From: Fidelibacterota bacterium | Lineage (GTDB): Bacteria; Fidelibacterota; UBA8477; JABMPR01 | Reading direction: 5' to 3' | Assembly (NCBI GenBank): GCA_016784025.1 | Contig: JADHVL010000019.1 | Location: 1-64,000 of the forward strand | DNA: 64,000 nucleotides | In this document: in pieces, positions 1-64,000 of the stretch | Layout of the letters: each line of letters begins with the position of its first letter | Position numbering within the stretch: the stretch's first letter is position 1 | Program-made: the position numbers and the translations under genes | The notes under the pieces: generated by a model | The model's database searches: none | What the model was told of the DNA's origin: nothing | The model's input: the letters and a program-made list of their open reading frames with translations, nothing else

Positions 1-340
1 GGATATCTGCATTGTAGATACCGAGATGGAAGGGGTCCTTTAGCAGTTCAGGTCGCCTCAGCAAGGCGCGAAGCTTGATCTCAAGACATTCCTGTCCCGC
101 TTCAGAAATGGAATAGATCTTCCGCGCACGATTGTCTTCTGTGAGGACCATCTCGCTTGTTACCAATTTTTGATCCTCCAGCTTTTTTAATAGTTTGTAG
201 ATGGATGACATAGACAAATCGGTCCAGGTGCGCATCTCCCGGTACTCCACATCCTTCTCGATCTGGTATGGGTGTTTTGGTTTTTCTGCCAGCAAACCCA
301 GTAGGGCTGCCTCTGCATTTGAAATCGTTTCTGGATCCAT
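1..340 (-). CDS. PadR-family transcriptional regulator (3' end cut by window edge)
   Basis: The reverse strand reads from ATG at 340 into the left window edge without a stop, giving about 113 residues of a winged-helix protein. It opens MDPETISNAEAALLGLLAEK, followed by HPYQIEKDVEYREMRTW and SSIYKLLKKLEDQKLV. This is the PadR N-terminal pattern: a short first helix with LLGLL, HPYxI, the recognition helix SSIYKLLKKLE, then the wing. A perfect Shine-Dalgarno GGAGGG sits just before the ATG. PadR proteins are usually repressors of detoxification or efflux genes and of themselves. A promoter with an embedded palindrome lies upstream (367-394), which fits self-repression. The C-terminal dimerisation part is outside the window, so its target cannot be guessed. 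Confidence 0.85.
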   Translation of the reverse strand, partial: MDPETISNAEAALLGLLAEKPKHPYQIEKDVEYREMRTWTDLSMSSIYKLLKKLEDQKLVTSEMVLTEDNRARKIYSISEAGQECLEIKLRALLRRPELLKDPFHLGIYNADI

Positions 341-366
341 GTTTCCCTCCATTATTAGATGCCTAT

Positions 367-394
367 ATTGTACTGATCCAATATCATATTGCAA
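367..394 (-). promoter_or_regulatory. Promoter and candidate operator of the PadR gene
   Basis: On the reverse strand TTGCAA (389-394) and TACAAT (367-372) are 16 bases apart, close to -35 and -10 consensus. Between and overlapping them is the perfect inverted repeat CAATAT-C-ATATTG (379-391). A palindrome placed between -35 and -10 of a PadR gene is where an autorepressor would bind. This is seen in the sequence; binding is inferred. Confidence 0.5.
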
Positions 395-538
395 CAATTT
401 TTTTGAATTGTTTTTTAATTTGAGAGTTCAATCCAGGGCTGGGAAAAGTTTGAACTATTTATTGGGGAGAACTAAGGGAAGAAATTAGATCCAACCCACA
501 GCGGGGTCGGCATGATGCTGCATTGTACGTAGCCTGTA

Positions 539-838
539 CTAGCTATTTCCTGTCCAGAGGTGCACTCCCCCCGTTAGATTGATCAAATTGTCAAAACCAT
601 GTTGAGACTCCAGATATTCGATAACCCTTTTTGATCGAACCGCGTGCTGACAGATCACCACAAGATCTTCTGTCCTGGGTATCCTATCAATCGCTTGAGG
701 AAGTTGATTCATGGGGATATTAAGTACATTCTCACCCCTGACGAAAGGGGTTTCCCAGGCTTCGCGAACATCCAGAATCCGGATATCACCCTGCTCGTGT
801 TTATTAATAAACTGGTCTAGACTGAGTTCTTTATCCAT
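539..838 (-). CDS. Single-domain rhodanese-like protein
   Basis: This is a 99-residue cytoplasmic protein made of one rhodanese domain. It has LDVREAWE near residue 22, the active-site loop CQHAVRS with the candidate catalytic Cys at residue 63, and a C-terminal GGVHLW, all standard for single-domain rhodaneses of about 100 residues. The loop ends in RS, as in GlpE-like sulfurtransferases. The family moves sulfane sulfur to thiol acceptors; the partner here is unknown. A Shine-Dalgarno AAGGA lies about nine bases before the ATG. It stands alone between the PadR gene and a divergent EthD-like gene, so no operon context helps. Confidence 0.85.
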   Translation of the reverse strand: MDKELSLDQFINKHEQGDIRILDVREAWETPFVRGENVLNIPMNQLPQAIDRIPRTEDLVVICQHAVRSKRVIEYLESQHGFDNLINLTGGVHLWTGNS

Positions 839-1150
839 TGCGGCAATCCTTACTCTGTTTCATATTTATACTCAATACTCATCTCGCAGTGACCCCTATA
901 TTACCCAGGTCGTAGCCTGTCTTCTAATCACCATAATCAAGGTATTCTGGAAGACCAGTGCATGCAATGTGATTCTTTTTGTCATGTTTATACCTTGTGA
1001 GGACATTCCCCCTCAGTAGATTCAGGGGTTCAAAACTTATCCCGCTTACAAGTGGAAATATTTTGTGAGTCTAAGATTTAGCAAATAGTGATGTCTGGTA
1101 GACGGCGATTAGACTTTCACATTAATTCCAGCCGCATTGAAAGGATTATT
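839..1150. other. Intergenic region between divergent rhodanese and EthD-like genes
   Basis: About 310 bases with no supportable gene. It must hold the promoters of the divergent rhodanese (left) and EthD-like (right) genes. I see no strong -35/-10 pair, terminator or repeat. A 102-codon open frame runs across it on the plus strand but starts inside the rhodanese gene on the other strand and has no ribosome site. Confidence 0.4.
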
Positions 1151-1471
1151 ATGGAAAAAGGTATGATAAAAGTAAGTGTTCTCTATGCAAATGGAGACGG
1201 CAAAACCTTTGATATGGATTACTACCTCAACAAGCACATCCCATTGGTAGGTGGTCTTCTTGGAGATTCTGTGAGGGGTGCATCAATTGAAAAAGGTTTG
1301 GGTGGCGCAGCCCCTGGATCCGTGGCTCCTTTTGCCACCATGAGCAACCTCTATTTTGACACCGTCTCAGCATTTGAAAACTCTTTTGGTCCAAATATTG
1401 ACAAAATCATGAAAGATTTACCCAATTTCACAAACATAGAGCCCACCATTCAAATCAGTGAAGTGATGTAA
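1151..1471 (+). CDS. EthD-family small protein
   Basis: A 106-residue protein of the EthD / dimeric alpha-beta barrel type. It reads MIKVSVLYANGDGKTFDMDY and continues with YYLNKHIPLV, the pattern YPxxxxxxFDxxYYxxxHxPL of this family, with the conserved His in NKHIPL. Such proteins accompany oxidative degradation enzymes or act as small isomerase-like proteins; no substrate can be named here. I chose ATG 1151, which has AAGGA five bases upstream; ATG 1163 is a possible alternative. The frame also opens further up at 1088 but that start has no ribosome site. A strong hairpin follows the stop. Confidence 0.8.
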   Translation: MEKGMIKVSVLYANGDGKTFDMDYYLNKHIPLVGGLLGDSVRGASIEKGLGGAAPGSVAPFATMSNLYFDTVSAFENSFGPNIDKIMKDLPNFTNIEPTIQISEVM

Positions 1472-1495
1472 CCTACCTGCAAAAATTACTTCTGT

Positions 1496-1534
1496 ACCCC
1501 CCGGCAGCATTCTATGAAGTTTTTGCTGGGGGGT
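1496..1534. terminator. GC-rich hairpin between convergent genes
   Basis: CCCCCCGGCA (1497-1506) pairs with TGCTGGGGGG (1524-1533) with one G-U pair. It sits between the stops of the EthD-like gene and the convergent DUF2141 gene, so it probably ends transcription from both sides. There is no long T tract directly after it. Confidence 0.6.
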
Positions 1535-1986
1535 TACCTCTCTCCACGTCTGTTGGAATACTCTTTTAGATGAATGACTAATCTCGAATTATCATCGCTC
1601 TCCACGGAAAAGGAAGTCTTTCCAAATTTAGGTGGGCCAAATCGTCCAAATACATTGTTTGAGAATGCATACGGTTCTGTTGGTCGGCCATAACCATCTC
1701 GATTTAACTTGTCATCACCATTCAGATCCTGGAACACAGCGATGGCATACGTTCCAATGGGGATGTTCTCAAATTTGTGAGTCGCCTTGATATCTCGTAC
1801 CGGTAGGTTTTCGCTGACAATGGCTCGACCCATTTTGGGAAAACCTTTTTTCTCATATAAGCCAATGTTTACTGATCCACCCCACTCAGCGACAACATCA
1901 GTGATCTCCACTTCTACCACCCCCATTTGAGCATTTAGGCTCATACCAAACAATAATGATGTGATCATTATACCTGTATTCTTCAT
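1534..1986 (-). CDS. DUF2141 secreted protein
   Basis: A 150-residue protein with a signal peptide (MKNTGIMITSLLFGMSLNAQ) and one beta-rich domain of the DUF2141 type. The features are VEITDVV near the start, NIGLYEKKGFP, the FENIPIGTYAIAVFQDLNGDDKLN segment (GTYAIAVFQDxNGDxKLD is the family hallmark) and a C-terminal RFGPPKFGKTSF. The function of DUF2141 is not known; members are secreted or periplasmic. The frame also allows ATG 1992, but that lies right on the AGGAG ribosome site, so 1986 is chosen. It is a single gene. Confidence 0.85.
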   Translation of the reverse strand: MKNTGIMITSLLFGMSLNAQMGVVEVEITDVVAEWGGSVNIGLYEKKGFPKMGRAIVSENLPVRDIKATHKFENIPIGTYAIAVFQDLNGDDKLNRDGYGRPTEPYAFSNNVFGRFGPPKFGKTSFSVESDDNSRLVIHLKEYSNRRGER

Positions 1987-2104
1987 ATCCATCTCCTTTT
2001 ATTAATTCGTTTACGATTCAAAGATAGACACTGGATTATCAGAGGATACTGCTCTGTGGTGAATGGGAATTATTTGGGATAAACGGGACGGGATCTAGAA
2101 ATGA

Positions 2105-2971
2105 TCAGACGAAAAAGCTATCCTTCTTGATGCCCCTGGATACGGGAATCTTTTTATCGCTCACTGAAAAATGGATGGTGTAGGCTCTGGCGTTACCAGT
2201 GATTTTGGAAATCTTTCGCCGGTTTACCATAAATGACCGATGACATCTCTTCATGTGGGGAAAGTCGGACAATTGAACTTCAATATTCTTTAGAGTCGTT
2301 CGTATGAGGCGGGTCGCTATCTTGTCTTCTTCGAGGTAATGTATATGGCAATAATTATCGCTGGATTGAACAAATATCAAATCCTCCTCATTCAGTTCAA
2401 ATGAGTCGCGTTCAGAGTCACCAATAACCACGCTTTTTTGCTTTGTCTCAAGTTGATGTGCCAGGATGCCAGATTCAATTTGCTGGCTGATCCTGGAGGC
2501 ATTTTTCTGATGCCTGTCATTAAGATACAATTCATTAATAAAGACCATGATGGTAAGGGGAAAGGCACCAACTGAAGCAGTGATTATGAGGAATGAGAAG
2601 ATGGCACTTGAATCGATACCCTGCCCACCAATCTTCACATGGTACACATAGTTTGCCAAGGCGATTGAGATGATGTTCCCGAGACCATATAGGATATCCT
2701 TCCCCACCGTCCACTTATCTGCATCAAAAAAATCAGGGGCAATTCGTGAGCTAAGTGTGTAATTGGCAATCATGACAAAGGTGGTGATCAAGCCAAACCC
2801 CAGGACATATACTGATTTATTGGCATCTATATCTCCCAGCCCAAAGGGTTGAAAGAAGAGCAGGAATAGAAAAATGAACAACCCAAATGAAAGGGATATC
2901 ATGAGCTGATCCCTGAAACGCGAGGCACGGGGATAAGGCTTATGAATCCATTTTGGTTTACGATTACCCAT
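2105..2971 (-). CDS. Membrane-anchored LytTR-type transcriptional regulator
   Basis: A regulator of about 288 residues with four membrane segments in the first half (about residues 22-42, 52-74, 92-112 and 124-146) and a C-terminal LytTR DNA-binding domain (about 190-288). The LytTR part contains EEDLIFVQSSDNYCHIHY, then RTTLKNIEVQL, HRSFMVNRRKIS and the final IPVSRGIKK, all typical. This architecture occurs in FCB bacteria and lacks a receiver domain, so the membrane part probably senses the signal. The ATG at 2971 lies one base after the stop of the upstream transporter gene; a GTG at 2986 overlapping that gene is an alternative. Either way translation is probably coupled to the transporter. 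Confidence 0.85.
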   Translation of the reverse strand: MGNRKPKWIHKPYPRASRFRDQLMISLSFGLFIFLFLLFFQPFGLGDIDANKSVYVLGFGLITTFVMIANYTLSSRIAPDFFDADKWTVGKDILYGLGNIISIALANYVYHVKIGGQGIDSSAIFSFLIITASVGAFPLTIMVFINELYLNDRHQKNASRISQQIESGILAHQLETKQKSVVIGDSERDSFELNEEDLIFVQSSDNYCHIHYLEEDKIATRLIRTTLKNIEVQLSDFPHMKRCHRSFMVNRRKISKITGNARAYTIHFSVSDKKIPVSRGIKKDSFFV

Positions 2972-2972
2972 A

Positions 2973-4262
2973 CTAAGTCGATTCACCAGACTGCTTTCTT
3001 GGCTTTAGGAAAGGTAATAAAATGAGAGGTATAAAGGCAATCCAACCATCCATAAACAGTACTTTTGCATAGCCATGCAGGTCAGCGTATTTACCCTGCC
3101 AGAGACTGGAATAGGAGTAGACAAAATTGTGAAGAGCCATATATCCGGTGAATTGAGTGGCGGCAACTGCTGGACTGGTTAGACCCATAAATACGGCGGT
3201 GCTGGTCCCCTGCTGTAACCCACTGGCAAAGCTGTAGGCAATAGAAACATAGAAGAAGAGATCGATGGTCACACCGGCTGTTCCCTCAGCCCCAATAAAC
3301 TGACGAGCAAGGAAAAAGGTAGGGATAGTCGTCAGAACATACCAGACGCCCAGGGCTTTTCGATGCCCAACCCGGTCTGAGATCCAGCCTCCGATGATGC
3401 AACCTCCAGCGGCAAAAATGGTTCCGAACATGGTGAGTTTGGCAATCTGGTTTTCATCCATTCCAAGATCTACTTGGAGGGCACTTCCCAGAACCAGCCC
3501 GAGGGCCAGGGCTCCAAAGGGGAGTAATGAGAAAACAACCCCCACCAATGGACCAGTTCCTGATTTGAAGAAGCCCAGATAAAGCTCCTTTAAAAACAGT
3601 TTCATTTGACTGAGTATTTCCTGAAAGACACTGATACCAGATTGGATTTTTTCAGTGATGGGCTCTGCCGGTTCCTGAAGTCTTAATGTGACAAAAACCA
3701 GGATGAGGGTGAGAGCCAGAAGTACAAAGGGGAAGGAAAACTCAAAGCCAAATTTGCCGGCAATCAGTAATGCACCACTGCCTCCAATGGCTTGTCCCAG
3801 ATAGGAGGAGCCAAACATAAAACCATTGGCGATCCCGCGCTCATTTTCGGGTAGCACTTTGATGGCAAGAGCATCGATGGCCACATCCTGGGTGGCAGCA
3901 AAAATATTGTGGATAATGATGAGCGTGGTAAGAAGCTGAATATTTGTAGAATAATCAAAGAAGACCACGATACCCAATGTGCCGATCATGGCTGCCTGAG
4001 CAGTAGCGATCCAGGTTCTTTTCGCACCAAAACGTTTAAATTTTATGAGATCCACCAGGGGTGCCCAAGCCCATTTTAAGCCCCACGGAGCATACAGAGA
4101 AGCTGTAAATATTCCGATCTCCGTGAGCCCAACCCCACTCATACGCAGATGGGTTGCCAGAGCTATAGCACTGAATCCAAAAGGGATTCCTTCAGATAAA
4201 TAGAGGAGAGAAAACGCCAGAAGTCGGCCATTTTTTGTTTTAAGTGCGTTTTTAGATAACAT
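2973..4262 (-). CDS. MFS transporter of the AmpG/PAT type
   Basis: A 429-residue integral membrane protein with about twelve hydrophobic segments. The start has LLYLSEGIPFGFSAIALATH, followed by LYAPWGLKWAWAPLVD and KRFGAKRTWI, which match the AmpG / acetyl-CoA-transporter branch of the major facilitator superfamily. AmpG imports muropeptides in Proteobacteria; family members in other phyla have unknown substrates. It is co-transcribed with the membrane-bound LytTR regulator just downstream, so that regulator may respond to the same compound. Calling it AmpG itself would go beyond the evidence. Confidence 0.8.
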   Translation of the reverse strand: MLSKNALKTKNGRLLAFSLLYLSEGIPFGFSAIALATHLRMSGVGLTEIGIFTASLYAPWGLKWAWAPLVDLIKFKRFGAKRTWIATAQAAMIGTLGIVVFFDYSTNIQLLTTLIIIHNIFAATQDVAIDALAIKVLPENERGIANGFMFGSSYLGQAIGGSGALLIAGKFGFEFSFPFVLLALTLILVFVTLRLQEPAEPITEKIQSGISVFQEILSQMKLFLKELYLGFFKSGTGPLVGVVFSLLPFGALALGLVLGSALQVDLGMDENQIAKLTMFGTIFAAGGCIIGGWISDRVGHRKALGVWYVLTTIPTFFLARQFIGAEGTAGVTIDLFFYVSIAYSFASGLQQGTSTAVFMGLTSPAVAATQFTGYMALHNFVYSYSSLWQGKYADLHGYAKVLFMDGWIAFIPLILLPFLKPRKQSGEST

Positions 4263-4309
4263 GGCAGCCTAATTTAATTTGTTTTGGTCGCTGGCTGAAA
4301 ATAGATGAC

Positions 4310-4786
4310 TTAAGTCCCGATCATTTCTGATATAAATTGTCTAAGATTAGCCACCTGATCGGCAGCTTTTATTCTTCCAAGAGCTAATATTCCAAAGATG
4401 GATACGATGAGTAACCCTGATATAAAATTCAATATCCAGGCAATAATGGATGATTCCCCTACTGTCATTAGTGAAAGAGCCCACATGAGTGAGGCAAAAA
4501 ATCCGACTGAACCCAGGATCACAAAAAACATTGATAAAGTAAACATTGAAGGATTTGGTCCAATGGTTTCAAATACTGTGGTCTTATTCTCATCCGTTTC
4601 AAGTCTGAGTGTCATTTCAGGAGACCACCAATGGAGCTCATCTGCCTTGACGCTCACAGAGATCAAATGGCTGGCTATTTGAAGAGTAAAGAGATTCCTC
4701 TGTGCACCTTGTTTCCCTTTCAATTTCTCAATGAGCACATCTTGTGAATCTGTATGACTATAGGTCCTGCGAATATTAATGCTCAT
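4310..4786 (-). CDS. Hypothetical two-helix membrane protein
   Basis: A 158-residue protein I do not recognise. The first ~75 residues are soluble and contain HLISVSVKADELHWWSPEM. Two strong membrane segments follow (about 82-107, FTLSMFFVILGSVGFFASLMW, and 113-138, SIIAWILNFISGLLIVSIFG), then a short amphipathic tail. There is no signal peptide, so the soluble part is probably cytoplasmic. It lies about 50 bases upstream of the AmpG-like gene on the same strand and may be in its operon. The coding look is good, but the ribosome site is weak. Confidence 0.6.
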   Translation of the reverse strand: MSINIRRTYSHTDSQDVLIEKLKGKQGAQRNLFTLQIASHLISVSVKADELHWWSPEMTLRLETDENKTTVFETIGPNPSMFTLSMFFVILGSVGFFASLMWALSLMTVGESSIIAWILNFISGLLIVSIFGILALGRIKAADQVANLRQFISEMIGT

Positions 4787-4895
4787 CTGAAATCCAATCT
4801 GGTTAAGTTTTAATGATACATTTTATCATGTATGCAGTATGAAGTCAAGAGTGGGGATTGCTCTGGGGAGTATGAATCAGTAAGGCATATAAAAC

Positions 4896-4924
4896 AAAAA
4901 GGCCTCCATCTGGAGGCCTTTTTA
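4896..4924. terminator. Bidirectional intrinsic terminator
   Basis: GGCCTCC (4901-4907) pairs with GGAGGCC (4912-4918) around ATCT, flanked by five A on the left and five T on the right, so it is functional in both directions. It lies just beyond the stop of the 33-residue ORF at 4937-5038 on the minus strand. Confidence 0.85.
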
Positions 4925-4936
4925 AGGAGGACGGCT

Positions 4937-5038
4937 CTACTTCAAAAAACTTATTACCAATAAGCCATTGAGCAGCAGGAAAACCGCAGTACGTATAATT
5001 ATTTGAAGCGTTTTAGAATGTTTCTTTGGGTCGGTCAT
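4937..5038 (-). CDS. Candidate 33-residue single-span membrane protein
   Basis: A short frame from ATG 5038 to TAG 4937 encodes MTDPKKHSKTLQ, then a hydrophobic stretch (IIIRTAVFLLLNGLLVISF) and a final Lys. It has a charged N-terminus, a single membrane helix with an Asn-Gly in the middle, and a stop 13 bases before a strong intrinsic terminator. AGGA lies about ten bases upstream of the ATG. Small one-helix proteins like this are easily missed. The evidence is composition and placement only; I recognise no family. Confidence 0.5.
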   Translation of the reverse strand: MTDPKKHSKTLQIIIRTAVFLLLNGLLVISFLK

Positions 5039-5344
5039 TTTGTATATATTCCTAATATTGTCATCAATTAATTCCAGGCATGACATATGCATTTTCCATG
5101 CCAGTGCAACACGTATTAAGAATCAATTTTAAAGAAACATTAATAAATATTTTTTTCTGTATTACTGAGTGGATAATCGATGAATTTTTGGCGCAATAAG
5201 TGAACGCATAATGTGCTTGCTCACTCATCAGTGATCAGATATCTTCCTGCAATTACAGTGACAATAGGATTTATAATGATTACAGGGGGCTGTTACTTAT
5301 ACCCCTGTTTTTTATGTATCTAATAGAATCAAAAAGGAGTCGAC
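5039..5344. other. Intergenic leader region with an orphan terminator
   Basis: About 300 bases between the minus-strand small ORF and the plus-strand DUF1761 gene. It is AT-rich. It contains AGTGA (5200-5204) with TCACT further on, which could pair, a TATAAT at 5272-5277, and a rho-independent hairpin at 5282-5313 listed separately. No gene is visible. It could hold a small RNA or an attenuated leader. Confidence 0.45.
5282..5313 (+). terminator. Intrinsic terminator in the leader of the DUF1761 gene
   Basis: ACAGGGG (5282-5288) pairs with CCCCTGT (5302-5308), followed by a run of six T. It lies only about 30 bases before the ATG of the next plus-strand gene, yet no plus-strand gene ends upstream. 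It therefore either ends a non-coding transcript or acts as an attenuator. Confidence 0.65.
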
Positions 5345-5779
5345 ATGTATGAATCTATGGTGAATTATTGGGCAGTTCTAGTTTCTGCTCTGGTCTTTTT
5401 TGGTATTGGAGCGATTTGGTACGGTCCAGTATTTGGTAAAGCCTGGATAAAATCAATGGGCTTGAGTGAGGCAGATCTTGAAGCCCAGAAAGCCGAAGAG
5501 AATATGGTCATGTCCTTTGGGCTCATGTTTGTATCCTCATTGCTCATGGCGGTAGCAACAGCTTATTTGATAGATTATCTCCTCTATGTATTTCCAGATT
5601 CCAGTGCTGTAAAAGTAGGTTTAACCACTGCTTTTTTTGTGTGGCTCGGCTACATATTCTCATATCTCATAACCGCTCCAGCTTTTGAGAAGCGACCCTG
5701 GTCCTATGTGTGGATCAATGGCGGTTACTGGTTGGTTGGGCTAGCAGTCACTGGCCTCATCGTAGGACTCTGGCGTTAA
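5345..5779 (+). CDS. DUF1761 membrane protein
   Basis: A 144-residue protein with four membrane helices, recognised as DUF1761. The first helix holds FFGIGAIWYGPVFGKAW (the family signature with WYGP...FGxxW), then a soluble segment SEADLEAQKAEEN, and helices at about 55-80, 90-112 and 122-142. Function is unknown. An AGGAG ribosome site lies five bases before the ATG. It is followed by a DUF2892 protein 59 bases downstream on the same strand, and a terminator closes the pair at 6113. Confidence 0.8.
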   Translation: MYESMVNYWAVLVSALVFFGIGAIWYGPVFGKAWIKSMGLSEADLEAQKAEENMVMSFGLMFVSSLLMAVATAYLIDYLLYVFPDSSAVKVGLTTAFFVWLGYIFSYLITAPAFEKRPWSYVWINGGYWLVGLAVTGLIVGLWR

Positions 5780-5838
5780 AAGATTCGCTTATCGAGACCA
5801 GATAATGGTCGATTAATCATTCAATAAATGAGGTTGTT

Positions 5839-6066
5839 ATGGCAGAAGAACCAAGAAATGTAGGACAAATAGACAGTATCATCAGGATCATCCTGGGTGC
5901 AATCGCCCTGGTATCTGTAATTTATCATTTTGTAGGTGACGGCTTATTCCCAATATACATACTGGTAGCCGTCATCGTTTTGGTCCCCTTCTTTTTAAAG
6001 ACGGGTTTAACCAAGGTGTGTCCAATTATGAAAGCCATGGGTGTCTCTACTTATAAGGGAGACTAG
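5839..6066 (+). CDS. DUF2892 (YgaP-like) membrane protein
   Basis: A 75-residue protein of the DUF2892 family, the transmembrane domain found at the end of YgaP-type rhodaneses. It has NVGQIDSIIRIILGAIALVS at the start, a second hydrophobic segment (about 38-54), and the closing LTKVCPIMKAMGVST with the conserved CP and G-ST. Function is unknown; relatives are linked to sulfur or phosphate stress. It is probably co-transcribed with the DUF1761 gene. Confidence 0.85.
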   Translation: MAEEPRNVGQIDSIIRIILGAIALVSVIYHFVGDGLFPIYILVAVIVLVPFFLKTGLTKVCPIMKAMGVSTYKGD

Positions 6067-6112
6067 GTCCGGATTTAATCCCAAAGCGGGGTATAGTCTT
6101 ATACATGTATCT

Positions 6113-6147
6113 CAAGAAGACAGGCTCTGGTCTGTCTTCTTGTTTTT
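6113..6147 (+). terminator. Intrinsic terminator
   Basis: CAAGAAGACAG (6113-6123) and CTGTCTTCTTG (6132-6142) form a perfect 11-bp stem around an 8-base loop, followed by five T. It closes the DUF1761-DUF2892 pair. Confidence 0.9.
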
Positions 6148-6280
6148 GGGGGTGCTATAATTCTTCTTGATGGCTTTGCTGAATTGATCCACGATTGATT
6201 TTCATGTCAAAATAACAGTTATCACAAATAGATTCTTCTTCTATCTTATCTCATTGTTTTAAAAACTGGGGGTTTATCTA

Positions 6281-9178
6281 ATTACTCATTTCTGGCGAAG
6301 AATTTATCTCCTGGTATCTCTAGGACTCCTTGGTATCATGCTTTCACCGGTTCACTTGCTGGCTGGGACAGACACGCTTGTAGTAGGTGGTAGTCTTGAA
6401 GCGCAAAATTTCCACTATCTATATAAATTCACTACTGTACTTCCTGACACCTCAGGTATCTTGAGTATACTGGAAGTAGTCACACCGGAACGGCAGGCTC
6501 AATTCGTCCCCTACCACACAGAGATCATGAGAGAAACTCCTGGAATCTCAAAATACTGGCACCAGGTCACCATCCGAAACACACTTCCCTCCCCCATAAA
6601 TTTTTGGTTTTATTCTAACGCAACCCACACGCTGATGTATGATGATAATGGTGCACTTGATTTCACAGTTCTGGCGGGTGGAAGAAACCTACCATACACT
6701 GCTGGACAAAAACACTTGCCTCGCAGTCTTTACCCGCACAGACAGCTCATACCGGTTCACCTGGATGCCCATGAGATCAAAACACTATACTGGCACTCAT
6801 CTTTCCCAGATTTCTGGAAACGATACAGTAGATCGCTGGCAGGCTACCTGGTAAATGAACAGTATCTTCAGGAAAAACAAGAGAGGGTTAATAGAGAGAA
6901 CAACAGTTTTGCCTTCGTCATGGGAATCATCGTGGCCATTACAGCTTTCTTGTTCATTTTTTACTCCATATACAGGGAGCCGACCTTTTTTGCTCTCGCC
7001 TTATTAGCCTTAACTGCTTTGACGTGGTACCTTTACACCAAGGGCCTTCTATTTACCACACTTCTTGCTTCAACTTCATCCAAAACTGGGGCCTATGAAG
7101 TTGGTGAATACATCCTTGTAGCCGTTAGGGTAGTAGCCTTCTACTACTATGTCATCGTATTCCTCAGCCTCAAAGAAATAGCCCCAGGTTGGTATCGAAT
7201 TTTCAAGTGGGCTACGGTCGGTTTGGTAGGCATTATTGTAACTGACTTTCTCCTTCGATTTTTCATCTTACCACAGCAATTCCAGATTCACATTCTGGGT
7301 TGGCAAATGGTCAATGGTGGAATTGCTTTAATGCTAATTCCCTATCTGGGAGTAGGTATTCATTTAAGCATTAAAAAGGTATCCATGGCGGGTATATACT
7401 TGTTGGGCAACATTTTTAATGTTACCGGACTGGTACTTCATACTCTTTCTATGAATTTCATTTCAGGTCCCTTTCTAGCCACCATCGATCAGTGGGGCAC
7501 AGCCATCATGCTGGTGACTTTTGCACTGGCCCTGGCGTTTCGCATGCGGTCAATAGAGGCGGAAAAAAAGTTGGCGGAAACCGAAGTGATCCAAATCGAC
7601 GCTGATCTTAAAGCTGCTGCAGAATTAGACACCCTGAAAACGTCCTTTTTTACCAGTATTTCTCATGAGTTTCGGACCCCCCTCACCCTGATCATGAGTC
7701 CCCTGGAAAAATTGAGGGATGAGAGCACTCAACCAAAAGCCAGAGATCGACTGGATCTAATCCTGCGTAATGCGAAACGTATGCAAAATCTTATCAACCA
7801 GCTCCTGGATCTAGCGAAAGTCCAGTCCTCAAAATCGATTGTTAGAATTTCAGAGCATGACTTCGTCAGGCATGTCAGAACCATTGCTGCAGCATATGAA
7901 TCTCTGGCTGAGAGTAAGGGTATACAGTTTCAGGTGCATTTGCCTGATGACGAATTATCGCTCTACTATGACAGGGAGATGATGAATAAGATTGTCAATA
8001 ATCTCATGTCCAATGCTTTCAAATACTGTATAGATGGTGGAGAGATTATTCTATCGGTTAAAAAGCTCTCTGATAAGGTCGAGCTAAAAACTGAAAACAG
8101 CGGTGAACCCATTGCTTCTGAAGACCAGGATCGCATTTTTAACCAGTTTCAGCGCCTGGAAAGTACCCACCACCAGATCGAGGGATCAGGAATAGGCCTA
8201 TCTCTAGTAAAAGATTATGTGAAGCTGCATCACGGTGAGATAGATGTGAGAAGTCAACCAGGAGAAAATATCTCCTTCACTGCTACTTTTCTACTGGGCA
8301 ATGAGCATTTTAAGCCTGAACAGATGATCCAGGAATCAGAAGAGTTATCACCTATCGACATTGACTCTCCCCTGGCTTCTGATACAGTTGAGAGTGACGA
8401 GAGAAAGTCCCATTCAGACGCGGAAAAACCTCTGGTTCTCATCGTTGAGGACAATCAGGATATGCGGCAATTTATTACTGAGGAACTTGAGGATATTTAT
8501 ACAGTAAATGTGGCGGTCAATGGGAAACTCGGTCTGGAAGTAGCACGTGAATCTGTCCCGGATTTGATCATCTCGGATGTGATGATGCCTGAGCTTGATG
8601 GCTTTGGCTTCCTGGAGAAAGCACGCCAGGATCCATTATTATGCCACATCCCCATTATCATGCTCACGGCGCTATCCACGGATGAAGCCAAATTTAAGGG
8701 GTTGGAAACCGGAGCGGATGACTACTTGCTCAAACCATTTAACACCCGTGAATTACGTATCCGTGTGGCCAATCTGATTCGTCAGCGTGAGCGTCTCCGT
8801 GAAAGATTCACACTGGATCAGGCCCAGGACCTGAAAGAAGTGACTGTGAGCTCAATGGATGAAAAATTCCTGCGAAGTATTATGAATAGCATTGAAAGCA
8901 ATATGGCTGACATGGAATTTGGTGTTAAGGAACTCAGTGAGCAGGTCTATATGAGTCGCTCCCAACTCTTCCGTAAACTTACAGCCCTGACCAATTTGAG
9001 TCCCACCGATTTTATTCGAACTCAGCGCTTGAAGCGAGCAGCCAATCTATTGGAGCAACATGGGGCAACGGTGACAGAGATTGCCTACATGGTGGGTTTC
9101 CAGAATCCTGCCCATTTCGCCACCAGTTTCAAAAAAGAATATGGGATTTCACCCTCCAAGTATACTCCTGGTTCATAA
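6281..9178 (+). CDS. Hybrid sensor: 7TMR-DISM histidine kinase, receiver and AraC output
   Basis: A one-protein signalling system of about 965 residues, counted from an ATT at 6281. The order is: signal peptide; an extracellular 7TMR-DISMED2-like domain (about 35-190); seven membrane helices (about 210-420); a histidine kinase with SHEFRTPLTLI (phospho-His about residue 462) and an ATPase part with NNLMSNAFKY and GSGIGLSLVK; a receiver (about 720-835) with phospho-Asp in ISDVMMPELDG (about 766); and an AraC HTH at the end (QRLKRAANLLEQ, FQNPAHFATSFKKEYG). Such hybrids sense nutrients outside the cell and bind DNA directly. The first ATG (6338) would cut off most of the signal peptide WRRIYLLVSLGLLGI. 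The frame is open back to 6263 with no ATG, GTG or TTG; GGGGGT precedes ATT 6281 by eight bases, so that rare start is my choice. Confidence 0.85.
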   Translation: MTHFWRRIYLLVSLGLLGIMLSPVHLLAGTDTLVVGGSLEAQNFHYLYKFTTVLPDTSGILSILEVVTPERQAQFVPYHTEIMRETPGISKYWHQVTIRNTLPSPINFWFYSNATHTLMYDDNGALDFTVLAGGRNLPYTAGQKHLPRSLYPHRQLIPVHLDAHEIKTLYWHSSFPDFWKRYSRSLAGYLVNEQYLQEKQERVNRENNSFAFVMGIIVAITAFLFIFYSIYREPTFFALALLALTALTWYLYTKGLLFTTLLASTSSKTGAYEVGEYILVAVRVVAFYYYVIVFLSLKEIAPGWYRIFKWATVGLVGIIVTDFLLRFFILPQQFQIHILGWQMVNGGIALMLIPYLGVGIHLSIKKVSMAGIYLLGNIFNVTGLVLHTLSMNFISGPFLATIDQWGTAIMLVTFALALAFRMRSIEAEKKLAETEVIQIDADLKAAAELDTLKTSFFTSISHEFRTPLTLIMSPLEKLRDESTQPKARDRLDLILRNAKRMQNLINQLLDLAKVQSSKSIVRISEHDFVRHVRTIAAAYESLAESKGIQFQVHLPDDELSLYYDREMMNKIVNNLMSNAFKYCIDGGEIILSVKKLSDKVELKTENSGEPIASEDQDRIFNQFQRLESTHHQIEGSGIGLSLVKDYVKLHHGEIDVRSQPGENISFTATFLLGNEHFKPEQMIQESEELSPIDIDSPLASDTVESDERKSHSDAEKPLVLIVEDNQDMRQFITEELEDIYTVNVAVNGKLGLEVARESVPDLIISDVMMPELDGFGFLEKARQDPLLCHIPIIMLTALSTDEAKFKGLETGADDYLLKPFNTRELRIRVANLIRQRERLRERFTLDQAQDLKEVTVSSMDEKFLRSIMNSIESNMADMEFGVKELSEQVYMSRSQLFRKLTALTNLSPTDFIRTQRLKRAANLLEQHGATVTEIAYMVGFQNPAHFATSFKKEYGISPSKYTPGS

Positions 9179-9185
9179 AGTTCCC

Positions 9186-9294
9186 GGACATTGAGCCTGT
9201 CGAAATGTCCATCCCTTCCCAGGTACACCTGAGGTTTCGACCCGTCTTCGCTTTTGGCTATGGTCGGGCAAGCAGGCTCAACCTCCGGAGGCTG
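9186..9294. repeat. Intergenic inverted-repeat mosaic
   Basis: This non-coding stretch after the sensor gene is packed with inverted repeats. GGACATT/AATGTCC (9186-9192/9204-9210) encloses GAGCCTGTCGA. TTGAGCCTG (9191-9199) is matched by CAGGCTCAA (9273-9281). There are also CAGGT-AC-ACCTG and CCTCCGGAGG. It resembles REP-type intergenic elements that recur around bacterial genomes; no second copy is in this window. Confidence 0.45.
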
Positions 9295-9302
9295 GGGCTA
9301 TC

Positions 9303-9344
9303 GTTTCATCCAGGCGGGGATTCGAATCCCCGCCTGGATGAAAC
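9303..9344. terminator. Perfect 42-base palindrome between convergent genes
   Basis: The 42 bases from 9303 to 9344 equal their own reverse complement, with arms of 21 bases and no spacer; the centre is GGGGATTCGAATCCCC. It lies between the stop of the sensor gene and the stop of the convergent beta-helix gene, where a two-way terminator is expected. There is no T tract on either side. Confidence 0.6.
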
Positions 9345-9349
9345 CATTC

Positions 9350-12193
9350 CTACTTCAATAAAAGCATTTTCCTGGTCTGTGTAAATGGACCAGCTTGAAT
9401 CATATACAAATACATTCCGGTGCTCACCTGATTACCGAACTTATTGGTTCCATCCCAAACAATGTCTTTATTCCCAGCTGTCTGAGATTCAGACACCAAA
9501 TTTACCACCTCACGTCCGAGTACATCATAAATCATGATACTCACTTCAACTGGCTCTGGAAGTGCATAGGTGATCCTGGTCGAAGGATTAAAAGGATTTG
9601 GGAAGTTCTGATTGAGTGCAAATTCATTGGGTATGATGCTTTCGTCATGAATTCCAATTGCATAGGGTGATTCCAATGCACCCATATCAGGGGCTGCATA
9701 GGTGTATTCATCTGCTTGCATATTTACAAGCGTATCACCATTCCAGGTGAAAAAGGGTGTCCCCATATCAATACAGGGAGATGTTTCCTGCAGGTGGAAG
9801 TCATCTTGGTAGTAATCCACAAAACCTGGCAAGACATCCAGATTACTTTCTGCCCAGGTTACAACCTGATTGTCAGCTGAATTCACACCTTCGAGTCCAT
9901 GATGGATATCACTGTGTGCGACCAGAATAGAACATGTATCTTCCCCGTAAAATTCAATCTCATCAGTACCCATATTCCACAAAATGGAATTGATCAATGT
10001 CGGGTGAGAATGATTACCTAGCGATATGCCGTACCCAAAAACATTTGCGATTGTGATATCTGTGATCATTGGACTTGATCGATCACAGTAGATCCCTCCG
10101 CTGAAGTTATCAACAAGCAAGAGATTACTGAGATTTGGGCTGGATGCAGAGCACTTAATGGCAGGATTGGCACCTCCAGCTCCAGTAATCGTCAAGTTCG
10201 AGAGCATGGATCGTCTCACCTCATTAATGCCAATGGCACCTGACCTTGAATATTGCTCTACTCGCGGGTCAAGAATAACACCCCTGATGGATTCTCCACG
10301 GATAGACACATCCTCAACCATATTCAATGGAAAGTCCTCACCATTCGTTGCAGCTGAGTAAATCCCTTCCGTGAGGTAGATCGTCCTCGGGTTTGCACTA
10401 TCAGCCAGAATAACCTCAATGGCATGGCGAATAGTTTTCACAGGAGTGTTGATTAACCGCCCATTATTGGAATCATCTCCATCAACTGAGACGTACATGT
10501 CTGAATCGACCTGCTCATGTAATCCATTCAGAATATCAAATGTGAAATTGGTTCGAGGTGAAGCATGATAGGCAGTGGGCTGCATCACTGTACTGGTGTC
10601 AAGAACAACATCCATTTCACTGTATGAAACGATTTCCTGTCCACCACCATATCCTTCAATAATATTTGAGTAAATATTGCACCTGTTCTCAGTTGAAAAA
10701 AGCACACTGGAACTATCATCACAAAAGAATCCGCCACCCATACTACTAGCATTTTGTGAGATGGAAACATTGGATAATGAAATATTTGAATTGTTTATAT
10801 ACAATCCACCTCCAGTTCCAGAAACATTGCCTCTTAAGACCATTTCATGTAGGTTGATCTCGGAGGAATCAATGAAAATGCCACCACCCTCTTCACGTCC
10901 CCGATTGTTCAAGAAGCCGACATCCAGGAATATTGGATTAGAGTTGGTACAATATGCTCCACCACCCCTTCGAGCAACATTGGAAGATAGAGTCAAGTTG
11001 CTCAAAGTAGGATTAGCATTGCTACAAAATAGACCGCCCCCGTTTTGAGAAGCATTGTTGTCAGTTAGGTTCACCTCGGTTAAAACAGGGCTTGAGTTGA
11101 CCAGGTAGATGCCACCCCCGAAATCGGCTGAATTTTCCAGGATACTGACTTCTGTTATTACAGGATCTGAATTAACGCAATATATACCGCCTCCCAAATC
11201 TGCAGAATTGTTCGAGAAGGTCACATTTGTGAGCTGTGGATCAGAGTTCTGACAAAAGAGTCCTCCTCCTGAACCATATGCTACATTTCCATTGAAGGTC
11301 ACATTGCTCAAGGTGAGGTCAGAGTAATTGCATAAAATACCGCCGCCGTTTGTAGCCCGACCCCCAGTGATAGAAAGGTTTATAAGCGACACGTGTCTTG
11401 AGCTATCTATTTTAAAAATCTGGTCATCTCCACCTGCATACAGGATGACACCAGCTTCAGACTCACCTATAATAGAAGTGTAGCTCAAGAGTTCCATGGG
11501 AAAGAGTTCACCACCAGACTCATGTGAATAATAACCATCCGCCAGATAAATGGTTCCTGGCGTAAGACTATCAACTACGAGCCTGAACAATGCTTCAGAA
11601 ACTGTTCTCAATGGATCATCGCTGGTTCCATCCCCTCCCCATGAGCCCTCAGGACTGACAAACACCTCGCCATATAAGTCTGCCTGGGGCATTGCGAAGA
11701 TATCATTTGAAGAGTACAGAGATAGAAAACCCGATCCCACTTGATACATATTGTTGTCGCCCAATCGATAATCAATGATGTACGCCCCACCAGCTGGACC
11801 GGTTTCTATATGAGGTGTGATTTCTATCGGCGTCTCATATTCACAAATCAGGGTATCAGAGGCAATTCCACCCCACCAATAATAGCCAGGTTCTGCGGGC
11901 CAGAGAGTATTGACTGTATCTGTAATGAAGGAATCGAGCATAAACACACCTTCGGTGCATCCTGCATATGGAATGGAATCCGCAATTATCCAGCCTTCTG
12001 GAAGCAGGATTGCCAGGTGGGCCAATCCATTGTAATGGGTTGTATCTTCCATACCAATTCGAAGTATTGATGTGAAGCTTGAATCTGTACTTACAATCGT
12101 TGGTTGATCCACACTTTCAATCCAGGGGCAGCCAAACATGAGTAAAGACACCAATACAATAAGCAATGATGATCGTAGATCTTTAGGTCTCAT
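9350..12193 (-). CDS. Secreted parallel beta-helix lipoprotein with sorting domain
   Basis: A 947-residue protein with a lipoprotein-type signal (LLIVLVSLLMFGC), an N-terminal region of about 170 residues, then two blocks of DUF1565/right-handed beta-helix. Each block opens with similar words (GDGTSDDPLRTVSEAL / VDGDDSNNGRLINTPVKTI, then TIYLADGYYS / TIYLTEGIYS). The first block carries about nine short coils of the form GGGIYC-NS-P, typical of pectate-lyase-like repeats. The end (about 865-947) is a Por/T9SS-type sorting domain with NFPNPFNPST and TQTRKMLLLK. It is probably an adhesin or polysaccharide-binding surface protein; no catalytic site is evident. The frame extends to 12307, but AAAGGAG eight bases before ATG 12193 and the lipobox decide this start. 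Carrying both a lipobox and a sorting domain is unusual; the Cys is followed by Pro, so lipidation is uncertain. Confidence 0.8.
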   Translation of the reverse strand: MRPKDLRSSLLIVLVSLLMFGCPWIESVDQPTIVSTDSSFTSILRIGMEDTTHYNGLAHLAILLPEGWIIADSIPYAGCTEGVFMLDSFITDTVNTLWPAEPGYYWWGGIASDTLICEYETPIEITPHIETGPAGGAYIIDYRLGDNNMYQVGSGFLSLYSSNDIFAMPQADLYGEVFVSPEGSWGGDGTSDDPLRTVSEALFRLVVDSLTPGTIYLADGYYSHESGGELFPMELLSYTSIIGESEAGVILYAGGDDQIFKIDSSRHVSLINLSITGGRATNGGGILCNYSDLTLSNVTFNGNVAYGSGGGLFCQNSDPQLTNVTFSNNSADLGGGIYCVNSDPVITEVSILENSADFGGGIYLVNSSPVLTEVNLTDNNASQNGGGLFCSNANPTLSNLTLSSNVARRGGGAYCTNSNPIFLDVGFLNNRGREEGGGIFIDSSEINLHEMVLRGNVSGTGGGLYINNSNISLSNVSISQNASSMGGGFFCDDSSSVLFSTENRCNIYSNIIEGYGGGQEIVSYSEMDVVLDTSTVMQPTAYHASPRTNFTFDILNGLHEQVDSDMYVSVDGDDSNNGRLINTPVKTIRHAIEVILADSANPRTIYLTEGIYSAATNGEDFPLNMVEDVSIRGESIRGVILDPRVEQYSRSGAIGINEVRRSMLSNLTITGAGGANPAIKCSASSPNLSNLLLVDNFSGGIYCDRSSPMITDITIANVFGYGISLGNHSHPTLINSILWNMGTDEIEFYGEDTCSILVAHSDIHHGLEGVNSADNQVVTWAESNLDVLPGFVDYYQDDFHLQETSPCIDMGTPFFTWNGDTLVNMQADEYTYAAPDMGALESPYAIGIHDESIIPNEFALNQNFPNPFNPSTRITYALPEPVEVSIMIYDVLGREVVNLVSESQTAGNKDIVWDGTNKFGNQVSTGMYLYMIQAGPFTQTRKMLLLK

Positions 12194-12384
12194 GGTTTCA
12201 TCTCCTTTGGGAGTTCCTCTTTGCCAGAAGTTAATCCAGTAGTTAGGACACCTACCTTTACTAAATCCATACATATTCATTTCGCTCTTCTTGGGATGAT
12301 AAGTCAAAAGTCCAGAGGCTGAGATCTTTGGCAGGCTCAGTAACCACCTGCCAAAGCCCCAGCCCCCGGTATTCCCCCAAGCCC

Positions 12385-14583
12385 CTAGTTCAATAGAAGC
12401 ATTTTCCTGGTCTGTGTAAACTCACCTGCATGAATGACATACAGATACATTCCCGTGCTGAGTTGTTGTCCCTGAGTATTCAAGCCATCCCATTGGATTG
12501 ATTTATATCCGACGCTTTGATTCTCTGATACCAGGGTAGCTACTTCCTGCCCTAGGATATCGTACACAACAATACGGACATCTGATTGAGTAGGTAACTC
12601 GTAGGAGATTGTTGTACTTGGATTGAAGGGGTTGGGAAAGTTCTGCTGAAGTGCAAATTGTAGAGGTCTTAAGCTTTGCTCCTCAATATCGACCCAACCA
12701 AGTACTAAGGTGTCTTGCCAGCCAACCATATCACCGCTTGAGAGTTCCACACCTAACAATATCTGTGTACCGACAGTAGCATTCTCATTGATGTTTACAG
12801 AGAAATAGCTCCCTGGATTCTCATCGTCAGAAAATTCGCCTGGAGCTAGATCTGGATAAGCAATACTACTCATGCCAAGTGATGTGGACATAGTATCAAC
12901 GGGATACATGTTCACTACGATATCTCTCAAGGTGTCGGTCAGACCAGCATTTTGGATGAGCAAATCGAGATACACATTGGCCCCTCCTTCAATGACTCCG
13001 CCAGATGGGTGAAGTTGTATGTAACTGTGCACCTGTAAAGGTCCATTAGTGGCAAAGACTTCTGATTGGGCCTGATGAGTAAAACCAAAATCAAGATTAA
13101 CTACCTTTGAGTCCAAAGTATAGAACCCCTCCTCAACTTGGAGTGACATTGAACCACCAAATACACCATCACCTGCTTCACCATCTCCATGCATACCGTC
13201 ATCAAACATTTGGGTAGAATCTACAACACCATGTTCATAGCTATTGAGAAGACCCCAAACCTCAATTTGATTGTCGAGGGGATTTGAAACCTGTGCGCAT
13301 CCTGCTACGTTTTCATTTGCAACCTGAATTGTGACATCAGTAACAAGTGGAGTTTGTGAGAAAAGAAAATCTGTATTAAAGATGGCCGGTTCCATCTGGT
13401 AGGCGGGAGTGCCATCTGCCCCAACATAGGCATATTTGAGGATATTGTGTGCTGGGATGTATTCGATTTTCTGTTGGTTAAACGAAACACCTGCAGCAGC
13501 TCCCATCATATCCCAACTACGTTCAATCGTGAGATTACTATTGGCATTTAGTGAATCTTTGATGTTCGAGAAACGTGAACAGGCAGTGGGTGCGTAGAGT
13601 TCTCTAAAATGATTGGTAGCAGCCAGGTTGTTACCATTGATTACAACATTATCAACAACACTACGCTGAGTAGCTCCAGAATTATTGGTTTCAAGAATAA
13701 TGGCTGAATCAGGTGACACACAAGTAACTATGGATGGATATAGATAGGTATGTTGGTCTCTCTGCCATACATAATCATCCAGATTATGTGTACCATCTCC
13801 ATTCCCATCTTCCATTTCAATACAGTTTCTCCAGGTGAGCTGAGAGGGGTAAAGGTTTGTGACATTACTGTTTGAATAGAAATTTCCATCATTATTAAAC
13901 ACAGCAAAACCCAACTCATTGATTGCTCCATTTACATTGATTGCTCCCGGGAAAAAACTTGGCTGTATCCAGTTTAATTCATCAGCTTCTGAAGGATAAT
14001 GAATGGTCAGATTGTATTGATCATTCGGATAATTCTCAGTGATCCAATCAAAATTTCGGGTAACAACCATGGCACCCCTTAATTCTGGGTCATCCTGGGT
14101 GGCACTACCCCAACTACTCAAGGTGGAACAATGTATATTTTCATAGGATGGCACACCTGACAAGGTCGGCATGAATGCATACTCGGTGAGTCCTGTCATG
14201 ACCAACCAATCCAGATGGTCCAGATCGCGACCAAGGGATTCATTATAAAGAGAGTAGTCTGCGGCAACCATTCCATCGATAGTACCCACGGCTTCATCGA
14301 TGTATTTCTGCTCAACTACATAATTATCAAGGAAGAATTGGCGCGCAGTGGGATAATCGATATCGTAATATGCAAAAAAGTTATCTAAAGCGAATCCGGT
14401 AAATGTTTCCTCAGCCTTTTCAGGCATGAGATATCCCTGGGCATATCCACGCTCATAGTGTGTGCCCCATAAGCGGACGACTTCTACACCATTGATGATG
14501 GAGACATCTCCATTCACCTCTTGTGCAAAAACATTGGGGATGGCCATCATTAAAATCATGGTGAGTAACATCATCTTTTTCAT
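12385..14583 (-). CDS. Secreted C45-type Ntn-hydrolase-like protein with sorting domain
   Basis: A 732-residue protein with a clear signal peptide (cleavage after VFA) and an N-terminal domain of about 400 residues like the C45 acyltransferase/choloylglycine-hydrolase group. It has GTHYERGYAQGYL, a Cys at 152 in IHCSTLSSWGSAT that would become the catalytic N-terminal nucleophile after self-cleavage, and VVTRNFDW. Family members hydrolyse or transfer acyl groups on amides; the substrate here is unknown. A middle region holds Ig-like domains, and the last 85 residues form a Por/T9SS-type sorting domain ending TQTRKMLLLN. AGGAGGG precedes the ATG. It lies 191 bases upstream of the beta-helix gene on the same strand, and the two share nearly identical DNA over their sorting-domain ends. 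Confidence 0.75.
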   Translation of the reverse strand: MKKMMLLTMILMMAIPNVFAQEVNGDVSIINGVEVVRLWGTHYERGYAQGYLMPEKAEETFTGFALDNFFAYYDIDYPTARQFFLDNYVVEQKYIDEAVGTIDGMVAADYSLYNESLGRDLDHLDWLVMTGLTEYAFMPTLSGVPSYENIHCSTLSSWGSATQDDPELRGAMVVTRNFDWITENYPNDQYNLTIHYPSEADELNWIQPSFFPGAINVNGAINELGFAVFNNDGNFYSNSNVTNLYPSQLTWRNCIEMEDGNGDGTHNLDDYVWQRDQHTYLYPSIVTCVSPDSAIILETNNSGATQRSVVDNVVINGNNLAATNHFRELYAPTACSRFSNIKDSLNANSNLTIERSWDMMGAAAGVSFNQQKIEYIPAHNILKYAYVGADGTPAYQMEPAIFNTDFLFSQTPLVTDVTIQVANENVAGCAQVSNPLDNQIEVWGLLNSYEHGVVDSTQMFDDGMHGDGEAGDGVFGGSMSLQVEEGFYTLDSKVVNLDFGFTHQAQSEVFATNGPLQVHSYIQLHPSGGVIEGGANVYLDLLIQNAGLTDTLRDIVVNMYPVDTMSTSLGMSSIAYPDLAPGEFSDDENPGSYFSVNINENATVGTQILLGVELSSGDMVGWQDTLVLGWVDIEEQSLRPLQFALQQNFPNPFNPSTTISYELPTQSDVRIVVYDILGQEVATLVSENQSVGYKSIQWDGLNTQGQQLSTGMYLYVIHAGEFTQTRKMLLLN

Positions 14584-14784
14584 CTTTCCCTCCTGTTTGG
14601 TTTTTGAAAACTGTTGGGACTAAGATATAGAAATGGGGATGGCAGCGACTACCAAGGAGGTTGCAAAGACCTTTCTGTGGGTTGCATCGGGCCTAAATTG
14701 ATGAAGCTGAGACGCTTCAGAGCAGTTGTGTAGACTAGTAGTTGTGCTTAAGGACCTAAGAATTCATAAGCCCTTATGAAACGA

Positions 14785-15615
14785 CTAAGGTATTGTATTG
14801 AAAAAACTCGCCTTTATAATTCCACTGAGGAGGAGAAGGATACCAAAACTGGCGACGATGGTAGCTCCTGTAGGAATGTCCAACAGGACCGAGATGATCA
14901 TACCCAACAGGCTTCCAAGCACTCCAAAAGCCCAACCGAACAAGAGTCGGTTCTTCACTCCCTTCACGAATAACAAGGCTGCTGTGGCAGGAATGATCAG
15001 GAACGAAAAGACCAGGAATACACCGGCAATTCTCACTGAGGAGGTTACCACAAAACCAAAAGTCATGTAGAATAGAAAATCCCATAGTTTTAGATTTATT
15101 GGTTTCCTCTCTTCATCGCCGGGTATTTCTGAAGTCTGCATAAACTGTTTCCGATAAATCCAGTGAAAGAGACCAATGATACTGTAGAGTACGAATGTTT
15201 TTAGCACAATTCCCGGTGTCACAAAAAGTATGGAGCCTACCAGTAGATGATTCAAATGTTCTGCTCCCTCTGCCGATTTTGAAAACAGAATGATCATCAC
15301 AGCAGCTGAAACGGCATAGACAATTCCAATGATGGCTTCCTGACTCACAGCTCTGGTGAGAGATCGGGTATAAGCAAAAATACCAGCACCCAGAAAAGTG
15401 AAGCTCAAAGCCAGTAAATAGACAGGGAATGAATCGTCTGCCCACCCTAGCAGGACACCAATAGCCATCCCCAGGGCAGCAATCTGGGCAAGTGCCAGAT
15501 CCACAAAGATAACCCCCCGAGTGACTACGTGAAGACCGAGATAGACGTGTATTCCAGTCAAAACCAGAGCCGCCATCAGGGGCCAGATCATCAAATCAAA
15601 ATATTCTGACATCAT
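14785..15615 (-). CDS. Metal (zinc/manganese type) ABC transporter permease
   Basis: A 276-residue integral membrane protein of the ABC-3 (ZnuB/AztB/MntB) family with eight or so helices. Recognisable parts are GLHVVTRGVIFVDLALAQIAALG at the start, the SQEAIIGIVYAVSAA segment, and SVRIAGVFLVFSFLIIPA, which is the conserved LxVxxLxIPAxxA stretch near the end. It overlaps the upstream binding-protein gene by four bases (ATGA), so the two are translated together. It should move zinc or a similar ion across the inner membrane. No ATP-binding subunit is found in this cluster. Confidence 0.9.
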   Translation of the reverse strand: MMSEYFDLMIWPLMAALVLTGIHVYLGLHVVTRGVIFVDLALAQIAALGMAIGVLLGWADDSFPVYLLALSFTFLGAGIFAYTRSLTRAVSQEAIIGIVYAVSAAVMIILFSKSAEGAEHLNHLLVGSILFVTPGIVLKTFVLYSIIGLFHWIYRKQFMQTSEIPGDEERKPINLKLWDFLFYMTFGFVVTSSVRIAGVFLVFSFLIIPATAALLFVKGVKNRLLFGWAFGVLGSLLGMIISVLLDIPTGATIVASFGILLLLSGIIKASFFNTIP

Positions 15616-16490
15616 GGGGTGAATGCCCCATGGAGAGTTTTCAGATTGTAGGTCAGCATTTTCTGGTACGTTTCAGTTCCTTTACGAGCATCAACAGATT
15701 GCGCCAAACCCACCACGGTAACATCAGTTTTGTTCACCAAAAAGTCTGGAGCCTTGCTACTAAAGTAGGGTTCCATGGCGATCAACTGGATCTTCTGCCC
15801 TTGAATCAGTTGAATTAAATGTTCAAGATGTGTGGGTGTAGGCATAATTCCAGGGTTGGGCTCGATGAATGCCACCGCTTTTAATCCGAAATATCGATTG
15901 AAGTAAGGCCAGGTGTTATGGTAATAGATGAGAGTTTTTCCTTTGAGATCTGAGAATTTTACAGACCACTCATTTTGAAGTTTATCAATGGATTCAATAA
16001 ATGTCCTGAGATTTACAGCATAGTCCTGGCTATGTTCAGGATCCATCTCGGTGAGATGTCTGGCAACGGTTCGAGCAATGGCTTTACCATTCTCCGGATC
16101 CAGCCAGTAGTGAGGATTCCCATTGGGATGAATATCACCCATACTGGCATCCACTTTTCGAGTAGGTATTTCAAGGGGGATGATATTTTCAGAGCAATCC
16201 ACAATTCTTAAGTCAGAATTTCGTGAACCATCAATAATCTGTTCAGCCCACTGATCCAATTCCATTCCCACCATGAGGTAAACATCTGCACGTTTCACCT
16301 TGATCATATATGAGGGCAGAACTTCTACAAAATGTGGATCCTGTGAGCCTCGCGCAATGCTCAGGGTGTTGACATGTTTTCCACCGATTTGATTGGCAAT
16401 GTTTGCCAGATCAGTGATTGAAGCGACCACATTAATTTTTGCTTCTAAGCTGATACTCAGTACCAGACCGAGTAGAATTCGTGTATACAT
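15612..16490 (-). CDS. Metal ABC transporter substrate-binding protein (ZnuA-like)
   Basis: A 292-residue periplasmic binding protein with a signal peptide (MYTRILLGLVLSISLEA). The usual metal-ligand sites of cluster A-I proteins are visible: His in GSQDPHF, His in GNPHYWLDPENG and His in IYYHNTWPYF; the acidic fourth ligand is probably near MEPYFSS. The linker helix lies between. There is no His-rich loop, unlike enterobacterial ZnuA, which is more like AztC or manganese/zinc lipoproteins. ATG 16490 is preferred because AAAGG lies seven bases before it; the longer frame starts at TTG 16505 inside the previous gene. The ion could be zinc or manganese. Confidence 0.88.
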   Translation of the reverse strand: MYTRILLGLVLSISLEAKINVVASITDLANIANQIGGKHVNTLSIARGSQDPHFVEVLPSYMIKVKRADVYLMVGMELDQWAEQIIDGSRNSDLRIVDCSENIIPLEIPTRKVDASMGDIHPNGNPHYWLDPENGKAIARTVARHLTEMDPEHSQDYAVNLRTFIESIDKLQNEWSVKFSDLKGKTLIYYHNTWPYFNRYFGLKAVAFIEPNPGIMPTPTHLEHLIQLIQGQKIQLIAMEPYFSSKAPDFLVNKTDVTVVGLAQSVDARKGTETYQKMLTYNLKTLHGAFTP

Positions 16491-16501
16491 TGTGAAGCCT
16501 T

Positions 16502-17533
16502 TCAAAATTGGTGTGCCTTATGTGGGCCCAGTGACCAGAGTAGTTGTGCCTGGAGCAGAAAACCGGGGTTGTGGTCACCATGTTGAGCCTGCTTTACAAA
16601 TATCCTGAGGACAGTTGTTTCTTCCACTGGACTGAATCCAACAAACAATCCACTTGACTTGTAGACGGATTCCTCAATATCGCTTGAATAGTCAACAATA
16701 GCTCCGACATTCCAGACCTTGTTGAACTGATAATTCAGCATGGAATAAGCAGCAATAACTTCATGAAGCTCCTCTGCGCCACCTTCTTCCACATGCGTGA
16801 CAGGACCCAGTCGCAGCAGCTCATTCTGCCAGGTTATTGATCGGTACTTATTTGGTCGCCATTTATATTTAAAATCCAGGGCGGCCATATTCGCATCACT
16901 ATCATCCAGCAATTGATAGGTGCTCAGTCCAACCTCCAGGTGAGACACCTCGCCAAGATCAAAAAATGATGAGTAGCGTGCTGAAAAAGCTTTGCCAGTT
17001 TCCGCATGGGTTTCTACTTCCTGCTCTTCATCGTGAGCATGACCTTCTGTGGAGATACCTTCTTGAAGATAGGCAAAGGAGAGATTGTTGTACCAGGGGA
17101 GTGGTAACAACCATTTTGCTTCCAGACCAGCCGAGGACCATTTGTGATCCCCGAGTACTTGAGCCACTGGTTCTGGCAAAATGATATAAGGAAAAAGATG
17201 CAGGTGTTGCTTATTCATTCCCCCAAACTCTGGGCGGAATTTTCCAGCGCGGAGAGCAAAACCAAGAGGAAGTCCTCTTTCAATGGAGAGAACTGCTTCT
17301 TCCAGTTCAATGGGGTGTCCATCCAGATGTTTATGAAGATATACTTCAGCGCGGGCATAAGGATTTACATAACCTTCAATAGCGATTTCAATACTGGAGG
17401 CACTCAGGGTAGTTTCTTCATCAAGATGGGTTAAGTCCAACTCTCCGATGACGCTGATGTCAGGATTCACAGTGGTTTGCGCCAGGAGTGAACCCATAAA
17501 AACAAACAATAGTAAAAAAAATATAAAGCGCAT
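16502..17533 (-). CDS. His-containing outer-membrane barrel of the metal uptake cluster
   Basis: A 343-residue protein with a signal peptide (cleavage after SLLA) and the alternating hydrophobic strand pattern and final aromatic residue (QF) of a porin-like beta-barrel. It carries His- and acid-rich patches: HKHLDGHPIELEE, GHAHDEEQEVETHAE (about 178-192), QHGDHN and the C-terminal GPHKAHQF. Its stop overlaps the region just before the ZnuA-like start, so it belongs to the metal operon and probably admits or gathers the ion at the outer membrane. A good AGGAG site precedes the ATG. I do not know a named family for it. Confidence 0.75.
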   Translation of the reverse strand: MRFIFFLLLFVFMGSLLAQTTVNPDISVIGELDLTHLDEETTLSASSIEIAIEGYVNPYARAEVYLHKHLDGHPIELEEAVLSIERGLPLGFALRAGKFRPEFGGMNKQHLHLFPYIILPEPVAQVLGDHKWSSAGLEAKWLLPLPWYNNLSFAYLQEGISTEGHAHDEEQEVETHAETGKAFSARYSSFFDLGEVSHLEVGLSTYQLLDDSDANMAALDFKYKWRPNKYRSITWQNELLRLGPVTHVEEGGAEELHEVIAAYSMLNYQFNKVWNVGAIVDYSSDIEESVYKSSGLFVGFSPVEETTVLRIFVKQAQHGDHNPGFLLQAQLLWSLGPHKAHQF

Positions 17534-17580
17534 TCAAGCTCCTATTATTACAGAATTAATGATTGGCGTTAGCTATTAAT

Positions 17581-17916
17581 TCAGCTGGAAGGAGGAGCGC
17601 GGGATTTGTCCGTGAATGTGTATTGTTGTGTGGTTCCCTGATGATCACTCGGAAGCATCTCAGGGCTATTGATGGGAAGCCTCTGATCGGCCACCAGGTC
17701 ATCCTGAATGATTCCCAGAGTCAGATTTAATGGAAAGCCTTCACAGAGAGGCTGGGTATCAAAGTGCTCACTATTTTCACACTGAGTTGTGCAAAATCCA
17801 GGGGTAGCGTGTCCATAGATATGAGCATGACCCACATGCCCAATGGCGAGAAAGGTGTATAACCCCAGCACGAGGGTGAGGAAGAGATTGACTTTTTTAT
17901 GAACTCTAAAATGCAT
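17581..17916 (-). CDS. Small secreted His/Cys protein in the metal cluster
   Basis: A 111-residue protein with an N-terminal hydrophobic segment (VNLFLTLVLGLYTFLAIG) followed by HVGHAHIYGHATPGFCTTQCENSEH in pieces, that is, several His and a CxxxC pair that could bind metal, then a Pro/Asp-rich tail ending SRAPPSS. This layout resembles DUF2946-like small periplasmic proteins found with metal transporters. Function is unknown. No Shine-Dalgarno is seen before ATG 17916. A competing frame starts at 17933 but lacks these features. Confidence 0.55.
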   Translation of the reverse strand: MHFRVHKKVNLFLTLVLGLYTFLAIGHVGHAHIYGHATPGFCTTQCENSEHFDTQPLCEGFPLNLTLGIIQDDLVADQRLPINSPEMLPSDHQGTTQQYTFTDKSRAPPSS

Positions 17917-18002
17917 TTAAATAAAGTACACATTTAGCAATAGCGGGCAATTAGAAAATGTGGTGCCACCTGGCAGCGTGGTGATGTATATATACGAGAA
18001 GC

Positions 18003-18713
18003 TCATAGCCCTAAAAATTGTATGGACACACCACATAGTAAAATGGTTACTCCAGCGATAGCATGGGTAAAACGCTCTGCTTTTTTCAGGTCTACCATTT
18101 TGAGCCCATAACTCGCCCCGAGGACGATAACCAACATGGTTCCAATGGTTGCGATAGCAAAAACCAGAGTCACCAGAGCCAAACCCATGGTGCTACCCGC
18201 TGAGGCTGGATACATAAGCAAGGGGATCAGCGATTCACAGGGACCGAAGACAAAGATTATGAATAGCGCCCAGGGCGAGAACAGGGCTTTGCCCTTCACC
18301 TTATGGACATGACTGTGTTCTTCTACATGATCATGGAGGTGTTCATGCTCCCCTTCTGCATGGAGGTGCACATGAGTATGTGGGCGATTCTTTACTGCAT
18401 GCAGGAGACCCCAGGCTGTGTACGATAGCCCAAGAATGATGAGACCCCAGGCAGCCAGATCACCTCGGAATGATTCCAAAGCCTCCAGCTTCCCTAAAGC
18501 CAATCCAAGGGATACCCCGAGGAGGCCCAGTACGATGGATCCAGCTACATGTCCCACTCCGCAAATAAAGGTTATCGTGGCGGTTTTAATGATACTCCAC
18601 TGACCAGATTTGGACATAGCCACAAAAGGTAAATAGTGATCCGGACCCAGAATAGTATGGACAAATCCGATTGATGCAGCAGCAGTAACCAGGGTTGAGA
18701 TATCATTTTCCAT
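18003..18713 (-). CDS. NicO/UreH-like metal transporter with His-rich loop
   Basis: A 236-residue membrane protein of the NicO/RcnA-UreH group in the LysE superfamily. It has HTILGPDHYLPFVA in the first helix (the HxxxPDH metal site), GVGHVAGS, a long cytoplasmic His loop (HTHVHLHAEGEHEHLHD and more, about 113-138) and FGPCESLIPLL in the fourth helix. Family members export or import nickel, cobalt or other divalent ions. It heads a run of leftward genes with the His-rich secreted protein, the barrel, the ZnuA-like protein and the permease, so it probably handles the same ion. AAGGAGC precedes the ATG. Confidence 0.8.
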   Translation of the reverse strand: MENDISTLVTAAASIGFVHTILGPDHYLPFVAMSKSGQWSIIKTATITFICGVGHVAGSIVLGLLGVSLGLALGKLEALESFRGDLAAWGLIILGLSYTAWGLLHAVKNRPHTHVHLHAEGEHEHLHDHVEEHSHVHKVKGKALFSPWALFIIFVFGPCESLIPLLMYPASAGSTMGLALVTLVFAIATIGTMLVIVLGASYGLKMVDLKKAERFTHAIAGVTILLCGVSIQFLGL

Positions 18714-18862
18714 TTAGCAATAGCTCCTTTTTGCGAGTATTAAGATAGTGATAGGAGCAGTATTTACAATATGGCAATTCTAATCACTGCAAAATAGCAC
18801 AACTTTTAATTGCACTGGCAGATATGTGTTAAATGAAATTGCTCCCGGGTTACTTGGGAGTA

Positions 18863-20101
18863 TCAGGTAATTTTAAAGCTTTGGCGTTCCTGCGGGGCGA
18901 TGCATGTGGTTTTCGAATCCCACTCCGTCAAAAGATCTTGAGCCGTTTTCAGTTTGGCATCAATGGCATCATCATTTTGATCGGGATCATGGTGAATCAG
19001 ATGCAATTCTTTGACCTCTGCATCATGGGCAAGTTTAGCAACTTGAGATACGGCGGAATGACCCCATTTACTTTTCTTAAGGTATTCATCATCGGTATAA
19101 GTAGCATCTGTAATCAGAATGTCGGTGCCTTGTATAAAGGCTGTCAGTTTATCCCAGTAATTTGAGTTGTATTCCCTGGTTCCTTCTGGAAATAGCTCAT
19201 TGTCCGTTATATAACAAACCGATCGGTTCTTGTATTCGAGACGATATCCAAGACAGGTCCCAGGATGGGATAGCAGCATGGTTTTAACCAGAATATCGTT
19301 AATTTTGAATTCTTCTTCTTTGAGATCACGGAAATATGTCCGAGCAGCAAATTCTTTAATCCGGATTGGAAAATACACACCATCCATCTGGGCAGAGATT
19401 AACTCCCGCATGGTGACACTGCCATGTGATGCACCAAAGATTTCAAACTCATTCCCCGGGATGTATAGAGGAACAAAAAATGGGAGTGCGTTGATGTGAT
19501 CCCAGTGTGGGTGAGAAATAAATATTTTTGCGTGGAGTGCCTCTAACTGCAGTCCCATGAGGTGATCAGATAATTGTTTGATACCAGACCCTGCATCAAG
19601 GATAAAGAGGTTGTCCTTGGGAAATTGGATTGAAGTGCACATGGTGTTGCCACCATAGCGTAATGAGCCTTCGCCTGGGACGGGTAGAGTACCGCGCACA
19701 CCCCAATAGGTCACTTCAACTTTTTCCTCAACAATGTCCTCCAGCTTCTGGATAAATTCATCTGTGATCAGGGGTTTTGTCAAATAACCGTCAGCACCAA
19801 ATGAAAGCGCTCGCTGCTGATCCTGTTCATAGGACTTTCCTGAAAAAATCACAATTTTCATGTCTGCCAGGTCAGTTTCTTTGCGTAAGAGTCGACACAA
19901 ATCCAAACCATCCATCTCAGGCATCATTAAATCAAGGATGGCCAGATCTGGTTTGTCTTCAATGATTTCTCCCAGAGCCTTTTTGCTGGAAGTACTGGTC
20001 TTGACATTTGCATCGTAATCCTCAAGTAAAGCTTTTACTACCAGGAGTACATCGGGATCATCATCGACCACGTGAATATTTAGATTTTTTAGAACGGACA
20101 T
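18863..20101 (-). CDS. Response regulator fused to a metallo-beta-lactamase-fold hydrolase
   Basis: A 412-residue cytoplasmic protein with an N-terminal receiver (about 5-125) and a C-terminal metallo-beta-lactamase domain (about 128-405). The receiver has the acidic pocket DDD at 13-15, phospho-Asp 57 in ILDLMMPEMDG, and Lys 109. The hydrolase domain starts VTYWGVRGTLPVPG, has RYGGNTMC, the metal motif HPHWDH (His197, His199, Asp201, His202), and later LLSHPGTCLGYR, YITDNE and LIHHDPDQ. The closest idea is the class III cyclic-nucleotide-phosphodiesterase-like group. Phosphorylation would then control hydrolysis of a small molecule, perhaps a second messenger. No kinase is adjacent. Confidence 0.85.
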   Translation of the reverse strand: MSVLKNLNIHVVDDDPDVLLVVKALLEDYDANVKTSTSSKKALGEIIEDKPDLAILDLMMPEMDGLDLCRLLRKETDLADMKIVIFSGKSYEQDQQRALSFGADGYLTKPLITDEFIQKLEDIVEEKVEVTYWGVRGTLPVPGEGSLRYGGNTMCTSIQFPKDNLFILDAGSGIKQLSDHLMGLQLEALHAKIFISHPHWDHINALPFFVPLYIPGNEFEIFGASHGSVTMRELISAQMDGVYFPIRIKEFAARTYFRDLKEEEFKINDILVKTMLLSHPGTCLGYRLEYKNRSVCYITDNELFPEGTREYNSNYWDKLTAFIQGTDILITDATYTDDEYLKKSKWGHSAVSQVAKLAHDAEVKELHLIHHDPDQNDDAIDAKLKTAQDLLTEWDSKTTCIAPQERQSFKIT

Positions 20102-20180
20102 TGGTTCAACTTAATTTTATTGCCAATTAAGAACCAGTTAATTATGCAAACCGGATTCCTTATCTAAGTCTACACATCAA

Positions 20181-20212
20181 TGTAGCCCCTACTTGAAAAG
20201 ATAGAGGCTACA
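20181..20212 (-). terminator. Hairpin after the YtrA-type regulator operon
   Basis: TGTAGCC-C-CTA (20181-20191) pairs with TAG-A-GGCTACA (20202-20212) with one mismatch. It lies about 75 bases beyond the stop of the membrane-protein gene at 20287. The T tract is poor, so terminator function is only likely. Confidence 0.45.
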
Positions 20213-20286
20213 TTTACTAAAATTTAAAGAATTTGCGCAAAGCAAGCCAGTCGTTTGCTATCCCATGAAGGCTGTTACTTCCATTT

Positions 20287-21141
20287 TTATGCATTCTTTT
20301 TATAGACATCAAAGTTGATGTCTTCTATCCTGATATTTCTCAGCATTGATCCTAGACCAATTACGATGGTCAATTGCAAATAGAAGCTCATGAGGCTGGC
20401 TACATGGGAACTCAATTCAAGTTCCTGCATACCCTCGACTGTAACAAGGAAGATGCTGGCCACAATGCTCATGACGAATAAAGACTTGATAGATGTCTCG
20501 ATTTGACGCATCCGATCAGCATGGGCTTGATGTGGATCTAATTTTTTACCCCTCATATTCCTGAATATTATTCCAGCGAACAACGAATTCATGAGGGTCA
20601 GAGTCACAAAGATGACAAAGGTATCATTGCTGGGATGGAACTGAAATTGATGGATATTGTAGAAAAATAGGATACAGGCAACATACATGAAAATGGCTAA
20701 GCCAAACACAGCTGGAGAAATAAAATCGAACAAGCGTCTAGGGTTTAGTTCCGCGTATCGTGTCGCTTTTGTGTTTGTTTTGCGCATCAGTCTGAAGTTT
20801 GTAAAGCCCAATAGCTCCATGATGAGGATGGGGAGGATTTGAATCACCCAATAGGCAAATGGTATGAGCTCTGAGACTTTATTGGTAGAGGTATAGTCCC
20901 AGATAGCCATGGCCACTATGAGGATGGCGCCCATTGCCACTATGGCCAAGTTTATAACTCGATATATTCGTTGACCCCCTTGGTAATATTCAACTGGTTT
21001 CGGGTAAAGCCTGGGATAGCGATCAGGTGGATAGTTTGCTATGACTGTCCTCATCTGATTAAGAACTTGATTGGGGTAATAATAAGAGATTAGAATAATC
21101 TGACTTAAGAATGCAATGTAAAATATGATATTGTCTGGCAT
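20287..21141 (-). CDS. Six-helix membrane protein paired with a YtrA-type regulator
   Basis: A 284-residue protein with six or seven predicted membrane helices (first IIFYIAFLSQIILISYY; later ones near about 60-80, 95-115, 140-160, 175-195 and 225-265). I recognise no family. A cytosolic loop has YPPDRYPRLYPKPVEYY. It starts ten bases after the stop of the GntR gene, and its Shine-Dalgarno AAGGA overlaps that stop, so the two are translationally coupled. Genes next to YtrA-type regulators usually encode membrane transport proteins, often ABC permeases, but no ABC hallmark is visible here. The longer frame from 21183 lies inside the regulator and is rejected. Confidence 0.7.
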   Translation of the reverse strand: MPDNIIFYIAFLSQIILISYYYPNQVLNQMRTVIANYPPDRYPRLYPKPVEYYQGGQRIYRVINLAIVAMGAILIVAMAIWDYTSTNKVSELIPFAYWVIQILPILIMELLGFTNFRLMRKTNTKATRYAELNPRRLFDFISPAVFGLAIFMYVACILFFYNIHQFQFHPSNDTFVIFVTLTLMNSLFAGIIFRNMRGKKLDPHQAHADRMRQIETSIKSLFVMSIVASIFLVTVEGMQELELSSHVASLMSFYLQLTIVIGLGSMLRNIRIEDINFDVYKKNA

Positions 21142-21151
21142 GACTGGTTCC

Positions 21152-21532
21152 TTAGCTACTACGATTTTGCATGACATTTCCAAATGCGATGCGGATTTCA
21201 GAGTCAGTGGCTCCCGATGACCTCAGGGATGCTACTGTCTCTGTCAATTTTTGTGTGACCCATTCGTTTAAGTCCACTGAACAGTTTGCCTTGGCATGAG
21301 GATGTATAAATGTTCCTCTATAGCCCTTGGCCTGAATGATGGAATCTCGTTCCAGCAAACGATACGCTTTGGCTACTGTTTTATTGTTAAGATCCAGATC
21401 ATTGGCCAATTGCCTTATAGAAGGCAAAGCATCTCCTGGCTCTAAGGCGTCAGCTAGAATGACTTGTTTGATTTGGTTCATCAACTGTGTAAACAGTGGA
21501 GTTGAGCTTTCAATGTCTATGGTGATATTCAT
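21152..21532 (-). CDS. GntR-family regulator, YtrA subfamily
   Basis: A 126-residue DNA-binding protein: a GntR winged helix (PLFTQLMNQIKQVILADAL, GDALPSIRQLANDL, TVAKAYRLLERD) followed by only about 50 residues with a helix DLNEWVTQKL. This short form without an effector domain is the YtrA subfamily, which represses its own operon, commonly with membrane transporters. ATG 21532 has AAGGA ten bases upstream; the frame extends to 21583 without support. It heads a two-gene operon with the membrane protein that follows. Confidence 0.88.
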   Translation of the reverse strand: MNITIDIESSTPLFTQLMNQIKQVILADALEPGDALPSIRQLANDLDLNNKTVAKAYRLLERDSIIQAKGYRGTFIHPHAKANCSVDLNEWVTQKLTETVASLRSSGATDSEIRIAFGNVMQNRSS

Positions 21533-21811
21533 AAATTCAGATTCCTTTCTGTACCACTTGCTGTGATGGTACATGTGGCACATCCCATAAGCAAGAAAAA
21601 ATTATCAACACAGATTAAATATTACTTTTGACTGGAAATGGTGGCCCTGAACAGCTACATGCGGATCTAGTTTCACTGTCTCAGCGGAGTTTTAATGTTG
21701 TACCCTGCAGACCGAAGGGTATTTTTGGTTTTTTAAAGCTATCAATTTGCAGGCTAGTGCACTCTTCCAATTGGTACCAACCCGACTTATTGAACACGAC
21801 ATGGAGAAAAA

Positions 21812-22528
21812 ATGATTGATCATATCGCCACATTTGCACTCATACTGGGACTGGAGCTCGTCTTAGGGATTGATAATATTTTAGTCATCTCCATCATGGT
21901 GGGTCGTGTGGAAGAAGCTCGAAGAGAGCGGGCTCGTTATCTCGGTCTTCTTTTTGCCCTGGTCCTCCGAATCGCAATATTGGCTCTGCTCCTCGCCATT
22001 ACTGGCATCAAACAATCCATTGTCTTTGGTCTATCTGTGCGGGATCTGGTCATGCTGGCTGGTGGCATGTTTCTTCTTTGGAAAGCCATTAAGGAAATTC
22101 ATCACACCGTTGAAATAATTGAAGATGGTGAGAATAAAACATTGGCGGGAGCAGCAAATTATGCCAAAGCAATCAGGGATATCGTTCTCCTCGATATTGT
22201 TTTCTCCCTGGATTCTGTCATAACAGCCATTGGGCTTACACGAGAAATATGGGTCATCATTCCAGCTGTTATCGTATCATTTCTGGGGATTCTGGCTTTC
22301 GCCAAGCCCATCGGTGAATTCATTCTTGCCCGACCCTCACTCAAGATTTTAGCACTCTCATTTCTGGTTACCATTGGGGTGACGCTTTTTATTGAAGGCC
22401 TACACCAACATGTTCCCAGAACCTTGATCTATCTCCCCATGGGGTTTGCCATCGTTGTTGAAATGCTGCAGATGCGTTTTGAGCAGAACAAAAAAAACAA
22501 AGTCCTAAAAGTGAGCGAGGCGAGCTGA
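21812..22528 (+). CDS. TerC-family integral membrane protein
   Basis: A 238-residue membrane protein of the TerC family. Hallmarks are GLELVLGIDNILVISIM at the start and DIVFSLDSVITAIG in the middle, each with the acidic residues thought to bind metal ions, and about seven helices. Some TerC proteins export manganese; others are linked to tellurite resistance or to loading metal into secreted enzymes. GGAG lies nine bases before the ATG. No riboswitch-like leader could be confirmed upstream. The radical-SAM gene begins 16 bases after its stop, so they may form an operon. Confidence 0.9.
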   Translation: MIDHIATFALILGLELVLGIDNILVISIMVGRVEEARRERARYLGLLFALVLRIAILALLLAITGIKQSIVFGLSVRDLVMLAGGMFLLWKAIKEIHHTVEIIEDGENKTLAGAANYAKAIRDIVLLDIVFSLDSVITAIGLTREIWVIIPAVIVSFLGILAFAKPIGEFILARPSLKILALSFLVTIGVTLFIEGLHQHVPRTLIYLPMGFAIVVEMLQMRFEQNKKNKVLKVSEAS

Positions 22529-22544
22529 GCACAAGTTTATCGCC

Positions 22545-23867
22545 ATGATCAACACCTCTGTTAAAACTCCTTTTCATATCCTGGCTAAACCTGTTGGTCC
22601 GGCCTGCAACCTGAATTGCGACTATTGTTTCTATCTGGAGAAAGAGTCCCTGTTTCCAAAAGAAACTACCTTCAAAATGGAGCCCGATGTCCTGGATTCA
22701 TTTATTAAGCAATATATTGATTCCCAGCCCACCAACACCGCCCATTTCACCTGGCAGGGAGGCGAACCCACCCTACTGGGAGTGGAATACTTCCAAGAAA
22801 TCGTCCAACTTCAGAATAAACACTCCGAGGGAAAGCAAATCAGTAACGCCATTCAGACCAATGGCATCCTGCTGGATGATAATTGGGGTCAATTCCTGCT
22901 TGAAAACCGCTTTCTGGTTGGTATTTCCATCGATGGCCCCCAGGCATTACATGATCAATACCGCATTGACCACTATGGTGATGGCACTTTTAAAAAGGTC
23001 ATGAAAGGACTGGAACTCCTCAAAAAGTATAGGATAGAATTCAACACACTCACGGTTGTTAATCAGGGTAATCAGGATGAGGCAAACGCTATATACGATT
23101 TTTTAAAATCGGTTGGTAGTGAGTATTGGCAGTTTATTCCCGCGGTTGAGCGGATCAGACCAGACGGAACCTTAGCGGCACCCCATGAAATGGACAGCCC
23201 TATTTTAGCTGAGTGGTCTGTAGATCCGGACAGCTATGGTCAATTTTTGAACCAGATTTTCCAGCGTTGGATTCGTGAAGATGTGGGAAACATCTATGTC
23301 CAGCAATTTGAAGCTGCTCTGGCAAATGAGATGGGCAGACCTGCAGGTGTTTGTGTTTGGAACGCAACGTGTGGGCAGGCACTGGCAGTAGAGCACAATG
23401 GGGATTTATACTCATGTGATCACTATGTCTTTCCTGAATATCGACTGGGGAACGTACTTGAGATTCCGCTTTTAGAACTGGTTCATTCGCCGGATCAGCA
23501 AAACTTTGGAGCTGATAAGCGAGATGGCTTACCGCAAATATGCAAGGAATGTGAAGTTTTGTACCTGTGTCATGGGGAGTGTCCTAAACATCGATTTGCT
23601 GAGGGATTTAATGGAGACCAGGGACACAATTTTCTCTGTAGTGGTTACAAACAGTTTTTCACATCCATTCAACCCGAGCTAGGGGTTCTTAAGGAAATTC
23701 TTGAGTTAGGTCAACCAGCCACCAATATTGCGGGATGGATGGAGGAAAAAGACCAAGGCTTCCCAAATATTGATGTTGAATTGTCAGATCCCTGCCCCTG
23801 TGGGAGCAAAACCGTTTTTCAGGAGTGCTGTTTTCAGAATCACTCAGATAAATCTCCAAAATATTAA
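22545..23867 (+). CDS. Anaerobic sulfatase-maturating-type radical SAM enzyme
   Basis: A 440-residue radical SAM protein of the anSME type. The [4Fe-4S] motif CNLNCDYC is at 21-28. The twitch/SPASM part has cysteines in CVWNATCG, SCDHY and CKECEVLYLCHGECPKHR, which would hold two auxiliary clusters. TWQGGEPTLLG and SIDGPQ are further hallmarks. Family members convert an active-site Cys or Ser of sulfatases into formylglycine. The end carries an extra zinc motif DPCPCGS-CC (about 419-433) of the SEC-C kind. No sulfatase is in the window, so the substrate is elsewhere or of another type. The start has no strong Shine-Dalgarno. Confidence 0.87.
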   Translation: MINTSVKTPFHILAKPVGPACNLNCDYCFYLEKESLFPKETTFKMEPDVLDSFIKQYIDSQPTNTAHFTWQGGEPTLLGVEYFQEIVQLQNKHSEGKQISNAIQTNGILLDDNWGQFLLENRFLVGISIDGPQALHDQYRIDHYGDGTFKKVMKGLELLKKYRIEFNTLTVVNQGNQDEANAIYDFLKSVGSEYWQFIPAVERIRPDGTLAAPHEMDSPILAEWSVDPDSYGQFLNQIFQRWIREDVGNIYVQQFEAALANEMGRPAGVCVWNATCGQALAVEHNGDLYSCDHYVFPEYRLGNVLEIPLLELVHSPDQQNFGADKRDGLPQICKECEVLYLCHGECPKHRFAEGFNGDQGHNFLCSGYKQFFTSIQPELGVLKEILELGQPATNIAGWMEEKDQGFPNIDVELSDPCPCGSKTVFQECCFQNHSDKSPKY

Positions 23868-24109
23868 AATGATAAGATTAGCCCCTGATTCCTTATACTT
23901 TTAATAGGTTTGGCTAGTTTTTGTTAAACTTGGAATAAGGGTCTGCTCATACAGAAACGTGTGTGGGATACACCTGGGAGGCACTAACACCTCCAGGTTT
24001 ACTTAAAATTTCCTCGTGGCTTACAATTTGCCGATTATTGTTTAACTGGAGAACCAGGATGAAGGTCGAATTAATTTGTCAAACTGAAGGAATTGAGAAC
24101 CTACACAAA

Positions 24110-25018
24110 ATGAGAATTATGAAATCCAGTGTTGTTCTTTTCCTCAGCTTCATATTTATAATGAATTGTGAAGATGGACCCACTGAAACCAACCCTCCCG
24201 ATATCATTGACACAACAGTTACCATAGCAAAAAGTACCAAGCGAGGTCTTTCATTTAACCTCAGGAATGCTGAAGATATGGATACTCTAAAGGGCGGCGT
24301 TTCCTGGTGGTATAATTGGTACTTCAACACCTCAGCCCCTGAGGGATATTATGATGATTACCAGATGGAGTATATTCCCATGCTGTGGGGCGGCAATACA
24401 TCCATTGCAGAAAGAGTCCAGGCCAGGAATTTTATTCTTGACCACCCTGAGATAGAGTATTTGCTGGTCATGAATGAGCCAAATCTGGTAGACCAGGCCA
24501 ATCGAACCCCTGCTCAAGCAGTAGGGGACTGGCTCATCTACGAACAATTCATTTTTGATCTGGCCAATGATGACGGACGTGAATTAAAACTGGTTGGTCC
24601 AGCAATGAACTGGGGAACCCTGGATGGCTATTGGGACCCAGTGGTCTGGTTGGATGCGTTCTATGCAGCCTATCAGAGTTCACAGGGTCGTGAGCCACGC
24701 ATAGATTATTTGGCATTCCACTGGTATGATTATGGTCTTTCCCAGCAGCTGGATAGCTTGCAAAAGTATGGCAAACAAATCTGGATCACTGAATTGGCCA
24801 ACTGGAATGCCAATATTGATTCTTACGCCAAGCAGATCGTCGAGATGACGGAGATGGTGGCTATTTGTGAGAGTCGCGATGATGTTTTTCGATACGCCTG
24901 GTTTATTGGCAGGGGTGGTTTCCCAGACAACCATTACACCTATTTATTTAACCTGGATCCCGGTGACCTTAACAACCTGGGATATACCTATATCAATTTG
25001 CCTTATTCCAGTGAATGA
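24110..25018 (+). CDS. GH128-like secreted glycoside hydrolase (lipoprotein)
   Basis: A 302-residue lipoprotein (FLSFIFIMNC) with a single TIM-barrel domain resembling GH128, a family of beta-1,3-glucanases. The word order matches: KRGLSFN, GVSWWYNW, YIPMLWG, VMNEPN (candidate acid Glu123), FHWYDYG and IWITELANW (candidate nucleophile Glu228). It lies 19 bases before a GH16 laminarinase-type gene on the same strand, which strongly supports a beta-1,3-glucan substrate. The start is uncertain: ATG 24110 gives a clean lipoprotein signal; ATG 24059 has a better Shine-Dalgarno but a 17-residue leader before it. Confidence 0.78.
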   Translation: MRIMKSSVVLFLSFIFIMNCEDGPTETNPPDIIDTTVTIAKSTKRGLSFNLRNAEDMDTLKGGVSWWYNWYFNTSAPEGYYDDYQMEYIPMLWGGNTSIAERVQARNFILDHPEIEYLLVMNEPNLVDQANRTPAQAVGDWLIYEQFIFDLANDDGRELKLVGPAMNWGTLDGYWDPVVWLDAFYAAYQSSQGREPRIDYLAFHWYDYGLSQQLDSLQKYGKQIWITELANWNANIDSYAKQIVEMTEMVAICESRDDVFRYAWFIGRGGFPDNHYTYLFNLDPGDLNNLGYTYINLPYSSE

Positions 25019-25037
25019 GGACTTCTGAGGAGAATCC

Positions 25038-27974
25038 GTGAGAAAACTATTTAATGCTTTTATTGCTGCAATCTTTATCCTTTCAACTGGCCAGGCTCAG
25101 ATCGGGGCCTTGATTTGGGAAGAAAATTTTAACGATCTAGCCAATTGGAATCAAGAATTAGGCAACGGTGCCTGGGGTTGGGGTAATGGAGAGCTAGAAT
25201 ATTACCATCCAGACAACGTGGCAATCTCAGATATCCCAGATGAACCCGGCAATTCTGCACTACACATCACAGCGAGGGCAGAGACCCTGCCAGGATATAC
25301 AGACCAATGGGGTAACCAGCTCAGCTATACTTCGGGTAAGGTCACGACCAAAGCAAAGATATCTGTTCACTACGGTATGATAGAAACCCGAGTGCGTATC
25401 CCGAATCTTGATCTAGGAGGATGGCCTGCAGTCTGGTTATTGGGTACAGCAAATTACGCCTGGCCCTACAATGGTGAGCTGGATATGATGGAAATGGGTG
25501 CCCGTCAGGAGTTCCGCGATCTGCATGATACACATAACGGAGGGAATGGCCTGAATAACTCCACGGTGAATCAATCTGTGGGAGCCAACGCCATCTTCTA
25601 TTCCGATGCGGCTCTGACCCCTGAAAATCCTTCTGGAGCTGCCAGCATTTCCTGGGATCCAGATGATGAATACAATAGACTTTATTACAATTACGACAAT
25701 CCACTTATCGAGCGTTTTGTCGTCTATCGTCTCTACTGGGATGATTCGAGTTTACGCTTTACTGTGACGGATAACGGAACAGAATATGACCTCTACACTG
25801 AACCATTCCCAATAGACAGCGTTTCCAGCGAATTTCAACAACCTTTTTATCTCATTGCAAACTTGGCCATTGGTGGCGCCTTCACCGATGCCTATAACCT
25901 GGGTGATCCAGGTTCAGGAGCCCCTGTGACCATGCCCTTTCCAGCAGATATGTATGTGGATTATATCAAAGTCTACGAGTGGAATGGACAGGGCGGAGTG
26001 AATGTGGGTCCTCCTTATCCAGAGAGCGGCACTTTCGGAGTCTACACTGACACGACCCCAGTAAATGGTGAGCTTGAAGCAGGCGTCACTTCGGAAATCT
26101 ACGTCTGGGAAGGAACGCTTATTGATGGAACCATCCCACCCTATGAAGGCGAGAATGGTATCTCATGGCAAACTACTGGTAGTGGATGGTTTGGTGCGGG
26201 AATCTTACCTGTTCAACCTCTAAACCTGACCAATTTCAATGAAGGAACCTTGAAATTCATGATCAAGATCCCAGCTGGTGTCACTTTCAAAATTGGGGTC
26301 ATCGACAATTGGGGTAACCAGAACTATGTGACCTTCCCTGCCAACCAAACCACGTACGGGCTGGTACGTGATGGCGAATGGGGACAGGCCTCCATTCCTG
26401 TCACTGATCTCCGTGGCGTGGCTATCGATATGCGCATGCTCAGCTATGCCTTTGTTATTCTGGAGGAAAGTGGTGCAGCCTGTGAGTTTGGTCTGGATGA
26501 TATCTATTATGAAGGTGGTGGTGTCTCCAATCCCCCTATCGCCAATGCTGGTGTAGATCAGGTAGTACTTGATGACGATAATAATGGTGAAGCCACGGTT
26601 ACGCTGAATGGTTCCCTCAGCACGGACCGATTTGGAAACATTGACCTCTACCAGTGGATGCACAGTGATACTCTTCTAGCTACTGGTGAATTGGCTGAAG
26701 TCACAATGCAATTAGGTGAGTATCCCATCACACTAATTGTCACTGATGATGAAGGCAACACCGACTCTGATGATGTTGTGATCTCAGTGATCGACAATTA
26801 CCTCCCCAGTGCCTACGCAGGAGAAGATCAGATGGTCATCGATATGGATGGGAATGGTTTGGAATCGATTGCTCTAGATGGGTCTGCCAGCACAGACAGT
26901 GATGGCGATATAGTTAGCTACAGCTGGTCTGAGGCAGGAACTGAATTAGCCACTGGAGAGCAGATTACTCTGGAGCTTGATATCGGTGTTCACCTCATCA
27001 CCTTAACTGTGACTGATAATGACGGTGGTCAAGGAACCGATGCCCTCACCGTCCGGGTGAATCGCAATCTTCCCACCTCTGCGCCAGCCATTTATTACAC
27101 AGGCACACCCATTGTCATCGATGACCAGGTCGATGCAACCTGGGTCAATACGCCTGAAATGGGTATCAACAATGTTACTGTAGGTGCCCGTACTGCAGAC
27201 TTCCAGGCACAGTGGAAAGCCATGTACGATGCTGAAAATCTCTATCTCCTGGTGGAGGTCAATGATGAGGTCTTGATTAATGATTCCGGCAATGGCTGGT
27301 ACATGGATGATGTGGTAGAAGTCTTTATTGATGCTGATAACAGTAGTGGCGGTGTCTATGATGGCATCAATGATTTTCAATTCGGCTTTCGTTGGGATGA
27401 TGATGTCATCAAAATCGGGAATAACTCAGTGAACAATACGACGGGCATCGAATTTGTCCAGTATGCAACCCCAGTCGGCTACAACCTGGAAGCTAGCTTC
27501 CTCTGGAGTTTGCTGGGAGTATCACCTGATAATATTTCCATGATTGGTTTCGATGTGGCAGTAGACGATGATGATAATGGCGGAGACCGCGAGTGTGCTG
27601 TTGCATCCATCTTTACTGCAGACAATGCCTGGCATAATCCCAGTGTGTTTGGGAATGTCCCTCTCGTGGTTACTGTTGGAGTTGATGGGAATACTGAGCA
27701 CGCCCAACCCAGGAAGTTCGCACTTCATCAGAACTTCCCCAATCCATTCAACCCGAGTACGTCTATTCGATATGGCCTACCTCGCTCAAGTGAGATTCAT
27801 ATCCTTATCTACAACACCCTTGGCCAAGAGGTTACCAGCTTATTTCAAGGTGTGCAGTCTGCAGGTAATCATGAACTCACCTTCAATGCTCAAGGACTGA
27901 GCTCAGGTATTTACTTTGTTGTATTAAGATCTGGTAGTGAACAGCTCAAGCAAAAGATACTTCTTATAAAATAA
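25038..27974 (+). CDS. GH16 laminarinase-type beta-glucanase with PKD, CBM9-like and sorting domains
   Basis: A 978-residue secreted enzyme starting at GTG with GAGGAG upstream. The signal peptide ends near GQA. The GH16 domain (about 25-320) has the catalytic motif GELDMMEMG with nucleophile Glu147, Asp149 and acid/base Glu152, of the ExDxxE laminarinase kind, plus WPAVWLLG and MYVDYIKVYEW. Next come a carbohydrate-binding-like domain (about 335-490), two PKD-like Ig domains (about 495-670; GSxSTDxxG...Y.W), a CBM9-like domain (about 675-870; YDAENLYLLVEVND, DDVVEVFID) and a Por/T9SS-type sorting domain ending QKILLIK. It would cut beta-1,3-glucan such as laminarin outside the cell. It is followed by a terminator. 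Confidence 0.9.
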   Translation: MRKLFNAFIAAIFILSTGQAQIGALIWEENFNDLANWNQELGNGAWGWGNGELEYYHPDNVAISDIPDEPGNSALHITARAETLPGYTDQWGNQLSYTSGKVTTKAKISVHYGMIETRVRIPNLDLGGWPAVWLLGTANYAWPYNGELDMMEMGARQEFRDLHDTHNGGNGLNNSTVNQSVGANAIFYSDAALTPENPSGAASISWDPDDEYNRLYYNYDNPLIERFVVYRLYWDDSSLRFTVTDNGTEYDLYTEPFPIDSVSSEFQQPFYLIANLAIGGAFTDAYNLGDPGSGAPVTMPFPADMYVDYIKVYEWNGQGGVNVGPPYPESGTFGVYTDTTPVNGELEAGVTSEIYVWEGTLIDGTIPPYEGENGISWQTTGSGWFGAGILPVQPLNLTNFNEGTLKFMIKIPAGVTFKIGVIDNWGNQNYVTFPANQTTYGLVRDGEWGQASIPVTDLRGVAIDMRMLSYAFVILEESGAACEFGLDDIYYEGGGVSNPPIANAGVDQVVLDDDNNGEATVTLNGSLSTDRFGNIDLYQWMHSDTLLATGELAEVTMQLGEYPITLIVTDDEGNTDSDDVVISVIDNYLPSAYAGEDQMVIDMDGNGLESIALDGSASTDSDGDIVSYSWSEAGTELATGEQITLELDIGVHLITLTVTDNDGGQGTDALTVRVNRNLPTSAPAIYYTGTPIVIDDQVDATWVNTPEMGINNVTVGARTADFQAQWKAMYDAENLYLLVEVNDEVLINDSGNGWYMDDVVEVFIDADNSSGGVYDGINDFQFGFRWDDDVIKIGNNSVNNTTGIEFVQYATPVGYNLEASFLWSLLGVSPDNISMIGFDVAVDDDDNGGDRECAVASIFTADNAWHNPSVFGNVPLVVTVGVDGNTEHAQPRKFALHQNFPNPFNPSTSIRYGLPRSSEIHILIYNTLGQEVTSLFQGVQSAGNHELTFNAQGLSSGIYFVVLRSGSEQLKQKILLIK

Positions 27975-27993
27975 GCTTTAACGAGATACGATT

Positions 27994-28027
27994 AAAAAAG
28001 CCCCTCTTCCACGAGGGGCTTTTTTTA
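27994..28027 (+). terminator. Intrinsic terminator after the GH16 gene
   Basis: GCCCCTC (28000-28006) pairs with GAGGGGC (28013-28019), preceded by a run of A and followed by eight T. It is strong in both directions, so it also separates the convergent Spy-like gene. Confidence 0.92.
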
Positions 28028-28062
28028 ATGCTCACCCATTTCATAATATTAGGGGGTGTAAT

Positions 28063-28650
28063 TTATCTGTCGCGTGGTGGGGGTGCACCGGAACCAGGTC
28101 CCTGCCCACGTGGTGGTGGCCTTCTATCCGGGGCTTGACCTTCAGGGTGCGGAGGTCTTCCTTCTGCTCCCATTCCTTGAGGTGGTGGTGGTTGTGAACC
28201 CCCACGCATCAATTCACCAGCTAGGTCTTTCAAGCGAGCCTGCTGTTCAGGAGTACAGAGCGCATTAAGTTCGACGAAGTGATCGTACAATGCCCGATCC
28301 ATATCGACATGGATATTTGAAATATTCAGCACCAGCTCATTTGCTCGTGTTGAATCTGCCATGGGTTTGAAAGACTCAGAGATAAGAAGTTCCAGCGAAT
28401 CAGCCAGAGATGACAGGAGTGGATGCGCGTTGTCAAAATGTTGTTTTCTGATATTGTGCATGGCTTCTGTCTGACTGTCTGTCAAACCCAGTTCTGATTT
28501 TAAAAAGCCTTCCAATCCCCTGGGATGATCAGGGTCATTCTGCCCTGGTCTTTTATTGATAACCATGCTGGAAATAAGTGCCAGATTCAAAATTACCAAT
28601 AAAGCGATGGTAATCTGCATCATTCTTTTTTGTTTAATAATATCCAGCAT
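28063..28650 (-). CDS. Spy/CpxP-like (LTxxQ) envelope protein in an ECF sigma operon
   Basis: A 195-residue protein with an N-terminal membrane helix (about 10-30, MMQITIALLVILNLALISS) and an alpha-helical periplasmic domain of the Spy/heavy-metal-resistance kind. It has LGLTDSQTEAMHNIRKQH, and CTPEQQARL in place of a second LTxxQ. The last 45 residues are low-complexity Pro/Gly/Arg (PPPPQGMG, PPPRGQGPGSGAPPPR). This kind of protein senses or buffers envelope stress, and in many FCB genomes sits beside an ECF sigma factor. ATG 28650 follows the anti-sigma stop by four bases and has GGGGAG seven bases upstream. It is the third gene of that operon. Confidence 0.82.
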   Translation of the reverse strand: MLDIIKQKRMMQITIALLVILNLALISSMVINKRPGQNDPDHPRGLEGFLKSELGLTDSQTEAMHNIRKQHFDNAHPLLSSLADSLELLISESFKPMADSTRANELVLNISNIHVDMDRALYDHFVELNALCTPEQQARLKDLAGELMRGGSQPPPPQGMGAEGRPPHPEGQAPDRRPPPRGQGPGSGAPPPRDR

Positions 28651-28654
28651 TTTG

Positions 28655-29002
28655 TCACTCCCCTTCTTCACTTAACAGATAGGTATCAGCATAATTGAGA
28701 CCGTACTGTGATGACAAATTTTCAATGTAATCCGATCGACCTGAGGCGCTTGTCTCATTGGGAACGGCGATCCAGACCATCATTATCAGATTCAATGTCA
28801 CGAGACCAACCAACATCCCCGGTTTCACTACGCGGCTCCACCATGCTTCAATGGCTGGTGTATCAGGGTTGAGCTCATGCTCAATGCGATTATTGAGACG
28901 ATCATAAAACCAGGGGTCCATTTCTGGTGGTTCATCCTGGCGAAATGCATCCAGTGTCAGTTTTACTTGGCCCTGGATCTCATCATGGTTGCTTTTTTTC
29001 AT
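28655..29002 (-). CDS. Predicted anti-sigma factor
   Basis: A 115-residue protein with a cytoplasmic N-terminal half, one membrane helix (about 66-84, PGMLVGLVTLNLIMMVWIA) and a short periplasmic tail. Size, single span and position directly after an ECF sigma gene fit an anti-sigma factor, though no zinc HxxxCxxC motif is present. I therefore infer function from context. The downstream Spy-like gene starts four bases after its stop, a common trio (sigma, anti-sigma, Spy-like sensor). Confidence 0.7.
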   Translation of the reverse strand: MKKSNHDEIQGQVKLTLDAFRQDEPPEMDPWFYDRLNNRIEHELNPDTPAIEAWWSRVVKPGMLVGLVTLNLIMMVWIAVPNETSASGRSDYIENLSSQYGLNYADTYLLSEEGE

Positions 29003-29037
29003 AGCTTCCTCAATTCTTCAACTCTTTATTCATTCCC

Positions 29038-29631
29038 TCAAGGTGTAAAATGTCCCGTGAGGTGTTTTTTTAAATTCTTTCGTCCCCGATGCAGCAATCC
29101 CTCTATGGCAGACACAGAGGTGTTCATTATGTCAGCAATCTCCTGATTGCTATAATCCTCATAATTGCTCAAGGTGATAGCCACCCGCTGATTCTCCGGC
29201 AATTTTGCTACGGCCCAGGCTAAAATCCGTTTTCGCTCTGCATCCATGAGATCAGTCTCTGGAGTAGAATCAGCTGCGACATCCACTTCACCTTCAGCGC
29301 TTCCGATTGACAGCAGGGCTCTTACGGAACCCAACCTGCGTTTACGATTCTGCTTCCGAATCAGATCCAGACTCTTGGTCACAGCAATGCGATATATCCA
29401 GGTGGAGAGTTGAGCTTCCCCCCTGAAATCATCCAAAGATTTATACACCTGGATGAACACTTCCTGGGAAACATCCTGGGCATCTTCACGGGATCTCAAA
29501 AAACGATAGCAAGTACTGTATACCCGCTCCTGATGTTCAAGTACGACCCTGCGAAAATCTGTTTTTGTAGAAGTTGTTTGCTTCGTATTCACTCCAGAAT
29601 TCTGGTTTTCCTCAATATAGGGTCGTTCCAT
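29038..29631 (-). CDS. ECF-type RNA polymerase sigma factor
   Basis: A 197-residue sigma-70 factor of the extracytoplasmic type. Region 2 reads YSTCYRFLRSREDAQDVSQEVF and LDDFRGEAQLSTWIYRIAVTKSLDLIRK (core and -10 binding). Region 4 reads LPENQRVAITLSNYEDYSNQEIADIMNTSVSAIEGLLHRGRKNL, split here by a normal linker. It is followed by the predicted anti-sigma and Spy-like genes. Its regulon may include the divergent genes at 29803 and after. A weak ribosome site precedes the ATG; the N-terminal 25 residues are polar and not conserved. Confidence 0.9.
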   Translation of the reverse strand: MERPYIEENQNSGVNTKQTTSTKTDFRRVVLEHQERVYSTCYRFLRSREDAQDVSQEVFIQVYKSLDDFRGEAQLSTWIYRIAVTKSLDLIRKQNRKRRLGSVRALLSIGSAEGEVDVAADSTPETDLMDAERKRILAWAVAKLPENQRVAITLSNYEDYSNQEIADIMNTSVSAIEGLLHRGRKNLKKHLTGHFTP

Positions 29632-29802
29632 TCATGGGACACAACATCTTTCCGCATTCACAGCCGTGGTGCAACTGTTCTGACGTCATTTATTTCAAAA
29701 CCTTTTGCTCAAAAATAAAATAAATAAAAGTGCAAGGTTTGGAATCAGTAGACGTCTCAAACAACAGAAAGAGACACGCAAAAAACGCGAAAGGAGCATA
29801 TC

Positions 29803-30189
29803 ATGAATACTAAAATCTTAAAGAGAACCATACTTCTAATGAGTTTGTTAATGATGACCAACATCGGCCTGGCACAACGCAACCAGGAGCCACCCCCACT
29901 CCCCAACAAAACCCAGATCGCTGAGATGGTTGAGGAATTGGACCTGGCTCTGGAATTAACTACTGGCCAAAGGACTCAGATCTCTGAGCTCTATTTTGCC
30001 CACTTCGAGAAGGCTCAGAAGGTCATGGACACAGGCAAAACATCAGGTCGGGATAGCCACCAAGCCATGGAAGCATTGAGGAAACATTTCCAGGCAGAGG
30101 TCAAGGTGCTTCTCAATAAGGACCAAGTCAAAAAATTCGAATCACTTCAAAAGAACCATCGTCCACCTCAACAACAAAACCGACGATAA
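29803..30189 (+). CDS. Small secreted Spy-like protein
   Basis: A 128-residue secreted protein with a signal peptide (cleavage near GLAQ) and a helical domain LELTTGQRTQISELYFAHFEK, LNKDQVKKFESL, similar to the LTxxQ proteins but smaller, and a Pro/Gln/Arg-rich end (HRPPQQQNRR). A strong AAAGGAG lies before the ATG. It is divergent from the ECF sigma operon, and 29 bases ahead of the DUF1566 lipoprotein gene, so it probably heads the operon running to 34494 and may be controlled by that sigma factor. Confidence 0.75.
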   Translation: MNTKILKRTILLMSLLMMTNIGLAQRNQEPPPLPNKTQIAEMVEELDLALELTTGQRTQISELYFAHFEKAQKVMDTGKTSGRDSHQAMEALRKHFQAEVKVLLNKDQVKKFESLQKNHRPPQQQNRR

Positions 30190-30218
30190 TTAGCCCCATA
30201 TTAGGAAAGAAGATCATC

Positions 30219-31460
30219 ATGAAAAAGATACTCAGCTTAGCCTTAACTCTGATTTTATTGATAGCGTGTGAAGACTCAACATCGGTGGAAGATACAACCA
30301 TCGAGAATTTGCCCAATATCAGTGGCTACCCTGTCGTAAGCACAAATCAAGGGATCTATTACGACAATCAGAACGAAATATCAACACCGGTGAGCGGTGA
30401 GGCTTTCTATGGCCAGGACGCCCAGTATTCACATAACGAGGCCGTATATGTAGACAATGGCGATGGCACCGTTACAGACATGGTAACCGGCCTGATGTGG
30501 CAGCAGAGTCCAGATACCGATGGCGATGGTGACATAGATGCTGCCGACAAAGTGACCTATGATGAAGCCGTGGCCGGTGCCAGCGAACTAGACCTGGGTG
30601 GTTATACTGACTGGCGTCTGCCCACTATCAAGGAACAGTACTCTCTGATTCAGTTTAGCGGTATTGATCCAAGTGATTATGAGGACACATCCACAGACGG
30701 TCTGATTCCTTTCATTGATACTGACTATTTCGATTTTGCCTATGGTGATACCGATGCCGGAGAACGCATTATCGACTCCCAGTACGCCAGCTCAAACCTT
30801 TATGTAGACGGTGAACTGCTCTTCGGTGTAAACTTCGCTGATGGACGGATTAAAGGTTATGGTCTTCAAAATCCCTTTGGACCTGGTGACAAGACCTTCT
30901 TCGTCACCTATGTGCGCGGAAATGACACATATGGGATCAATGACTTCGTCGACAATGGCGATGGCACCATCACCGATGCGGCTACAGGTCTCATGTGGAT
31001 GCAAGACGACAGTCAAGAAGGTATGGTCTGGGAAGATGCTCTAAGCTATGCCGAAAACCTGGAAGCTGCAGACTACGGTGACTGGCGTCTACCTGATACC
31101 AAGGAACTACAGAGTATTCTCGACTATACCAGATCACCTGGAACCACGGGCTCAGCTGCCATTGATCCCCTCTTTTCGGCCACTGAGATAACCAATGAAG
31201 CTGGTGAAGTGGACTATGGATTCTACTGGAGCGGTACGACCCACAGCAACTGGTCAAATATGGCAGGCAGTGCTGGTGCCTATGTAAGCTTTGGCCGTGC
31301 CATGGGATACATGGATAATTGGGTAGATGTCCACGGAGCAGGAGCCCAGCGCAGCGATCCCAAAACAGGAGATCCTGCTGATTACCCTACTGGTAATGGT
31401 CCCCAGGGCGATGCCATTCGCATCTTGAATTACGTCCGTGCAGTGAGAACCATACAATAA
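30219..31460 (+). CDS. Lipoprotein with two DUF1566 domains
   Basis: A 413-residue lipoprotein (LTLILLIAC) with two DUF1566 domains. Each has the order DNGDGTVTD, TGLMWQQ or TGLMWMQ, and DWRLPTIKE or DWRLPDTKE, followed by the FSG/DYTRSP region, at about 85-260 and 245-410. An acidic loop DTDGDGDIDAADK (about 101-113) looks like a calcium-binding loop. DUF1566 domains are related to the C-type-lectin-like or FGE-like fold and their function is not settled. It shares about half its residues with the protein at 32926-34494, with the CotH-like gene in between; the two flank and may be clients of that kinase (inference). Confidence 0.82.
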   Translation: MKKILSLALTLILLIACEDSTSVEDTTIENLPNISGYPVVSTNQGIYYDNQNEISTPVSGEAFYGQDAQYSHNEAVYVDNGDGTVTDMVTGLMWQQSPDTDGDGDIDAADKVTYDEAVAGASELDLGGYTDWRLPTIKEQYSLIQFSGIDPSDYEDTSTDGLIPFIDTDYFDFAYGDTDAGERIIDSQYASSNLYVDGELLFGVNFADGRIKGYGLQNPFGPGDKTFFVTYVRGNDTYGINDFVDNGDGTITDAATGLMWMQDDSQEGMVWEDALSYAENLEAADYGDWRLPDTKELQSILDYTRSPGTTGSAAIDPLFSATEITNEAGEVDYGFYWSGTTHSNWSNMAGSAGAYVSFGRAMGYMDNWVDVHGAGAQRSDPKTGDPADYPTGNGPQGDAIRILNYVRAVRTIQ

Positions 31461-31487
31461 TTACTGGTAATACCGGAGGGAATTGGT

Positions 31488-32900
31488 ATGAAATACATCA
31501 CTTTTTTCAGTATGCTTTTCTTCATAAGCATCATCTCAAGCTGTGATGATGCAGTCACTGATTCATCATTGACCATCGATGATCTGGAATTCGAGCCCAC
31601 TGACTGGACCTCTGAATCCCATAGTAAAAGTGCAGATCCAAATTTTGATGAGGTCTTTGACAATTCTGCAGTCAAAAGACTAGATATCGTAATCTCTGAA
31701 AACAACTGGCAAGTCATGCTGGATGATATGACAAACCTGTATGGGGCATTTGGTGCTAGTGCCGGAGGCCCCCCAGGAGGTCCTCCAGGTGGTGGTCCCG
31801 GAGGAGTGCTTGTGGAAACTGATAATCCAATTTTTATACCTGCCGATGTCTTCTATAATGATATCCAGTGGTACAAAGTCGGCGTACGCTTTAAAGGAAA
31901 TTCAAGTTTACAAAGTAGCTGGCAGTCGGGCATATTGAAGCTTTCACTCAAACTGGATTTCGATGAATTCGAGGATGATTACCCTCAGATTAACAATCAG
32001 CGTTTCTACGGATTTAAGAAATTAAGTCTCAAGAACAACTTCGAGGATCAATCCTTCCTCAGAGAGAAAGTAACAGCTGAAATATTCAGGGATGCTGGGT
32101 TGGCGGTTTCTCACACAGCTTTCTATGATTTGTATATCGACACTGGTGATGGTCCTGAATATTTTGGTCTCTATACCCTGGTGGAAGAAGTGGATGATAC
32201 GGTGATCGAGACCCAGTTTGCCAGCGTTGATGGCAATTTGTATAAACCAGAATATACTGGTGCCAGTTTTGAGGAAGGTACATTCAGTGAGTCTGATTTC
32301 ACCAAGAAGACCAACGAGGATGACAATGATTGGTCAGATATTCAAGCGCTTTTTGAAGCACTCCACGCCGATACCCGATCCAACAATCCTGAAGCCTGGC
32401 GGACTGATCTTGACAGCATATTCGATACAGATGTGTTCCTGAAATATCTAGCTGTCAATACTGTGGTCCAAAATTGGGATACCTATGGACGTATGACCCA
32501 TAATTATTACCTCTATAACAATCCAGATAATGGAAAACTGACCTGGATTCCCTGGGACAATAATGAAGCATTACAGGATGGTAAAATGGGTGGCTCCCTG
32601 AATCTTGATTTTTCAGATCTCTTAAGTGGTAATTGGCCTTTAATTGAATACCTGTATGCAGATGATGTCTATCGGAATAAGTATGATACATACGTAAATG
32701 AGACCAGATCTACTGTTTTTGCCCCTGGGAACATTCAGGTGAAATATGCTGAATATGCAGCATTAGTAGAACCATCTGCTGTCGCGGAAATAGCGGGCCT
32801 CACCTTTCTTTACAGTAGTTCAAATTTTCAGAGTGCGATTTCTCAATTGAATGCACATGCAGATAATCGTGCCAGCGCTGTAGATAACTACTTAAACTAA
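31488..32900 (+). CDS. CotH-like secreted protein kinase (lipoprotein)
   Basis: A 470-residue lipoprotein (FFISIISSC) with a CotH domain. Visible parts: VGVRFKGNSSLQSS, KLSLKLDFDEF, KKLSLKNNF-DQSFLREKVTAEIF, YFGLYTLVEEVDD, then NWDTYGRMTHNYYLY and LTWIPWDNNEAL, whose Asp residues match the positions expected of the CotH kinase active site. Bacillus CotH phosphorylates spore-coat proteins on serine; here the protein would act outside the cytoplasm, anchored by lipid. A Gly/Pro loop (GGPPGGPPGGGPGG, about 92-105) is inserted after the first domain part. It lies between two related DUF1566 genes. RBS GGAGGG precedes the ATG. Confidence 0.85.
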   Translation: MKYITFFSMLFFISIISSCDDAVTDSSLTIDDLEFEPTDWTSESHSKSADPNFDEVFDNSAVKRLDIVISENNWQVMLDDMTNLYGAFGASAGGPPGGPPGGGPGGVLVETDNPIFIPADVFYNDIQWYKVGVRFKGNSSLQSSWQSGILKLSLKLDFDEFEDDYPQINNQRFYGFKKLSLKNNFEDQSFLREKVTAEIFRDAGLAVSHTAFYDLYIDTGDGPEYFGLYTLVEEVDDTVIETQFASVDGNLYKPEYTGASFEEGTFSESDFTKKTNEDDNDWSDIQALFEALHADTRSNNPEAWRTDLDSIFDTDVFLKYLAVNTVVQNWDTYGRMTHNYYLYNNPDNGKLTWIPWDNNEALQDGKMGGSLNLDFSDLLSGNWPLIEYLYADDVYRNKYDTYVNETRSTVFAPGNIQVKYAEYAALVEPSAVAEIAGLTFLYSSSNFQSAISQLNAHADNRASAVDNYLN

Positions 32901-32925
32901 ACGAATATTTTTTGAGGAAGACAAA

Positions 32926-34494
32926 ATGAAAAAGTTATTCAGAGAGTTCCAACCGGTGGTCCTTAGCCTCCTGCTCCTATTGATGGGCAGCCAAAGCATA
33001 CTCGCTCAGTCATATAAAATCGTGGATACAGGTCAGGCAACCTTCTACAACAACCAAAGTGCAATCAGTGCACCTCAGCCAGGTGAGTCCTTTTATGGCC
33101 AGGATGCCTCCATCAGCGGCCACCAACCCGATTATACTGACAATGGAGATGGCACTGTCACTGATAATGTGACGGGTCTCATGTGGCAACAGAGTACCGA
33201 TCTCAATGGTGACGGGATCACCAATGTGACTGATAAGCGAAGTCAAGCTGAGGCTGAGGCTGGAGCAGATACCTTCAGGCTGGCCGGTTATGATGATTGG
33301 CGCCTACCCTCGATCAAGGAGGCCTACTCCCTATTTATGTTCAGCGGTGAAGATCCCAGTGGTTATGAAGGGACGGATACTGAGGGACTGATCCCTTTTG
33401 TGGATACCAATTATTTTGATGTGGCCTATGGAGACACAGATGCCGGTGAACGCATCATCGATGGTCAGTATGCCAGTACTACTCTGTATGTGGGTACAAC
33501 TATGGGCGGTGATGCCACCATGTTTGGAGTCAATTTTGTGGATGGTCGTATCAAGGGCTATCCCACAGGACCCATGCCTGGTCAAACAGAGGACAAACAG
33601 TTCTATGTTCTCTATGTTCGGGGCAATGAATTGTATGGTCAGAATGAATTTGCGGACAATGGCAACAACACGGTTAGTGATGTAGCCACCGGTCTCATGT
33701 GGATGCAAGATGACAGTCAAATCGGTATGGACTGGGAGGCGGCTCTGACCTGGGCTCAGGCGAAAAATGCCGAGAGTTATCTTGGTTACAACGATTGGCG
33801 ATTGCCCAATGCCAAGGAACTCCACAGCATTTTGGATTACACTCGTTCACCTCAGACAACTAACTCAGCATCCATAGATCCTATTTTTTCCTGTACAACC
33901 ATAACAGATGAGGGTGGGGATCCAAATTATGCCAGTTACTGGTCCAGTTCCACCCACGCCAATATGAACAACGGTGCCTGGGGTGCCTATGTTTGCTTTG
34001 GTGAAGCTCTGGGTTTCATGGCAGATCCATTCCCACCGTTCAATGTTTCCTTACTGGATGTTCATGGTGCTGGTGCCCAGCGCAGTGACCCCAAGGCCGG
34101 ATCAGCTGAAGATTATCCCCAGGGTCATGGCCCTCAGGGTGATGTGATCCGCATAGATAATTTTGTAAGATTGGTTCGTGATATCCAGAGTTCAACTGGC
34201 CTGAATGATGATTTAGATAATGAGTCTCCCAAATCATTTTCTTTGGAGCAGAATTATCCCAATCCATTCAATCCCTCAACCACGCTCGAGTATAGTCTTT
34301 CCGAGCCAGGATACATTCGGATCGCTATTTATAACACCCTTGGACAGGAAGTGACACAACTTTACCAGGGGCTTCAGATCCCTGGTAGGCATCAAATTCT
34401 ATTTAATGCCGAAGGATTTAGTTCAGGAATATATCTTGTGGTTCTGGAGAGGGAGTCGACTCAACTCAAGCAAAAAATTCTGCTACTTAAATAA
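32926..34494 (+). CDS. Secreted DUF1566 protein with Por/T9SS-type sorting domain
   Basis: A 522-residue protein: signal peptide (cleavage after ILA), two DUF1566 domains (about 65-240 and 235-425; TGLMWQQ, DWRLPSIKE, TGLMWMQ, DWRLPNAKE), a loop STDLNGDGITNVTDK like a calcium site, and a sorting domain from about 440 to 522 ending QKILLLK. It is a paralogue of the lipoprotein at 30219 but exported by a different anchor: the first by lipidation, this one by the sorting domain. The preceding CotH-like gene ends 25 bases upstream, with GAGGAAG before this ATG. Confidence 0.85.
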   Translation: MKKLFREFQPVVLSLLLLLMGSQSILAQSYKIVDTGQATFYNNQSAISAPQPGESFYGQDASISGHQPDYTDNGDGTVTDNVTGLMWQQSTDLNGDGITNVTDKRSQAEAEAGADTFRLAGYDDWRLPSIKEAYSLFMFSGEDPSGYEGTDTEGLIPFVDTNYFDVAYGDTDAGERIIDGQYASTTLYVGTTMGGDATMFGVNFVDGRIKGYPTGPMPGQTEDKQFYVLYVRGNELYGQNEFADNGNNTVSDVATGLMWMQDDSQIGMDWEAALTWAQAKNAESYLGYNDWRLPNAKELHSILDYTRSPQTTNSASIDPIFSCTTITDEGGDPNYASYWSSSTHANMNNGAWGAYVCFGEALGFMADPFPPFNVSLLDVHGAGAQRSDPKAGSAEDYPQGHGPQGDVIRIDNFVRLVRDIQSSTGLNDDLDNESPKSFSLEQNYPNPFNPSTTLEYSLSEPGYIRIAIYNTLGQEVTQLYQGLQIPGRHQILFNAEGFSSGIYLVVLERESTQLKQKILLLK

Positions 34495-34518
34495 GACTGT
34501 ATCCAAATGAAAAATCCA

Positions 34519-34546
34519 GCCCCTTCACCCTGAAGGGGTCTTCTTA
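34519..34546 (+). terminator. Intrinsic terminator after the DUF1566 operon
   Basis: CCCCTTCA (34520-34527) pairs with TGAAGGGG (34531-34538) around CCC, then TCTTCTT. It closes the operon that starts at 29803. Confidence 0.8.
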
Positions 34547-34643
34547 TAACCGCCCACCGATTTTTCTTTCCGTTGAACGGCGTTGACTAGATTTTAAACA
34601 ACACCCCTATATATTCCTGACATTATTGAGTTCGAGGGGAGTT

Positions 34644-35054
34644 ATGGCATTTTTTATAGATCGCGAAAGAATATTTCAGCCGAGTCGAGTCAGGATCAAT
34701 TTTCTCATTCTGGGAGGATTGGCTTTTGTCCTTACAGAATTGTTCAGATTACGCTTAAGACCCCTCATCCGATCGCTTGAAATTACCGATTTCGGCTTCA
34801 CTGATACTATTGGCAATAGTGGTGGAATCATCGTTCAGATATTTCTAAGTCTGGCTATTATCAATCCTACAAAAATCCAAAGCTATAGGCTGGCTACCTT
34901 TTTCTCAGGTGGATTTATCCTATATGAATTTGCTCAACCCTACCTGCCTAAAGGAACCTTCGATTGGTATGATGTCCTGGCAACTGTCGTGGGTTATTGT
35001 ATTGCTATAATCTTATTAAAGCTAGTATGGAAAAAACATGAAAAAGCTGTTTAA
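34644..35054 (+). CDS. Hypothetical four-helix membrane protein
   Basis: A 136-residue protein I do not recognise by name. It has helices at about 18-36 (NFLILGGLAFVLTELF), 56-73, 81-97 and 110-127. The sequence DWYDVLATVVGYCIA near the end is like VanZ-type or DUF2809-type proteins, but I am not sure. ATG 34644 follows AGGGGAG; the longer TTG start at 34626 lies on that site. The next gene overlaps its last 17 bases. Confidence 0.6.
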   Translation: MAFFIDRERIFQPSRVRINFLILGGLAFVLTELFRLRLRPLIRSLEITDFGFTDTIGNSGGIIVQIFLSLAIINPTKIQSYRLATFFSGGFILYEFAQPYLPKGTFDWYDVLATVVGYCIAIILLKLVWKKHEKAV

Positions 35055-35535
35055 AATCCTCGGTGGATTCCTGGCCGGGATCAGTATCCTGATTGTCATG
35101 ACCTGCTCCTGGTACGTTATCAAATTCTATCCCCGCCATGCTGACGATCTGGAGTTTGGCAACCCAAATTTCTCTCAAAAGATCCTCATCGCTACTCAGG
35201 GAAGCACCTACAAAAATGAGGTGGTCCAGCGACTGGCAGAGAAACTCAGGGCTCGCGAGGTATATATCAAGGTTACTGATGTTTCCAATCTTGATTCAGT
35301 GGATCCTGATTCCTGGGCCGAGATTATCATCTTAAATACTAGCATTGCCGATAGGATGAATACCCGTGTCAGTCATTTTTTAGATATGGTTGGACCCATT
35401 GAAAATATCCTCGTCATCACAACTTCAGGAGGCGGTGACTTCGTACCCCCAAATTTGGAAGTTGATGGTATTACCACAGCCTCAAGGTTGAACGAGACTG
35501 AGAAAATGGCCACACGAATATTTCAGATGATTTAA
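35038..35535 (+). CDS. Membrane-anchored flavodoxin-like hypothetical protein
   Basis: A 165-residue protein with one N-terminal helix (about 8-28) followed by an alpha/beta domain. The strand-loop-helix KILIATQGSTYKNEVVQRLAEKL, later IIILNTSI and NILVITTSGGG, suggest a flavodoxin-like fold with the phosphate loop TQGSTYKNE, close to but not identical with the usual TxTGNTE. It overlaps the preceding membrane gene by 17 bases, so they are coupled. FMN binding is a guess from fold alone. Confidence 0.6.
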   Translation: MKKLFKILGGFLAGISILIVMTCSWYVIKFYPRHADDLEFGNPNFSQKILIATQGSTYKNEVVQRLAEKLRAREVYIKVTDVSNLDSVDPDSWAEIIILNTSIADRMNTRVSHFLDMVGPIENILVITTSGGGDFVPPNLEVDGITTASRLNETEKMATRIFQMI

Positions 35536-35638
35536 ACCAATAATTTTCCATTTTCCTGTAATTTGAAACTTGATTTATTTTCTGAATTAAGTAACTAGAA
35601 CCCTGGGCTTGATCACAACAAAAAGGGATTATAAAGCG

Positions 35639-37099
35639 ATGAAACGGATAAGTTTTTTGCTAGTTGCTGGTATGGTTTTTTGGGGGTGTTCACCCATCGA
35701 TGAAGATTCAGCCGGGGTTCAGAAATTTTCAACCAAAAACAAGATTGTTTCAGTATATACCACTGCTGAAAATACAGATTTAAGACTCACTCCCACAGGG
35801 ACAAGCTCATTTGAACCTGCAGAACAGGCCAAGGAAACAGAAGTTTCCATTTTTGTTAATCCTGAAAAATCCTTCCAGACCTTCTGGGGTATTGGTGGAG
35901 CGCTTACAGATGCTTCAGCAGAGGTGTTTGCAAAATTGCCTGTTGAACAACAGGAAGCATTTTTGAAATCCTATTATGATGTGAACGAAGGTATCGGCTA
36001 CACTCTTGCACGAGTGCCTATCCACAGTTGTGATTTCAGCAGCGCCAGTTTCACCTATATTTCTGATACGGACCAGGAGCTAAGGACTTTTAGCATTGAT
36101 CATGATCAGGAATTTCGCATCCCTTTCATCAAAAAAGCCATTCAAGCTGCTGGTGGTGAGCTACCCCTTTATGCCAGCCCCTGGAGTCCCCCACCCCATA
36201 TGAAAAGCAATGGTGAAATGCTCCATGGCGGCAGTTTGCTCCCTGAGTATTATGACTCCTGGGCACTCTATTATACCAAGTTTATCAAAGCTTATGAAGC
36301 TGAAGGCATGCCCATATGGGGTATTACCCTTCAAAATGAACCTATGGCTACCCAAAGGTGGGAATCTTGTATTTACACAGCTGAACAAGAGCGAGACTTC
36401 CTTAAAAATCATCTTGGACCCACAATGGTTCGTGAAGGATTACATGATAAAAAAATTATTGTTTGGGATCATAATCGCGATCTCATCGCCAACCGTGCCC
36501 ATACCATCTTTGGCGACCCTGAAGCATCTAAATACGCCTGGGGAATTGGTTTCCATTGGTATGAGACCTGGACTGGCAGCGACCCCAACTATAATAATCT
36601 GAATAATGTGACTGAGTCCTATCCCGATAAAAAGCTGGTCTTTACCGAGGGTTGTGCAGAACGTTTTATTGATGGTCGCTATGAATATTGGCCCAATGCC
36701 GAACGTTATGGTAACTCAATGATTAATGATTTTAATCATGGCACGGTTGGTTGGACTGACTGGAATATCTTATTGGATGAAACGGGTGGTCCAAATCATG
36801 TGGGAAATCTTTGTTTTGCTCCGGTTCATGCTGACACCAAAACAGGTGAATTAATCTATACACCGACCTATTATTATATCGGACATTTCTCGAAATTTAT
36901 TCGACCTGGTGCCAAACGCATCAGCACCTCGGCCAGCAGAACCCATCTGGAGAGTACTTCATTCCTGAATGAAGATGGAAAAATGGTCACAGTGGTCATG
37001 AACCATACTGATGATCCCATTGACTATAAACTCTATGTAGGTACCAATGCAGTCAGGGAAAGTATCCCAGCTCACGCCATGCAAACTCTGCTCTATTGA
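35639..37099 (+). CDS. GH30-family lipoprotein glycoside hydrolase
   Basis: A 486-residue lipoprotein (VAGMVFWGC) of glycoside hydrolase family 30: GIGGALTDASAE near the start of the barrel, ASPWSPPPHMKSNG, LQNEPMA with acid/base Glu234, and VFTEGCAE with nucleophile Glu337, then the beta-side domain (about 400-486). GH30 includes beta-1,6-glucanases and glucosylceramidases; with GH128 and GH16 enzymes in the same neighbourhood, cutting the beta-1,6 branches of laminarin is the best guess. ATG 35639 has AAAAGGG ten bases upstream. It stands alone. Confidence 0.88.
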   Translation: MKRISFLLVAGMVFWGCSPIDEDSAGVQKFSTKNKIVSVYTTAENTDLRLTPTGTSSFEPAEQAKETEVSIFVNPEKSFQTFWGIGGALTDASAEVFAKLPVEQQEAFLKSYYDVNEGIGYTLARVPIHSCDFSSASFTYISDTDQELRTFSIDHDQEFRIPFIKKAIQAAGGELPLYASPWSPPPHMKSNGEMLHGGSLLPEYYDSWALYYTKFIKAYEAEGMPIWGITLQNEPMATQRWESCIYTAEQERDFLKNHLGPTMVREGLHDKKIIVWDHNRDLIANRAHTIFGDPEASKYAWGIGFHWYETWTGSDPNYNNLNNVTESYPDKKLVFTEGCAERFIDGRYEYWPNAERYGNSMINDFNHGTVGWTDWNILLDETGGPNHVGNLCFAPVHADTKTGELIYTPTYYYIGHFSKFIRPGAKRISTSASRTHLESTSFLNEDGKMVTVVMNHTDDPIDYKLYVGTNAVRESIPAHAMQTLLY

Positions 37100-37134
37100 A
37101 CAGGACGATTCCTGCAGACACCAGTGGAAATATT

Positions 37135-37698
37135 TTAGGTTTTTGCGGCTTTGACCTTGCTTACCAGCAGGGATATTCCGGCTACGATCATCCAGAGCAC
37201 AAGTATGTATAATAGAATAACTCTGATGATGTAGCCTCCACTTATGGTGTAAACAACCATATTGGACAAATCAGGGATGCTAGAGGATGCTATCAAAAAT
37301 ACCAGGGTTGGGATAATATCCAGGATGGCAATTGATATAGCCACAATTGGGAAAATAAAGGCAGATTTGGCCAGACGGGTCCCTTCGGGCAACTGACGAG
37401 CCAGCATTAAGCTCAAGGCAAAGAAGGAGAGCATGAAACCGGTCATGGATATGAGATTCAAGTTAAAGGTCCAAATAAAACCCTGCAACTGACCCAGGTC
37501 CTCTAACTTCAGGAAAAATACTTTAAAGACTGATGCATCAAATGAAAGCCAGACCTCATTGAACTCGGCCGTATCAATTCCCATTTTTCCAAATAGTTGA
37601 ATGATATAGGTATATACTGGAACGAAAATCAGCAAACCGAGAATAAGTATGTTTCGGTTTAGTTTTTTGGTTGGATTGTTCTTCAAATAGGTAAGCAT
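37135..37698 (-). CDS. Hypothetical four-helix membrane protein
   Basis: A 187-residue protein without a recognised family. It has a basic start (LKNNPTKKLNR) and helices at about 17-36, 73-95, 108-136 and 152-178. A soluble loop lies between the first two helices. ATG 37698 has a strong GGGGAGGAG site; the frame reaches 37728. It is convergent with the GH30 gene, 35 bases apart. Confidence 0.65.
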   Translation of the reverse strand: MLTYLKNNPTKKLNRNILILGLLIFVPVYTYIIQLFGKMGIDTAEFNEVWLSFDASVFKVFFLKLEDLGQLQGFIWTFNLNLISMTGFMLSFFALSLMLARQLPEGTRLAKSAFIFPIVAISIAILDIIPTLVFLIASSSIPDLSNMVVYTISGGYIIRVILLYILVLWMIVAGISLLVSKVKAAKT

Positions 37699-37871
37699 GA
37701 GTCTCCTCCCCAGATCATTAGAAATCAAATTTTAACATCTGGACAATCTAAGTATTTATCTTTATTCTGTGATATATATTCTTTGTCGACACCTTCGATT
37801 GCGTCTGAAGGAGTTGACATTTCTGGATTTTTTGATCACTTCTAGGGGCTAGACAATAGCGTGAAATAATT

Positions 37872-37887
37872 CCCCTTTGAAAAGGGG
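37872..37887 (+). promoter_or_regulatory. Hairpin over the ribosome site of the DUF2161 gene
   Basis: CCCCTTT (37872-37878) pairs with AAAGGGG (37881-37887) with only GA between. The right arm is the Shine-Dalgarno for the TTG start at 37894. A similar arrangement precedes the gene at 38667. Confidence 0.45.
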
Positions 37888-37893
37888 CAAATT

Positions 37894-38577
37894 TTGGGAC
37901 TTGATATGCAGGAAATCGATTTATACCCTCCATTAAAAACGTATCTGGAAAACCAGGGGTATGAGGTAAAAAGCGAGATCCTCAATTGTGATGTTGTGGC
38001 GCTTCGCGAGGATGAAGCTGCCGTCATCATTGAGCTCAAGCTATCATTGAATCTGACCATCCTGCTTCAGGCTGTTGATCGCCTTAAAATCTCTAATACT
38101 ATCTATATCGGTGTCCCTAAAGGATTAGCCGTCTTAAAGAAGCGGCGCAAACAAATCGTAAAACTCATGCGTATGCTGGGTCTTGGTCTTATTGTGATTG
38201 ATCCAAAATCCAGGATAGGAAATGTGGATGTCCTCTGTGATCCCGGTGAGTACAAACCGCGACAGGTTAAAAAACAGACCCAGAGATTGTTGAGAGAATT
38301 TCAGGAGCGTGTGGGCGACCCCAACAGGGGTGGAAGCAGTATGCAGCGGGGCATTATGACAGCTTATCGACAAAAAGCCCTGGCCATCTCTGGATATCTT
38401 CTGGAGCATGGGGCAACCAAGGCGGCCATCATAGCCAAAGTCTTGCAAGAGCCCAAAACGCGCAACATTCTGTATGATAATGTCTATGGCTGGTTCGATC
38501 GTTTAGGTCAAGGTGTCTATACACTGTCTCCTCGAGGTGAGGCTGAAGTACCGGATTGGAAATCAAGAAGCAACTGA
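37894..38577 (+). CDS. DUF2161 (PD-(D/E)XK-like) protein
   Basis: A 227-residue protein of the DUF2161 kind, a predicted PD-(D/E)XK nuclease-fold domain. The core reads YEVKSEILNCDVVALRED and AAVIIELKLSLNLTILLQA, where Asp, then ELK, form the metal-binding set and the following Gln is conserved. A C-terminal helical region (HGATKAAIIAKVLQEPKTRNILY) may bind DNA. No partner methyltransferase or toxin gene is nearby, so its role is unknown. I chose TTG 37894 because AAAAGGGG lies six bases before it; ATG 37906 is the alternative. Confidence 0.78.
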   Translation: MGLDMQEIDLYPPLKTYLENQGYEVKSEILNCDVVALREDEAAVIIELKLSLNLTILLQAVDRLKISNTIYIGVPKGLAVLKKRRKQIVKLMRMLGLGLIVIDPKSRIGNVDVLCDPGEYKPRQVKKQTQRLLREFQERVGDPNRGGSSMQRGIMTAYRQKALAISGYLLEHGATKAAIIAKVLQEPKTRNILYDNVYGWFDRLGQGVYTLSPRGEAEVPDWKSRSN

Positions 38578-38645
38578 CTTCCCGGAGAATATTCAATTAT
38601 TACTTGCTATTTATCATTGATTGTGCTTTGACTTTATTGTAGATT

Positions 38646-38662
38646 CCCCCGAACAAAGGGGG
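38646..38662 (+). promoter_or_regulatory. Hairpin over the ribosome site of the secreted protein gene
   Basis: CCCCC (38646-38650) pairs with GGGGG (38658-38662) across GAACAAA. The G run is the Shine-Dalgarno four bases ahead of the ATG at 38667, so the stem could reduce translation. Confidence 0.4.
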
Positions 38663-38666
38663 TTAT

Positions 38667-39707
38667 ATGCACAAGAAAATATTAATACTTACCTCTCTCC
38701 TATTGCTCATTCCTGCCTCACGCTCCTGCGCTCAGGATTCTCTCTATACAAGTATTTCAGGTGATACGTTGACTATTCATCATGATGAGACAGAGCGTAA
38801 TTGTGCTGCGCTTTTTACCTGGGATGTCAATATTGTAGACAACCTCATTACGGTCACCGAGGTGGATACAGGCGATCAAGCCTGGTGTATGTGCACCTTT
38901 GATCTCGAAGTAGGTCTGACGGGCTTAGATCCAGGGTCTTATCAGATTGATGTGTGGAGTAATGATATTGGTTCGGATCCGATTTTTCATGGATCACTCA
39001 ACCTGGACTGGGGGAATCTTTCTACTACTGGACATGCAGAATCTGACTGTCTGAATCTGCGCGATGATACATCCTTTGTTGAATTGTCTGTGAGCGGAGA
39101 CACCTTGAACCTGTTCTGGAACACACCAATGCTCAATTGCATTTTTATGCCGGTTTGGAGTGGTTGGCTGGATGCAGATACATTTCGTGTTGCCATGGTA
39201 GATACAGGACCTCCTGTAGATTGTATCTGTCCCTTCGAGGTTGAGGCCTCATTCGCTTCATTTGCACCAGGGACTTACACCCTAGATTTTTGGAATGGGG
39301 AATACGGTTATCCGCAATTCAACATTTCTGGTCTCCGTGATGGCCTGGCAATCTCAGGCGAATATCAGAGTCCCTGCTATAACATCACCACAATTTCTGA
39401 GGAGGAAGACATTCAAAAACCTGACCAAGTGCTGGTGGATGTTCAATCCTATCCCAATCCCTTCAATTCTCAGACAATGATTACTTATCGAGTCCTGGAT
39501 GTAGTCGATCTGAGCATCCAAATTTACAGCATTGAAGGTTCCTTTGTACAGACAATAGCCCGGCATTCACAGACCCAACCGGGTAGATATAATATCTCCT
39601 GGTCGGGGATTAATGCTTCGGGAGAAGCTGTTGGTTCCGGGGTTTATTTACTGGTGATCCAATATGGTACTGAAAGTTCTGTGAATCGTTTGCTGCTTCT
39701 GAAGTGA
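38667..39707 (+). CDS. Secreted protein with two repeats and a Por/T9SS-type sorting domain
   Basis: A 346-residue protein with a signal peptide (cleavage near RSCA), two tandem copies of a beta domain of about 115 residues (about 25-135 and 136-248) and a sorting domain (about 265-346; QSYPNPFNSQTMITY, ending RLLLLK). Each copy has the order SGDTL, N-C-A/M-F/P, W, VDTG, CMC or CIC, F-VE-SF/GL, PGTYT/YQID. Cysteine pairs in each repeat (CMCTF, CICPF with partners) suggest disulfides. I do not recognise the domain. Confidence 0.7.
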   Translation: MHKKILILTSLLLLIPASRSCAQDSLYTSISGDTLTIHHDETERNCAALFTWDVNIVDNLITVTEVDTGDQAWCMCTFDLEVGLTGLDPGSYQIDVWSNDIGSDPIFHGSLNLDWGNLSTTGHAESDCLNLRDDTSFVELSVSGDTLNLFWNTPMLNCIFMPVWSGWLDADTFRVAMVDTGPPVDCICPFEVEASFASFAPGTYTLDFWNGEYGYPQFNISGLRDGLAISGEYQSPCYNITTISEEEDIQKPDQVLVDVQSYPNPFNSQTMITYRVLDVVDLSIQIYSIEGSFVQTIARHSQTQPGRYNISWSGINASGEAVGSGVYLLVIQYGTESSVNRLLLLK

Positions 39708-39769
39708 TAAGCAACCAGTTTCCCGAGGCTACAAGCCGACTAAACTGGTTACAGATTTACACAGGATCT

Positions 39770-39812
39770 CCAAACCAGCTTGACTCACTTCGTTCGTTGA
39801 AAGCTGGTTTGG
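39770..39812. terminator. Long hairpin between convergent genes
   Basis: CCAAACCAGCTT (39770-39781) is perfectly complementary to AAGCTGGTTTGG (39801-39812) across 19 bases. It sits between the secreted protein gene and the convergent LolA-like gene. No T tract follows. Confidence 0.5.
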
Positions 39813-39847
39813 ATGATCCAATTGGGTTCATCATAAATGCTAAATAT

Positions 39848-40597
39848 TTATTCCCTAAGCGCGGCCTTGGTGAACATATACTCAGGTATATCTACACCAA
39901 ACTTGATGTCTTCAATGATGTACAGAGTACCCTGGCCTTTGGCCATGACATCCTTAAAGAACATTTCCTTGGGATACCAACGATCGGCAATCTTCATCAC
40001 TGAGCGAATCTCAAAGTTTTTCAAGAGGGTCGTACCATTTTTGGCATAACGCTCTTCTTTGAGAGGTAGATACCGAGTTTTGTCGACCCATACCTTGCGT
40101 TGAGCATAGGCAACATCTTCTATACCTTCCTTAACTCGAAGTCGGAGAACATAACAGGAACGATCCATAAAGACTTCTTCGCCCACAACAGCTGCATCAT
40201 AAAGATCAAGCAATTTGCCATTGTCTACCATATCCTCATAGGAGAGATCAGAACCGGAAACGCTCTGTCGTAACATGTGTCCACTGATCTGGATAACTCG
40301 ATCAGCCTGTGGCGTATACATCCACAAGACATCTTCCAGACGGAGCATCTTGACGCCTTTTTCACGGGCAGGACTGAGATATTCAACCAGAGAAGTAGTT
40401 TCACCTTTGGACCAGCTGCGAGAGGTAATCCGAGTCTCGCGACCGCGACGATTGGTGATGACCATTGTAGCTGTGGCTTCGGCAGATTCAGTGACCATCT
40501 GTTTATCAATTTTACGCAGGATCTCCGCAGCATCTGGCTGGGCCATGAGCATAGCAGGCATGGCGCCTAAAAACAGGTAGGGTAATAAGTTTCTCAT
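39848..40597 (-). CDS. LolA-like outer-membrane lipoprotein-sorting family protein
   Basis: A 249-residue periplasmic protein with a signal peptide (cleavage near LMAQ) and the LolA-like fold of the COG2834 group: ATATMVITNRRGRE, SWSKGETTSLVEYLSPAREKG, LRLEDVLWMYTPQADRVI, RQSVSGSDLSYEDMV, KVWVDKTRYLPLKEERY. This branch is not LolA itself; it is found with RND/MMPL or ABC exporters and is thought to carry lipids through the periplasm. Its ATG overlaps the stop of the second permease by four bases, making it the last gene of the TetR-headed operon. Confidence 0.85.
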   Translation of the reverse strand: MRNLLPYLFLGAMPAMLMAQPDAAEILRKIDKQMVTESAEATATMVITNRRGRETRITSRSWSKGETTSLVEYLSPAREKGVKMLRLEDVLWMYTPQADRVIQISGHMLRQSVSGSDLSYEDMVDNGKLLDLYDAAVVGEEVFMDRSCYVLRLRVKEGIEDVAYAQRKVWVDKTRYLPLKEERYAKNGTTLLKNFEIRSVMKIADRWYPKEMFFKDVMAKGQGTLYIIEDIKFGVDIPEYMFTKAALRE

Positions 40598-41868
40598 GTT
40601 TCTAATTCCTTAAAAAGACTGGCTGTATCACGTTTGAAAATCCTAAGACCTGAGAGTCCAGCTCCCAGAAGCGTTGCAAATACACCAGGGAAGAATCCTA
40701 TATAGAAAGCCGGCACTGTAATTCGAGCACGGATGATTGTAGGCATTAGCATTTCGCTATCCCCCATCATATCGCCAATGTTGAACCCGACCTCCTGGAG
40801 CCAATATGAAAATCCCAGGCCAAATATGGTCCCAACAATGGTGCCCATAAGAGCAACTCCGAGACTTTCAATTATGAGACTACGATATACATGCCCTTTA
40901 GATTCGCCAACGGCTAGTCTTAGTCCCATTTCACCGTAACGTCGAATGGCACCCATTAGCCCTGTGTTCCAGAGAACAATACCCATGGCGAAGATCATTA
41001 TAAAACTCATGATACTACCAGCCTTGCTGGCATACCCAAAATATTCCCGCAATCCAGCATCATCCAGCATTGGAGTCATCAGGGGACTAAAACGGTCTGC
41101 AGAATCACTCCTCGCCGCATTGAATTCAGCTGTAAGTGCAGATGCGACCAAATCGTCATAGTTAGACGTGTTGGTGTACCCCAGGATTTCTGAGCTCCAA
41201 TCCCCCATATCCAACATAGCTTTTACATCATTGATATCAGCCAGAAACATTTTTTTATCCATAGGGGGTGTGCCAAAATAGATAATCCCGGAGATATGGA
41301 AATTGTTCAACACCATGGAGCCATTGACAGTTGAACTGATGAGCGTCACATCATCGCCTGCATTAAGGTCCATCTGATCAGCCAGAGTCACACCCATCAC
41401 TATATCGCCTGGCTTCTGGGGAAGCGTTCCCTCTTGCAGCCCAGCTCCAAGATTCCAGCGATTTCGTTCTGCTGTATCAGCTCCGAAGAAATCGATTCCG
41501 ACCCCGCCTGCACCCACCTGTGCGCGAGTCTCACGATTTTCATCAAAGGCATCCAGCAAGCCACCAAACTTGACTCTCTCTGACCACTTGAGCTGTGGAT
41601 ATTCGCTTCGAAGCATCTCCATCATACCGGGACCGTCTTCCAAGGCCAAATCATTTGGTACAACATCTTTTTCTTCGTAGTAAGCTCTGGAAGTGATTTT
41701 CACATGACCTGATTCATACATGGCCGCATTATTGAAAAAATCATCAAAAATACCTTTCATGTATGTGAACATAAAGACCGTTAGCATTACACCCATGGCT
41801 ACCACAATACTGGGAAGCAGACTGCGATGCCTATCCCGAAGCATACCTTTCATCAGGAATCTGAACAT
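40594..41868 (-). CDS. ABC transporter permease, FtsX/LolC type (second)
   Basis: A 424-residue permease of the MacB/LolCE layout: one helix at about 18-40, a large periplasmic domain (about 45-270), and three helices near the end (about 285-307, 330-360, 385-410) forming the FtsX domain. EMGLRLAVGESKGHVYRSLIIESL is the coupling region, equivalent to the usual GxxRAxGxxxxxI. The start LMKGMLRDRHRSLLPSIVVAMGV is typical. It is separated by a single base from the previous permease gene, so both should assemble as one heterodimer with the ATPase at 43059. Confidence 0.88.
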   Translation of the reverse strand: MFRFLMKGMLRDRHRSLLPSIVVAMGVMLTVFMFTYMKGIFDDFFNNAAMYESGHVKITSRAYYEEKDVVPNDLALEDGPGMMEMLRSEYPQLKWSERVKFGGLLDAFDENRETRAQVGAGGVGIDFFGADTAERNRWNLGAGLQEGTLPQKPGDIVMGVTLADQMDLNAGDDVTLISSTVNGSMVLNNFHISGIIYFGTPPMDKKMFLADINDVKAMLDMGDWSSEILGYTNTSNYDDLVASALTAEFNAARSDSADRFSPLMTPMLDDAGLREYFGYASKAGSIMSFIMIFAMGIVLWNTGLMGAIRRYGEMGLRLAVGESKGHVYRSLIIESLGVALMGTIVGTIFGLGFSYWLQEVGFNIGDMMGDSEMLMPTIIRARITVPAFYIGFFPGVFATLLGAGLSGLRIFKRDTASLFKELET

Positions 41869-41869
41869 A

Positions 41870-43042
41870 TTATTTCCCCCTCAAAGCATCAGTGGGTGTG
41901 AGCTTTGATATTTTTCTGGTAGGCAGATAACTCACGAGAACTACAGTGAGAAACAACAGAAAGGTTGTACCTATGAGTAAATCTGGTCCATACCTACCGT
42001 AAATGACATTACCCAAAGCCATACCATAATCATCCATCCCACCGGGGATAGCATAGCCTTTGGTGGTCATTAGATAAAAGAGTGGTGATCCTAAAATAAA
42101 GCCTGCAACAAAGGCAATAATTCCGTGTAAGCTGCCTTCGATGGTGAAAAGTCCAATCACCTTCGCACGTGTAAGCCCCAAAGCCATCAGTGTACCCATT
42201 TCCTTTTTACGCCTGAAAATAGCCAGTACCTGTGTATCAAAAATGGCCAGGAGAGCAATGGCAAACAGAATTCCATACATGACATTCCCACCAAAATTCT
42301 TTGATTTTATCATGTCATTCATGTCTTTCATAAGGAAATCCAGATCACGGTAAATCCAGGCCGCACTTGCAGGTGCTCCTTCAAAAGGCTCATCAAGTGC
42401 TATAACGGTGGCTTGCCCCTGCAAATTTGACATCGCTTGTAGTTCGTCCAGGGGAATCCAGATTTGATTCCGGTCAACGGTTTGAACCACCGTGTTCATG
42501 ATGTGCACGATCTCAACTTCTCGAGCATCAAAAGTACCTTGGGCATCACGCCAGCGAACCGTGATCAGGTCACCAACTTCCAGACCACTTTTATCAGCCA
42601 TTTTCTGCCCAATAAGGGCTGGGGTCAATCCTGTTGCCCCCATGACAATTTGGTCCGTTGGAAGATCCATAACCTCTTGTTCGGGGTGAATCCCTTTCAC
42701 CATAATGGTCTGCATCCTTCCATCAGGGTAAATAGTCCCCTGCCGAATAAGGATTGGGGCAGCTTTGTGCGTAGCAATTAACGCATTCACTTCCTCTGGA
42801 AAGGGTGCATGTGAATCCTCGATAGTGAGTGGATCAGTGGCATCATATTCACTATGCCAGATTTGTCCACCATTGCCAAATTCGATATTGGTCATGGCAT
42901 CATTCAACTGATAGGCCATCCCATCTACTACTCCCTTACCCCAAATCATGAGGATAAAGGCCATGGCCAGCACCAGGACATTGAGCCAGGTCCGTAAACC
43001 GGCTCCTACCAGATTGCGCCACGCGAGTTTAAATAACATCAT
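41870..43042 (-). CDS. ABC transporter permease, FtsX/LolC type (first)
   Basis: A 390-residue permease of the same layout: FKLAWRNLVGAGLRTWLNVLVLAMAF at the start, a periplasmic domain (about 45-255), then helices near about 260-283, 305-335 and 350-378. EMGTLMALGLTRAKVIGLFTIEG is the FtsX coupling segment. ATG 43042 has GGAGGAGG eight bases upstream; an extended frame up to 43090 would overlap the ATPase gene and is not preferred. It partners the permease downstream. Confidence 0.88.
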   Translation of the reverse strand: MMLFKLAWRNLVGAGLRTWLNVLVLAMAFILMIWGKGVVDGMAYQLNDAMTNIEFGNGGQIWHSEYDATDPLTIEDSHAPFPEEVNALIATHKAAPILIRQGTIYPDGRMQTIMVKGIHPEQEVMDLPTDQIVMGATGLTPALIGQKMADKSGLEVGDLITVRWRDAQGTFDAREVEIVHIMNTVVQTVDRNQIWIPLDELQAMSNLQGQATVIALDEPFEGAPASAAWIYRDLDFLMKDMNDMIKSKNFGGNVMYGILFAIALLAIFDTQVLAIFRRKKEMGTLMALGLTRAKVIGLFTIEGSLHGIIAFVAGFILGSPLFYLMTTKGYAIPGGMDDYGMALGNVIYGRYGPDLLIGTTFLLFLTVVLVSYLPTRKISKLTPTDALRGK

Positions 43043-43058
43043 AATATCCTCCTCCAGC

Positions 43059-43751
43059 TCAGCTGGTTTCGTCGGATTGAATACTACCATCCACCAGGGT
43101 CACCTTACGACGCAGGTAACTAATGACCTTTTCATCGTGGGTGGCAAATACAAATGTTGTCCCCAGGTCTTTGTTCAATTGGACCATGGTTTCCAGAATG
43201 TGATGACTGTTTTTGGCATCAAGATTCGCAGTCGGTTCATCAGCAAGAACCAGCTTTGGTTCTTTTACCATGGCTCGAGCAATTGCCACACGCTGGCTTT
43301 CACCACCACTAAGCATTTTTGGTCGGCTATCGGCCTTATCGGCAATACCAACCCAATCCAGTGCCTTCATCACCATCTCTTTGCGTTCGTCGGTGCTTTT
43401 CCCAAGCAGGAGGAGAGGAAACTCAACATTCTCAAACACCGTATAAACCGGCAGCAGATTGTAGGTTTGAAAAATAAATCCCATGAAGGCGCTGCGGTGT
43501 TTTGCTGCCTGAGCACCAGTAAGAGTTGCCAGATCTTTGCCAAGTACTTCAACCGTCCCCTCGCTGGGAGCATCCAGAGCACCGATGATATTCAGTAGGG
43601 TGGTTTTACCGGATCCTGATGGTCCCACCAGGCCTACAAATTCACCAGCATTCACATTGAGGTCTACTCCCTGTAATGCTGTAAAAAAACCAGTACCTAC
43701 AGGATAGCGTTTCACGAGACCTTGCGTTTTGATCAGTGTGCTATTGTCCAT
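43059..43751 (-). CDS. ABC transporter ATP-binding protein (LolD/MacB type)
   Basis: A 230-residue ATPase with Walker A GPSGSGKTTL, Q-loop FIFQTYNLLP, signature LSGGESQRVAIARAM, Walker B LVLADEPTANLD and the switch FATHDE. It belongs to the LolD/MacB/FtsE group that drives FtsX-type permeases in extracting or pushing hydrophobic substrates outward. Its neighbours are a barrel upstream and the two permeases and a LolA-like protein downstream, giving a complete path from the inner to the outer membrane. Confidence 0.92.
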   Translation of the reverse strand: MDNSTLIKTQGLVKRYPVGTGFFTALQGVDLNVNAGEFVGLVGPSGSGKTTLLNIIGALDAPSEGTVEVLGKDLATLTGAQAAKHRSAFMGFIFQTYNLLPVYTVFENVEFPLLLLGKSTDERKEMVMKALDWVGIADKADSRPKMLSGGESQRVAIARAMVKEPKLVLADEPTANLDAKNSHHILETMVQLNKDLGTTFVFATHDEKVISYLRRKVTLVDGSIQSDETS

Positions 43752-43785
43752 GTTGATTTCCTTTTAGTTCTTATTGAAATATCAA

Positions 43786-44880
43786 TTAATGATTAAATGC
43801 TATGTTCAGTTGTAAACCTGTGCCGCTTGGTAAGGACATCCCGCTGCCAAAAGTGAATTCAGGCATATCGTATAGTGCGAGATAGAACAGCCAATTTCCC
43901 GATGTATGTTGCCACCCCAGCATAGGGATAGATTGGGACTCAAGTATTGGAAAATCAATGATATACAGATAGAATGTCAATCCATCTGACAATCCTAGTG
44001 TATAATTTCCGGTTAAGGCAGTGGTTCTCACCTGCCAGGGCATGTCATCCCCTGTACCTCCCTGGTAGGTTGTGGCTATTTCAAGGGCTGTATAAAGACC
44101 ATTACCCAGGCTAAATGTGTAGTCCATCCCAGCCATCACTGACAGAACATCCCTTTCCCAGGTGGGATCCTCGACTCTGGCAAACATCATTTCAGACCAG
44201 AGCCCGACCATAGCATCCACCCGGATATCTCCAGCTATTCTATTCTCTTTGACAACACCTGCTTTGGATACGTCAAGGCTATGCAGCGTCAGACCAAGGG
44301 TTCCAGCTGGAATGGGGTATTCCAATCTTCCACCCACATCCCAGGGCCAGGATTCAGTATCGCCCCAGTAGCTTCTGTGTTGATCAGGCGCATCCGCCAT
44401 GGTCCAGAGTCGAATATTGGCTCCATTTTCAAAATAGTATCTACCCATTGCAGCCCAGACACCAGGCGACAATGCCAGGGGATCCCGGGGATCCAGTTCA
44501 TCAAACCACTGCAATACTCGTAGCATACGGGCCGGGCCAAAATTGATCTTCTGCAGACCAACTCGAACCTGAGTTTTGGGAGTGTCATAGCGTAGGGTGA
44601 AACGATAAAGGTCTCCATCCATATCAACTAAAGAATCACCCAGGGAATAGTTATATACATCTACTGCGGCATCAAAACCAAGCCTGTTGGATGAGCTGGC
44701 CTGATAATCCAGGCGCAGTTGTGGAATATAACGCATTGTGGTTGGACTCTCATCAAAGGGGCCTGCAAACGAGCTGGCATGGATGACAGAGGCCTGTCCT
44801 TTCCATTGAACATTGACGGTATTGTCTTCTGCGAAAACAAAGGAAAGGGAAAGTAGGATTAAAAGGATATGGAATTTCAA
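43786..44880 (-). CDS. Outer-membrane beta-barrel of the exporter operon
   Basis: A 364-residue protein with a signal peptide (KFHILLILLSLSFVFA) and amphipathic strands ending in QLNIAFNH. Content such as LRYDTPKTQVRVGLQKINFGPARM matches porin-like barrels of the DUF1302/alginate-export look. It starts at a TTG one base after the TetR stop (TAAATTG) with AGGA nine bases upstream, so it is coupled to the TetR gene; a longer TTG frame at 44916 is less likely. It is probably the outer-membrane exit or acceptor of the exporter. Confidence 0.75.
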   Translation of the reverse strand: MKFHILLILLSLSFVFAEDNTVNVQWKGQASVIHASSFAGPFDESPTTMRYIPQLRLDYQASSSNRLGFDAAVDVYNYSLGDSLVDMDGDLYRFTLRYDTPKTQVRVGLQKINFGPARMLRVLQWFDELDPRDPLALSPGVWAAMGRYYFENGANIRLWTMADAPDQHRSYWGDTESWPWDVGGRLEYPIPAGTLGLTLHSLDVSKAGVVKENRIAGDIRVDAMVGLWSEMMFARVEDPTWERDVLSVMAGMDYTFSLGNGLYTALEIATTYQGGTGDDMPWQVRTTALTGNYTLGLSDGLTFYLYIIDFPILESQSIPMLGWQHTSGNWLFYLALYDMPEFTFGSGMSLPSGTGLQLNIAFNH

Positions 44881-44881
44881 T

Positions 44882-45511
44882 TTACTTGTCCTCAGCTGGA
44901 GGTCCCGTGGTTCCAAAAAACAAGAAATTCATAAAATCCTGTGATAGCTTTACCATATCGTCATTATACATGGCAAGCATGTCCTCAGATCTTGCAATGG
45001 CAGACATTGAAGTCCACACATGAAGCAAGAAATCTACTGAATAGCCAGAATAGATCTCGCCACTCCTTTGACCATCCTCTAAAAAATTACGCATGGCAGT
45101 CATGCTTTGACCCATCCACTCTTGCATAAAGCCCTGGACCAGTTCATCTCCGTTCAGCAAGCTTTTATAAAATACTGGTGTGAAGTGACTCACCGCTGAC
45201 TCTTTCATGGCAATCAAGGCCTGCATTTTTTCCTGCAGGCTTGCATCAGCTACTCTGATCCTATCAAAGACTTCCATTCCCAGCTCTAAACGAACCGTCA
45301 TATAGTCGTCCAGTACTGCAAATTTGTTCTTGAAGTATTTGTAGAAGGTTACTTTTGAGACGCTAGCCTCACGACAGATCTCTTCAACACTCACCCGATC
45401 ATATCCAAACTGCATGAAGAGGTCTTCAGCAGTACGAAGGATGTCTCCTTCCTTTTTGGGTCGATCTTGAAAGTCTGGTAATTGGACCTCTGAGAGTATT
45501 CGTTGTGGCAT
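44882..45511 (-). CDS. TetR-family regulator of the exporter operon
   Basis: A 209-residue repressor with the TetR helix-turn-helix ILRTAEDLFMQFGYDRVSVEEICREASVSKVTFYKYFKNK broken here by ordinary helices (about 25-65), followed by an effector domain of about 140 residues. It heads the operon down to 39848, which it probably represses. ATG 45511 is preferred over 45580. Partial inverted repeats upstream (ATACGTAT at 45543 and ACATA-AA-TATGT at 45560-45571) may be its operator. Confidence 0.88.
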   Translation of the reverse strand: MPQRILSEVQLPDFQDRPKKEGDILRTAEDLFMQFGYDRVSVEEICREASVSKVTFYKYFKNKFAVLDDYMTVRLELGMEVFDRIRVADASLQEKMQALIAMKESAVSHFTPVFYKSLLNGDELVQGFMQEWMGQSMTAMRNFLEDGQRSGEIYSGYSVDFLLHVWTSMSAIARSEDMLAMYNDDMVKLSQDFMNFLFFGTTGPPAEDK

Positions 45512-45542
45512 ATAATGAACGCTTTCCGTTTTATTGTTAACT

Positions 45543-45580
45543 ATACGTATGGAATATCGACATAAATATGTACGTGTCAA
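45543..45580. promoter_or_regulatory. Candidate TetR operator region
   Basis: Upstream of the TetR gene are the palindrome ATACGTAT (45543-45550) and the inverted repeat ACATA-AA-TATGT (45560-45571), about ten bases apart in AT-rich DNA. They lie between this gene and the divergent carbamoyltransferase. No second matching site is identified, so this is only a candidate. Confidence 0.3.
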
Positions 45581-45707
45581 GAACTTTTTTACGTTTTATA
45601 TTATTTAATCCATTATTCGTTCATTATGAATACATTCGTAAATCAACTAATACCAACCAAAATATTTTTCAGTACCTTTAACTGACTCCATGTGTAACAT
45701 GTTTTGA

Positions 45708-47516
45708 ATGAATATTTTAGGCATATCGGCTTTTTACCATGACAGTGCGGCCTGTTTCATCAGGGATGGGAAGATCGTTTCAGCTGCCCAGGAAGAACGC
45801 TTTACCCGCAAGAAGCATGATCATGGCTTCCCCGTTCATGCCATAGCGTATTGCCTTAAGGAAGCTGGGATTGAGAAGCAGGATCTGGACTATGTCGCTT
45901 TTTATGACAAACCTTTTCAAAAATTTGATCGCCTGCTCAGCACCTACCTGACCTATGCGCCACGTGGGTTCGCTTCCTTTATCAAAGCCATGCCGTTATG
46001 GCTGAAACAAAAGCTGTGGATCAAAGACTTTATTGCTGATGAACTGAAGTTCGATGGAATAATTCTTTTTCCAGAACATCATCAGTCCCATGCAGCCTCA
46101 GCATTTTTCCCCTCCCCTTTCAAGGATGCGGCCTTTCTAACTGTAGATGGTGTTGGCGAATGGACCACCTCCAGCTATGGACTGGGTCAGGATAATAAAA
46201 TCCATATCCTGGGTGAGTTGCACTTCCCCCACTCCCTGGGTTTGCTTTACTCCGCGTTTACATATTTTACAGGATTTAGAGTTAACTCAGGTGAATACAA
46301 ACTCATGGGTCTGGCACCCTATGGGAATCCCAGGTATGTCGATATCATCAAAGAAAAACTTATCGATCTTAAGGATGATGGCTCCTTCAAAATGAATATG
46401 AAGTATTTCAATTTTGCCGCTGGTCTGACAATGACCAATAAAAAATTCGCCGCTCTCTTTAATGGTCCAGCTCGCAAACCTGAATCAGATATAAGCCAGA
46501 GGGAAATGGATATTGCCCGCTCCATCCAGGAAGTCAGTGAAGAAATTCTACTAAAAATGGTCCGGCATGTTCATAAACAGACCAACAAATCGAATCTGGT
46601 TCTTGCCGGTGGTGTTGCCCTAAATTGTGTGGGAAATGGACGCATCCTCAGGGAAGGTCCCTTTGACAATATCTGGATCCAACCTGCCGCTGGTGATGCC
46701 GGTGGCGCTCTGGGAGCTGCCCTGTTTACCTGGCATCAGTATCTTGATCAAGCCAGAGAGCCTCAATCCCAAAGAGATAGTCAGCAGGGATCATATCTTG
46801 GACCAGGCTTCTCCGACGACGCCGTAAAGTCTTATCTGGATTCCAAAAATATTCCATATCATCATCATGAAGACCAGATTCTCTTTGCCACGGTGGCGCA
46901 ACTCATCGCCGATGAGAAGGTGATTGGTTGGTTTCAAGGCCGCATGGAATTTGGTCCCCGAGCGTTGGGAAACAGAAGTATTATTGGAGATGCAAGGTCA
47001 ACCAAAATGCAGTCCACCATGAACTTGAAGATTAAGTATCGGGAGAGTTTCAGGCCCTTTGCACCCAGTATCCTTTGCGAGAAAGTATCTGATATATTTG
47101 AGCTGGAAGAAGAGAGCCCCTATATGTTGTTGGTGGCTCCAGTAAAGAAGGAGTTATGGAAGGACAGCGATGAGAGTCAATCAGGATTGGCTATGATTAA
47201 TTCTCCTAGATCAACGGTCCCGGCAATAACTCATGTGGATCAATCTGCCCGGATACAAACAGTCAACCCCGACGACAATCCCAGATATCATGCACTCATC
47301 AGTCAATTTTACGAACTCACAGGAAGTCCCGTTATCATTAACACATCCTTCAATGTGCGTGGGGAGCCCATTGTTTGCACACCTGAAGAAGCATATACCT
47401 GTTTTATGCGAACAGAAATGGACCACCTGGTCCTGGGAAATTACTTGCTCAACAAGTCTGAGCAACCCGTCCTGGCAGATGATGTGGATTGGAAAAGGCA
47501 ATATGAACTCGATTAA
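45708..47516 (+). CDS. NodU/HypF-type carbamoyltransferase
   Basis: A 602-residue enzyme of the carbamoyltransferase family. The N-terminal Kae1-like domain has ISAFYHDSAACF (His11), AAQEERFTRKKHD and FPEHHQSHAASAF (metal ligands); the C-terminal domain has GRMEFGPRALGNRSII and NTSFNVRGEPIVCTPEEAY. It transfers a carbamoyl group from carbamoyl phosphate, via an adenylate, to a hydroxyl on a sugar or other metabolite. The next genes are SxtJ, DUF5989 and an SGNH hydrolase in the same direction, the usual company of this enzyme. No Shine-Dalgarno is visible before the ATG. Confidence 0.92.
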   Translation: MNILGISAFYHDSAACFIRDGKIVSAAQEERFTRKKHDHGFPVHAIAYCLKEAGIEKQDLDYVAFYDKPFQKFDRLLSTYLTYAPRGFASFIKAMPLWLKQKLWIKDFIADELKFDGIILFPEHHQSHAASAFFPSPFKDAAFLTVDGVGEWTTSSYGLGQDNKIHILGELHFPHSLGLLYSAFTYFTGFRVNSGEYKLMGLAPYGNPRYVDIIKEKLIDLKDDGSFKMNMKYFNFAAGLTMTNKKFAALFNGPARKPESDISQREMDIARSIQEVSEEILLKMVRHVHKQTNKSNLVLAGGVALNCVGNGRILREGPFDNIWIQPAAGDAGGALGAALFTWHQYLDQAREPQSQRDSQQGSYLGPGFSDDAVKSYLDSKNIPYHHHEDQILFATVAQLIADEKVIGWFQGRMEFGPRALGNRSIIGDARSTKMQSTMNLKIKYRESFRPFAPSILCEKVSDIFELEEESPYMLLVAPVKKELWKDSDESQSGLAMINSPRSTVPAITHVDQSARIQTVNPDDNPRYHALISQFYELTGSPVIINTSFNVRGEPIVCTPEEAYTCFMRTEMDHLVLGNYLLNKSEQPVLADDVDWKRQYELD

Positions 47517-47531
47517 ATTAGGACTGGGATC

Positions 47532-47954
47532 ATGCTAAATCAGGAATTAAAGCTGATCTGGACTGGTACAGACCATGGAGAATTTCGCAAATTTGGAAAA
47601 ACCATGGGTGTTTTTCTAATGCTCCTTGGTCTGGTTATCTATTTCCTTTCCCTCAATTATGCACTTCCTTTGGTCTCAATAGGAGCTATAATCTTGCTCC
47701 TGGGACTCCTTGTCCCGAGTCTTCTAAAACCCCTTTTTATTATCTGGATGAGCTTGGCACTAATACTTGGGTTTATTATGACTCGAATTATCCTTGGGCT
47801 CATCTTTTTTCTTATATTCAGCCCTATTGGTCTGGTATTCAGACTCATCAAAAAAGACCACCTGGATGAGGCTATTGATACTGATGCTGCATCCTACTGG
47901 AGGATAAGAGACTCCAAACCATATGAACCTGGTATGTCTGAGAAACAGTCCTAA
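47532..47954 (+). CDS. SxtJ-family membrane protein
   Basis: A 140-residue membrane protein of the SxtJ family: FGKTMGVFLMLLGLVIYFL, the long helix pair ending KPLFIIWMSLALILGFIMTRIILGLIFFLIFSPIGL in separate parts, then a charged tail. SxtJ is named from saxitoxin clusters, where it neighbours a carbamoyltransferase; its role is not known. It starts 15 bases after the carbamoyltransferase stop. Confidence 0.85.
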   Translation: MLNQELKLIWTGTDHGEFRKFGKTMGVFLMLLGLVIYFLSLNYALPLVSIGAIILLLGLLVPSLLKPLFIIWMSLALILGFIMTRIILGLIFFLIFSPIGLVFRLIKKDHLDEAIDTDAASYWRIRDSKPYEPGMSEKQS

Positions 47955-47962
47955 GCTATAGT

Positions 47963-48121
47963 ATGAGCAAGCTGTCCATAGCCAGGGAATTCATCTTATT
48001 TCTCCGCGAAAACAAAAAGACCTGGATGATCCCCATTGTAGTCATGCTTTTGTTTTTGGGAATTATCATTGTTGTGGGTCAGGGTAGCTCGTTGGCGCCC
48101 TTCATTTATGCCATTTTTTAA
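47963..48121 (+). CDS. DUF5989 small membrane protein
   Basis: A 52-residue protein with one membrane helix: MSKLSIAREFILFLREN, then KKTWMIPIVVMLLFLGIIIVV in two parts, ending GQGSSLAPFIYAIF. The FLxxxKKxW-PI start and QGSxLAPFIYxxF end are the DUF5989 signature. Such proteins sit between SxtJ and a glycan-related hydrolase in carbamoyltransferase clusters. Eight bases separate it from the SxtJ stop and 15 from the next start. Confidence 0.85.
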   Translation: MSKLSIAREFILFLRENKKTWMIPIVVMLLFLGIIIVVGQGSSLAPFIYAIF

Positions 48122-48136
48122 GTACTTGAGATTTTC

Positions 48137-49966
48137 ATGAGAAGTAAAAAAATCCTCTTCAGTATTCTTGCGACACTCCTCCCTGTTGCCTTTCTTGCAT
48201 TAATTGAACTATCCCTATGGATTGTAGATGCCTATCCGCAACCTCCACTTTTTTTCGAGATTACAGAAGGGGATACATCTTATACTCAAATCAACTCCCA
48301 GGTGGGTGAGCGCTATTTTGACAAAGCCATCATGCCAGTTCCAAATCTGTATCCACAGAAGTTTAGTTCTGCAAAAAGTGCTGGAACTATACGCATATTT
48401 TGTCTGGGGGGCTCCACAACGGCGGGCTTTCCCTATGAAATGACCACGCCTTTCCCAAAACAGCTTGCTCTTCTGTTGGAAGCGGATTATCCCGACAGAA
48501 ACTTTGAAGTTATCAATATGGGCCTGTCCGCCATCAACAGCTTTACTGTGGTGGACTGGATTCCTGAGATACTGAAGCAAGAACCTGATTTGATCCTGCT
48601 TTATATGGGTCACAATGAATTTTATGGCGCCTACGGTACTGGATCAACCATATCTCTTGGCCATGATGGAAGAATTGTTCGTCTTGTTTTAAAATTTCAA
48701 CAATTTCGGGTCGTTCAGATGATCAACTCCATCATCAGAGGTTTTGCTGATCCTCCGCCTTCTGAAGTCAATCCAACCCTTATGGAGAAAGTGATAGATA
48801 ATAAATTCATTGAAACCAACTCCATGCTCAGGATTAAAACACGGGAAAATTTCTCAGCAAACTTAGATGTAATCCTTACAGCATGTAAATCAGCCGGTGT
48901 ACCAGTAATCCTGAGCAACTTGGTCAGCAATATCAAAGATCAAGTGCCCCTGGATGTGACTTCAAACCCACAGCAAACATCTAGCAAAGCTCACATGCTA
49001 TATCTCAAGGGTCTCCGCGAATTTCGACAAGGTGATACAACTACTGCCCACATTTCACTTACCCGTGCTAAAAATACTGATCAGGTTCCTTTTCGTGGGA
49101 ACGATTATCTCAACGAGATCCTCCAGGTAAAAGCCGGCCGGTTTTCTCATCCCATCGTTGATATGAAATCCGCTTTCAGGCGTGCTTCCAGTTCGAGTAT
49201 CCCTGGCAATGATTTATTTTGCGATCATCTACATCCCAACCCCACTGGTTACCATCTCATGGCACGGGAATTTCGCAAGGCAATGGATAGAACCGATTTA
49301 CTACCCATGAGTCCCATTCAGGATACGACCATGCGACCCATACTGGTGACGGACCTTGACTGGGAAATAGGTGCCTTGCAGATATTCAAGCTGCTGCAAC
49401 GCTGGCCCTTTGGCAACACTGGGGTTGATTACGCCGACTATACTCCCCATCACAATGAGGTGACTGTCCAACTGGCCAAGAAATACCTGTTCGATCATCA
49501 TGTCTGGGGCAAAGCCCATAGTGATATGGCAGACTATTACCTCAAGTTGGGTGATTTGAATATGGCTTGCCAGGAGTATCAGGCAATCGTTGAAATGTAT
49601 CCTGAAAAAACTGAGTATTATACAAAGTTGGTTGAATGTGCCAAACAAGCTCGTTTGTGGGAGCTGGTAAAACAGACTTGCCAGAAAGCACTAACCACAA
49701 CTACGTCAAGAGGGATGTTCTATTACAATCTGGCTATATCACATCGAATGACTGGCGACCTAGTACTAGCAATGCCCCTTATTGAACTTGCTCTTAAGGC
49801 TCCTGAATTGACCAGAATTCAATCTGCAAATGTCCGTTTTACCTATGCACGATTTTTGCTCGAGGTTCAGAAACCCTCGGAGGCTGCATCGGTATTGACT
49901 GAATTGTTAAACGACAGCCCGGATTTTGTCGAAGCACGAGAGTTGCTCAACAGACTGATGAATTAA
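48137..49966 (+). CDS. SGNH hydrolase with TPR-like C-terminus
   Basis: A 609-residue protein with an N-terminal membrane helix (about 8-30), an SGNH domain (about 80-385) and helical TPR-like repeats (about 440-609). Catalytic blocks are CLGGSTTAG with Ser93, MGHNEFYG for the oxyanion Asn, and DHLHPN with Asp363 and His366. SGNH enzymes add or remove acyl groups on glycans. In the same operon as the carbamoyltransferase it probably modifies the same saccharide outside the membrane. An insertion between the catalytic blocks is longer than in typical family members. Confidence 0.82.
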   Translation: MRSKKILFSILATLLPVAFLALIELSLWIVDAYPQPPLFFEITEGDTSYTQINSQVGERYFDKAIMPVPNLYPQKFSSAKSAGTIRIFCLGGSTTAGFPYEMTTPFPKQLALLLEADYPDRNFEVINMGLSAINSFTVVDWIPEILKQEPDLILLYMGHNEFYGAYGTGSTISLGHDGRIVRLVLKFQQFRVVQMINSIIRGFADPPPSEVNPTLMEKVIDNKFIETNSMLRIKTRENFSANLDVILTACKSAGVPVILSNLVSNIKDQVPLDVTSNPQQTSSKAHMLYLKGLREFRQGDTTTAHISLTRAKNTDQVPFRGNDYLNEILQVKAGRFSHPIVDMKSAFRRASSSSIPGNDLFCDHLHPNPTGYHLMAREFRKAMDRTDLLPMSPIQDTTMRPILVTDLDWEIGALQIFKLLQRWPFGNTGVDYADYTPHHNEVTVQLAKKYLFDHHVWGKAHSDMADYYLKLGDLNMACQEYQAIVEMYPEKTEYYTKLVECAKQARLWELVKQTCQKALTTTTSRGMFYYNLAISHRMTGDLVLAMPLIELALKAPELTRIQSANVRFTYARFLLEVQKPSEAASVLTELLNDSPDFVEARELLNRLMN

Positions 49967-49996
49967 TTTCTCGACGCTATCCCTATTGGATCAATG

Positions 49997-50443
49997 CTAA
50001 GGATTTCTTCTAAGCGTTATATCTCCAGGTCGCATACTAAAATCAAAAAAGAAATTGTTGGCGAGATGAAAATCGCCAATTGTGGCATCATCATGAACTG
50101 CCTTCAAGAGCAGAGTAATGCGTTCTTTGTGAAACTCATTGTTGGGAAATATGTGCCCCTGGATACTTCCTTTTATGCTATAACCATCATTCCAATCATC
50201 AACTTCAATTTCTGCATCAACTATTTCCGCATTGCCCACAGAACCAGTGATTTCCATATCCGCTGTAACTCGCAACGTGAACCGAACGATTCCAAGCTCG
50301 GTACCCAAGTTGACATTGTAAAAATTTCCTTCGCCTTGCCAGTCACCAATGAATTGGCCCAGGTTGGTTGTGTCCCCTTGTCCCATTACCTGAGTACAAA
50401 GACATAGAAAGAGGGTTGCTATAAATTTTGATCTAAACTTCAT
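49997..50443 (-). CDS. Hypothetical small secreted protein
   Basis: A 148-residue protein with a signal peptide (cleavage near VMGQ) and a beta-rich domain: FIGDWQGEGNFYNVN, TADMEITGSVGNAEIVDAEIEVDDW. The GDWxGEG start is common in lipocalin-like proteins, but I recognise no certain family. It is convergent with the SGNH gene, 30 bases apart. Confidence 0.65.
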   Translation of the reverse strand: MKFRSKFIATLFLCLCTQVMGQGDTTNLGQFIGDWQGEGNFYNVNLGTELGIVRFTLRVTADMEITGSVGNAEIVDAEIEVDDWNDGYSIKGSIQGHIFPNNEFHKERITLLLKAVHDDATIGDFHLANNFFFDFSMRPGDITLRRNP

Positions 50444-50490
50444 TTGAACTCCTCAAGGGTTTTGGAAACCAGAACTCCACCTGAGGTGTT

Positions 50491-51207
50491 TCAGGATTCA
50501 TCCTCAACAACTCGGTTTCGAAGTAGAATGATCCCACTTACCAGAAGTGGACCCATAAAAAGAACGATGACCATTCCCCGGCCTTTTTCAAGAGGATTGG
50601 GACCAAATATTTCATAGAGGTGAAAGAAGTAGAAGAAGAAGGCTGACACTACGATCAAAATCACACCAGCAATTTTGGGCCATTTCTTGGCGACATAGGC
50701 CAGTAAGAAGAAGGGAGCTGCCAATAACGACTGCATGATAAGGGCTATTGGATCAGTAAGGTTTCCCACGATGTTAAATATCAGCCATACCCAACCAAAG
50801 CCGTAAAGAACACGTGAAACCGTTTTCTGGGGACCCCAGTACGATAGTAAAGAACTGAGAAACCAGGTGAACCAGAGTATGGCAAGAATCAGTGACACTG
50901 CAACCTCAGGTTCTTCAACATTTCGCTCACCAGATCGTAAATAGGAAACCAGCAAAAAGGTGAATAATCCAGCCGTTAGAAAAGCATGGTAGCCTGCCTG
51001 TCGATCAGCCCTTCGTTGAAATTCATCCTGGTCATTCAACACGCCCATTTCTCTCAAGATCCCTGGACCAAAGGTGCCCAGAGCTGCCAGCGACAAAAAA
51101 GTCCAGCTGATTTCTGAAAGTCCAAAACCGAGGAGAACAACAACACCGGCAAAAAGGGTCGCATGAGTGGGCTGCCAGTCAAAACGGCTAAATAATTTGC
51201 TTATCAT
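50491..51207 (-). CDS. Multi-helix membrane protein coupled to an Xre regulator
   Basis: A 238-residue membrane protein with about six helices. The loop NDQDEFQRRADRQAGYHAFL resembles proteins usually paired with YozG-like Xre regulators. It starts four bases after the regulator stop with GGAGGAG overlapping that stop, so translation is coupled. Function unknown. ATG 51207 is used rather than 51228. Confidence 0.7.
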   Translation of the reverse strand: MISKLFSRFDWQPTHATLFAGVVVLLGFGLSEISWTFLSLAALGTFGPGILREMGVLNDQDEFQRRADRQAGYHAFLTAGLFTFLLVSYLRSGERNVEEPEVAVSLILAILWFTWFLSSLLSYWGPQKTVSRVLYGFGWVWLIFNIVGNLTDPIALIMQSLLAAPFFLLAYVAKKWPKIAGVILIVVSAFFFYFFHLYEIFGPNPLEKGRGMVIVLFMGPLLVSGIILLRNRVVEDES

Positions 51208-51211
51208 CTTC

Positions 51212-51427
51212 CTACTCCTCCAATTCAAACATTTCTTCTACTGTGACTCCCAGAACTTGTGAAAGACGTAGTGCCAATCCCACAGATGGTGCGTACCGAC
51301 CTTTTTCAATAGAGAGAATTGTCTGGCGAGTGGTACCTACTTTTTCAGCCAACTGTTCCTGGGTTAAATCCCCGGCTTTTAGTCGGCAGAGCTTCAAATT
51401 ATTTCGAATATCATACTTGGGCCTCAT
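51212..51427 (-). CDS. Small Xre-family regulator (YozG-like)
   Basis: A 71-residue helix-turn-helix protein: LKLCRLKAGDLTQEQLAEKVGTTRQTILSIEKGRYAPSVGLALRLSQVLG in the order of the Xre fold, ending VEEMFELEE. Stand-alone Cro-like proteins of this size commonly sit with a membrane gene and repress it. Its GGAG lies only one base before the ATG, so the true start could be slightly inside. Confidence 0.88.
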   Translation of the reverse strand: MRPKYDIRNNLKLCRLKAGDLTQEQLAEKVGTTRQTILSIEKGRYAPSVGLALRLSQVLGVTVEEMFELEE

Positions 51428-51558
51428 ACTCCAATATACAATAAACTATACATAATGGAAAGTTTATTTTACTTTTTGTCTTGCTTTGCTCTCTCCGTCA
51501 CCATATTTTCCAATCACATCAAAAGATCACTTTTGATAAACCTTTGGAGGGAAACACA

Positions 51559-52107
51559 ATGAGGTATTGTCTAACGCTTGGTATTATGATGACGATCTTG
51601 ATGTCCTGTAGTGTCATTGATAAAGGCGCACAAAAATTATTTTTAGAACGTTCCGGACCATTCGAGGTAACAGTTTATCCCGTCCATGTAGTGGTTTCAG
51701 AAACAACCTCTGCAGATACATCCCTTCAAAAGGAGCTTGTTCAATACCTGAATGATAGTGGATTGGCCAAAGCTGTAGCTTCGGGGGGCGATGTGGATAT
51801 CCCATTTGAATGGGGAGCTAATCAAGCAAAGATGTATCGCAGAAGCGCAGAAGCCTTTGCTGCTGCAGTGCAGCTTGATAAACCGGCTACATCCTATGCC
51901 CTACTTATAGAAACCCTAAGTATGGGGGTGGAAAACAACATGGGTGGTGTGCATTTCTACCTCGTTGATACTGCAGGTAAAGTTGTTGCCGGGACACTTT
52001 CAAACTCCCATTGGGAGGAATTTAAATCCATATCTCCCAAAGATAGAAAAGCAGGTATGCAAGTTGCATATACGCTCCTGAAAACACTTACCATCGAAAC
52101 ACCTTAA
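51559..52107 (+). CDS. Hypothetical lipoprotein
   Basis: A 182-residue lipoprotein (TLGIMMTILMSC). The rest has an alpha/beta look (VTVYPVHVVVSETT, YALLIETLSMGVENNMGGVHFYLVD) with no recognised family. GGAGGG precedes ATG 51559; the frame also extends to 51481 without support. A hairpin follows. Confidence 0.65.
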   Translation: MRYCLTLGIMMTILMSCSVIDKGAQKLFLERSGPFEVTVYPVHVVVSETTSADTSLQKELVQYLNDSGLAKAVASGGDVDIPFEWGANQAKMYRRSAEAFAAAVQLDKPATSYALLIETLSMGVENNMGGVHFYLVDTAGKVVAGTLSNSHWEEFKSISPKDRKAGMQVAYTLLKTLTIETP

Positions 52108-52113
52108 TCACTT

Positions 52114-52148
52114 AGCCATCCCCACAGATATTTCTGCTGGGGATGGCT
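52114..52148 (+). terminator. Hairpin after the lipoprotein gene
   Basis: AGCCATCCCCA (52114-52124) pairs with TGGGGATGGCT (52138-52148). The stem is strong, but the T tract is missing, so terminator function is only likely. Confidence 0.6.
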
Positions 52149-52294
52149 GATCTCCAAGCTTCATTCGAGTAACCCTCACTTTTTCATTCATCTCTTAACC
52201 TTTTTACTTCTATAGCGTCTCAGTTATGTTGTCGGCCAATTGAAACAATCATCGCTGGCCAATGCTCGGTCTCGATTTGATAAAGGAAATGTCC

Positions 52295-54757
52295 ATGCTT
52301 CGATCCATAAAACTTACCCTCCCTTTGATATATCTAATCCTAATAACATCCACCCTTATTGCTCAACCTCAACACGGCCAGGGCAGAGGCGGTGGCAGTA
52401 GACCCAGTTCAGGCATTGCCGGAAAAGTCCTGGATGATGTGTCTGGAAATCCCATTCAATACGCCAATGTCATGCTCCACAATAGCGATACTGAAGAGGC
52501 CATCACAGGAACCATAACTGGTGAAAGAGGACGATTCAATATCACTCCTGTCAAACCGGGGCACTACTTCCTGACCATCAAATTCATGGGTTATGAACAA
52601 ATGAAGATAGATAGCCTGACCATTACCATGGCCACGCCCATGGCCATGATCGGACAGGTCTTCCTGATTCCAGCTACTGTATCAGGCGAATCTGTAGTGG
52701 TTGAGCGGGAGCGTACCACCATGGAATACAAGATTGATAAAAAAGTGATCAATGTTGGGCAAGACCTTACCTCCAGTTCTGGAACAGCTGTTGAAGTGCT
52801 TGAAAACGCCCCTTCTGTTCAGGTAGACATCGATGGAAATGTGGAGTTGAGAGGCAGTAGCAATTTTACTGTGCTCATCGACAACCGTCCTTCTATACTG
52901 GATGGAAATGAAGCTCTCCAAACCATTCCTGCCAGCACCATTGATAACATTGAGATCATCACAAATCCATCAGCAGCCTATGATCCAGATGGTGTCTCAG
53001 GCATCATCAACATCATCACCAAAAAGAGTAAGCTGGAAGGCATCAGTGGGATTGCCAATCTGAATGCAGGTAGCCTGGGACAATTGGGTGGAGATTTTCT
53101 CATCAATTATCGCAACCACAATTACACGGCCTACATCAGTGCCGCTTATCATACTCGGATTTATGAAGGTCAGGATTCCACTCTTAGTGAAACAACGATT
53201 GGAGATACAGTTTATTCTGTGGGTCAACTTGGTGATAATCGCTTTCAGCATGGTGGCTATCGACTTCGCACAGGCATTGACTTCAATCTTTCAGACAAGG
53301 ACATATTAGGCGTCAAGCTTTCCTATGGATCTAGAGGATTCAGTAGATCAGGTGAAAATTCATTTTCTGAGTATACGAACTATTTTGTCGTTCCAACATT
53401 ATCTACTTCAGAAGCCTTATCTGAGCGTGGAGGCGCCTATTATGGTCTGGGTGCCAACTATGAGCATCAGTTCAACGGTCCTACACACCGCCTCGCCATA
53501 GATGGTCGCTACAGTATTCGAAGATCAGATGAGGAAAGCACAACTGAACAATTTGATATAAATGGGAACCAGATCAGTGGAAAAATCACCACTGAAGAAG
53601 GACCAACAAATCGTGGTCGCCTCGAGATTAAATACGAACAGCCCTTCGCCAATGACGGCAAGTTGGAAGCCGGCTATCAAATTCGTTCTGGACTTTCAGC
53701 AGATGAAAGTGGACTGCAGACATGGATTCCAGGAACTGGTGAATATGTTACGGCTACCACCTATGACTATGACACAGAGTATAAACGCAATATTCAGTCT
53801 CTGTTTGGGGTCCTCTCGACAAACATTGGTAAACTGGGTGTGCAAGGTGGCTTCCGTGCCGAATACACCTTCAGAAACATCGCCGTTATTGATAGTATAG
53901 ATTTTGAAATCGATCGTTTGGATTATTTCCCAACCCTTCACTTATCATACAATATCACGCCAACTAAGAAGTTCATGACCAGCTATTCCAGACGGATTCG
54001 CCGTCCGCGAGGCTGGTTTCTGGAACCATTCGAAACCTGGACAGATGCCTATAATGTGAGAGTAGGTAACCCCGGGCTGTTGCCTCAATACATCAACTCA
54101 GCTGAAGCTGGGTATATGCAGTATTTTGGCAAGAACATGATATCTGCTGAGGTGTATTTCCGCGAGACCACCAATCTGGTTGAAAGGGTTCAAAGTGTGT
54201 ATTCAGAGAATGTTATTTTGCATACTTTTGACAATGTGGGAAATTCTCTCTCTGTAGGAAGTGAAGTATCACTTCGTCTCATGCCCTTTGAGTGGTGGGA
54301 TTTTAATCTCATGGGTAACATCTATCATTACGAAATCAATGATCAACCAGCCAGCTTCAACCAGAATATTGAAAGCGACAACTGGAGTCTGCGTTTTAAC
54401 AATAATTTCACTGTCAATAGCTTGATCAAGTTGCAGATGAATGCCATGTACAATAGTGCCTCCGTTACGGCTCAGGGTGAAAGAGAAGCCATGTTCTTCC
54501 TGAATGCCGGTGCTCGTTTGAACATTATTGAAAATAAGCTAAGTGCTTCAATCAATGTCCGCGATATTCTGGATACCGGTGACCACGAGTTTACCAGTAG
54601 CGGTGACGGTTGGTATCGATATCAATCCTCTGATAGAGTGGCACCAATCTTTTCAGCATCAATTAAATACATTTTCAACAATTATCGTTCCAGGGACAGA
54701 AACGGGAATGGAGATGGAATGAACGGTGGAGAAAGTGCTGAAGGCGATGATTTTTAG
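52295..54757 (+). CDS. TonB-receptor-like outer-membrane barrel with carboxypeptidase-regulatory domain
   Basis: An 820-residue outer-membrane protein: signal peptide (cleavage near LIAQ), a Gly/Arg-rich linker, a carboxypeptidase-regulatory-like domain (about 40-120; GKVLDDVSGNPIQYANVML), a plug (about 130-240; ENAPSVQVDIDGNVELRGSSNFTVLIDNRP, NPSAAYDPDGVSGIINIITKK) and a beta-barrel to the end. This is the FCB OMP_b-brl_3 type without an adjacent SusD. The end is Gly/Asp-rich (NGNGDGMNGGESAEG). Substrate is unknown. ATG 52295 has AAAGGA seven bases upstream. Confidence 0.85.
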   Translation: MLRSIKLTLPLIYLILITSTLIAQPQHGQGRGGGSRPSSGIAGKVLDDVSGNPIQYANVMLHNSDTEEAITGTITGERGRFNITPVKPGHYFLTIKFMGYEQMKIDSLTITMATPMAMIGQVFLIPATVSGESVVVERERTTMEYKIDKKVINVGQDLTSSSGTAVEVLENAPSVQVDIDGNVELRGSSNFTVLIDNRPSILDGNEALQTIPASTIDNIEIITNPSAAYDPDGVSGIINIITKKSKLEGISGIANLNAGSLGQLGGDFLINYRNHNYTAYISAAYHTRIYEGQDSTLSETTIGDTVYSVGQLGDNRFQHGGYRLRTGIDFNLSDKDILGVKLSYGSRGFSRSGENSFSEYTNYFVVPTLSTSEALSERGGAYYGLGANYEHQFNGPTHRLAIDGRYSIRRSDEESTTEQFDINGNQISGKITTEEGPTNRGRLEIKYEQPFANDGKLEAGYQIRSGLSADESGLQTWIPGTGEYVTATTYDYDTEYKRNIQSLFGVLSTNIGKLGVQGGFRAEYTFRNIAVIDSIDFEIDRLDYFPTLHLSYNITPTKKFMTSYSRRIRRPRGWFLEPFETWTDAYNVRVGNPGLLPQYINSAEAGYMQYFGKNMISAEVYFRETTNLVERVQSVYSENVILHTFDNVGNSLSVGSEVSLRLMPFEWWDFNLMGNIYHYEINDQPASFNQNIESDNWSLRFNNNFTVNSLIKLQMNAMYNSASVTAQGEREAMFFLNAGARLNIIENKLSASINVRDILDTGDHEFTSSGDGWYRYQSSDRVAPIFSASIKYIFNNYRSRDRNGNGDGMNGGESAEGDDF

Positions 54758-54949
54758 ATCACCCCAGTACCGTAGAAAGTATTTGATATGAGTATGAACT
54801 CCATTTATCATCTGATGTGATGATGAGAATTATAAATATGAAATCTTTGTTTCAGGATTCCGTGGGCGCACAAGCCCATGGATCAGCATATATATGTGGA
54901 GAATGTTATAGGTAGACCTATTCATTAACACAACCCCTTAGAGGTATTT

Positions 54950-54987
54950 AAAGCCCCGCTGATCCCCAGAGATAGCGGGGCTTTTTT
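54950..54987 (+). terminator. Intrinsic terminator
   Basis: AAAGCCCCGCT (54950-54960) pairs with AGCGGGGCTTT (54974-54984), followed by more T. It ends the barrel gene, though it lies about 190 bases after the stop. Confidence 0.88.
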
Positions 54988-54999
54988 GTTTCAGGAGAT

Positions 55000-55031
55000 A
55001 TAACCAAATAACCAAATAACCAAATAACCAA
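55000..55031. repeat. Four tandem copies of an 8-base unit
   Basis: ATAACCAA occurs four times in a row with no change, ending 14 bases before the ATG of the small gene at 55046. The number of copies could vary by slippage. Confidence 0.9.
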
Positions 55032-55045
55032 GAAAGGGATTAGAG

Positions 55046-55285
55046 ATGAACCTGAAAGACATGGTAAAAGGAGGACAAAAAGTAAGAATCAGTTTTTATA
55101 GCCGAGGGAGTTTGTGGTACATCACAGAAAGTGGTTTCGAATTCCCGGTACCTGTAGGAGACCGAGCTGAAGTTGGCAATGCCACCTTCCTCGCGGAGGA
55201 TAAAGCCATCTATTTCATGCGCTACATCCGAAAATACATCCAGTTTCTGGAAGACGCACGCACGGAAGCACAAAAAAGATCCTAG
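55046..55285 (+). CDS. Conserved small protein of unknown function
   Basis: A 79-residue protein: MNLKDMVKGGQKVRISFY, GSLWYITESGFEFPVPVGD, NATFLAEDKAIYFMRYIRK. The start and the F-FPVP...GNATFLAEDKA-FMRYIRK pattern are familiar from small conserved proteins in many Gram-negative genomes, but function is unknown. AAAGGG lies before the ATG, and a hairpin terminator follows directly. Confidence 0.75.
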   Translation: MNLKDMVKGGQKVRISFYSRGSLWYITESGFEFPVPVGDRAEVGNATFLAEDKAIYFMRYIRKYIQFLEDARTEAQKRS

Positions 55286-55290
55286 CAATA

Positions 55291-55530
55291 CAAGAAGCTA
55301 TCCTAAAAGGGTGGCTTCTTCTTTATTTAAGAACAAGGAACACCGATTGATGATTGAAGAAGTTGAGACACAAACCTCGGCCTTCGAAAATCGTTAATCC
55401 TTGTTCGATATTCAAAAGAGGTCCTCCCAAAAGGCGTAGCTTCTATACCTAAGAACCTGCCTTCGCTTATCAGCTTCGACATGGCAGGCAAGGAACATCC
55501 ATTAAAGATTGAAGAAGTTGAGCAAGCTTC
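55291..55530. repeat. Two degenerate direct copies of a non-coding unit
   Basis: Copy one (about 55291-55390) and copy two (about 55410-55530) share the same order: a stem with AAAAGG...GCTTCT, then AAGAAC, then AAGGAACA, then the identical 16-mer GATTGAAGAAGTTGAG (55352-55367 and 55507-55522). Copy two carries extra bases in the middle. No gene is supported here; the two short open frames across the region have no ribosome site. The rest of the gap to 55751 shows nothing. Confidence 0.55.
55292..55327 (+). terminator. Terminator after the conserved small gene
   Basis: AAGAAGCTATCC (55292-55303) pairs with GGGTGGCTTCTT (55309-55320) with G-U pairs, around TAAAA, then CTTTATTT. It also forms the first part of a degenerate repeat (see findings). 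Confidence 0.7.
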
Positions 55531-55751
55531 AGCATTGGAACCTGCTCCTCGCGGGTCGGATGAATGGATACCAACGCATTCTTTGCTTCAGCTTATCAAT
55601 AAGGTGATAGACAAAATGGAACTGTATTCAGATCTTGACAGTAGTCTCGGAGGTAATTGTTAAGACTTTCGAAGGTTAGAGTATACATAAATTTGTGGTA
55701 AAAGAAAAAAGACGACTTCAAGTTCTGAGACAGCCTCTTGTATTTAAATCT

Positions 55752-56858
55752 TCAAACCTGTTTTTGAAATTTTATGTAGAAGGAATTACCACCCCGAGAT
55801 CTTGGACGAACACCAACATCGGCATTGTGTGCCAGAGCAATTCGTTTTGCAATGGCCAGACCAATTCCATCGCCAATTTGAGATTGATCCAATTGTACGC
55901 CGCGCTCAAATATTATTAATCCTGCATCTTGTTCAAGCGTTTCACCCTCATCTTTAACTTCAACAATTATAAATTCATCCTCCCTTTTAGCCACGATAGA
56001 CACTTCACTACTATTCCCGGCATATTTTAGAGCATTGCTGAGGTAGTTATTAAAAACCTCTACAATAATTGGATTTGCATAAACTGACATATCTGTAGGG
56101 ATGGAGGTATTTGTTGTTATACCTTTTTGAGCGAACGCTTTTTCAAACTCTTCCAGAGCAGAACGGATGATTTTTGAGAGATTGAGTTCGCTAAGTTCGA
56201 TAAATTAATTCATCGATATTTGAGTCAGGGCTCGCGCATTTGAAATTACTTCAATGAGTCTGAGACTACTCGAATTGATAGTCTGTATCATTTTATTCTC
56301 TGGCGATTCATCTCTTAACATGTCCGAGATACCATAAATCGCATTGACGGGATTCATAATATCGTGATTGATAATATCTAATAGAAGGGACTTGAATTCG
56401 TTCTCCCATTCAAGTTTCTCAGCCAGGTCTTTGTATTTATCATTTGATTTTTGGAGGGCCTCTTCGTGGAGGATGGATTGTTCTATATCCCTATCTACAC
56501 CTCTAAAGCCAATAAGTTTTCCCCCTTCATCAAATAGTGGTTCCCCTGAACTTTCTAAAATTTTCAAGTCACCATTTTTATGTCGAAATCTGCCCCTGAA
56601 ATGCTGCCAGGGGACACCGTCTTTAAGTTCGGTGTTAAACGTGTCTATTTTTTCAGGAGTGGCAAGTTCAATAGGCCAGAACATGCTAACGTGTCTACCA
56701 ATGAGTTCCCTGGCTTCATATCCCAAAATAGTTTGTACGGCATTATTGGAATAGGTGTGGATTCCATTCACATCCATTTCCCACACCCAATCTGTCAGAG
56801 AGTCAAGAAACCTCCTTAACTCAGTGTTCACCAGACCGTCATTTTTTAGTTGGGACAT
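55752..56858 (-). pseudogene. PAS-domain histidine kinase interrupted by one in-frame stop
   Basis: Reading from ATG 56858 gives a PAS domain (LTDWVWEMDVNGIHTYSNNAV, RFRHKNGDLKILESSGEPL), a HisKA domain with INHDIMNPVNAIYG, then TAA at 56205-56207. After the stop the same frame continues without interruption: FIELSELNLSKIIRSAL, the N-box NNYLSNALKYAG, DEGE and GIGLAIAKRI, down to 55752. All parts of a normal kinase of about 368 residues are present, so this is one gene with a single nonsense change (or a sequencing error). No response regulator is next to it. A split kinase made as two pieces is the alternative; the second piece would need ATG 56090, which has no ribosome site. Confidence 0.8.
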
Positions 56859-56908
56859 GATGCAATTAAAATAAGGTAATTATCCCTGAGTGAAAGTGTA
56901 GAAGAACC

Positions 56909-57859
56909 TTATAAATCGGGGTGCAACAAGAGGACATGAATGGCAAATTCGAGGTCCCCTTCTTTGAGAGCTACCTTCGCTGCAATCTCAATATCCTTCT
57001 TGGCCTGGACAGGATTGGAATCCAGTTCATCCATCCCGTGAAGAAATAATTTGGAGTATTTCGACGAAGGTTTATCTGCTCTTACCCTGTTGATATATTG
57101 TTGCAGTTCATCCTGATTTGGTAATTCTTCTAATGAGCCCAGTTTGCCAAGGTCATTTCCCGTGAGGATGCTTGATTCTCTAATAAAACCTGGTAGCTGA
57201 TCAATACCCATCCCCTGTCTTGTGGGTTTATTCACAGTGAATAGAGCGGCTCCTGAAGCACGTGTATAGTAATTGAAGCCATTGCGTCCAATAAGGTCCA
57301 ATGCGTCTGGAGTCATTTTCCCATCTTCCATCACCGCTTCAGAGACATGGAATCTCAGCACACGGCACAAGACAAGGTTTCCAGATCCCTTGGTACCGCC
57401 CAGAGGTATGATCTGCTCAACCTTACACTCCATATGGAAGGGGGAATTTTTAACACGTTTCGGCCGAACCACTTCAGACTCCAACGTTTCAAAACCTGCT
57501 TTGGTGAATTCGCTTAGTTCTGGACCATAAGCGGTTGAGGCCAGGCTGACTTGCTCAATCAAATCAAAGGGGACAGCGTGGACCACACACTCCGGTATCT
57601 TTTCCAGATTCAAGAGTGTATCCTTGGCGGACCCATCCTTGCCGCTGTAGGCTGGGGAAAAAGCGATATAAGGAGGATTTGCGCCAAAGGCGTTAAAAAA
57701 TGAAAATGGTGCGAGATTATCAATGCCATCTTCCGAGATGGTTGAAACCAGAGCTATGGGTCTTGGGCTCACCCCGCTGAGTAATAAGTTGTGAACCTCT
57801 CGGAGGGGCTTTTGTTCAGGATCAACGCTGATAAACCCTCTAGATGTTGTCTCATTCAC
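56909..57859 (-). CDS. Flavin reductase family protein in the tyrosine operon
   Basis: A 316-residue protein: a flavin-reductase-like FMN-binding domain (about 20-215; GVSPRPIALVSTISEDG, NLAPFSFFNAFGANPPYIAF, TAYGPELSEF) and an unrelated C-terminal extension of about 100 residues with helical content. It is the last gene of the aromatic degradation operon, 12 bases after the fumarylacetoacetase gene. Members of this group are often found in such operons in FCB bacteria, but no step of the classical pathway needs one. Its real reaction is not known. Confidence 0.82.
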   Translation of the reverse strand: MNETTSRGFISVDPEQKPLREVHNLLLSGVSPRPIALVSTISEDGIDNLAPFSFFNAFGANPPYIAFSPAYSGKDGSAKDTLLNLEKIPECVVHAVPFDLIEQVSLASTAYGPELSEFTKAGFETLESEVVRPKRVKNSPFHMECKVEQIIPLGGTKGSGNLVLCRVLRFHVSEAVMEDGKMTPDALDLIGRNGFNYYTRASGAALFTVNKPTRQGMGIDQLPGFIRESSILTGNDLGKLGSLEELPNQDELQQYINRVRADKPSSKYSKLFLHGMDELDSNPVQAKKDIEIAAKVALKEGDLEFAIHVLLLHPDL

Positions 57860-57871
57860 AGCAGTTATTCC

Positions 57872-58888
57872 TTATGAAATCATTTTCTTCTTGGCCAGAA
57901 GTGAGTGGTCCGAACCACTTGATACCATGGTATTATTTAAAACCCCTAAACCATCAATCCTGAGTTCGATTTCATCAAGGGGTGCTAGCCAGGTGGGAAT
58001 AAATTCTTCACCAGCTTCGTCGGCTTGAAGAGCGGCTGTTCCATTTAATTCCAAATAGCAACCACTTCCCACAGTCCCGGAGCCAATGACATCTCCAGGA
58101 TAGAGTTCCACGCCATAGGAAGCCCGCTCAATAATTTCAGCAAAGGTCCAGGTCATATCCTTCATATTACCATCTGAGATCTGGGTTCCATTGTGGTAAG
58201 CCTGCATACCCAGGGAATAGGTCAGCCCAAAATCTGTCTGGATTTTGAATTCTTCCAACTCATCAGGTGTGACCAGCCAAGGACCAATCGATGTGGCAAA
58301 ATCTTTTCCTTTGGCAGGACCAAGATTGAGTTTCATTTCCTCCATCTGCAGCAGTCTGGCTGAAAGATCATTCATGATGGTATATCCAGCGATATAACTG
58401 TCTGCGTCCTTGGACTGAATATTTTTGCCTCGTTTGCCAATCACAATGGCCACTTCAAGCTCAAAATCCAGCTTGTGCTCATGATCCGTTTCAACTTGAA
58501 TATCTCCACCACCGAAAATGGCATTATGGTTTGTGAAATAGAAAATGGGATACTGATCAAACTCGGGGATCATGGGAACCCCACGATTTCGGCGTGCTGT
58601 TGCAACATGTTGACGAAAGGCATAGGCATCCCGACAGGAGGGTGGATTGGGAATGGGCGCCAGTAACTCAGCATCTTTTACCGTCGAAACGCCCAGACCG
58701 CGTTTGATCCGCTGATCCAGAGTTTTGAGGGTCTCCATTCCTGCCTCTTCCAGATAAAGGAGTTCCAAAACCGTTTGGGGTAATTCAACACCGATGGTCT
58801 CCCCACCTTTTTGAATATCGTAGACCTGCTCTTGTATCAAGAGTCCACTTCTATGAGAGTTCCCTGATTTATACGAAACAATTTTCAT
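57872..58888 (-). CDS. fahA: Fumarylacetoacetase family hydrolase
   Basis: A 338-residue member of the fumarylacetoacetate hydrolase family: PIPNPPSCRDAYAFRQHV, FELEVAIVIGKRGKNI (metal-binding Glu pair), YTIMNDLSARLLQ, GPAKGKDFATSIGPWLVTPDEL and GDVIGSGTVGSG. It splits fumarylacetoacetate into fumarate and acetoacetate, the last step of tyrosine breakdown. It starts two bases after the aminotransferase stop, with AGGGGAAG inside the end of that gene. The gene context makes this function likely even though the family has other substrates. Confidence 0.88.
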   Translation of the reverse strand: MKIVSYKSGNSHRSGLLIQEQVYDIQKGGETIGVELPQTVLELLYLEEAGMETLKTLDQRIKRGLGVSTVKDAELLAPIPNPPSCRDAYAFRQHVATARRNRGVPMIPEFDQYPIFYFTNHNAIFGGGDIQVETDHEHKLDFELEVAIVIGKRGKNIQSKDADSYIAGYTIMNDLSARLLQMEEMKLNLGPAKGKDFATSIGPWLVTPDELEEFKIQTDFGLTYSLGMQAYHNGTQISDGNMKDMTWTFAEIIERASYGVELYPGDVIGSGTVGSGCYLELNGTAALQADEAGEEFIPTWLAPLDEIELRIDGLGVLNNTMVSSGSDHSLLAKKKMIS

Positions 58889-58890
58889 TT

Positions 58891-60003
58891 CTATATCTTC
58901 CCCTGATTCAAAATTATTTGATAGACTTCTTCCATGATGTCGACGGCAAACTCCGTTTCATCCATGGTCCCAGAATTTACCCTGATTCCATTGGGTACAC
59001 CGAATTTATCCACATGACGTACAATCAATCCGCGATTGGCACATTCCTCGGCAAATAGAGCAGCATCGGATTCCGTGGGCATTAAGGTGAGGATGAAATT
59101 GGTGTGGGTTTTGACTTGAGGAATACCTATACGGTCAAAATTATCTTTCAGCATATTAAGTGACCGTCGATTCAGATCTATGGTCTTTTGGAGGAATTCA
59201 ACATCATCCAGGGCTGCAATTCCAGCCTGTTGGGCCAGAAGATTTGGCTCAAAAGGTAGTTTAACCTTATAGAGTGCCTCAATGACTTTGTCAGGTCCCA
59301 CTGCAAAGCCAATACGTAAACCTGCCAGGCCCTGTGCTTTAGAAAGGGTCCTCGTGATTACCAGATTTTCATAATCATACCTGACCCCATTGGGGTAATC
59401 CTGAAATTCGCTGGCATAATCCGTATAGGCTTCATCGAGAATCACCATGATATGATCGGGAACTTGAGCCATAAAGGCTTCAAATTCCTGACTTGAAAAC
59501 ATGGTTCCAGTTGGATTGTTAGGGTTAGCCAGATAGATCATGCTGGTTTTTTCGGTGATGGCTCCTTGAAGGGCCTGGAGATCAAAACCATAATCCTTGA
59601 GCGGTAGTTTGATAAGTTTACGTCCGGTTTTGCTGATAGAGACATAAATGCCAATAAAGGTGCCCTCGCAAGTAATGATCTCATCACCCTCTTCGGTAAA
59701 AGCGGAGACGATATAAGCTAGAAGAGAATCTGTGCCGTGACCGCAGATAATGTGATTGGATTGGACCGAATACTTCTTAGCGATGGCCTGCACCAGGTCA
59801 TAGGAGGCCGGATCGGAATATCGGTTCAGACCTGAGAGAGCTTCTTCAATGGCTTTCAGCGCCTTGGGGCTTGACCCCAGGGGATTCTCAGCTGAAGCCA
59901 GTTTCACTATACGAGTAAGATTCTTCTCTCTGGCTAGTTCGGAGATGGGCTTCCCCGCTTTATAGGGAATTAATTGTTCGACAAAGTGTGGTATTTTAAT
60001 CAT
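58891..60003 (-). CDS. HisC-like PLP aminotransferase, probably acting on tyrosine
   Basis: A 370-residue fold-type I aminotransferase of the HisC group: KLASAENPLGSSPKA, ICGHGTDSLLAYI, YLANPNNPTGT, LDEAYTDY and RTLSKAQGLAGLRIG with the PLP lysine at 222. On sequence alone it would be called histidinol-phosphate aminotransferase. It lies between the homogentisate dioxygenase and fumarylacetoacetase genes with 2-6 base gaps, so transamination of tyrosine or phenylalanine to the keto acid is more likely. It starts six bases after the dioxygenase stop. Confidence 0.85.
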   Translation of the reverse strand: MIKIPHFVEQLIPYKAGKPISELAREKNLTRIVKLASAENPLGSSPKALKAIEEALSGLNRYSDPASYDLVQAIAKKYSVQSNHIICGHGTDSLLAYIVSAFTEEGDEIITCEGTFIGIYVSISKTGRKLIKLPLKDYGFDLQALQGAITEKTSMIYLANPNNPTGTMFSSQEFEAFMAQVPDHIMVILDEAYTDYASEFQDYPNGVRYDYENLVITRTLSKAQGLAGLRIGFAVGPDKVIEALYKVKLPFEPNLLAQQAGIAALDDVEFLQKTIDLNRRSLNMLKDNFDRIGIPQVKTHTNFILTLMPTESDAALFAEECANRGLIVRHVDKFGVPNGIRVNSGTMDETEFAVDIMEEVYQIILNQGKI

Positions 60004-60009
60004 ATCTGT

Positions 60010-61167
60010 TTATAACCATGATTTTGGATAATTATTGTCTTGGGACTCGTGAACCTTTACCGTTGGTTTGAGAGGCTCAAAGGTATCGATCATAAATGCA
60101 TATTCATCAGTTCGCTCTTCACCAACCGATGCTTCAGTTCTACCTGGTTGTGGACCATGGGGAATACCTCCAGGATGCCAGGTCAGTGAGCCTGCACTGA
60201 CGCCCTTACGTGACATAAAATCTCCATCCAGATAGTAAAGCACTTCATCGCTGTCCACATTGTTGTGGAAATATGGAGCTGGAATTGCTGCTTCATGGAA
60301 GTCAAATGGACGCGGCACAAAATTACAGATAACAAATGCATCTGTGGTATATAGTAAATGGACTGGTGGTGGCAGATGAATGCGTCCCACCTTGGGGTGA
60401 TAATCCTTGATGTTGAAACTAAAGGGATAGAGATATCCATCCCACCCCACCACATCAAAGGGATGGTTGGGGAGAATATGTTCTGAGTATTGAGCGTCCA
60501 TTTTTACAATCAGTTTGAATTCACCTGACTCATCGATGGGGTCCATGAACTCTGGTGGTCTAAAGTCCCTTTCACTATAGGGAGCATCCTCTGTAAGTTG
60601 CCCATATTCATTACGGAAATGCTTAGGGATATCAAAGGCGGTAGTGGACTCGACAATCAATAGTTTATTGTTATCAAAGTCATCGAATTCCATGGAATAA
60701 ATCGTACCCTTGGGAACAACAATCTGGTCACCGGGACCAAATGGATTCGCGCCATATGAACTTTTTAGCACACCTGAGCCATGATGTACAAAAATCAGCT
60801 CTGAAGCCCTGGCATTTCGATAAAATATATCAGAATTCTGGGTGACTTTGGCTGTGGAGATTGAACACTGGCTGTTCTCCAATAGTTTTTCCCTGCTGTG
60901 GATGTAGTCGCCACCACAGGGGTCTTTATCAGTATCACAATGTGTATAAACTACAGGGGCATCATCCAGAGTTTTGGGACCTTCAATCGATATTTTTCGT
61001 ATCACCTGGGTGGCTGATGGAAGATGATGATGATAGAGGTTCGAGTATATACCCGAGAAACCTTTGCTGGATACCAACTCTTCCCGGTACAACGCTTTCC
61101 CATCTGCTTTATAAAATGTGGTGTGTTTGACTCTGGGAATCTCACCTAATTTATGATAAAATGGCAT
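60010..61167 (-). CDS. hmgA: Homogentisate 1,2-dioxygenase
   Basis: A 385-residue cupin-type dioxygenase: YHKLGEIPRVKHT, VHHGSGVLKSSYG, HPFDVVGWDGYLYPF and FHNNVDSDEVLYYL, with the iron-binding pattern including WHPGGIPHGPQPG near the end. It opens the ring of homogentisate to maleylacetoacetate. This length is the shorter form common outside fungi and animals. GGGAGTGGGG lies before the ATG. It follows the HPPD gene with a 51-base gap on the same strand. Confidence 0.92.
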   Translation of the reverse strand: MPFYHKLGEIPRVKHTTFYKADGKALYREELVSSKGFSGIYSNLYHHHLPSATQVIRKISIEGPKTLDDAPVVYTHCDTDKDPCGGDYIHSREKLLENSQCSISTAKVTQNSDIFYRNARASELIFVHHGSGVLKSSYGANPFGPGDQIVVPKGTIYSMEFDDFDNNKLLIVESTTAFDIPKHFRNEYGQLTEDAPYSERDFRPPEFMDPIDESGEFKLIVKMDAQYSEHILPNHPFDVVGWDGYLYPFSFNIKDYHPKVGRIHLPPPVHLLYTTDAFVICNFVPRPFDFHEAAIPAPYFHNNVDSDEVLYYLDGDFMSRKGVSAGSLTWHPGGIPHGPQPGRTEASVGEERTDEYAFMIDTFEPLKPTVKVHESQDNNYPKSWL

Positions 61168-61218
61168 ACCCCACTCCCTCTATTCCTTGATAATTATTAT
61201 TCTGCCACATCAATTTGA

Positions 61219-62322
61219 CTATAAATTTCCTCTTAAACCCTGGTCTTCTTCAATGGCTTCAAACAAGGCTTGAAAATTACCCTTCCCAAATCCCTGGGCA
61301 CCGGCCCGCTGAATAAACTCAAAGAAGAATGTGGGTCTGTCTCCAATGGGTTTTGTGAACAACTGGAGTAAATATCCACCTGAATCATTATCACAGAGGA
61401 TTTTCAGTTTCTGGAGTTCATCAATATCCTCTTTGATGTTGATATCTTCTCTCGCTCTCAATGTGTCATAATAGGTGTCAGGTACATTGAGAAATTCCAC
61501 ACCATTCTCTCTCAAGGTGCGAATCGTATGAATAATATCACCGGTTTGTATGGCGATATGCTGAACTCCCGTTCCGTGATATTGTTCAATATATTCCTCA
61601 ATCTGGGATTTCTTTTCCCCTTCGTAGGGCTCATTGATAGGATTCTTAATCGTTGATTTTTCAGAACGCACCACCTTTGATAAAAGAGCTGAATATTTTG
61701 TACCAATATCTCCCTTTTTAAAATCAATAAAGGTTTCAAAATTCATGGTGCGAACATAATAGTCGGCCCATTTGTCCATTTCATTTTCACGGACATTCCC
61801 CACGATATGATCAATACCAATCAAACCTGCATCCCCTGAGGTCAATTGGATATCCTGGATTGGTTTGTCATAACCAGGTAGAAATATATGCTTGTAGTTG
61901 TCCCGATTGATGTAGACCAATTCAGTATCATCGTACAGACGGATAGCTGCTTCTGTGATGTAGCCATGCTCATTTTCAATTTTTTGAGGTCGTCTTTGAA
62001 TAACGGCACCCTGTCTGACAGCATGATCAAAAATTTTCTCTACATCGTCGACTTCAATGGCCCAGCGTTTCAATCCATCACCATGGAGGTTGAGAAAATT
62101 CGATACCTCAACTGTGCTGGGTTGCAGACTGCCTGTAATGACAATCTTCAGATCGTTCTGGGTGAGATAATAGGAAATCCTGTCTCGACAGCCCGTCTCA
62201 GGTCCAGAGTAACCCTCTATTTTCAGCCCGAGAGCTTTGGCATACCAGTAGGCCACCATCTTGGCCGAGCCTACATAAAACTCCACATAGTCATACCTGC
62301 GGATTCCTAATGAATCAGACAT
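61219..62322 (-). CDS. hppD: 4-hydroxyphenylpyruvate dioxygenase
   Basis: A 367-residue enzyme with two glyoxalase-like halves: YDYVEFYVGSAKMVAYWYAKALG at the start, FLNLHGDGLKRWAIEVDDVE, then GLIGIDHIVGNV (iron His), QYHGTGVQHIAIQTGDI (iron His) and a C-terminal TFFFEFIQRAGAQGFGKGNFQALFEAIE with the iron Glu. It turns 4-hydroxyphenylpyruvate into homogentisate. ATG 62322 is used: AGAGGG lies seven bases upstream and its first bases overlap the neighbourhood of the preceding stop (62324), so it is coupled to the hydroxylase gene. The frame is open to 62352. Confidence 0.93.
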   Translation of the reverse strand: MSDSLGIRRYDYVEFYVGSAKMVAYWYAKALGLKIEGYSGPETGCRDRISYYLTQNDLKIVITGSLQPSTVEVSNFLNLHGDGLKRWAIEVDDVEKIFDHAVRQGAVIQRRPQKIENEHGYITEAAIRLYDDTELVYINRDNYKHIFLPGYDKPIQDIQLTSGDAGLIGIDHIVGNVRENEMDKWADYYVRTMNFETFIDFKKGDIGTKYSALLSKVVRSEKSTIKNPINEPYEGEKKSQIEEYIEQYHGTGVQHIAIQTGDIIHTIRTLRENGVEFLNVPDTYYDTLRAREDINIKEDIDELQKLKILCDNDSGGYLLQLFTKPIGDRPTFFFEFIQRAGAQGFGKGNFQALFEAIEEDQGLRGNL

Positions 62323-62323
62323 T

Positions 62324-64000
62324 TCAATTCCCTCTATGTTCATGAGAGGCATCGTCCATGAGATGCTTCATTCCAAAATCAATTAAATGTTTACTCCTAG
62401 GAGACCTCTGCCCCTGTTGATCCAGATAGGTCGTCAGTGCATACTCTAGCTCACTTCCCGTGTCACAGAGCTCAAGTATTTCCAATACCAGCAACCAATC
62501 CTCTGGATGGTCCTTCTTCAGCTTTATAAAAACATCCTTAAAATCTGCTGATGCTCTGTCTTCGCGAGCAAGTCGCACTTGACCATACAACTGCTCCAGA
62601 TTTTTCAATTTTTGTGATGGCTCCACCTGAATAGTCTGTTCATCTGGTACTCGGATTATTTGATCAAAACTCTTGGGATCTGCTGGACCAGCGTATGCAG
62701 ATACAACATCTCGGCCCACAGCCATATCATAAATACCCCAGGCAGGAGCAAATAAAATCTGGTCACCCAGAGTAACAGTACAATTCTCAAAGCTGATGAG
62801 AACAATCTTCCCTTGTAAATTTCTTTTACCGGTAACCACTTCTCCTTGAACCAGGACACCACTCTCAAATTCGATTGAAGTCTTTTTACCTTCATAAATG
62901 TCATAGGCCATGAGATCTCTGGGACTCATGTCTTCTATGGCAAGATTCACCCCTTTTAGCTTCCCAAGTGGAGATCCAAAGCCTTCATGATGATAGGCTT
63001 TGCCATGACCTACCAGTTCTCGATCTCGCAAAGCGAGGGCCGTCTCACCAATGGTTCGGACATAGGCGGGCTTGCCTTCTATGGTGATTACATCATCAAA
63101 AACACCAGATATTTGTAATCCTGTACTCAATTCAATCGTACCGAGTCGTTTTGACCCCACCAGCTTTGCGACACCTTCGAGACCACCTTTACGCAGCGCC
63201 ATTTTATTGGCCAATTCTTCGAGGACAAGGCTGAGATGAGCAAAATCGGGGGTGATATACAGATGGGGTTGTGGTTTGGTGATATCAAAATCCTGGTAGG
63301 CTGCCTCGAGAGTATAGGGTCGTTTTTCAACTCGATCGCTGAGACATCCGCTGCTCTCCCCAATGGATGACAACAAGCCGGCACCATAAATTTTTACTGC
63401 TTCACCAACCTGGATTAATCCATACTCAACTGTCCACCAGTGTAGGTTACGAATCAAGGCCATCTCGCTGGGTTCACCCATATTCATCTGGAGATCGCTG
63501 ATGCGTTTTTCAGCGATGAGTACTTCCTCCCGCCTGGTTCCTGGAGCTTCCTTGATGATTGAGAGGTGTCTCACAGCTTCATAGAGTTGATGATCTTTAT
63601 TGCTACCGATGGCCTTGGAGCCCACTTCGCCAAAACGTCTGATATACTCTGCATATTCAGGATTGGCAATGATTGGGGCGTGACCGGCGCTTTCATGAAT
63701 AATATCAGGGGCTGGCGTATATTCGATGTGTTGGAGCTGGCGGATATCGGCAGCTATCACGAGGACATTATACGCCTGAAACTCCATAAAGGCAGCCGGT
63801 GGGATAAAGCCATCCACTGATACAGCAGCCCAACCAATCCTGGCAAGTACTTCATTCATGGTCTCCATATCAGGAATATTATCTACTGAAATGCCCGTCT
63901 TAGTCAGTCCATCCAGATAGCTGGGATGGGCAATTTTCTGGAGGTGACGAACATTCATACGCATAACAAAACGCCACACTGCCTGATCAATAGTGCTATA
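62324..64000 (-). CDS. phhA: Phenylalanine 4-monooxygenase, N-terminus cut by window edge
   Basis: Reading leftwards the frame is already open at 64000 (YSTIDQAVWRFVMRMN), so the gene begins outside the window; the GTG at 63979 is internal. It shows the aromatic amino-acid hydroxylase domain: AHPSYLDGLTKTGIS, FIPPAAFMEFQAYNVL, HESAGHAPI with the two iron His, and later WWTVEYGLI with the Glu. A long C-terminal region of about 280 residues follows, absent from the short proteobacterial form but usual in FCB members. It makes tyrosine from phenylalanine using a pterin cofactor. It heads the visible operon. Confidence 0.9.
   Translation of the reverse strand, partial: YSTIDQAVWRFVMRMNVRHLQKIAHPSYLDGLTKTGISVDNIPDMETMNEVLARIGWAAVSVDGFIPPAAFMEFQAYNVLVIAADIRQLQHIEYTPAPDIIHESAGHAPIIANPEYAEYIRRFGEVGSKAIGSNKDHQLYEAVRHLSIIKEAPGTRREEVLIAEKRISDLQMNMGEPSEMALIRNLHWWTVEYGLIQVGEAVKIYGAGLLSSIGESSGCLSDRVEKRPYTLEAAYQDFDITKPQPHLYITPDFAHLSLVLEELANKMALRKGGLEGVAKLVGSKRLGTIELSTGLQISGVFDDVITIEGKPAYVRTIGETALALRDRELVGHGKAYHHEGFGSPLGKLKGVNLAIEDMSPRDLMAYDIYEGKKTSIEFESGVLVQGEVVTGKRNLQGKIVLISFENCTVTLGDQILFAPAWGIYDMAVGRDVVSAYAGPADPKSFDQIIRVPDEQTIQVEPSQKLKNLEQLYGQVRLAREDRASADFKDVFIKLKKDHPEDWLLVLEILELCDTGSELEYALTTYLDQQGQRSPRSKHLIDFGMKHLMDDASHEHRGN

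Follow-up and report, generated by a model that had tools for sequence, protein, structure and literature searches.

Why should the gene for a CotH-type kinase lie between two genes for DUF1566 proteins, opposite an operon headed by an ECF sigma factor? The locus was identified in a stretch of 64,000 nucleotides from a marine bacterium, referred to here as the window. A preliminary description had read it as one module, an extracellular phosphorylation system under envelope-stress control with the DUF1566 proteins as possible substrates. From its genes and their upstream regions, we judge that the locus is probably an envelope-stress cassette complete in itself, which activates its own expression and is of the kind that combines sigma, anti-sigma and a Spy-like sensor, with a CnrYXH-like layout.

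Organization of the locus

Pfam and NCBIfam profile searches of the 64-kb window recovered all seven genes across 28063-34494, in the order and orientation first read. Sigma, anti-sigma and Spy1 form a minus-strand operon, and SpyS, LclA, CotH and LclB form a plus-strand operon that diverges from it across a 171-bp gap. Lipobox, signal, transmembrane (TM) and collagen-repeat calls were made by eye. The features are as follows.

28003..28018, plus strand: terminator-like hairpin between the CBM9/PKD gene and spy1 (pattern scan only)
28063..28671, minus strand: Spy1, membrane-anchored Spy/CpxP/CnrX-like sensor (Pfam PF13801 Metal_resist and PF07813 LTXXQ, above cut-off)
28655..29002, minus strand: anti-sigma-like protein, 115 aa, single TM-like stretch (position and profile-profile match)
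29038..29631, minus strand: ECF sigma factor (Sigma70_r2, r4_2, TIGR02937)
29682..29704, minus strand: predicted ECF promoter of the sigma operon, AAGGTTT-N12-CGTC (one of four in the genome; six divergent loci have a matching element at this position, spacer diverged)
29732..29757, plus strand: predicted ECF promoter of the SpyS-LclA-CotH-LclB operon, GCAAGGTTT-N12-CGTCT (the genome's sole copy of the longer pattern)
29803..30189, plus strand: SpyS, small secreted Spy-like protein (hhalign against the Spy1 family)
30219..31460, plus strand: LclA, lipoprotein with two Lcl_C (DUF1566) stretches (PF07603; lipobox by eye)
31488..32900, plus strand: CotH kinase-family lipoprotein (PF08757; lipobox by eye)
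32926..34494, plus strand: LclB, secreted, two Lcl_C stretches and a T9SS type A sorting tail (PF07603, PF18962, TIGR04183)
34519..34539, plus strand: terminator-like hairpin 3' of the plus-strand operon (pattern scan only)

The sigma factor matches Pfam Sigma70_r2 (64.3 bits) and r4_2 (54.4 bits). Its neighbor has no Pfam match and is homologous to the protein at the same position in Flavobacteriaceae (profile-profile, E 2.3e-16); it is called anti-sigma by position and homology only. Spy1 scores 29.4 bits against Metal_resist (cut-off 29.2) and 28.5 bits against LTXXQ (cut-off 24.3), has a Pro/Gly/Arg-rich C-terminus, and keeps F56, L61, Q67, H78 and Q143 invariant in 26/26 homologs. A sigma factor, a membrane anti-sigma and a Metal_resist sensor, the combination that marks a CnrYXH-type system, thus occur together; CnrX is itself a Metal_resist-type sensor. 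SpyS has no confident Pfam or NCBIfam match, matches the Spy1 family profile by hhalign (probability 92%, E 5.6e-7), and resembles Spy structures weakly at the profile level (best E 0.043).

The CotH protein scores 240.4 bits against PF08757 (cut-off 23.8). B. subtilis CotH is inactivated by a change of Asp D228 or D251, according to the available part of PMC7821199, and an alignment with B. cereus CotH (5JD9), together with the 23-residue spacing, suggests that D331 and D357 correspond to this pair. Both positions hold Asp in 86/86 aligned sequences, a set that includes the window copy and five distant CotH-domain proteins and leaves out one 242-aa fragment. On this alignment the kinase domain keeps its key Asp residues, as first reported. 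CotH probably phosphorylates extracytoplasmic proteins made together with it; its kinase activity at the surface and its substrates are predictions.

LclA and LclB score 132.6 and 140.6 bits against PF07603 (cut-off 34.9), each over two stretches. Their anchoring differs as described, with a lipobox in LclA and a sorting tail in LclB that matches Por_Secre_tail PF18962 (34.7 bits) and TIGR04183 (32.9 bits; cut-off 23); T9SS is the name that we take to apply to such tails in the host phylum. A search of solved structures gave no PDB sequence match for the Lcl sequences. The probable role of the Lcl proteins is attachment of the cell to glycans.

A promoter element shared by both operons

What would place both operons under one switch? 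Each is headed by AAGGTTT-N12-CGTC, a pattern with four sites in the 3.5 Mb genome (reversed control, three), two of them in the gap between the operons. The plus-side element is found in six divergent loci, exact in five and with 2 mismatches in the sixth. A minus-side counterpart stands at the matching place in 6/6, with 3-4 mismatches to the plus consensus and variable spacers. Could these genes be chance neighbors? Cargo does differ between genomes, but the element is common to both operons and the arrangement recurs in another family and another phylum; we hold this explanation to be extremely improbable and, on the shared element, reject chance adjacency.

A longer motif, GCAAG[GT]TTT-N12-C[AG]TCT, was searched in the best 80 of 304 CotH loci (1.53 Mb). 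It has 47 sites, in 23 of the 80 loci (reversed control, 1), all on the CotH strand and only in loci from Neomarinimicrobiota and Bacteroidota. These precede sigma (9), anti-sigma (19), YHYH (13), EF-hand (2), SpyS (2), CotH directly (1) and a sulfatase-like gene beside YHYH (1). The anti-sigma sites comprise 17 so labelled and two labelled Spy (L074, L111), where the nearer gene's ORF call begins upstream of the site, as it also does at the two SpyS sites, labelled CotH (L049) and Lcl (L050). Because the motif was partly derived from sigma upstream regions and the window's relatives, 11/47 sites are not independent of it.

Whole genomes were then considered in three samples. In 18 genomes chosen mostly since their loci already had the motif, 34 sites were found (control, 1): 30 at the cassette, one before a separate sigma operon in G030, and three elsewhere; 4/18 have no site at all. 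The only two sites in G030 (Cytophagales) stand before its sigma-anti-sigma-Spy genes and, on another contig, 30 nt before cotH. An even draw of 149 genomes from one family gave 51 sites against 25 for the reversed pattern, summed over genomes: 16 are no more than 5 kb from CotH, in 7 genomes, another 11 belong to six CotH-less sigma-and-Spy loci, and 24 are elsewhere. As 8/15 of the CotH genomes in this draw have no site within 5 kb, CotH must often be under other control. In 120 genomes of the window's own phylum, the total of 11 sites lies below the reversed control (15, likewise summed), so that only site placement speaks; the single site of G247 is inside a complete cassette, with CotH on one side and SpyS on the other. 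G008, with CotH in the run, has near matches and no exact site, and three Lutibacter genomes have no longer-motif site anywhere. Six off-module sites (L165, L167, L168, L187-L189) share no common theme, and off-module sites are treated as background since their number is close to that of the reversed pattern. A scan for sigma-70-type promoters was uninformative (19 found; shuffle mean 16.1).

The elements may well be active promoters read by the cassette sigma. Given the twin elements, their conservation in relatives, their placement on the CotH strand and the G030 pair, we think it likely that promoter sharing, as predicted here, ties CotH into one dedicated, self-activating ECF regulon.

How would such a cassette work? 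The Spy1 sensor and the one-TM anti-sigma would hold sigma at the membrane until an envelope signal, for which misfolded protein, metal and redox stress are candidates, frees it. Freed sigma would then fire two back-to-back promoters of one sequence. One would boost its own operon, while the other would produce the periplasmic Spy-like helper SpyS and the surface proteins, namely the CotH lipoprotein kinase and the glycan-binding-type Lcl_C proteins. The substrates of CotH would be extracytoplasmic proteins produced alongside it, and the Lcl proteins would bind the cell to glycans.

A conserved switch with exchanged cargo

The preliminary description proposed conservation of the gene order in relatives as a test. 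Sigma shares a gene run with CotH in 5/5 genomes of the order that have window-type CotH, and with the shared promoter element this upholds the view of a single module controlled by its own ECF sigma, with a sensor of the envelope type. On the other hand, LclA is absent from G005 and G006, LclB does not adjoin CotH in G004, and G007 has sigma, SpyS and LclB among different flanking genes without CotH of the window clade. Sigma without window-type CotH occurs in G007, in G020 and in six of the 149 family-sample genomes; in one locus (L163, genome G182) sigma and Spy were seen and no anti-sigma frame was found.

Counts of neighbors within 6 kb of CotH refer to the best 80 of 304 loci, with labels taken from clusters made by single linkage; one scanned member each gave the names YHYH, EF-hand, MORN and SCO1, and the histidine-kinase-like and LytTR-like clusters were named by eye. 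Sigma is found in 24 of the 80, all 24 with the Spy sensor. The other 56 are without such a sigma in this range, and 28 are without any named neighbor; contig ends cut some of the loci. The histidine-kinase-like cluster occurs in 18 of the 80. The predicted switch is conserved and its cargo is exchanged across lineages, among Lcl_C, YHYH, EF-hand, SCO1, MORN, VTC/DUF4956/DUF2490 and ferric-reductase/FAD proteins.

Is CotH the kinase of both DUF1566 proteins, their phosphorylation being the purpose of the operon? LclA and LclB flank cotH, the catalytic Asp pair is invariant, and a set of CotH, SpyS and two Lcl proteins recurs in G247 and Lutibacter citreus. Yet just 7 of the best 80 of 304 loci have Lcl_C no farther than 6 kb from CotH, and the Lcl proteins have, by eye, no Ser-rich repeat like that of known CotH substrates. 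Window-type Lcl proteins occur in nine genomes, of which G004 and G008 carry the LclA type, leaving LclB in seven; four of these (G003, G007, G010, G011) have no window-type CotH, and G003, G010 and G011 have no cassette sigma either. In favor of some link, LclB of G011 directly adjoins the gene for a distantly related CotH-domain protein (769 aa, 26% identity). Co-occurrence does not uphold strict CotH-DUF1566 pairing as a rule, nor the DUF1566 proteins as a fixed substrate set; we regard it as unlikely that CotH is their kinase and that this phosphorylation is what the operon is for.

The LclB genomes raise a second possibility, that LclB is resident, as a glycan-binding protein, in a beta-glucan-type polysaccharide locus and that the sigma/CotH cassette was merely inserted in front of it, or was lost there in other genomes. 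The window cassette has GH30 and CBM9 genes on its flanks, and G003, which lacks the cassette, keeps CBM9/PKD, LclB, VanZ-like and GH30 genes at this site, where LclB is not preceded by the motif. Moreover, LclB proteins from genomes without window-type CotH fall inside the LclB clade. Against this, LclB of G007 follows sigma and SpyS among other flanking genes, and the G247 cassette, from another family and a distant relative, also includes an Lcl protein with a T9SS-like tail. We consider a resident LclB a serious contender that falls somewhat short of an even chance.

Might the regulon serve mainly metal or peroxide defense in the manner of CnrYXH, with CotH and Lcl as accessories? The Metal_resist sensor would fit, with its weak similarity by profile to Spy (E 0.0023) and NccX (E 0.43), and so would the cargo elsewhere: SCO1 in 27 of the best 80 of 304 loci (PF02630 for one member), di-haem peroxidase PF03150 in two loci, and ferric-reductase and FAD proteins in G008. 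A Pfam profile scan of the window cassette (28063-34494), however, found no metal efflux genes or pump, and H78 is the single invariant His in the alignment of 26 Spy1 sequences, in which no full metal site is seen. This reading is possible and somewhat doubtful.

A further reading follows what has been suggested for Pel clusters: CotH would act with VTC and DUF4956 in some exopolysaccharide or matrix role, and the window copy would be a reduced version. Gram-positive Pel loci have neighboring genes for CotH, polyphosphate polymerase and DUF4956 (PMC7112168, in part), and of the best 80 of 304 CotH loci, 8 contain VTC and 7 contain DUF4956. G008 has a VTC-DUF4956-DUF2490-CotH run; G247 has the sigma triad, VTC, DUF4956, DUF2490, CotH, SpyS and two Lcl in one run, and Lutibacter citreus two Lcl, SpyS, VTC, DUF4956, DUF2490 and CotH in one stretch. 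The window cassette, by contrast, has neither VTC nor DUF4956, and the one VTC gene found in the genome is on another contig (C14), outside the cassette. We regard a matrix function as rather unlikely.

Significance

CotH-family genes occur also in non-spore-forming bacteria. What is new here is the regulatory result. The predicted twin promoter elements, how well they are conserved, their near-exclusive placement and the exchange of cargo are all read from sequence. Literature searches agree with the view that the system was undescribed: no work was found on CotH with kinase and DUF1566 or on CotH with YHYH, and none of the papers on CotH, extracytoplasmic function and sigma factor concerned this module, judged by title and abstract start. 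More speculatively, the locus may represent a widespread, previously undescribed extracytoplasmic signaling island, in which an ECF sigma factor and a Spy-like sensor, with a promoter word kept from Neomarinimicrobiota to Bacteroidota, are dedicated to arming the surface with a secreted CotH kinase and swappable substrates (Lcl_C, YHYH, EF-hand). If true, Gram-negative bacteria would phosphorylate proteins outside the cell in response to stress. Through the promoter evidence, part of one CotH clade is linked to a defined stress switch and a short list of co-regulated genes, which makes inducer, regulon and substrates testable in culturable marine Flavobacteriaceae. DUF1566, YHYH and DUF4956 proteins gain a regulatory context.

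Comparison with known systems

The DUF1566/PF07603 domain links LclA and LclB to Legionella Lcl, whose C-terminal domain is C-type-lectin-like and trimeric and binds sulfated glycans (PMC11162425, in part). Unlike Legionella Lcl, they have no collagen-like repeats (by eye), carry two domain copies, and end up as a lipoprotein or with a T9SS tail. The accessory genes of Pel clusters comprise CotH, polyphosphate polymerase, DUF4956 and DUF4832 (PMC7112168); G008 and G247 resemble this set in pairing CotH with VTC-type and DUF4956 genes, whereas the window cassette lacks both, and the set, as described in the available part of that paper, comes without an ECF cassette.

The window CotH resembles the Bacillus kinase (5JD9; PMC7821199) in its kinase-family domain and in the Asp pair matching D228/D251. 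Unlike Bacillus CotH, it is a lipoprotein encoded beside an ECF sigma, with no CotB/CotG-type partner in the cassette; B. subtilis cotH is sigmaK-dependent. A CotH gene under a dedicated alternative sigma is also found in Clostridium thermocellum, where sigmaI6 controls cseP (CotH-dockerin), but that system is of the Sigma-I/RsgI type, senses biomass and serves a cellulosomal protein (PMC4711584, in part).

In layout the cassette is comparable to CnrYXH of Cupriavidus metallidurans, in which an ECF sigma and the membrane-bound anti-sigma complex CnrYX govern non-RpoD promoters of their own and the target operon (PMC9045368, in part). The two systems share an ECF sigma, a membrane anti-sigma, and sigma promoters on own and target operons, which here are predicted by sequence only. 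Gene order differs, and where the CnrYXH targets form a metal efflux system, the targets here are Spy-like, CotH and Lcl_C proteins.

The cassette and its predicted promoter elements

The preliminary description proposed two divergent operons, and the seven open reading frames at 28063-34494 agree with it: a minus-strand operon for an ECF sigma factor, an anti-sigma factor and a membrane-anchored Spy/Metal_resist sensor (Spy1), and a plus-strand operon for a small secreted Spy-like protein (SpyS), an Lcl_C/DUF1566 lipoprotein (LclA), a CotH kinase-family lipoprotein (PF08757) and an Lcl_C protein with a T9SS-type tail (LclB). Pfam and NCBIfam back the sigma factor, the Metal_resist/LTXXQ protein, both Lcl_C (DUF1566) proteins, CotH and the sorting tail. 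Searches of the same two collections gave no match for the anti-sigma factor and no confident family match for SpyS. By profile-profile comparison, the former matches a same-position Flavobacteriaceae protein (E 2.3e-16), while SpyS aligns with the Spy1 family profile (E 5.6e-7, probability 92%) and shows weak similarity to Spy structures (E 0.043 at best). Spy1 carries a Pro/Arg-rich tail. Glycan-active genes surround the cassette (Glyco_hydro_cc, a CBM9/PKD protein with a T9SS tail, and GH30; 23963-27974 and 35609-37099). The genome of origin, G000, measures 3.5 Mb at 86% completeness, and its nearest named relatives in a CotH-alignment scan are Candidatus Neomarinimicrobiota metagenome bins.

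What ties the two operons together? The gap between them contains one element on each strand:

29682-29704, minus strand, AAGGTTT-N12-CGTC, in the 171-bp gap between the operons
29734-29756, plus strand, AAGGTTT-N12-CGTC, in the same gap

All of G000 holds four such sites, against three for the reversed pattern, so two of the four stand back to back in this gap; the longer form, GCAAGKTTT-N12-CRTCT (hereafter the motif), occurs once in the genome. Six divergent loci were compared within the genus. Five of them preserve the plus-side element exactly, and the relative G008 departs from it at two positions; the minus-side element occupies the corresponding position at every locus, differing from the plus consensus at 3-4 bases, and the 12-base spacers vary. 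This is what a promoter dependent on the predicted sigma factor should look like.

Variable cargo in the window's order

Among 23 genomes of the order, window-type CotH was found in 5, the sigma factor in 7 and an LclB/LclA-type Lcl protein in 9. The expectation of a conserved gene order holds for sigma with CotH, which share a gene run in 5/5 CotH genomes, and fails for the Lcl cargo, which differs between genomes.

Cargo genes by genome
G000: SpyS-LclA-CotH-LclB
G005, G006: SpyS-CotH-LclB
G004: SpyS-LclA-CotH
G007: SpyS-LclB, without window-type CotH
G008: SpyS-ferric reductase-FAD protein-VTC-DUF4956-DUF2490-CotH

G020 has the sigma triad and no CotH, and three genomes (G003, G010, G011) have LclB with neither the cassette sigma nor window-type CotH. 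G003 keeps the order CBM9/PKD gene, LclB, VanZ-like gene, GH30, with the CBM9 gene directly adjoining LclB and no motif upstream of LclB. Single gene absences carry little weight, since incomplete bins are common in this set and one locus of G010 runs to a contig edge. In an Lcl tree of 18 rows, LclB from genomes without window-type CotH nests within the LclB clade, and LclA groups weakly (support 83/80) with genes of G247 (another family of the phylum), Lutibacter and Campylobacterales.

In G011 (L045:5220-9376), which lacks the sigma cassette, LclB adjoins a gene for a distant CotH-domain protein of 769 aa that shares 26% identity with the window CotH. The ferric-reductase-like membrane protein and FAD flavoprotein that follow SpyS in G008 (L019:2843-5264) are a possible extracytoplasmic electron-transfer pair of the same regulon; loci L054 and L116 resemble this arrangement by gene size and order. 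At one end of contig C16 (L047), G008 also carries an incomplete LclA-like gene with a SpyS paralogue after it, and contig C22 has a second partial Lcl match; these may reflect duplication of part of the cassette or a break in the assembly.

CotH loci in other phyla

The CotH-alignment scan returned 304 loci. The 80 best were analysed, and these fall in Bacteroidota, Pseudomonadota, Campylobacterota, Krumholzibacteriota, Neomarinimicrobiota and single others. Sigma lay within 6 kb of CotH at 24/80 of these loci, with a Spy sensor in 24/24, and the anti-sigma factor at 22/80, a count that excludes the anti-sigma factors of the window's relatives, three proteins placed in another cluster. A frequent Flavobacteriaceae order, on one strand, is sigma, anti-sigma, Spy, EF-hand, CotH, YHYH (a predicted metal-dependent hydrolase; PMC7824862), MORN, SCO1.

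Other neighbours within 6 kb of CotH (best 80 of 304 loci)
YHYH 31; EF-hand 29; MORN 27; SCO1 27
histidine-kinase-like cluster 18; VTC 8; DUF4956 7; DUF2490 7
Lcl_C 7; SpyS 6

No named neighbour cluster lay within 6 kb at 28/80. Such orphan copies, for example in Shewanella, Alteromonas and Arenibacter, are close relatives (~60-67% identity). A CotH tree of 87 rows, partly unsure owing to long-branched rows, needs a minimum of 10 state changes to explain which rows have sigma and Spy nearby, which suggests that the sigma-CotH link was gained or lost repeatedly.

Distribution of the motif

In the best 80 of 304 loci, the motif gave 47 sites at 23 loci, on the CotH strand every time; the reversed pattern gave one. 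The longer motif was derived partly from sigma upstream regions and the window's relatives, and 36/47 sites are therefore counted as independent of its definition.

Motif targets (best 80 of 304 loci)
sigma 9; gap before anti-sigma 19; YHYH 13; EF-hand 2
SpyS 2; CotH directly 1; sulfatase-like gene adjoining YHYH 1

Sites in the short sigma/anti-sigma gap (19/80 of these loci, e.g. Flavobacteriaceae L061:8610, L097:8812 and L127:8556) predict negative feedback, since sigma would then increase production of the protein that inhibits it; the window has no site in that gap.

Is the motif specific to the cassette? Across 18 chosen genomes it was absent in four and gave 34 sites, 30 at the cassette, 1 before a separate sigma operon of G030 (a Cytophagales bin) and 3 elsewhere, against 1 reversed site. 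The only two sites of G030 precede a sigma-anti-sigma-Spy-DUF1800-DUF1501 operon and, on another contig, cotH (by 30 nt), the clearest case of the predicted promoter linking a sigma operon and cotH. The DUF1800-DUF1501 operon headed by this triad (L164:5478-10193) places another uncharacterised pair under the same putative switch. In evenly drawn samples, 149 genomes of one family held 51 sites against 25 reversed: 16 no farther than 5 kb from CotH, in 7/15 CotH genomes (8/15 had none within that distance), 11 in six inspected loci with sigma and Spy and without CotH, and 24 elsewhere. This placement suggests a switch largely confined to the cassette, with CotH as one cargo of several. CotH occurred in 9 of 120 genomes of the window's own phylum, which held 11 sites in total against 15 reversed; 6/11 lie at the module, one of them (G007) without CotH. 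G247 has, on one strand, sigma, anti-sigma, Spy, VTC, DUF4956, DUF2490, CotH, a site, SpyS and two Lcl genes, the first for a lipoprotein and the second for a protein with a T9SS-like tail (judged by eye). G220, G238 and G265 have CotH and no cassette in the stretches inspected.

CotH and its candidate substrates

The window CotH scores 240.4 bits against Pfam and aligns with Bacillus cereus CotH 5JD9 (E 3.3e-11), its QNWD (D331) and IPWD (D357) falling on QNFD and IPWD. These two are 23 residues apart in 5JD9, as are D228 and D251 of B. subtilis CotH, residues whose substitution inactivates the enzyme (PMC7821199). Both positions are D in 86/86 aligned CotH sequences; with this conservation and the alignment to 5JD9, the kinase domain looks intact. 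Lipobox Cys19 and Asp21 do not vary among the five genus members aligned, the window included. A Gly/Pro-rich insert (GGPPGGPPGGGPGG) at residues 93-106 (31764-31805) is present in 3/4 aligned relatives, G008 being the one without it.

Judging by their families, Spy1 and the anti-sigma factor would sense an envelope signal, SpyS would act as a helper, CotH would phosphorylate extracytoplasmic proteins, and the Lcl proteins may bind glycans, after the Legionella Lcl domain, which binds glycans with fucoidan as the tighter ligand (PMC11162425). At the DNA level, the shared, conserved promoter elements strongly support the proposed single module under envelope-stress control, with stress suggested by the sensor family. 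The DUF1566 proteins, put forward as substrates of the kinase, may be so; this reading is not favoured, as co-occurrence does not single them out.

The individual parts are already known. For the regulon and cargo exchange we found no published description in the literature searched; the genomic comparisons establish the twin predicted promoter elements, their conservation and placement, the predicted secreted or lipid-anchored output and the exchangeable cargo. In controlling sigma, Spy1 and the anti-sigma factor would resemble CnrYX, which controls CnrH (PMC9045368). The literature searched offered one precedent for control of a CotH gene by a dedicated alternative sigma factor, Clostridium thermocellum cseP under sigmaI6 (PMC4711584).
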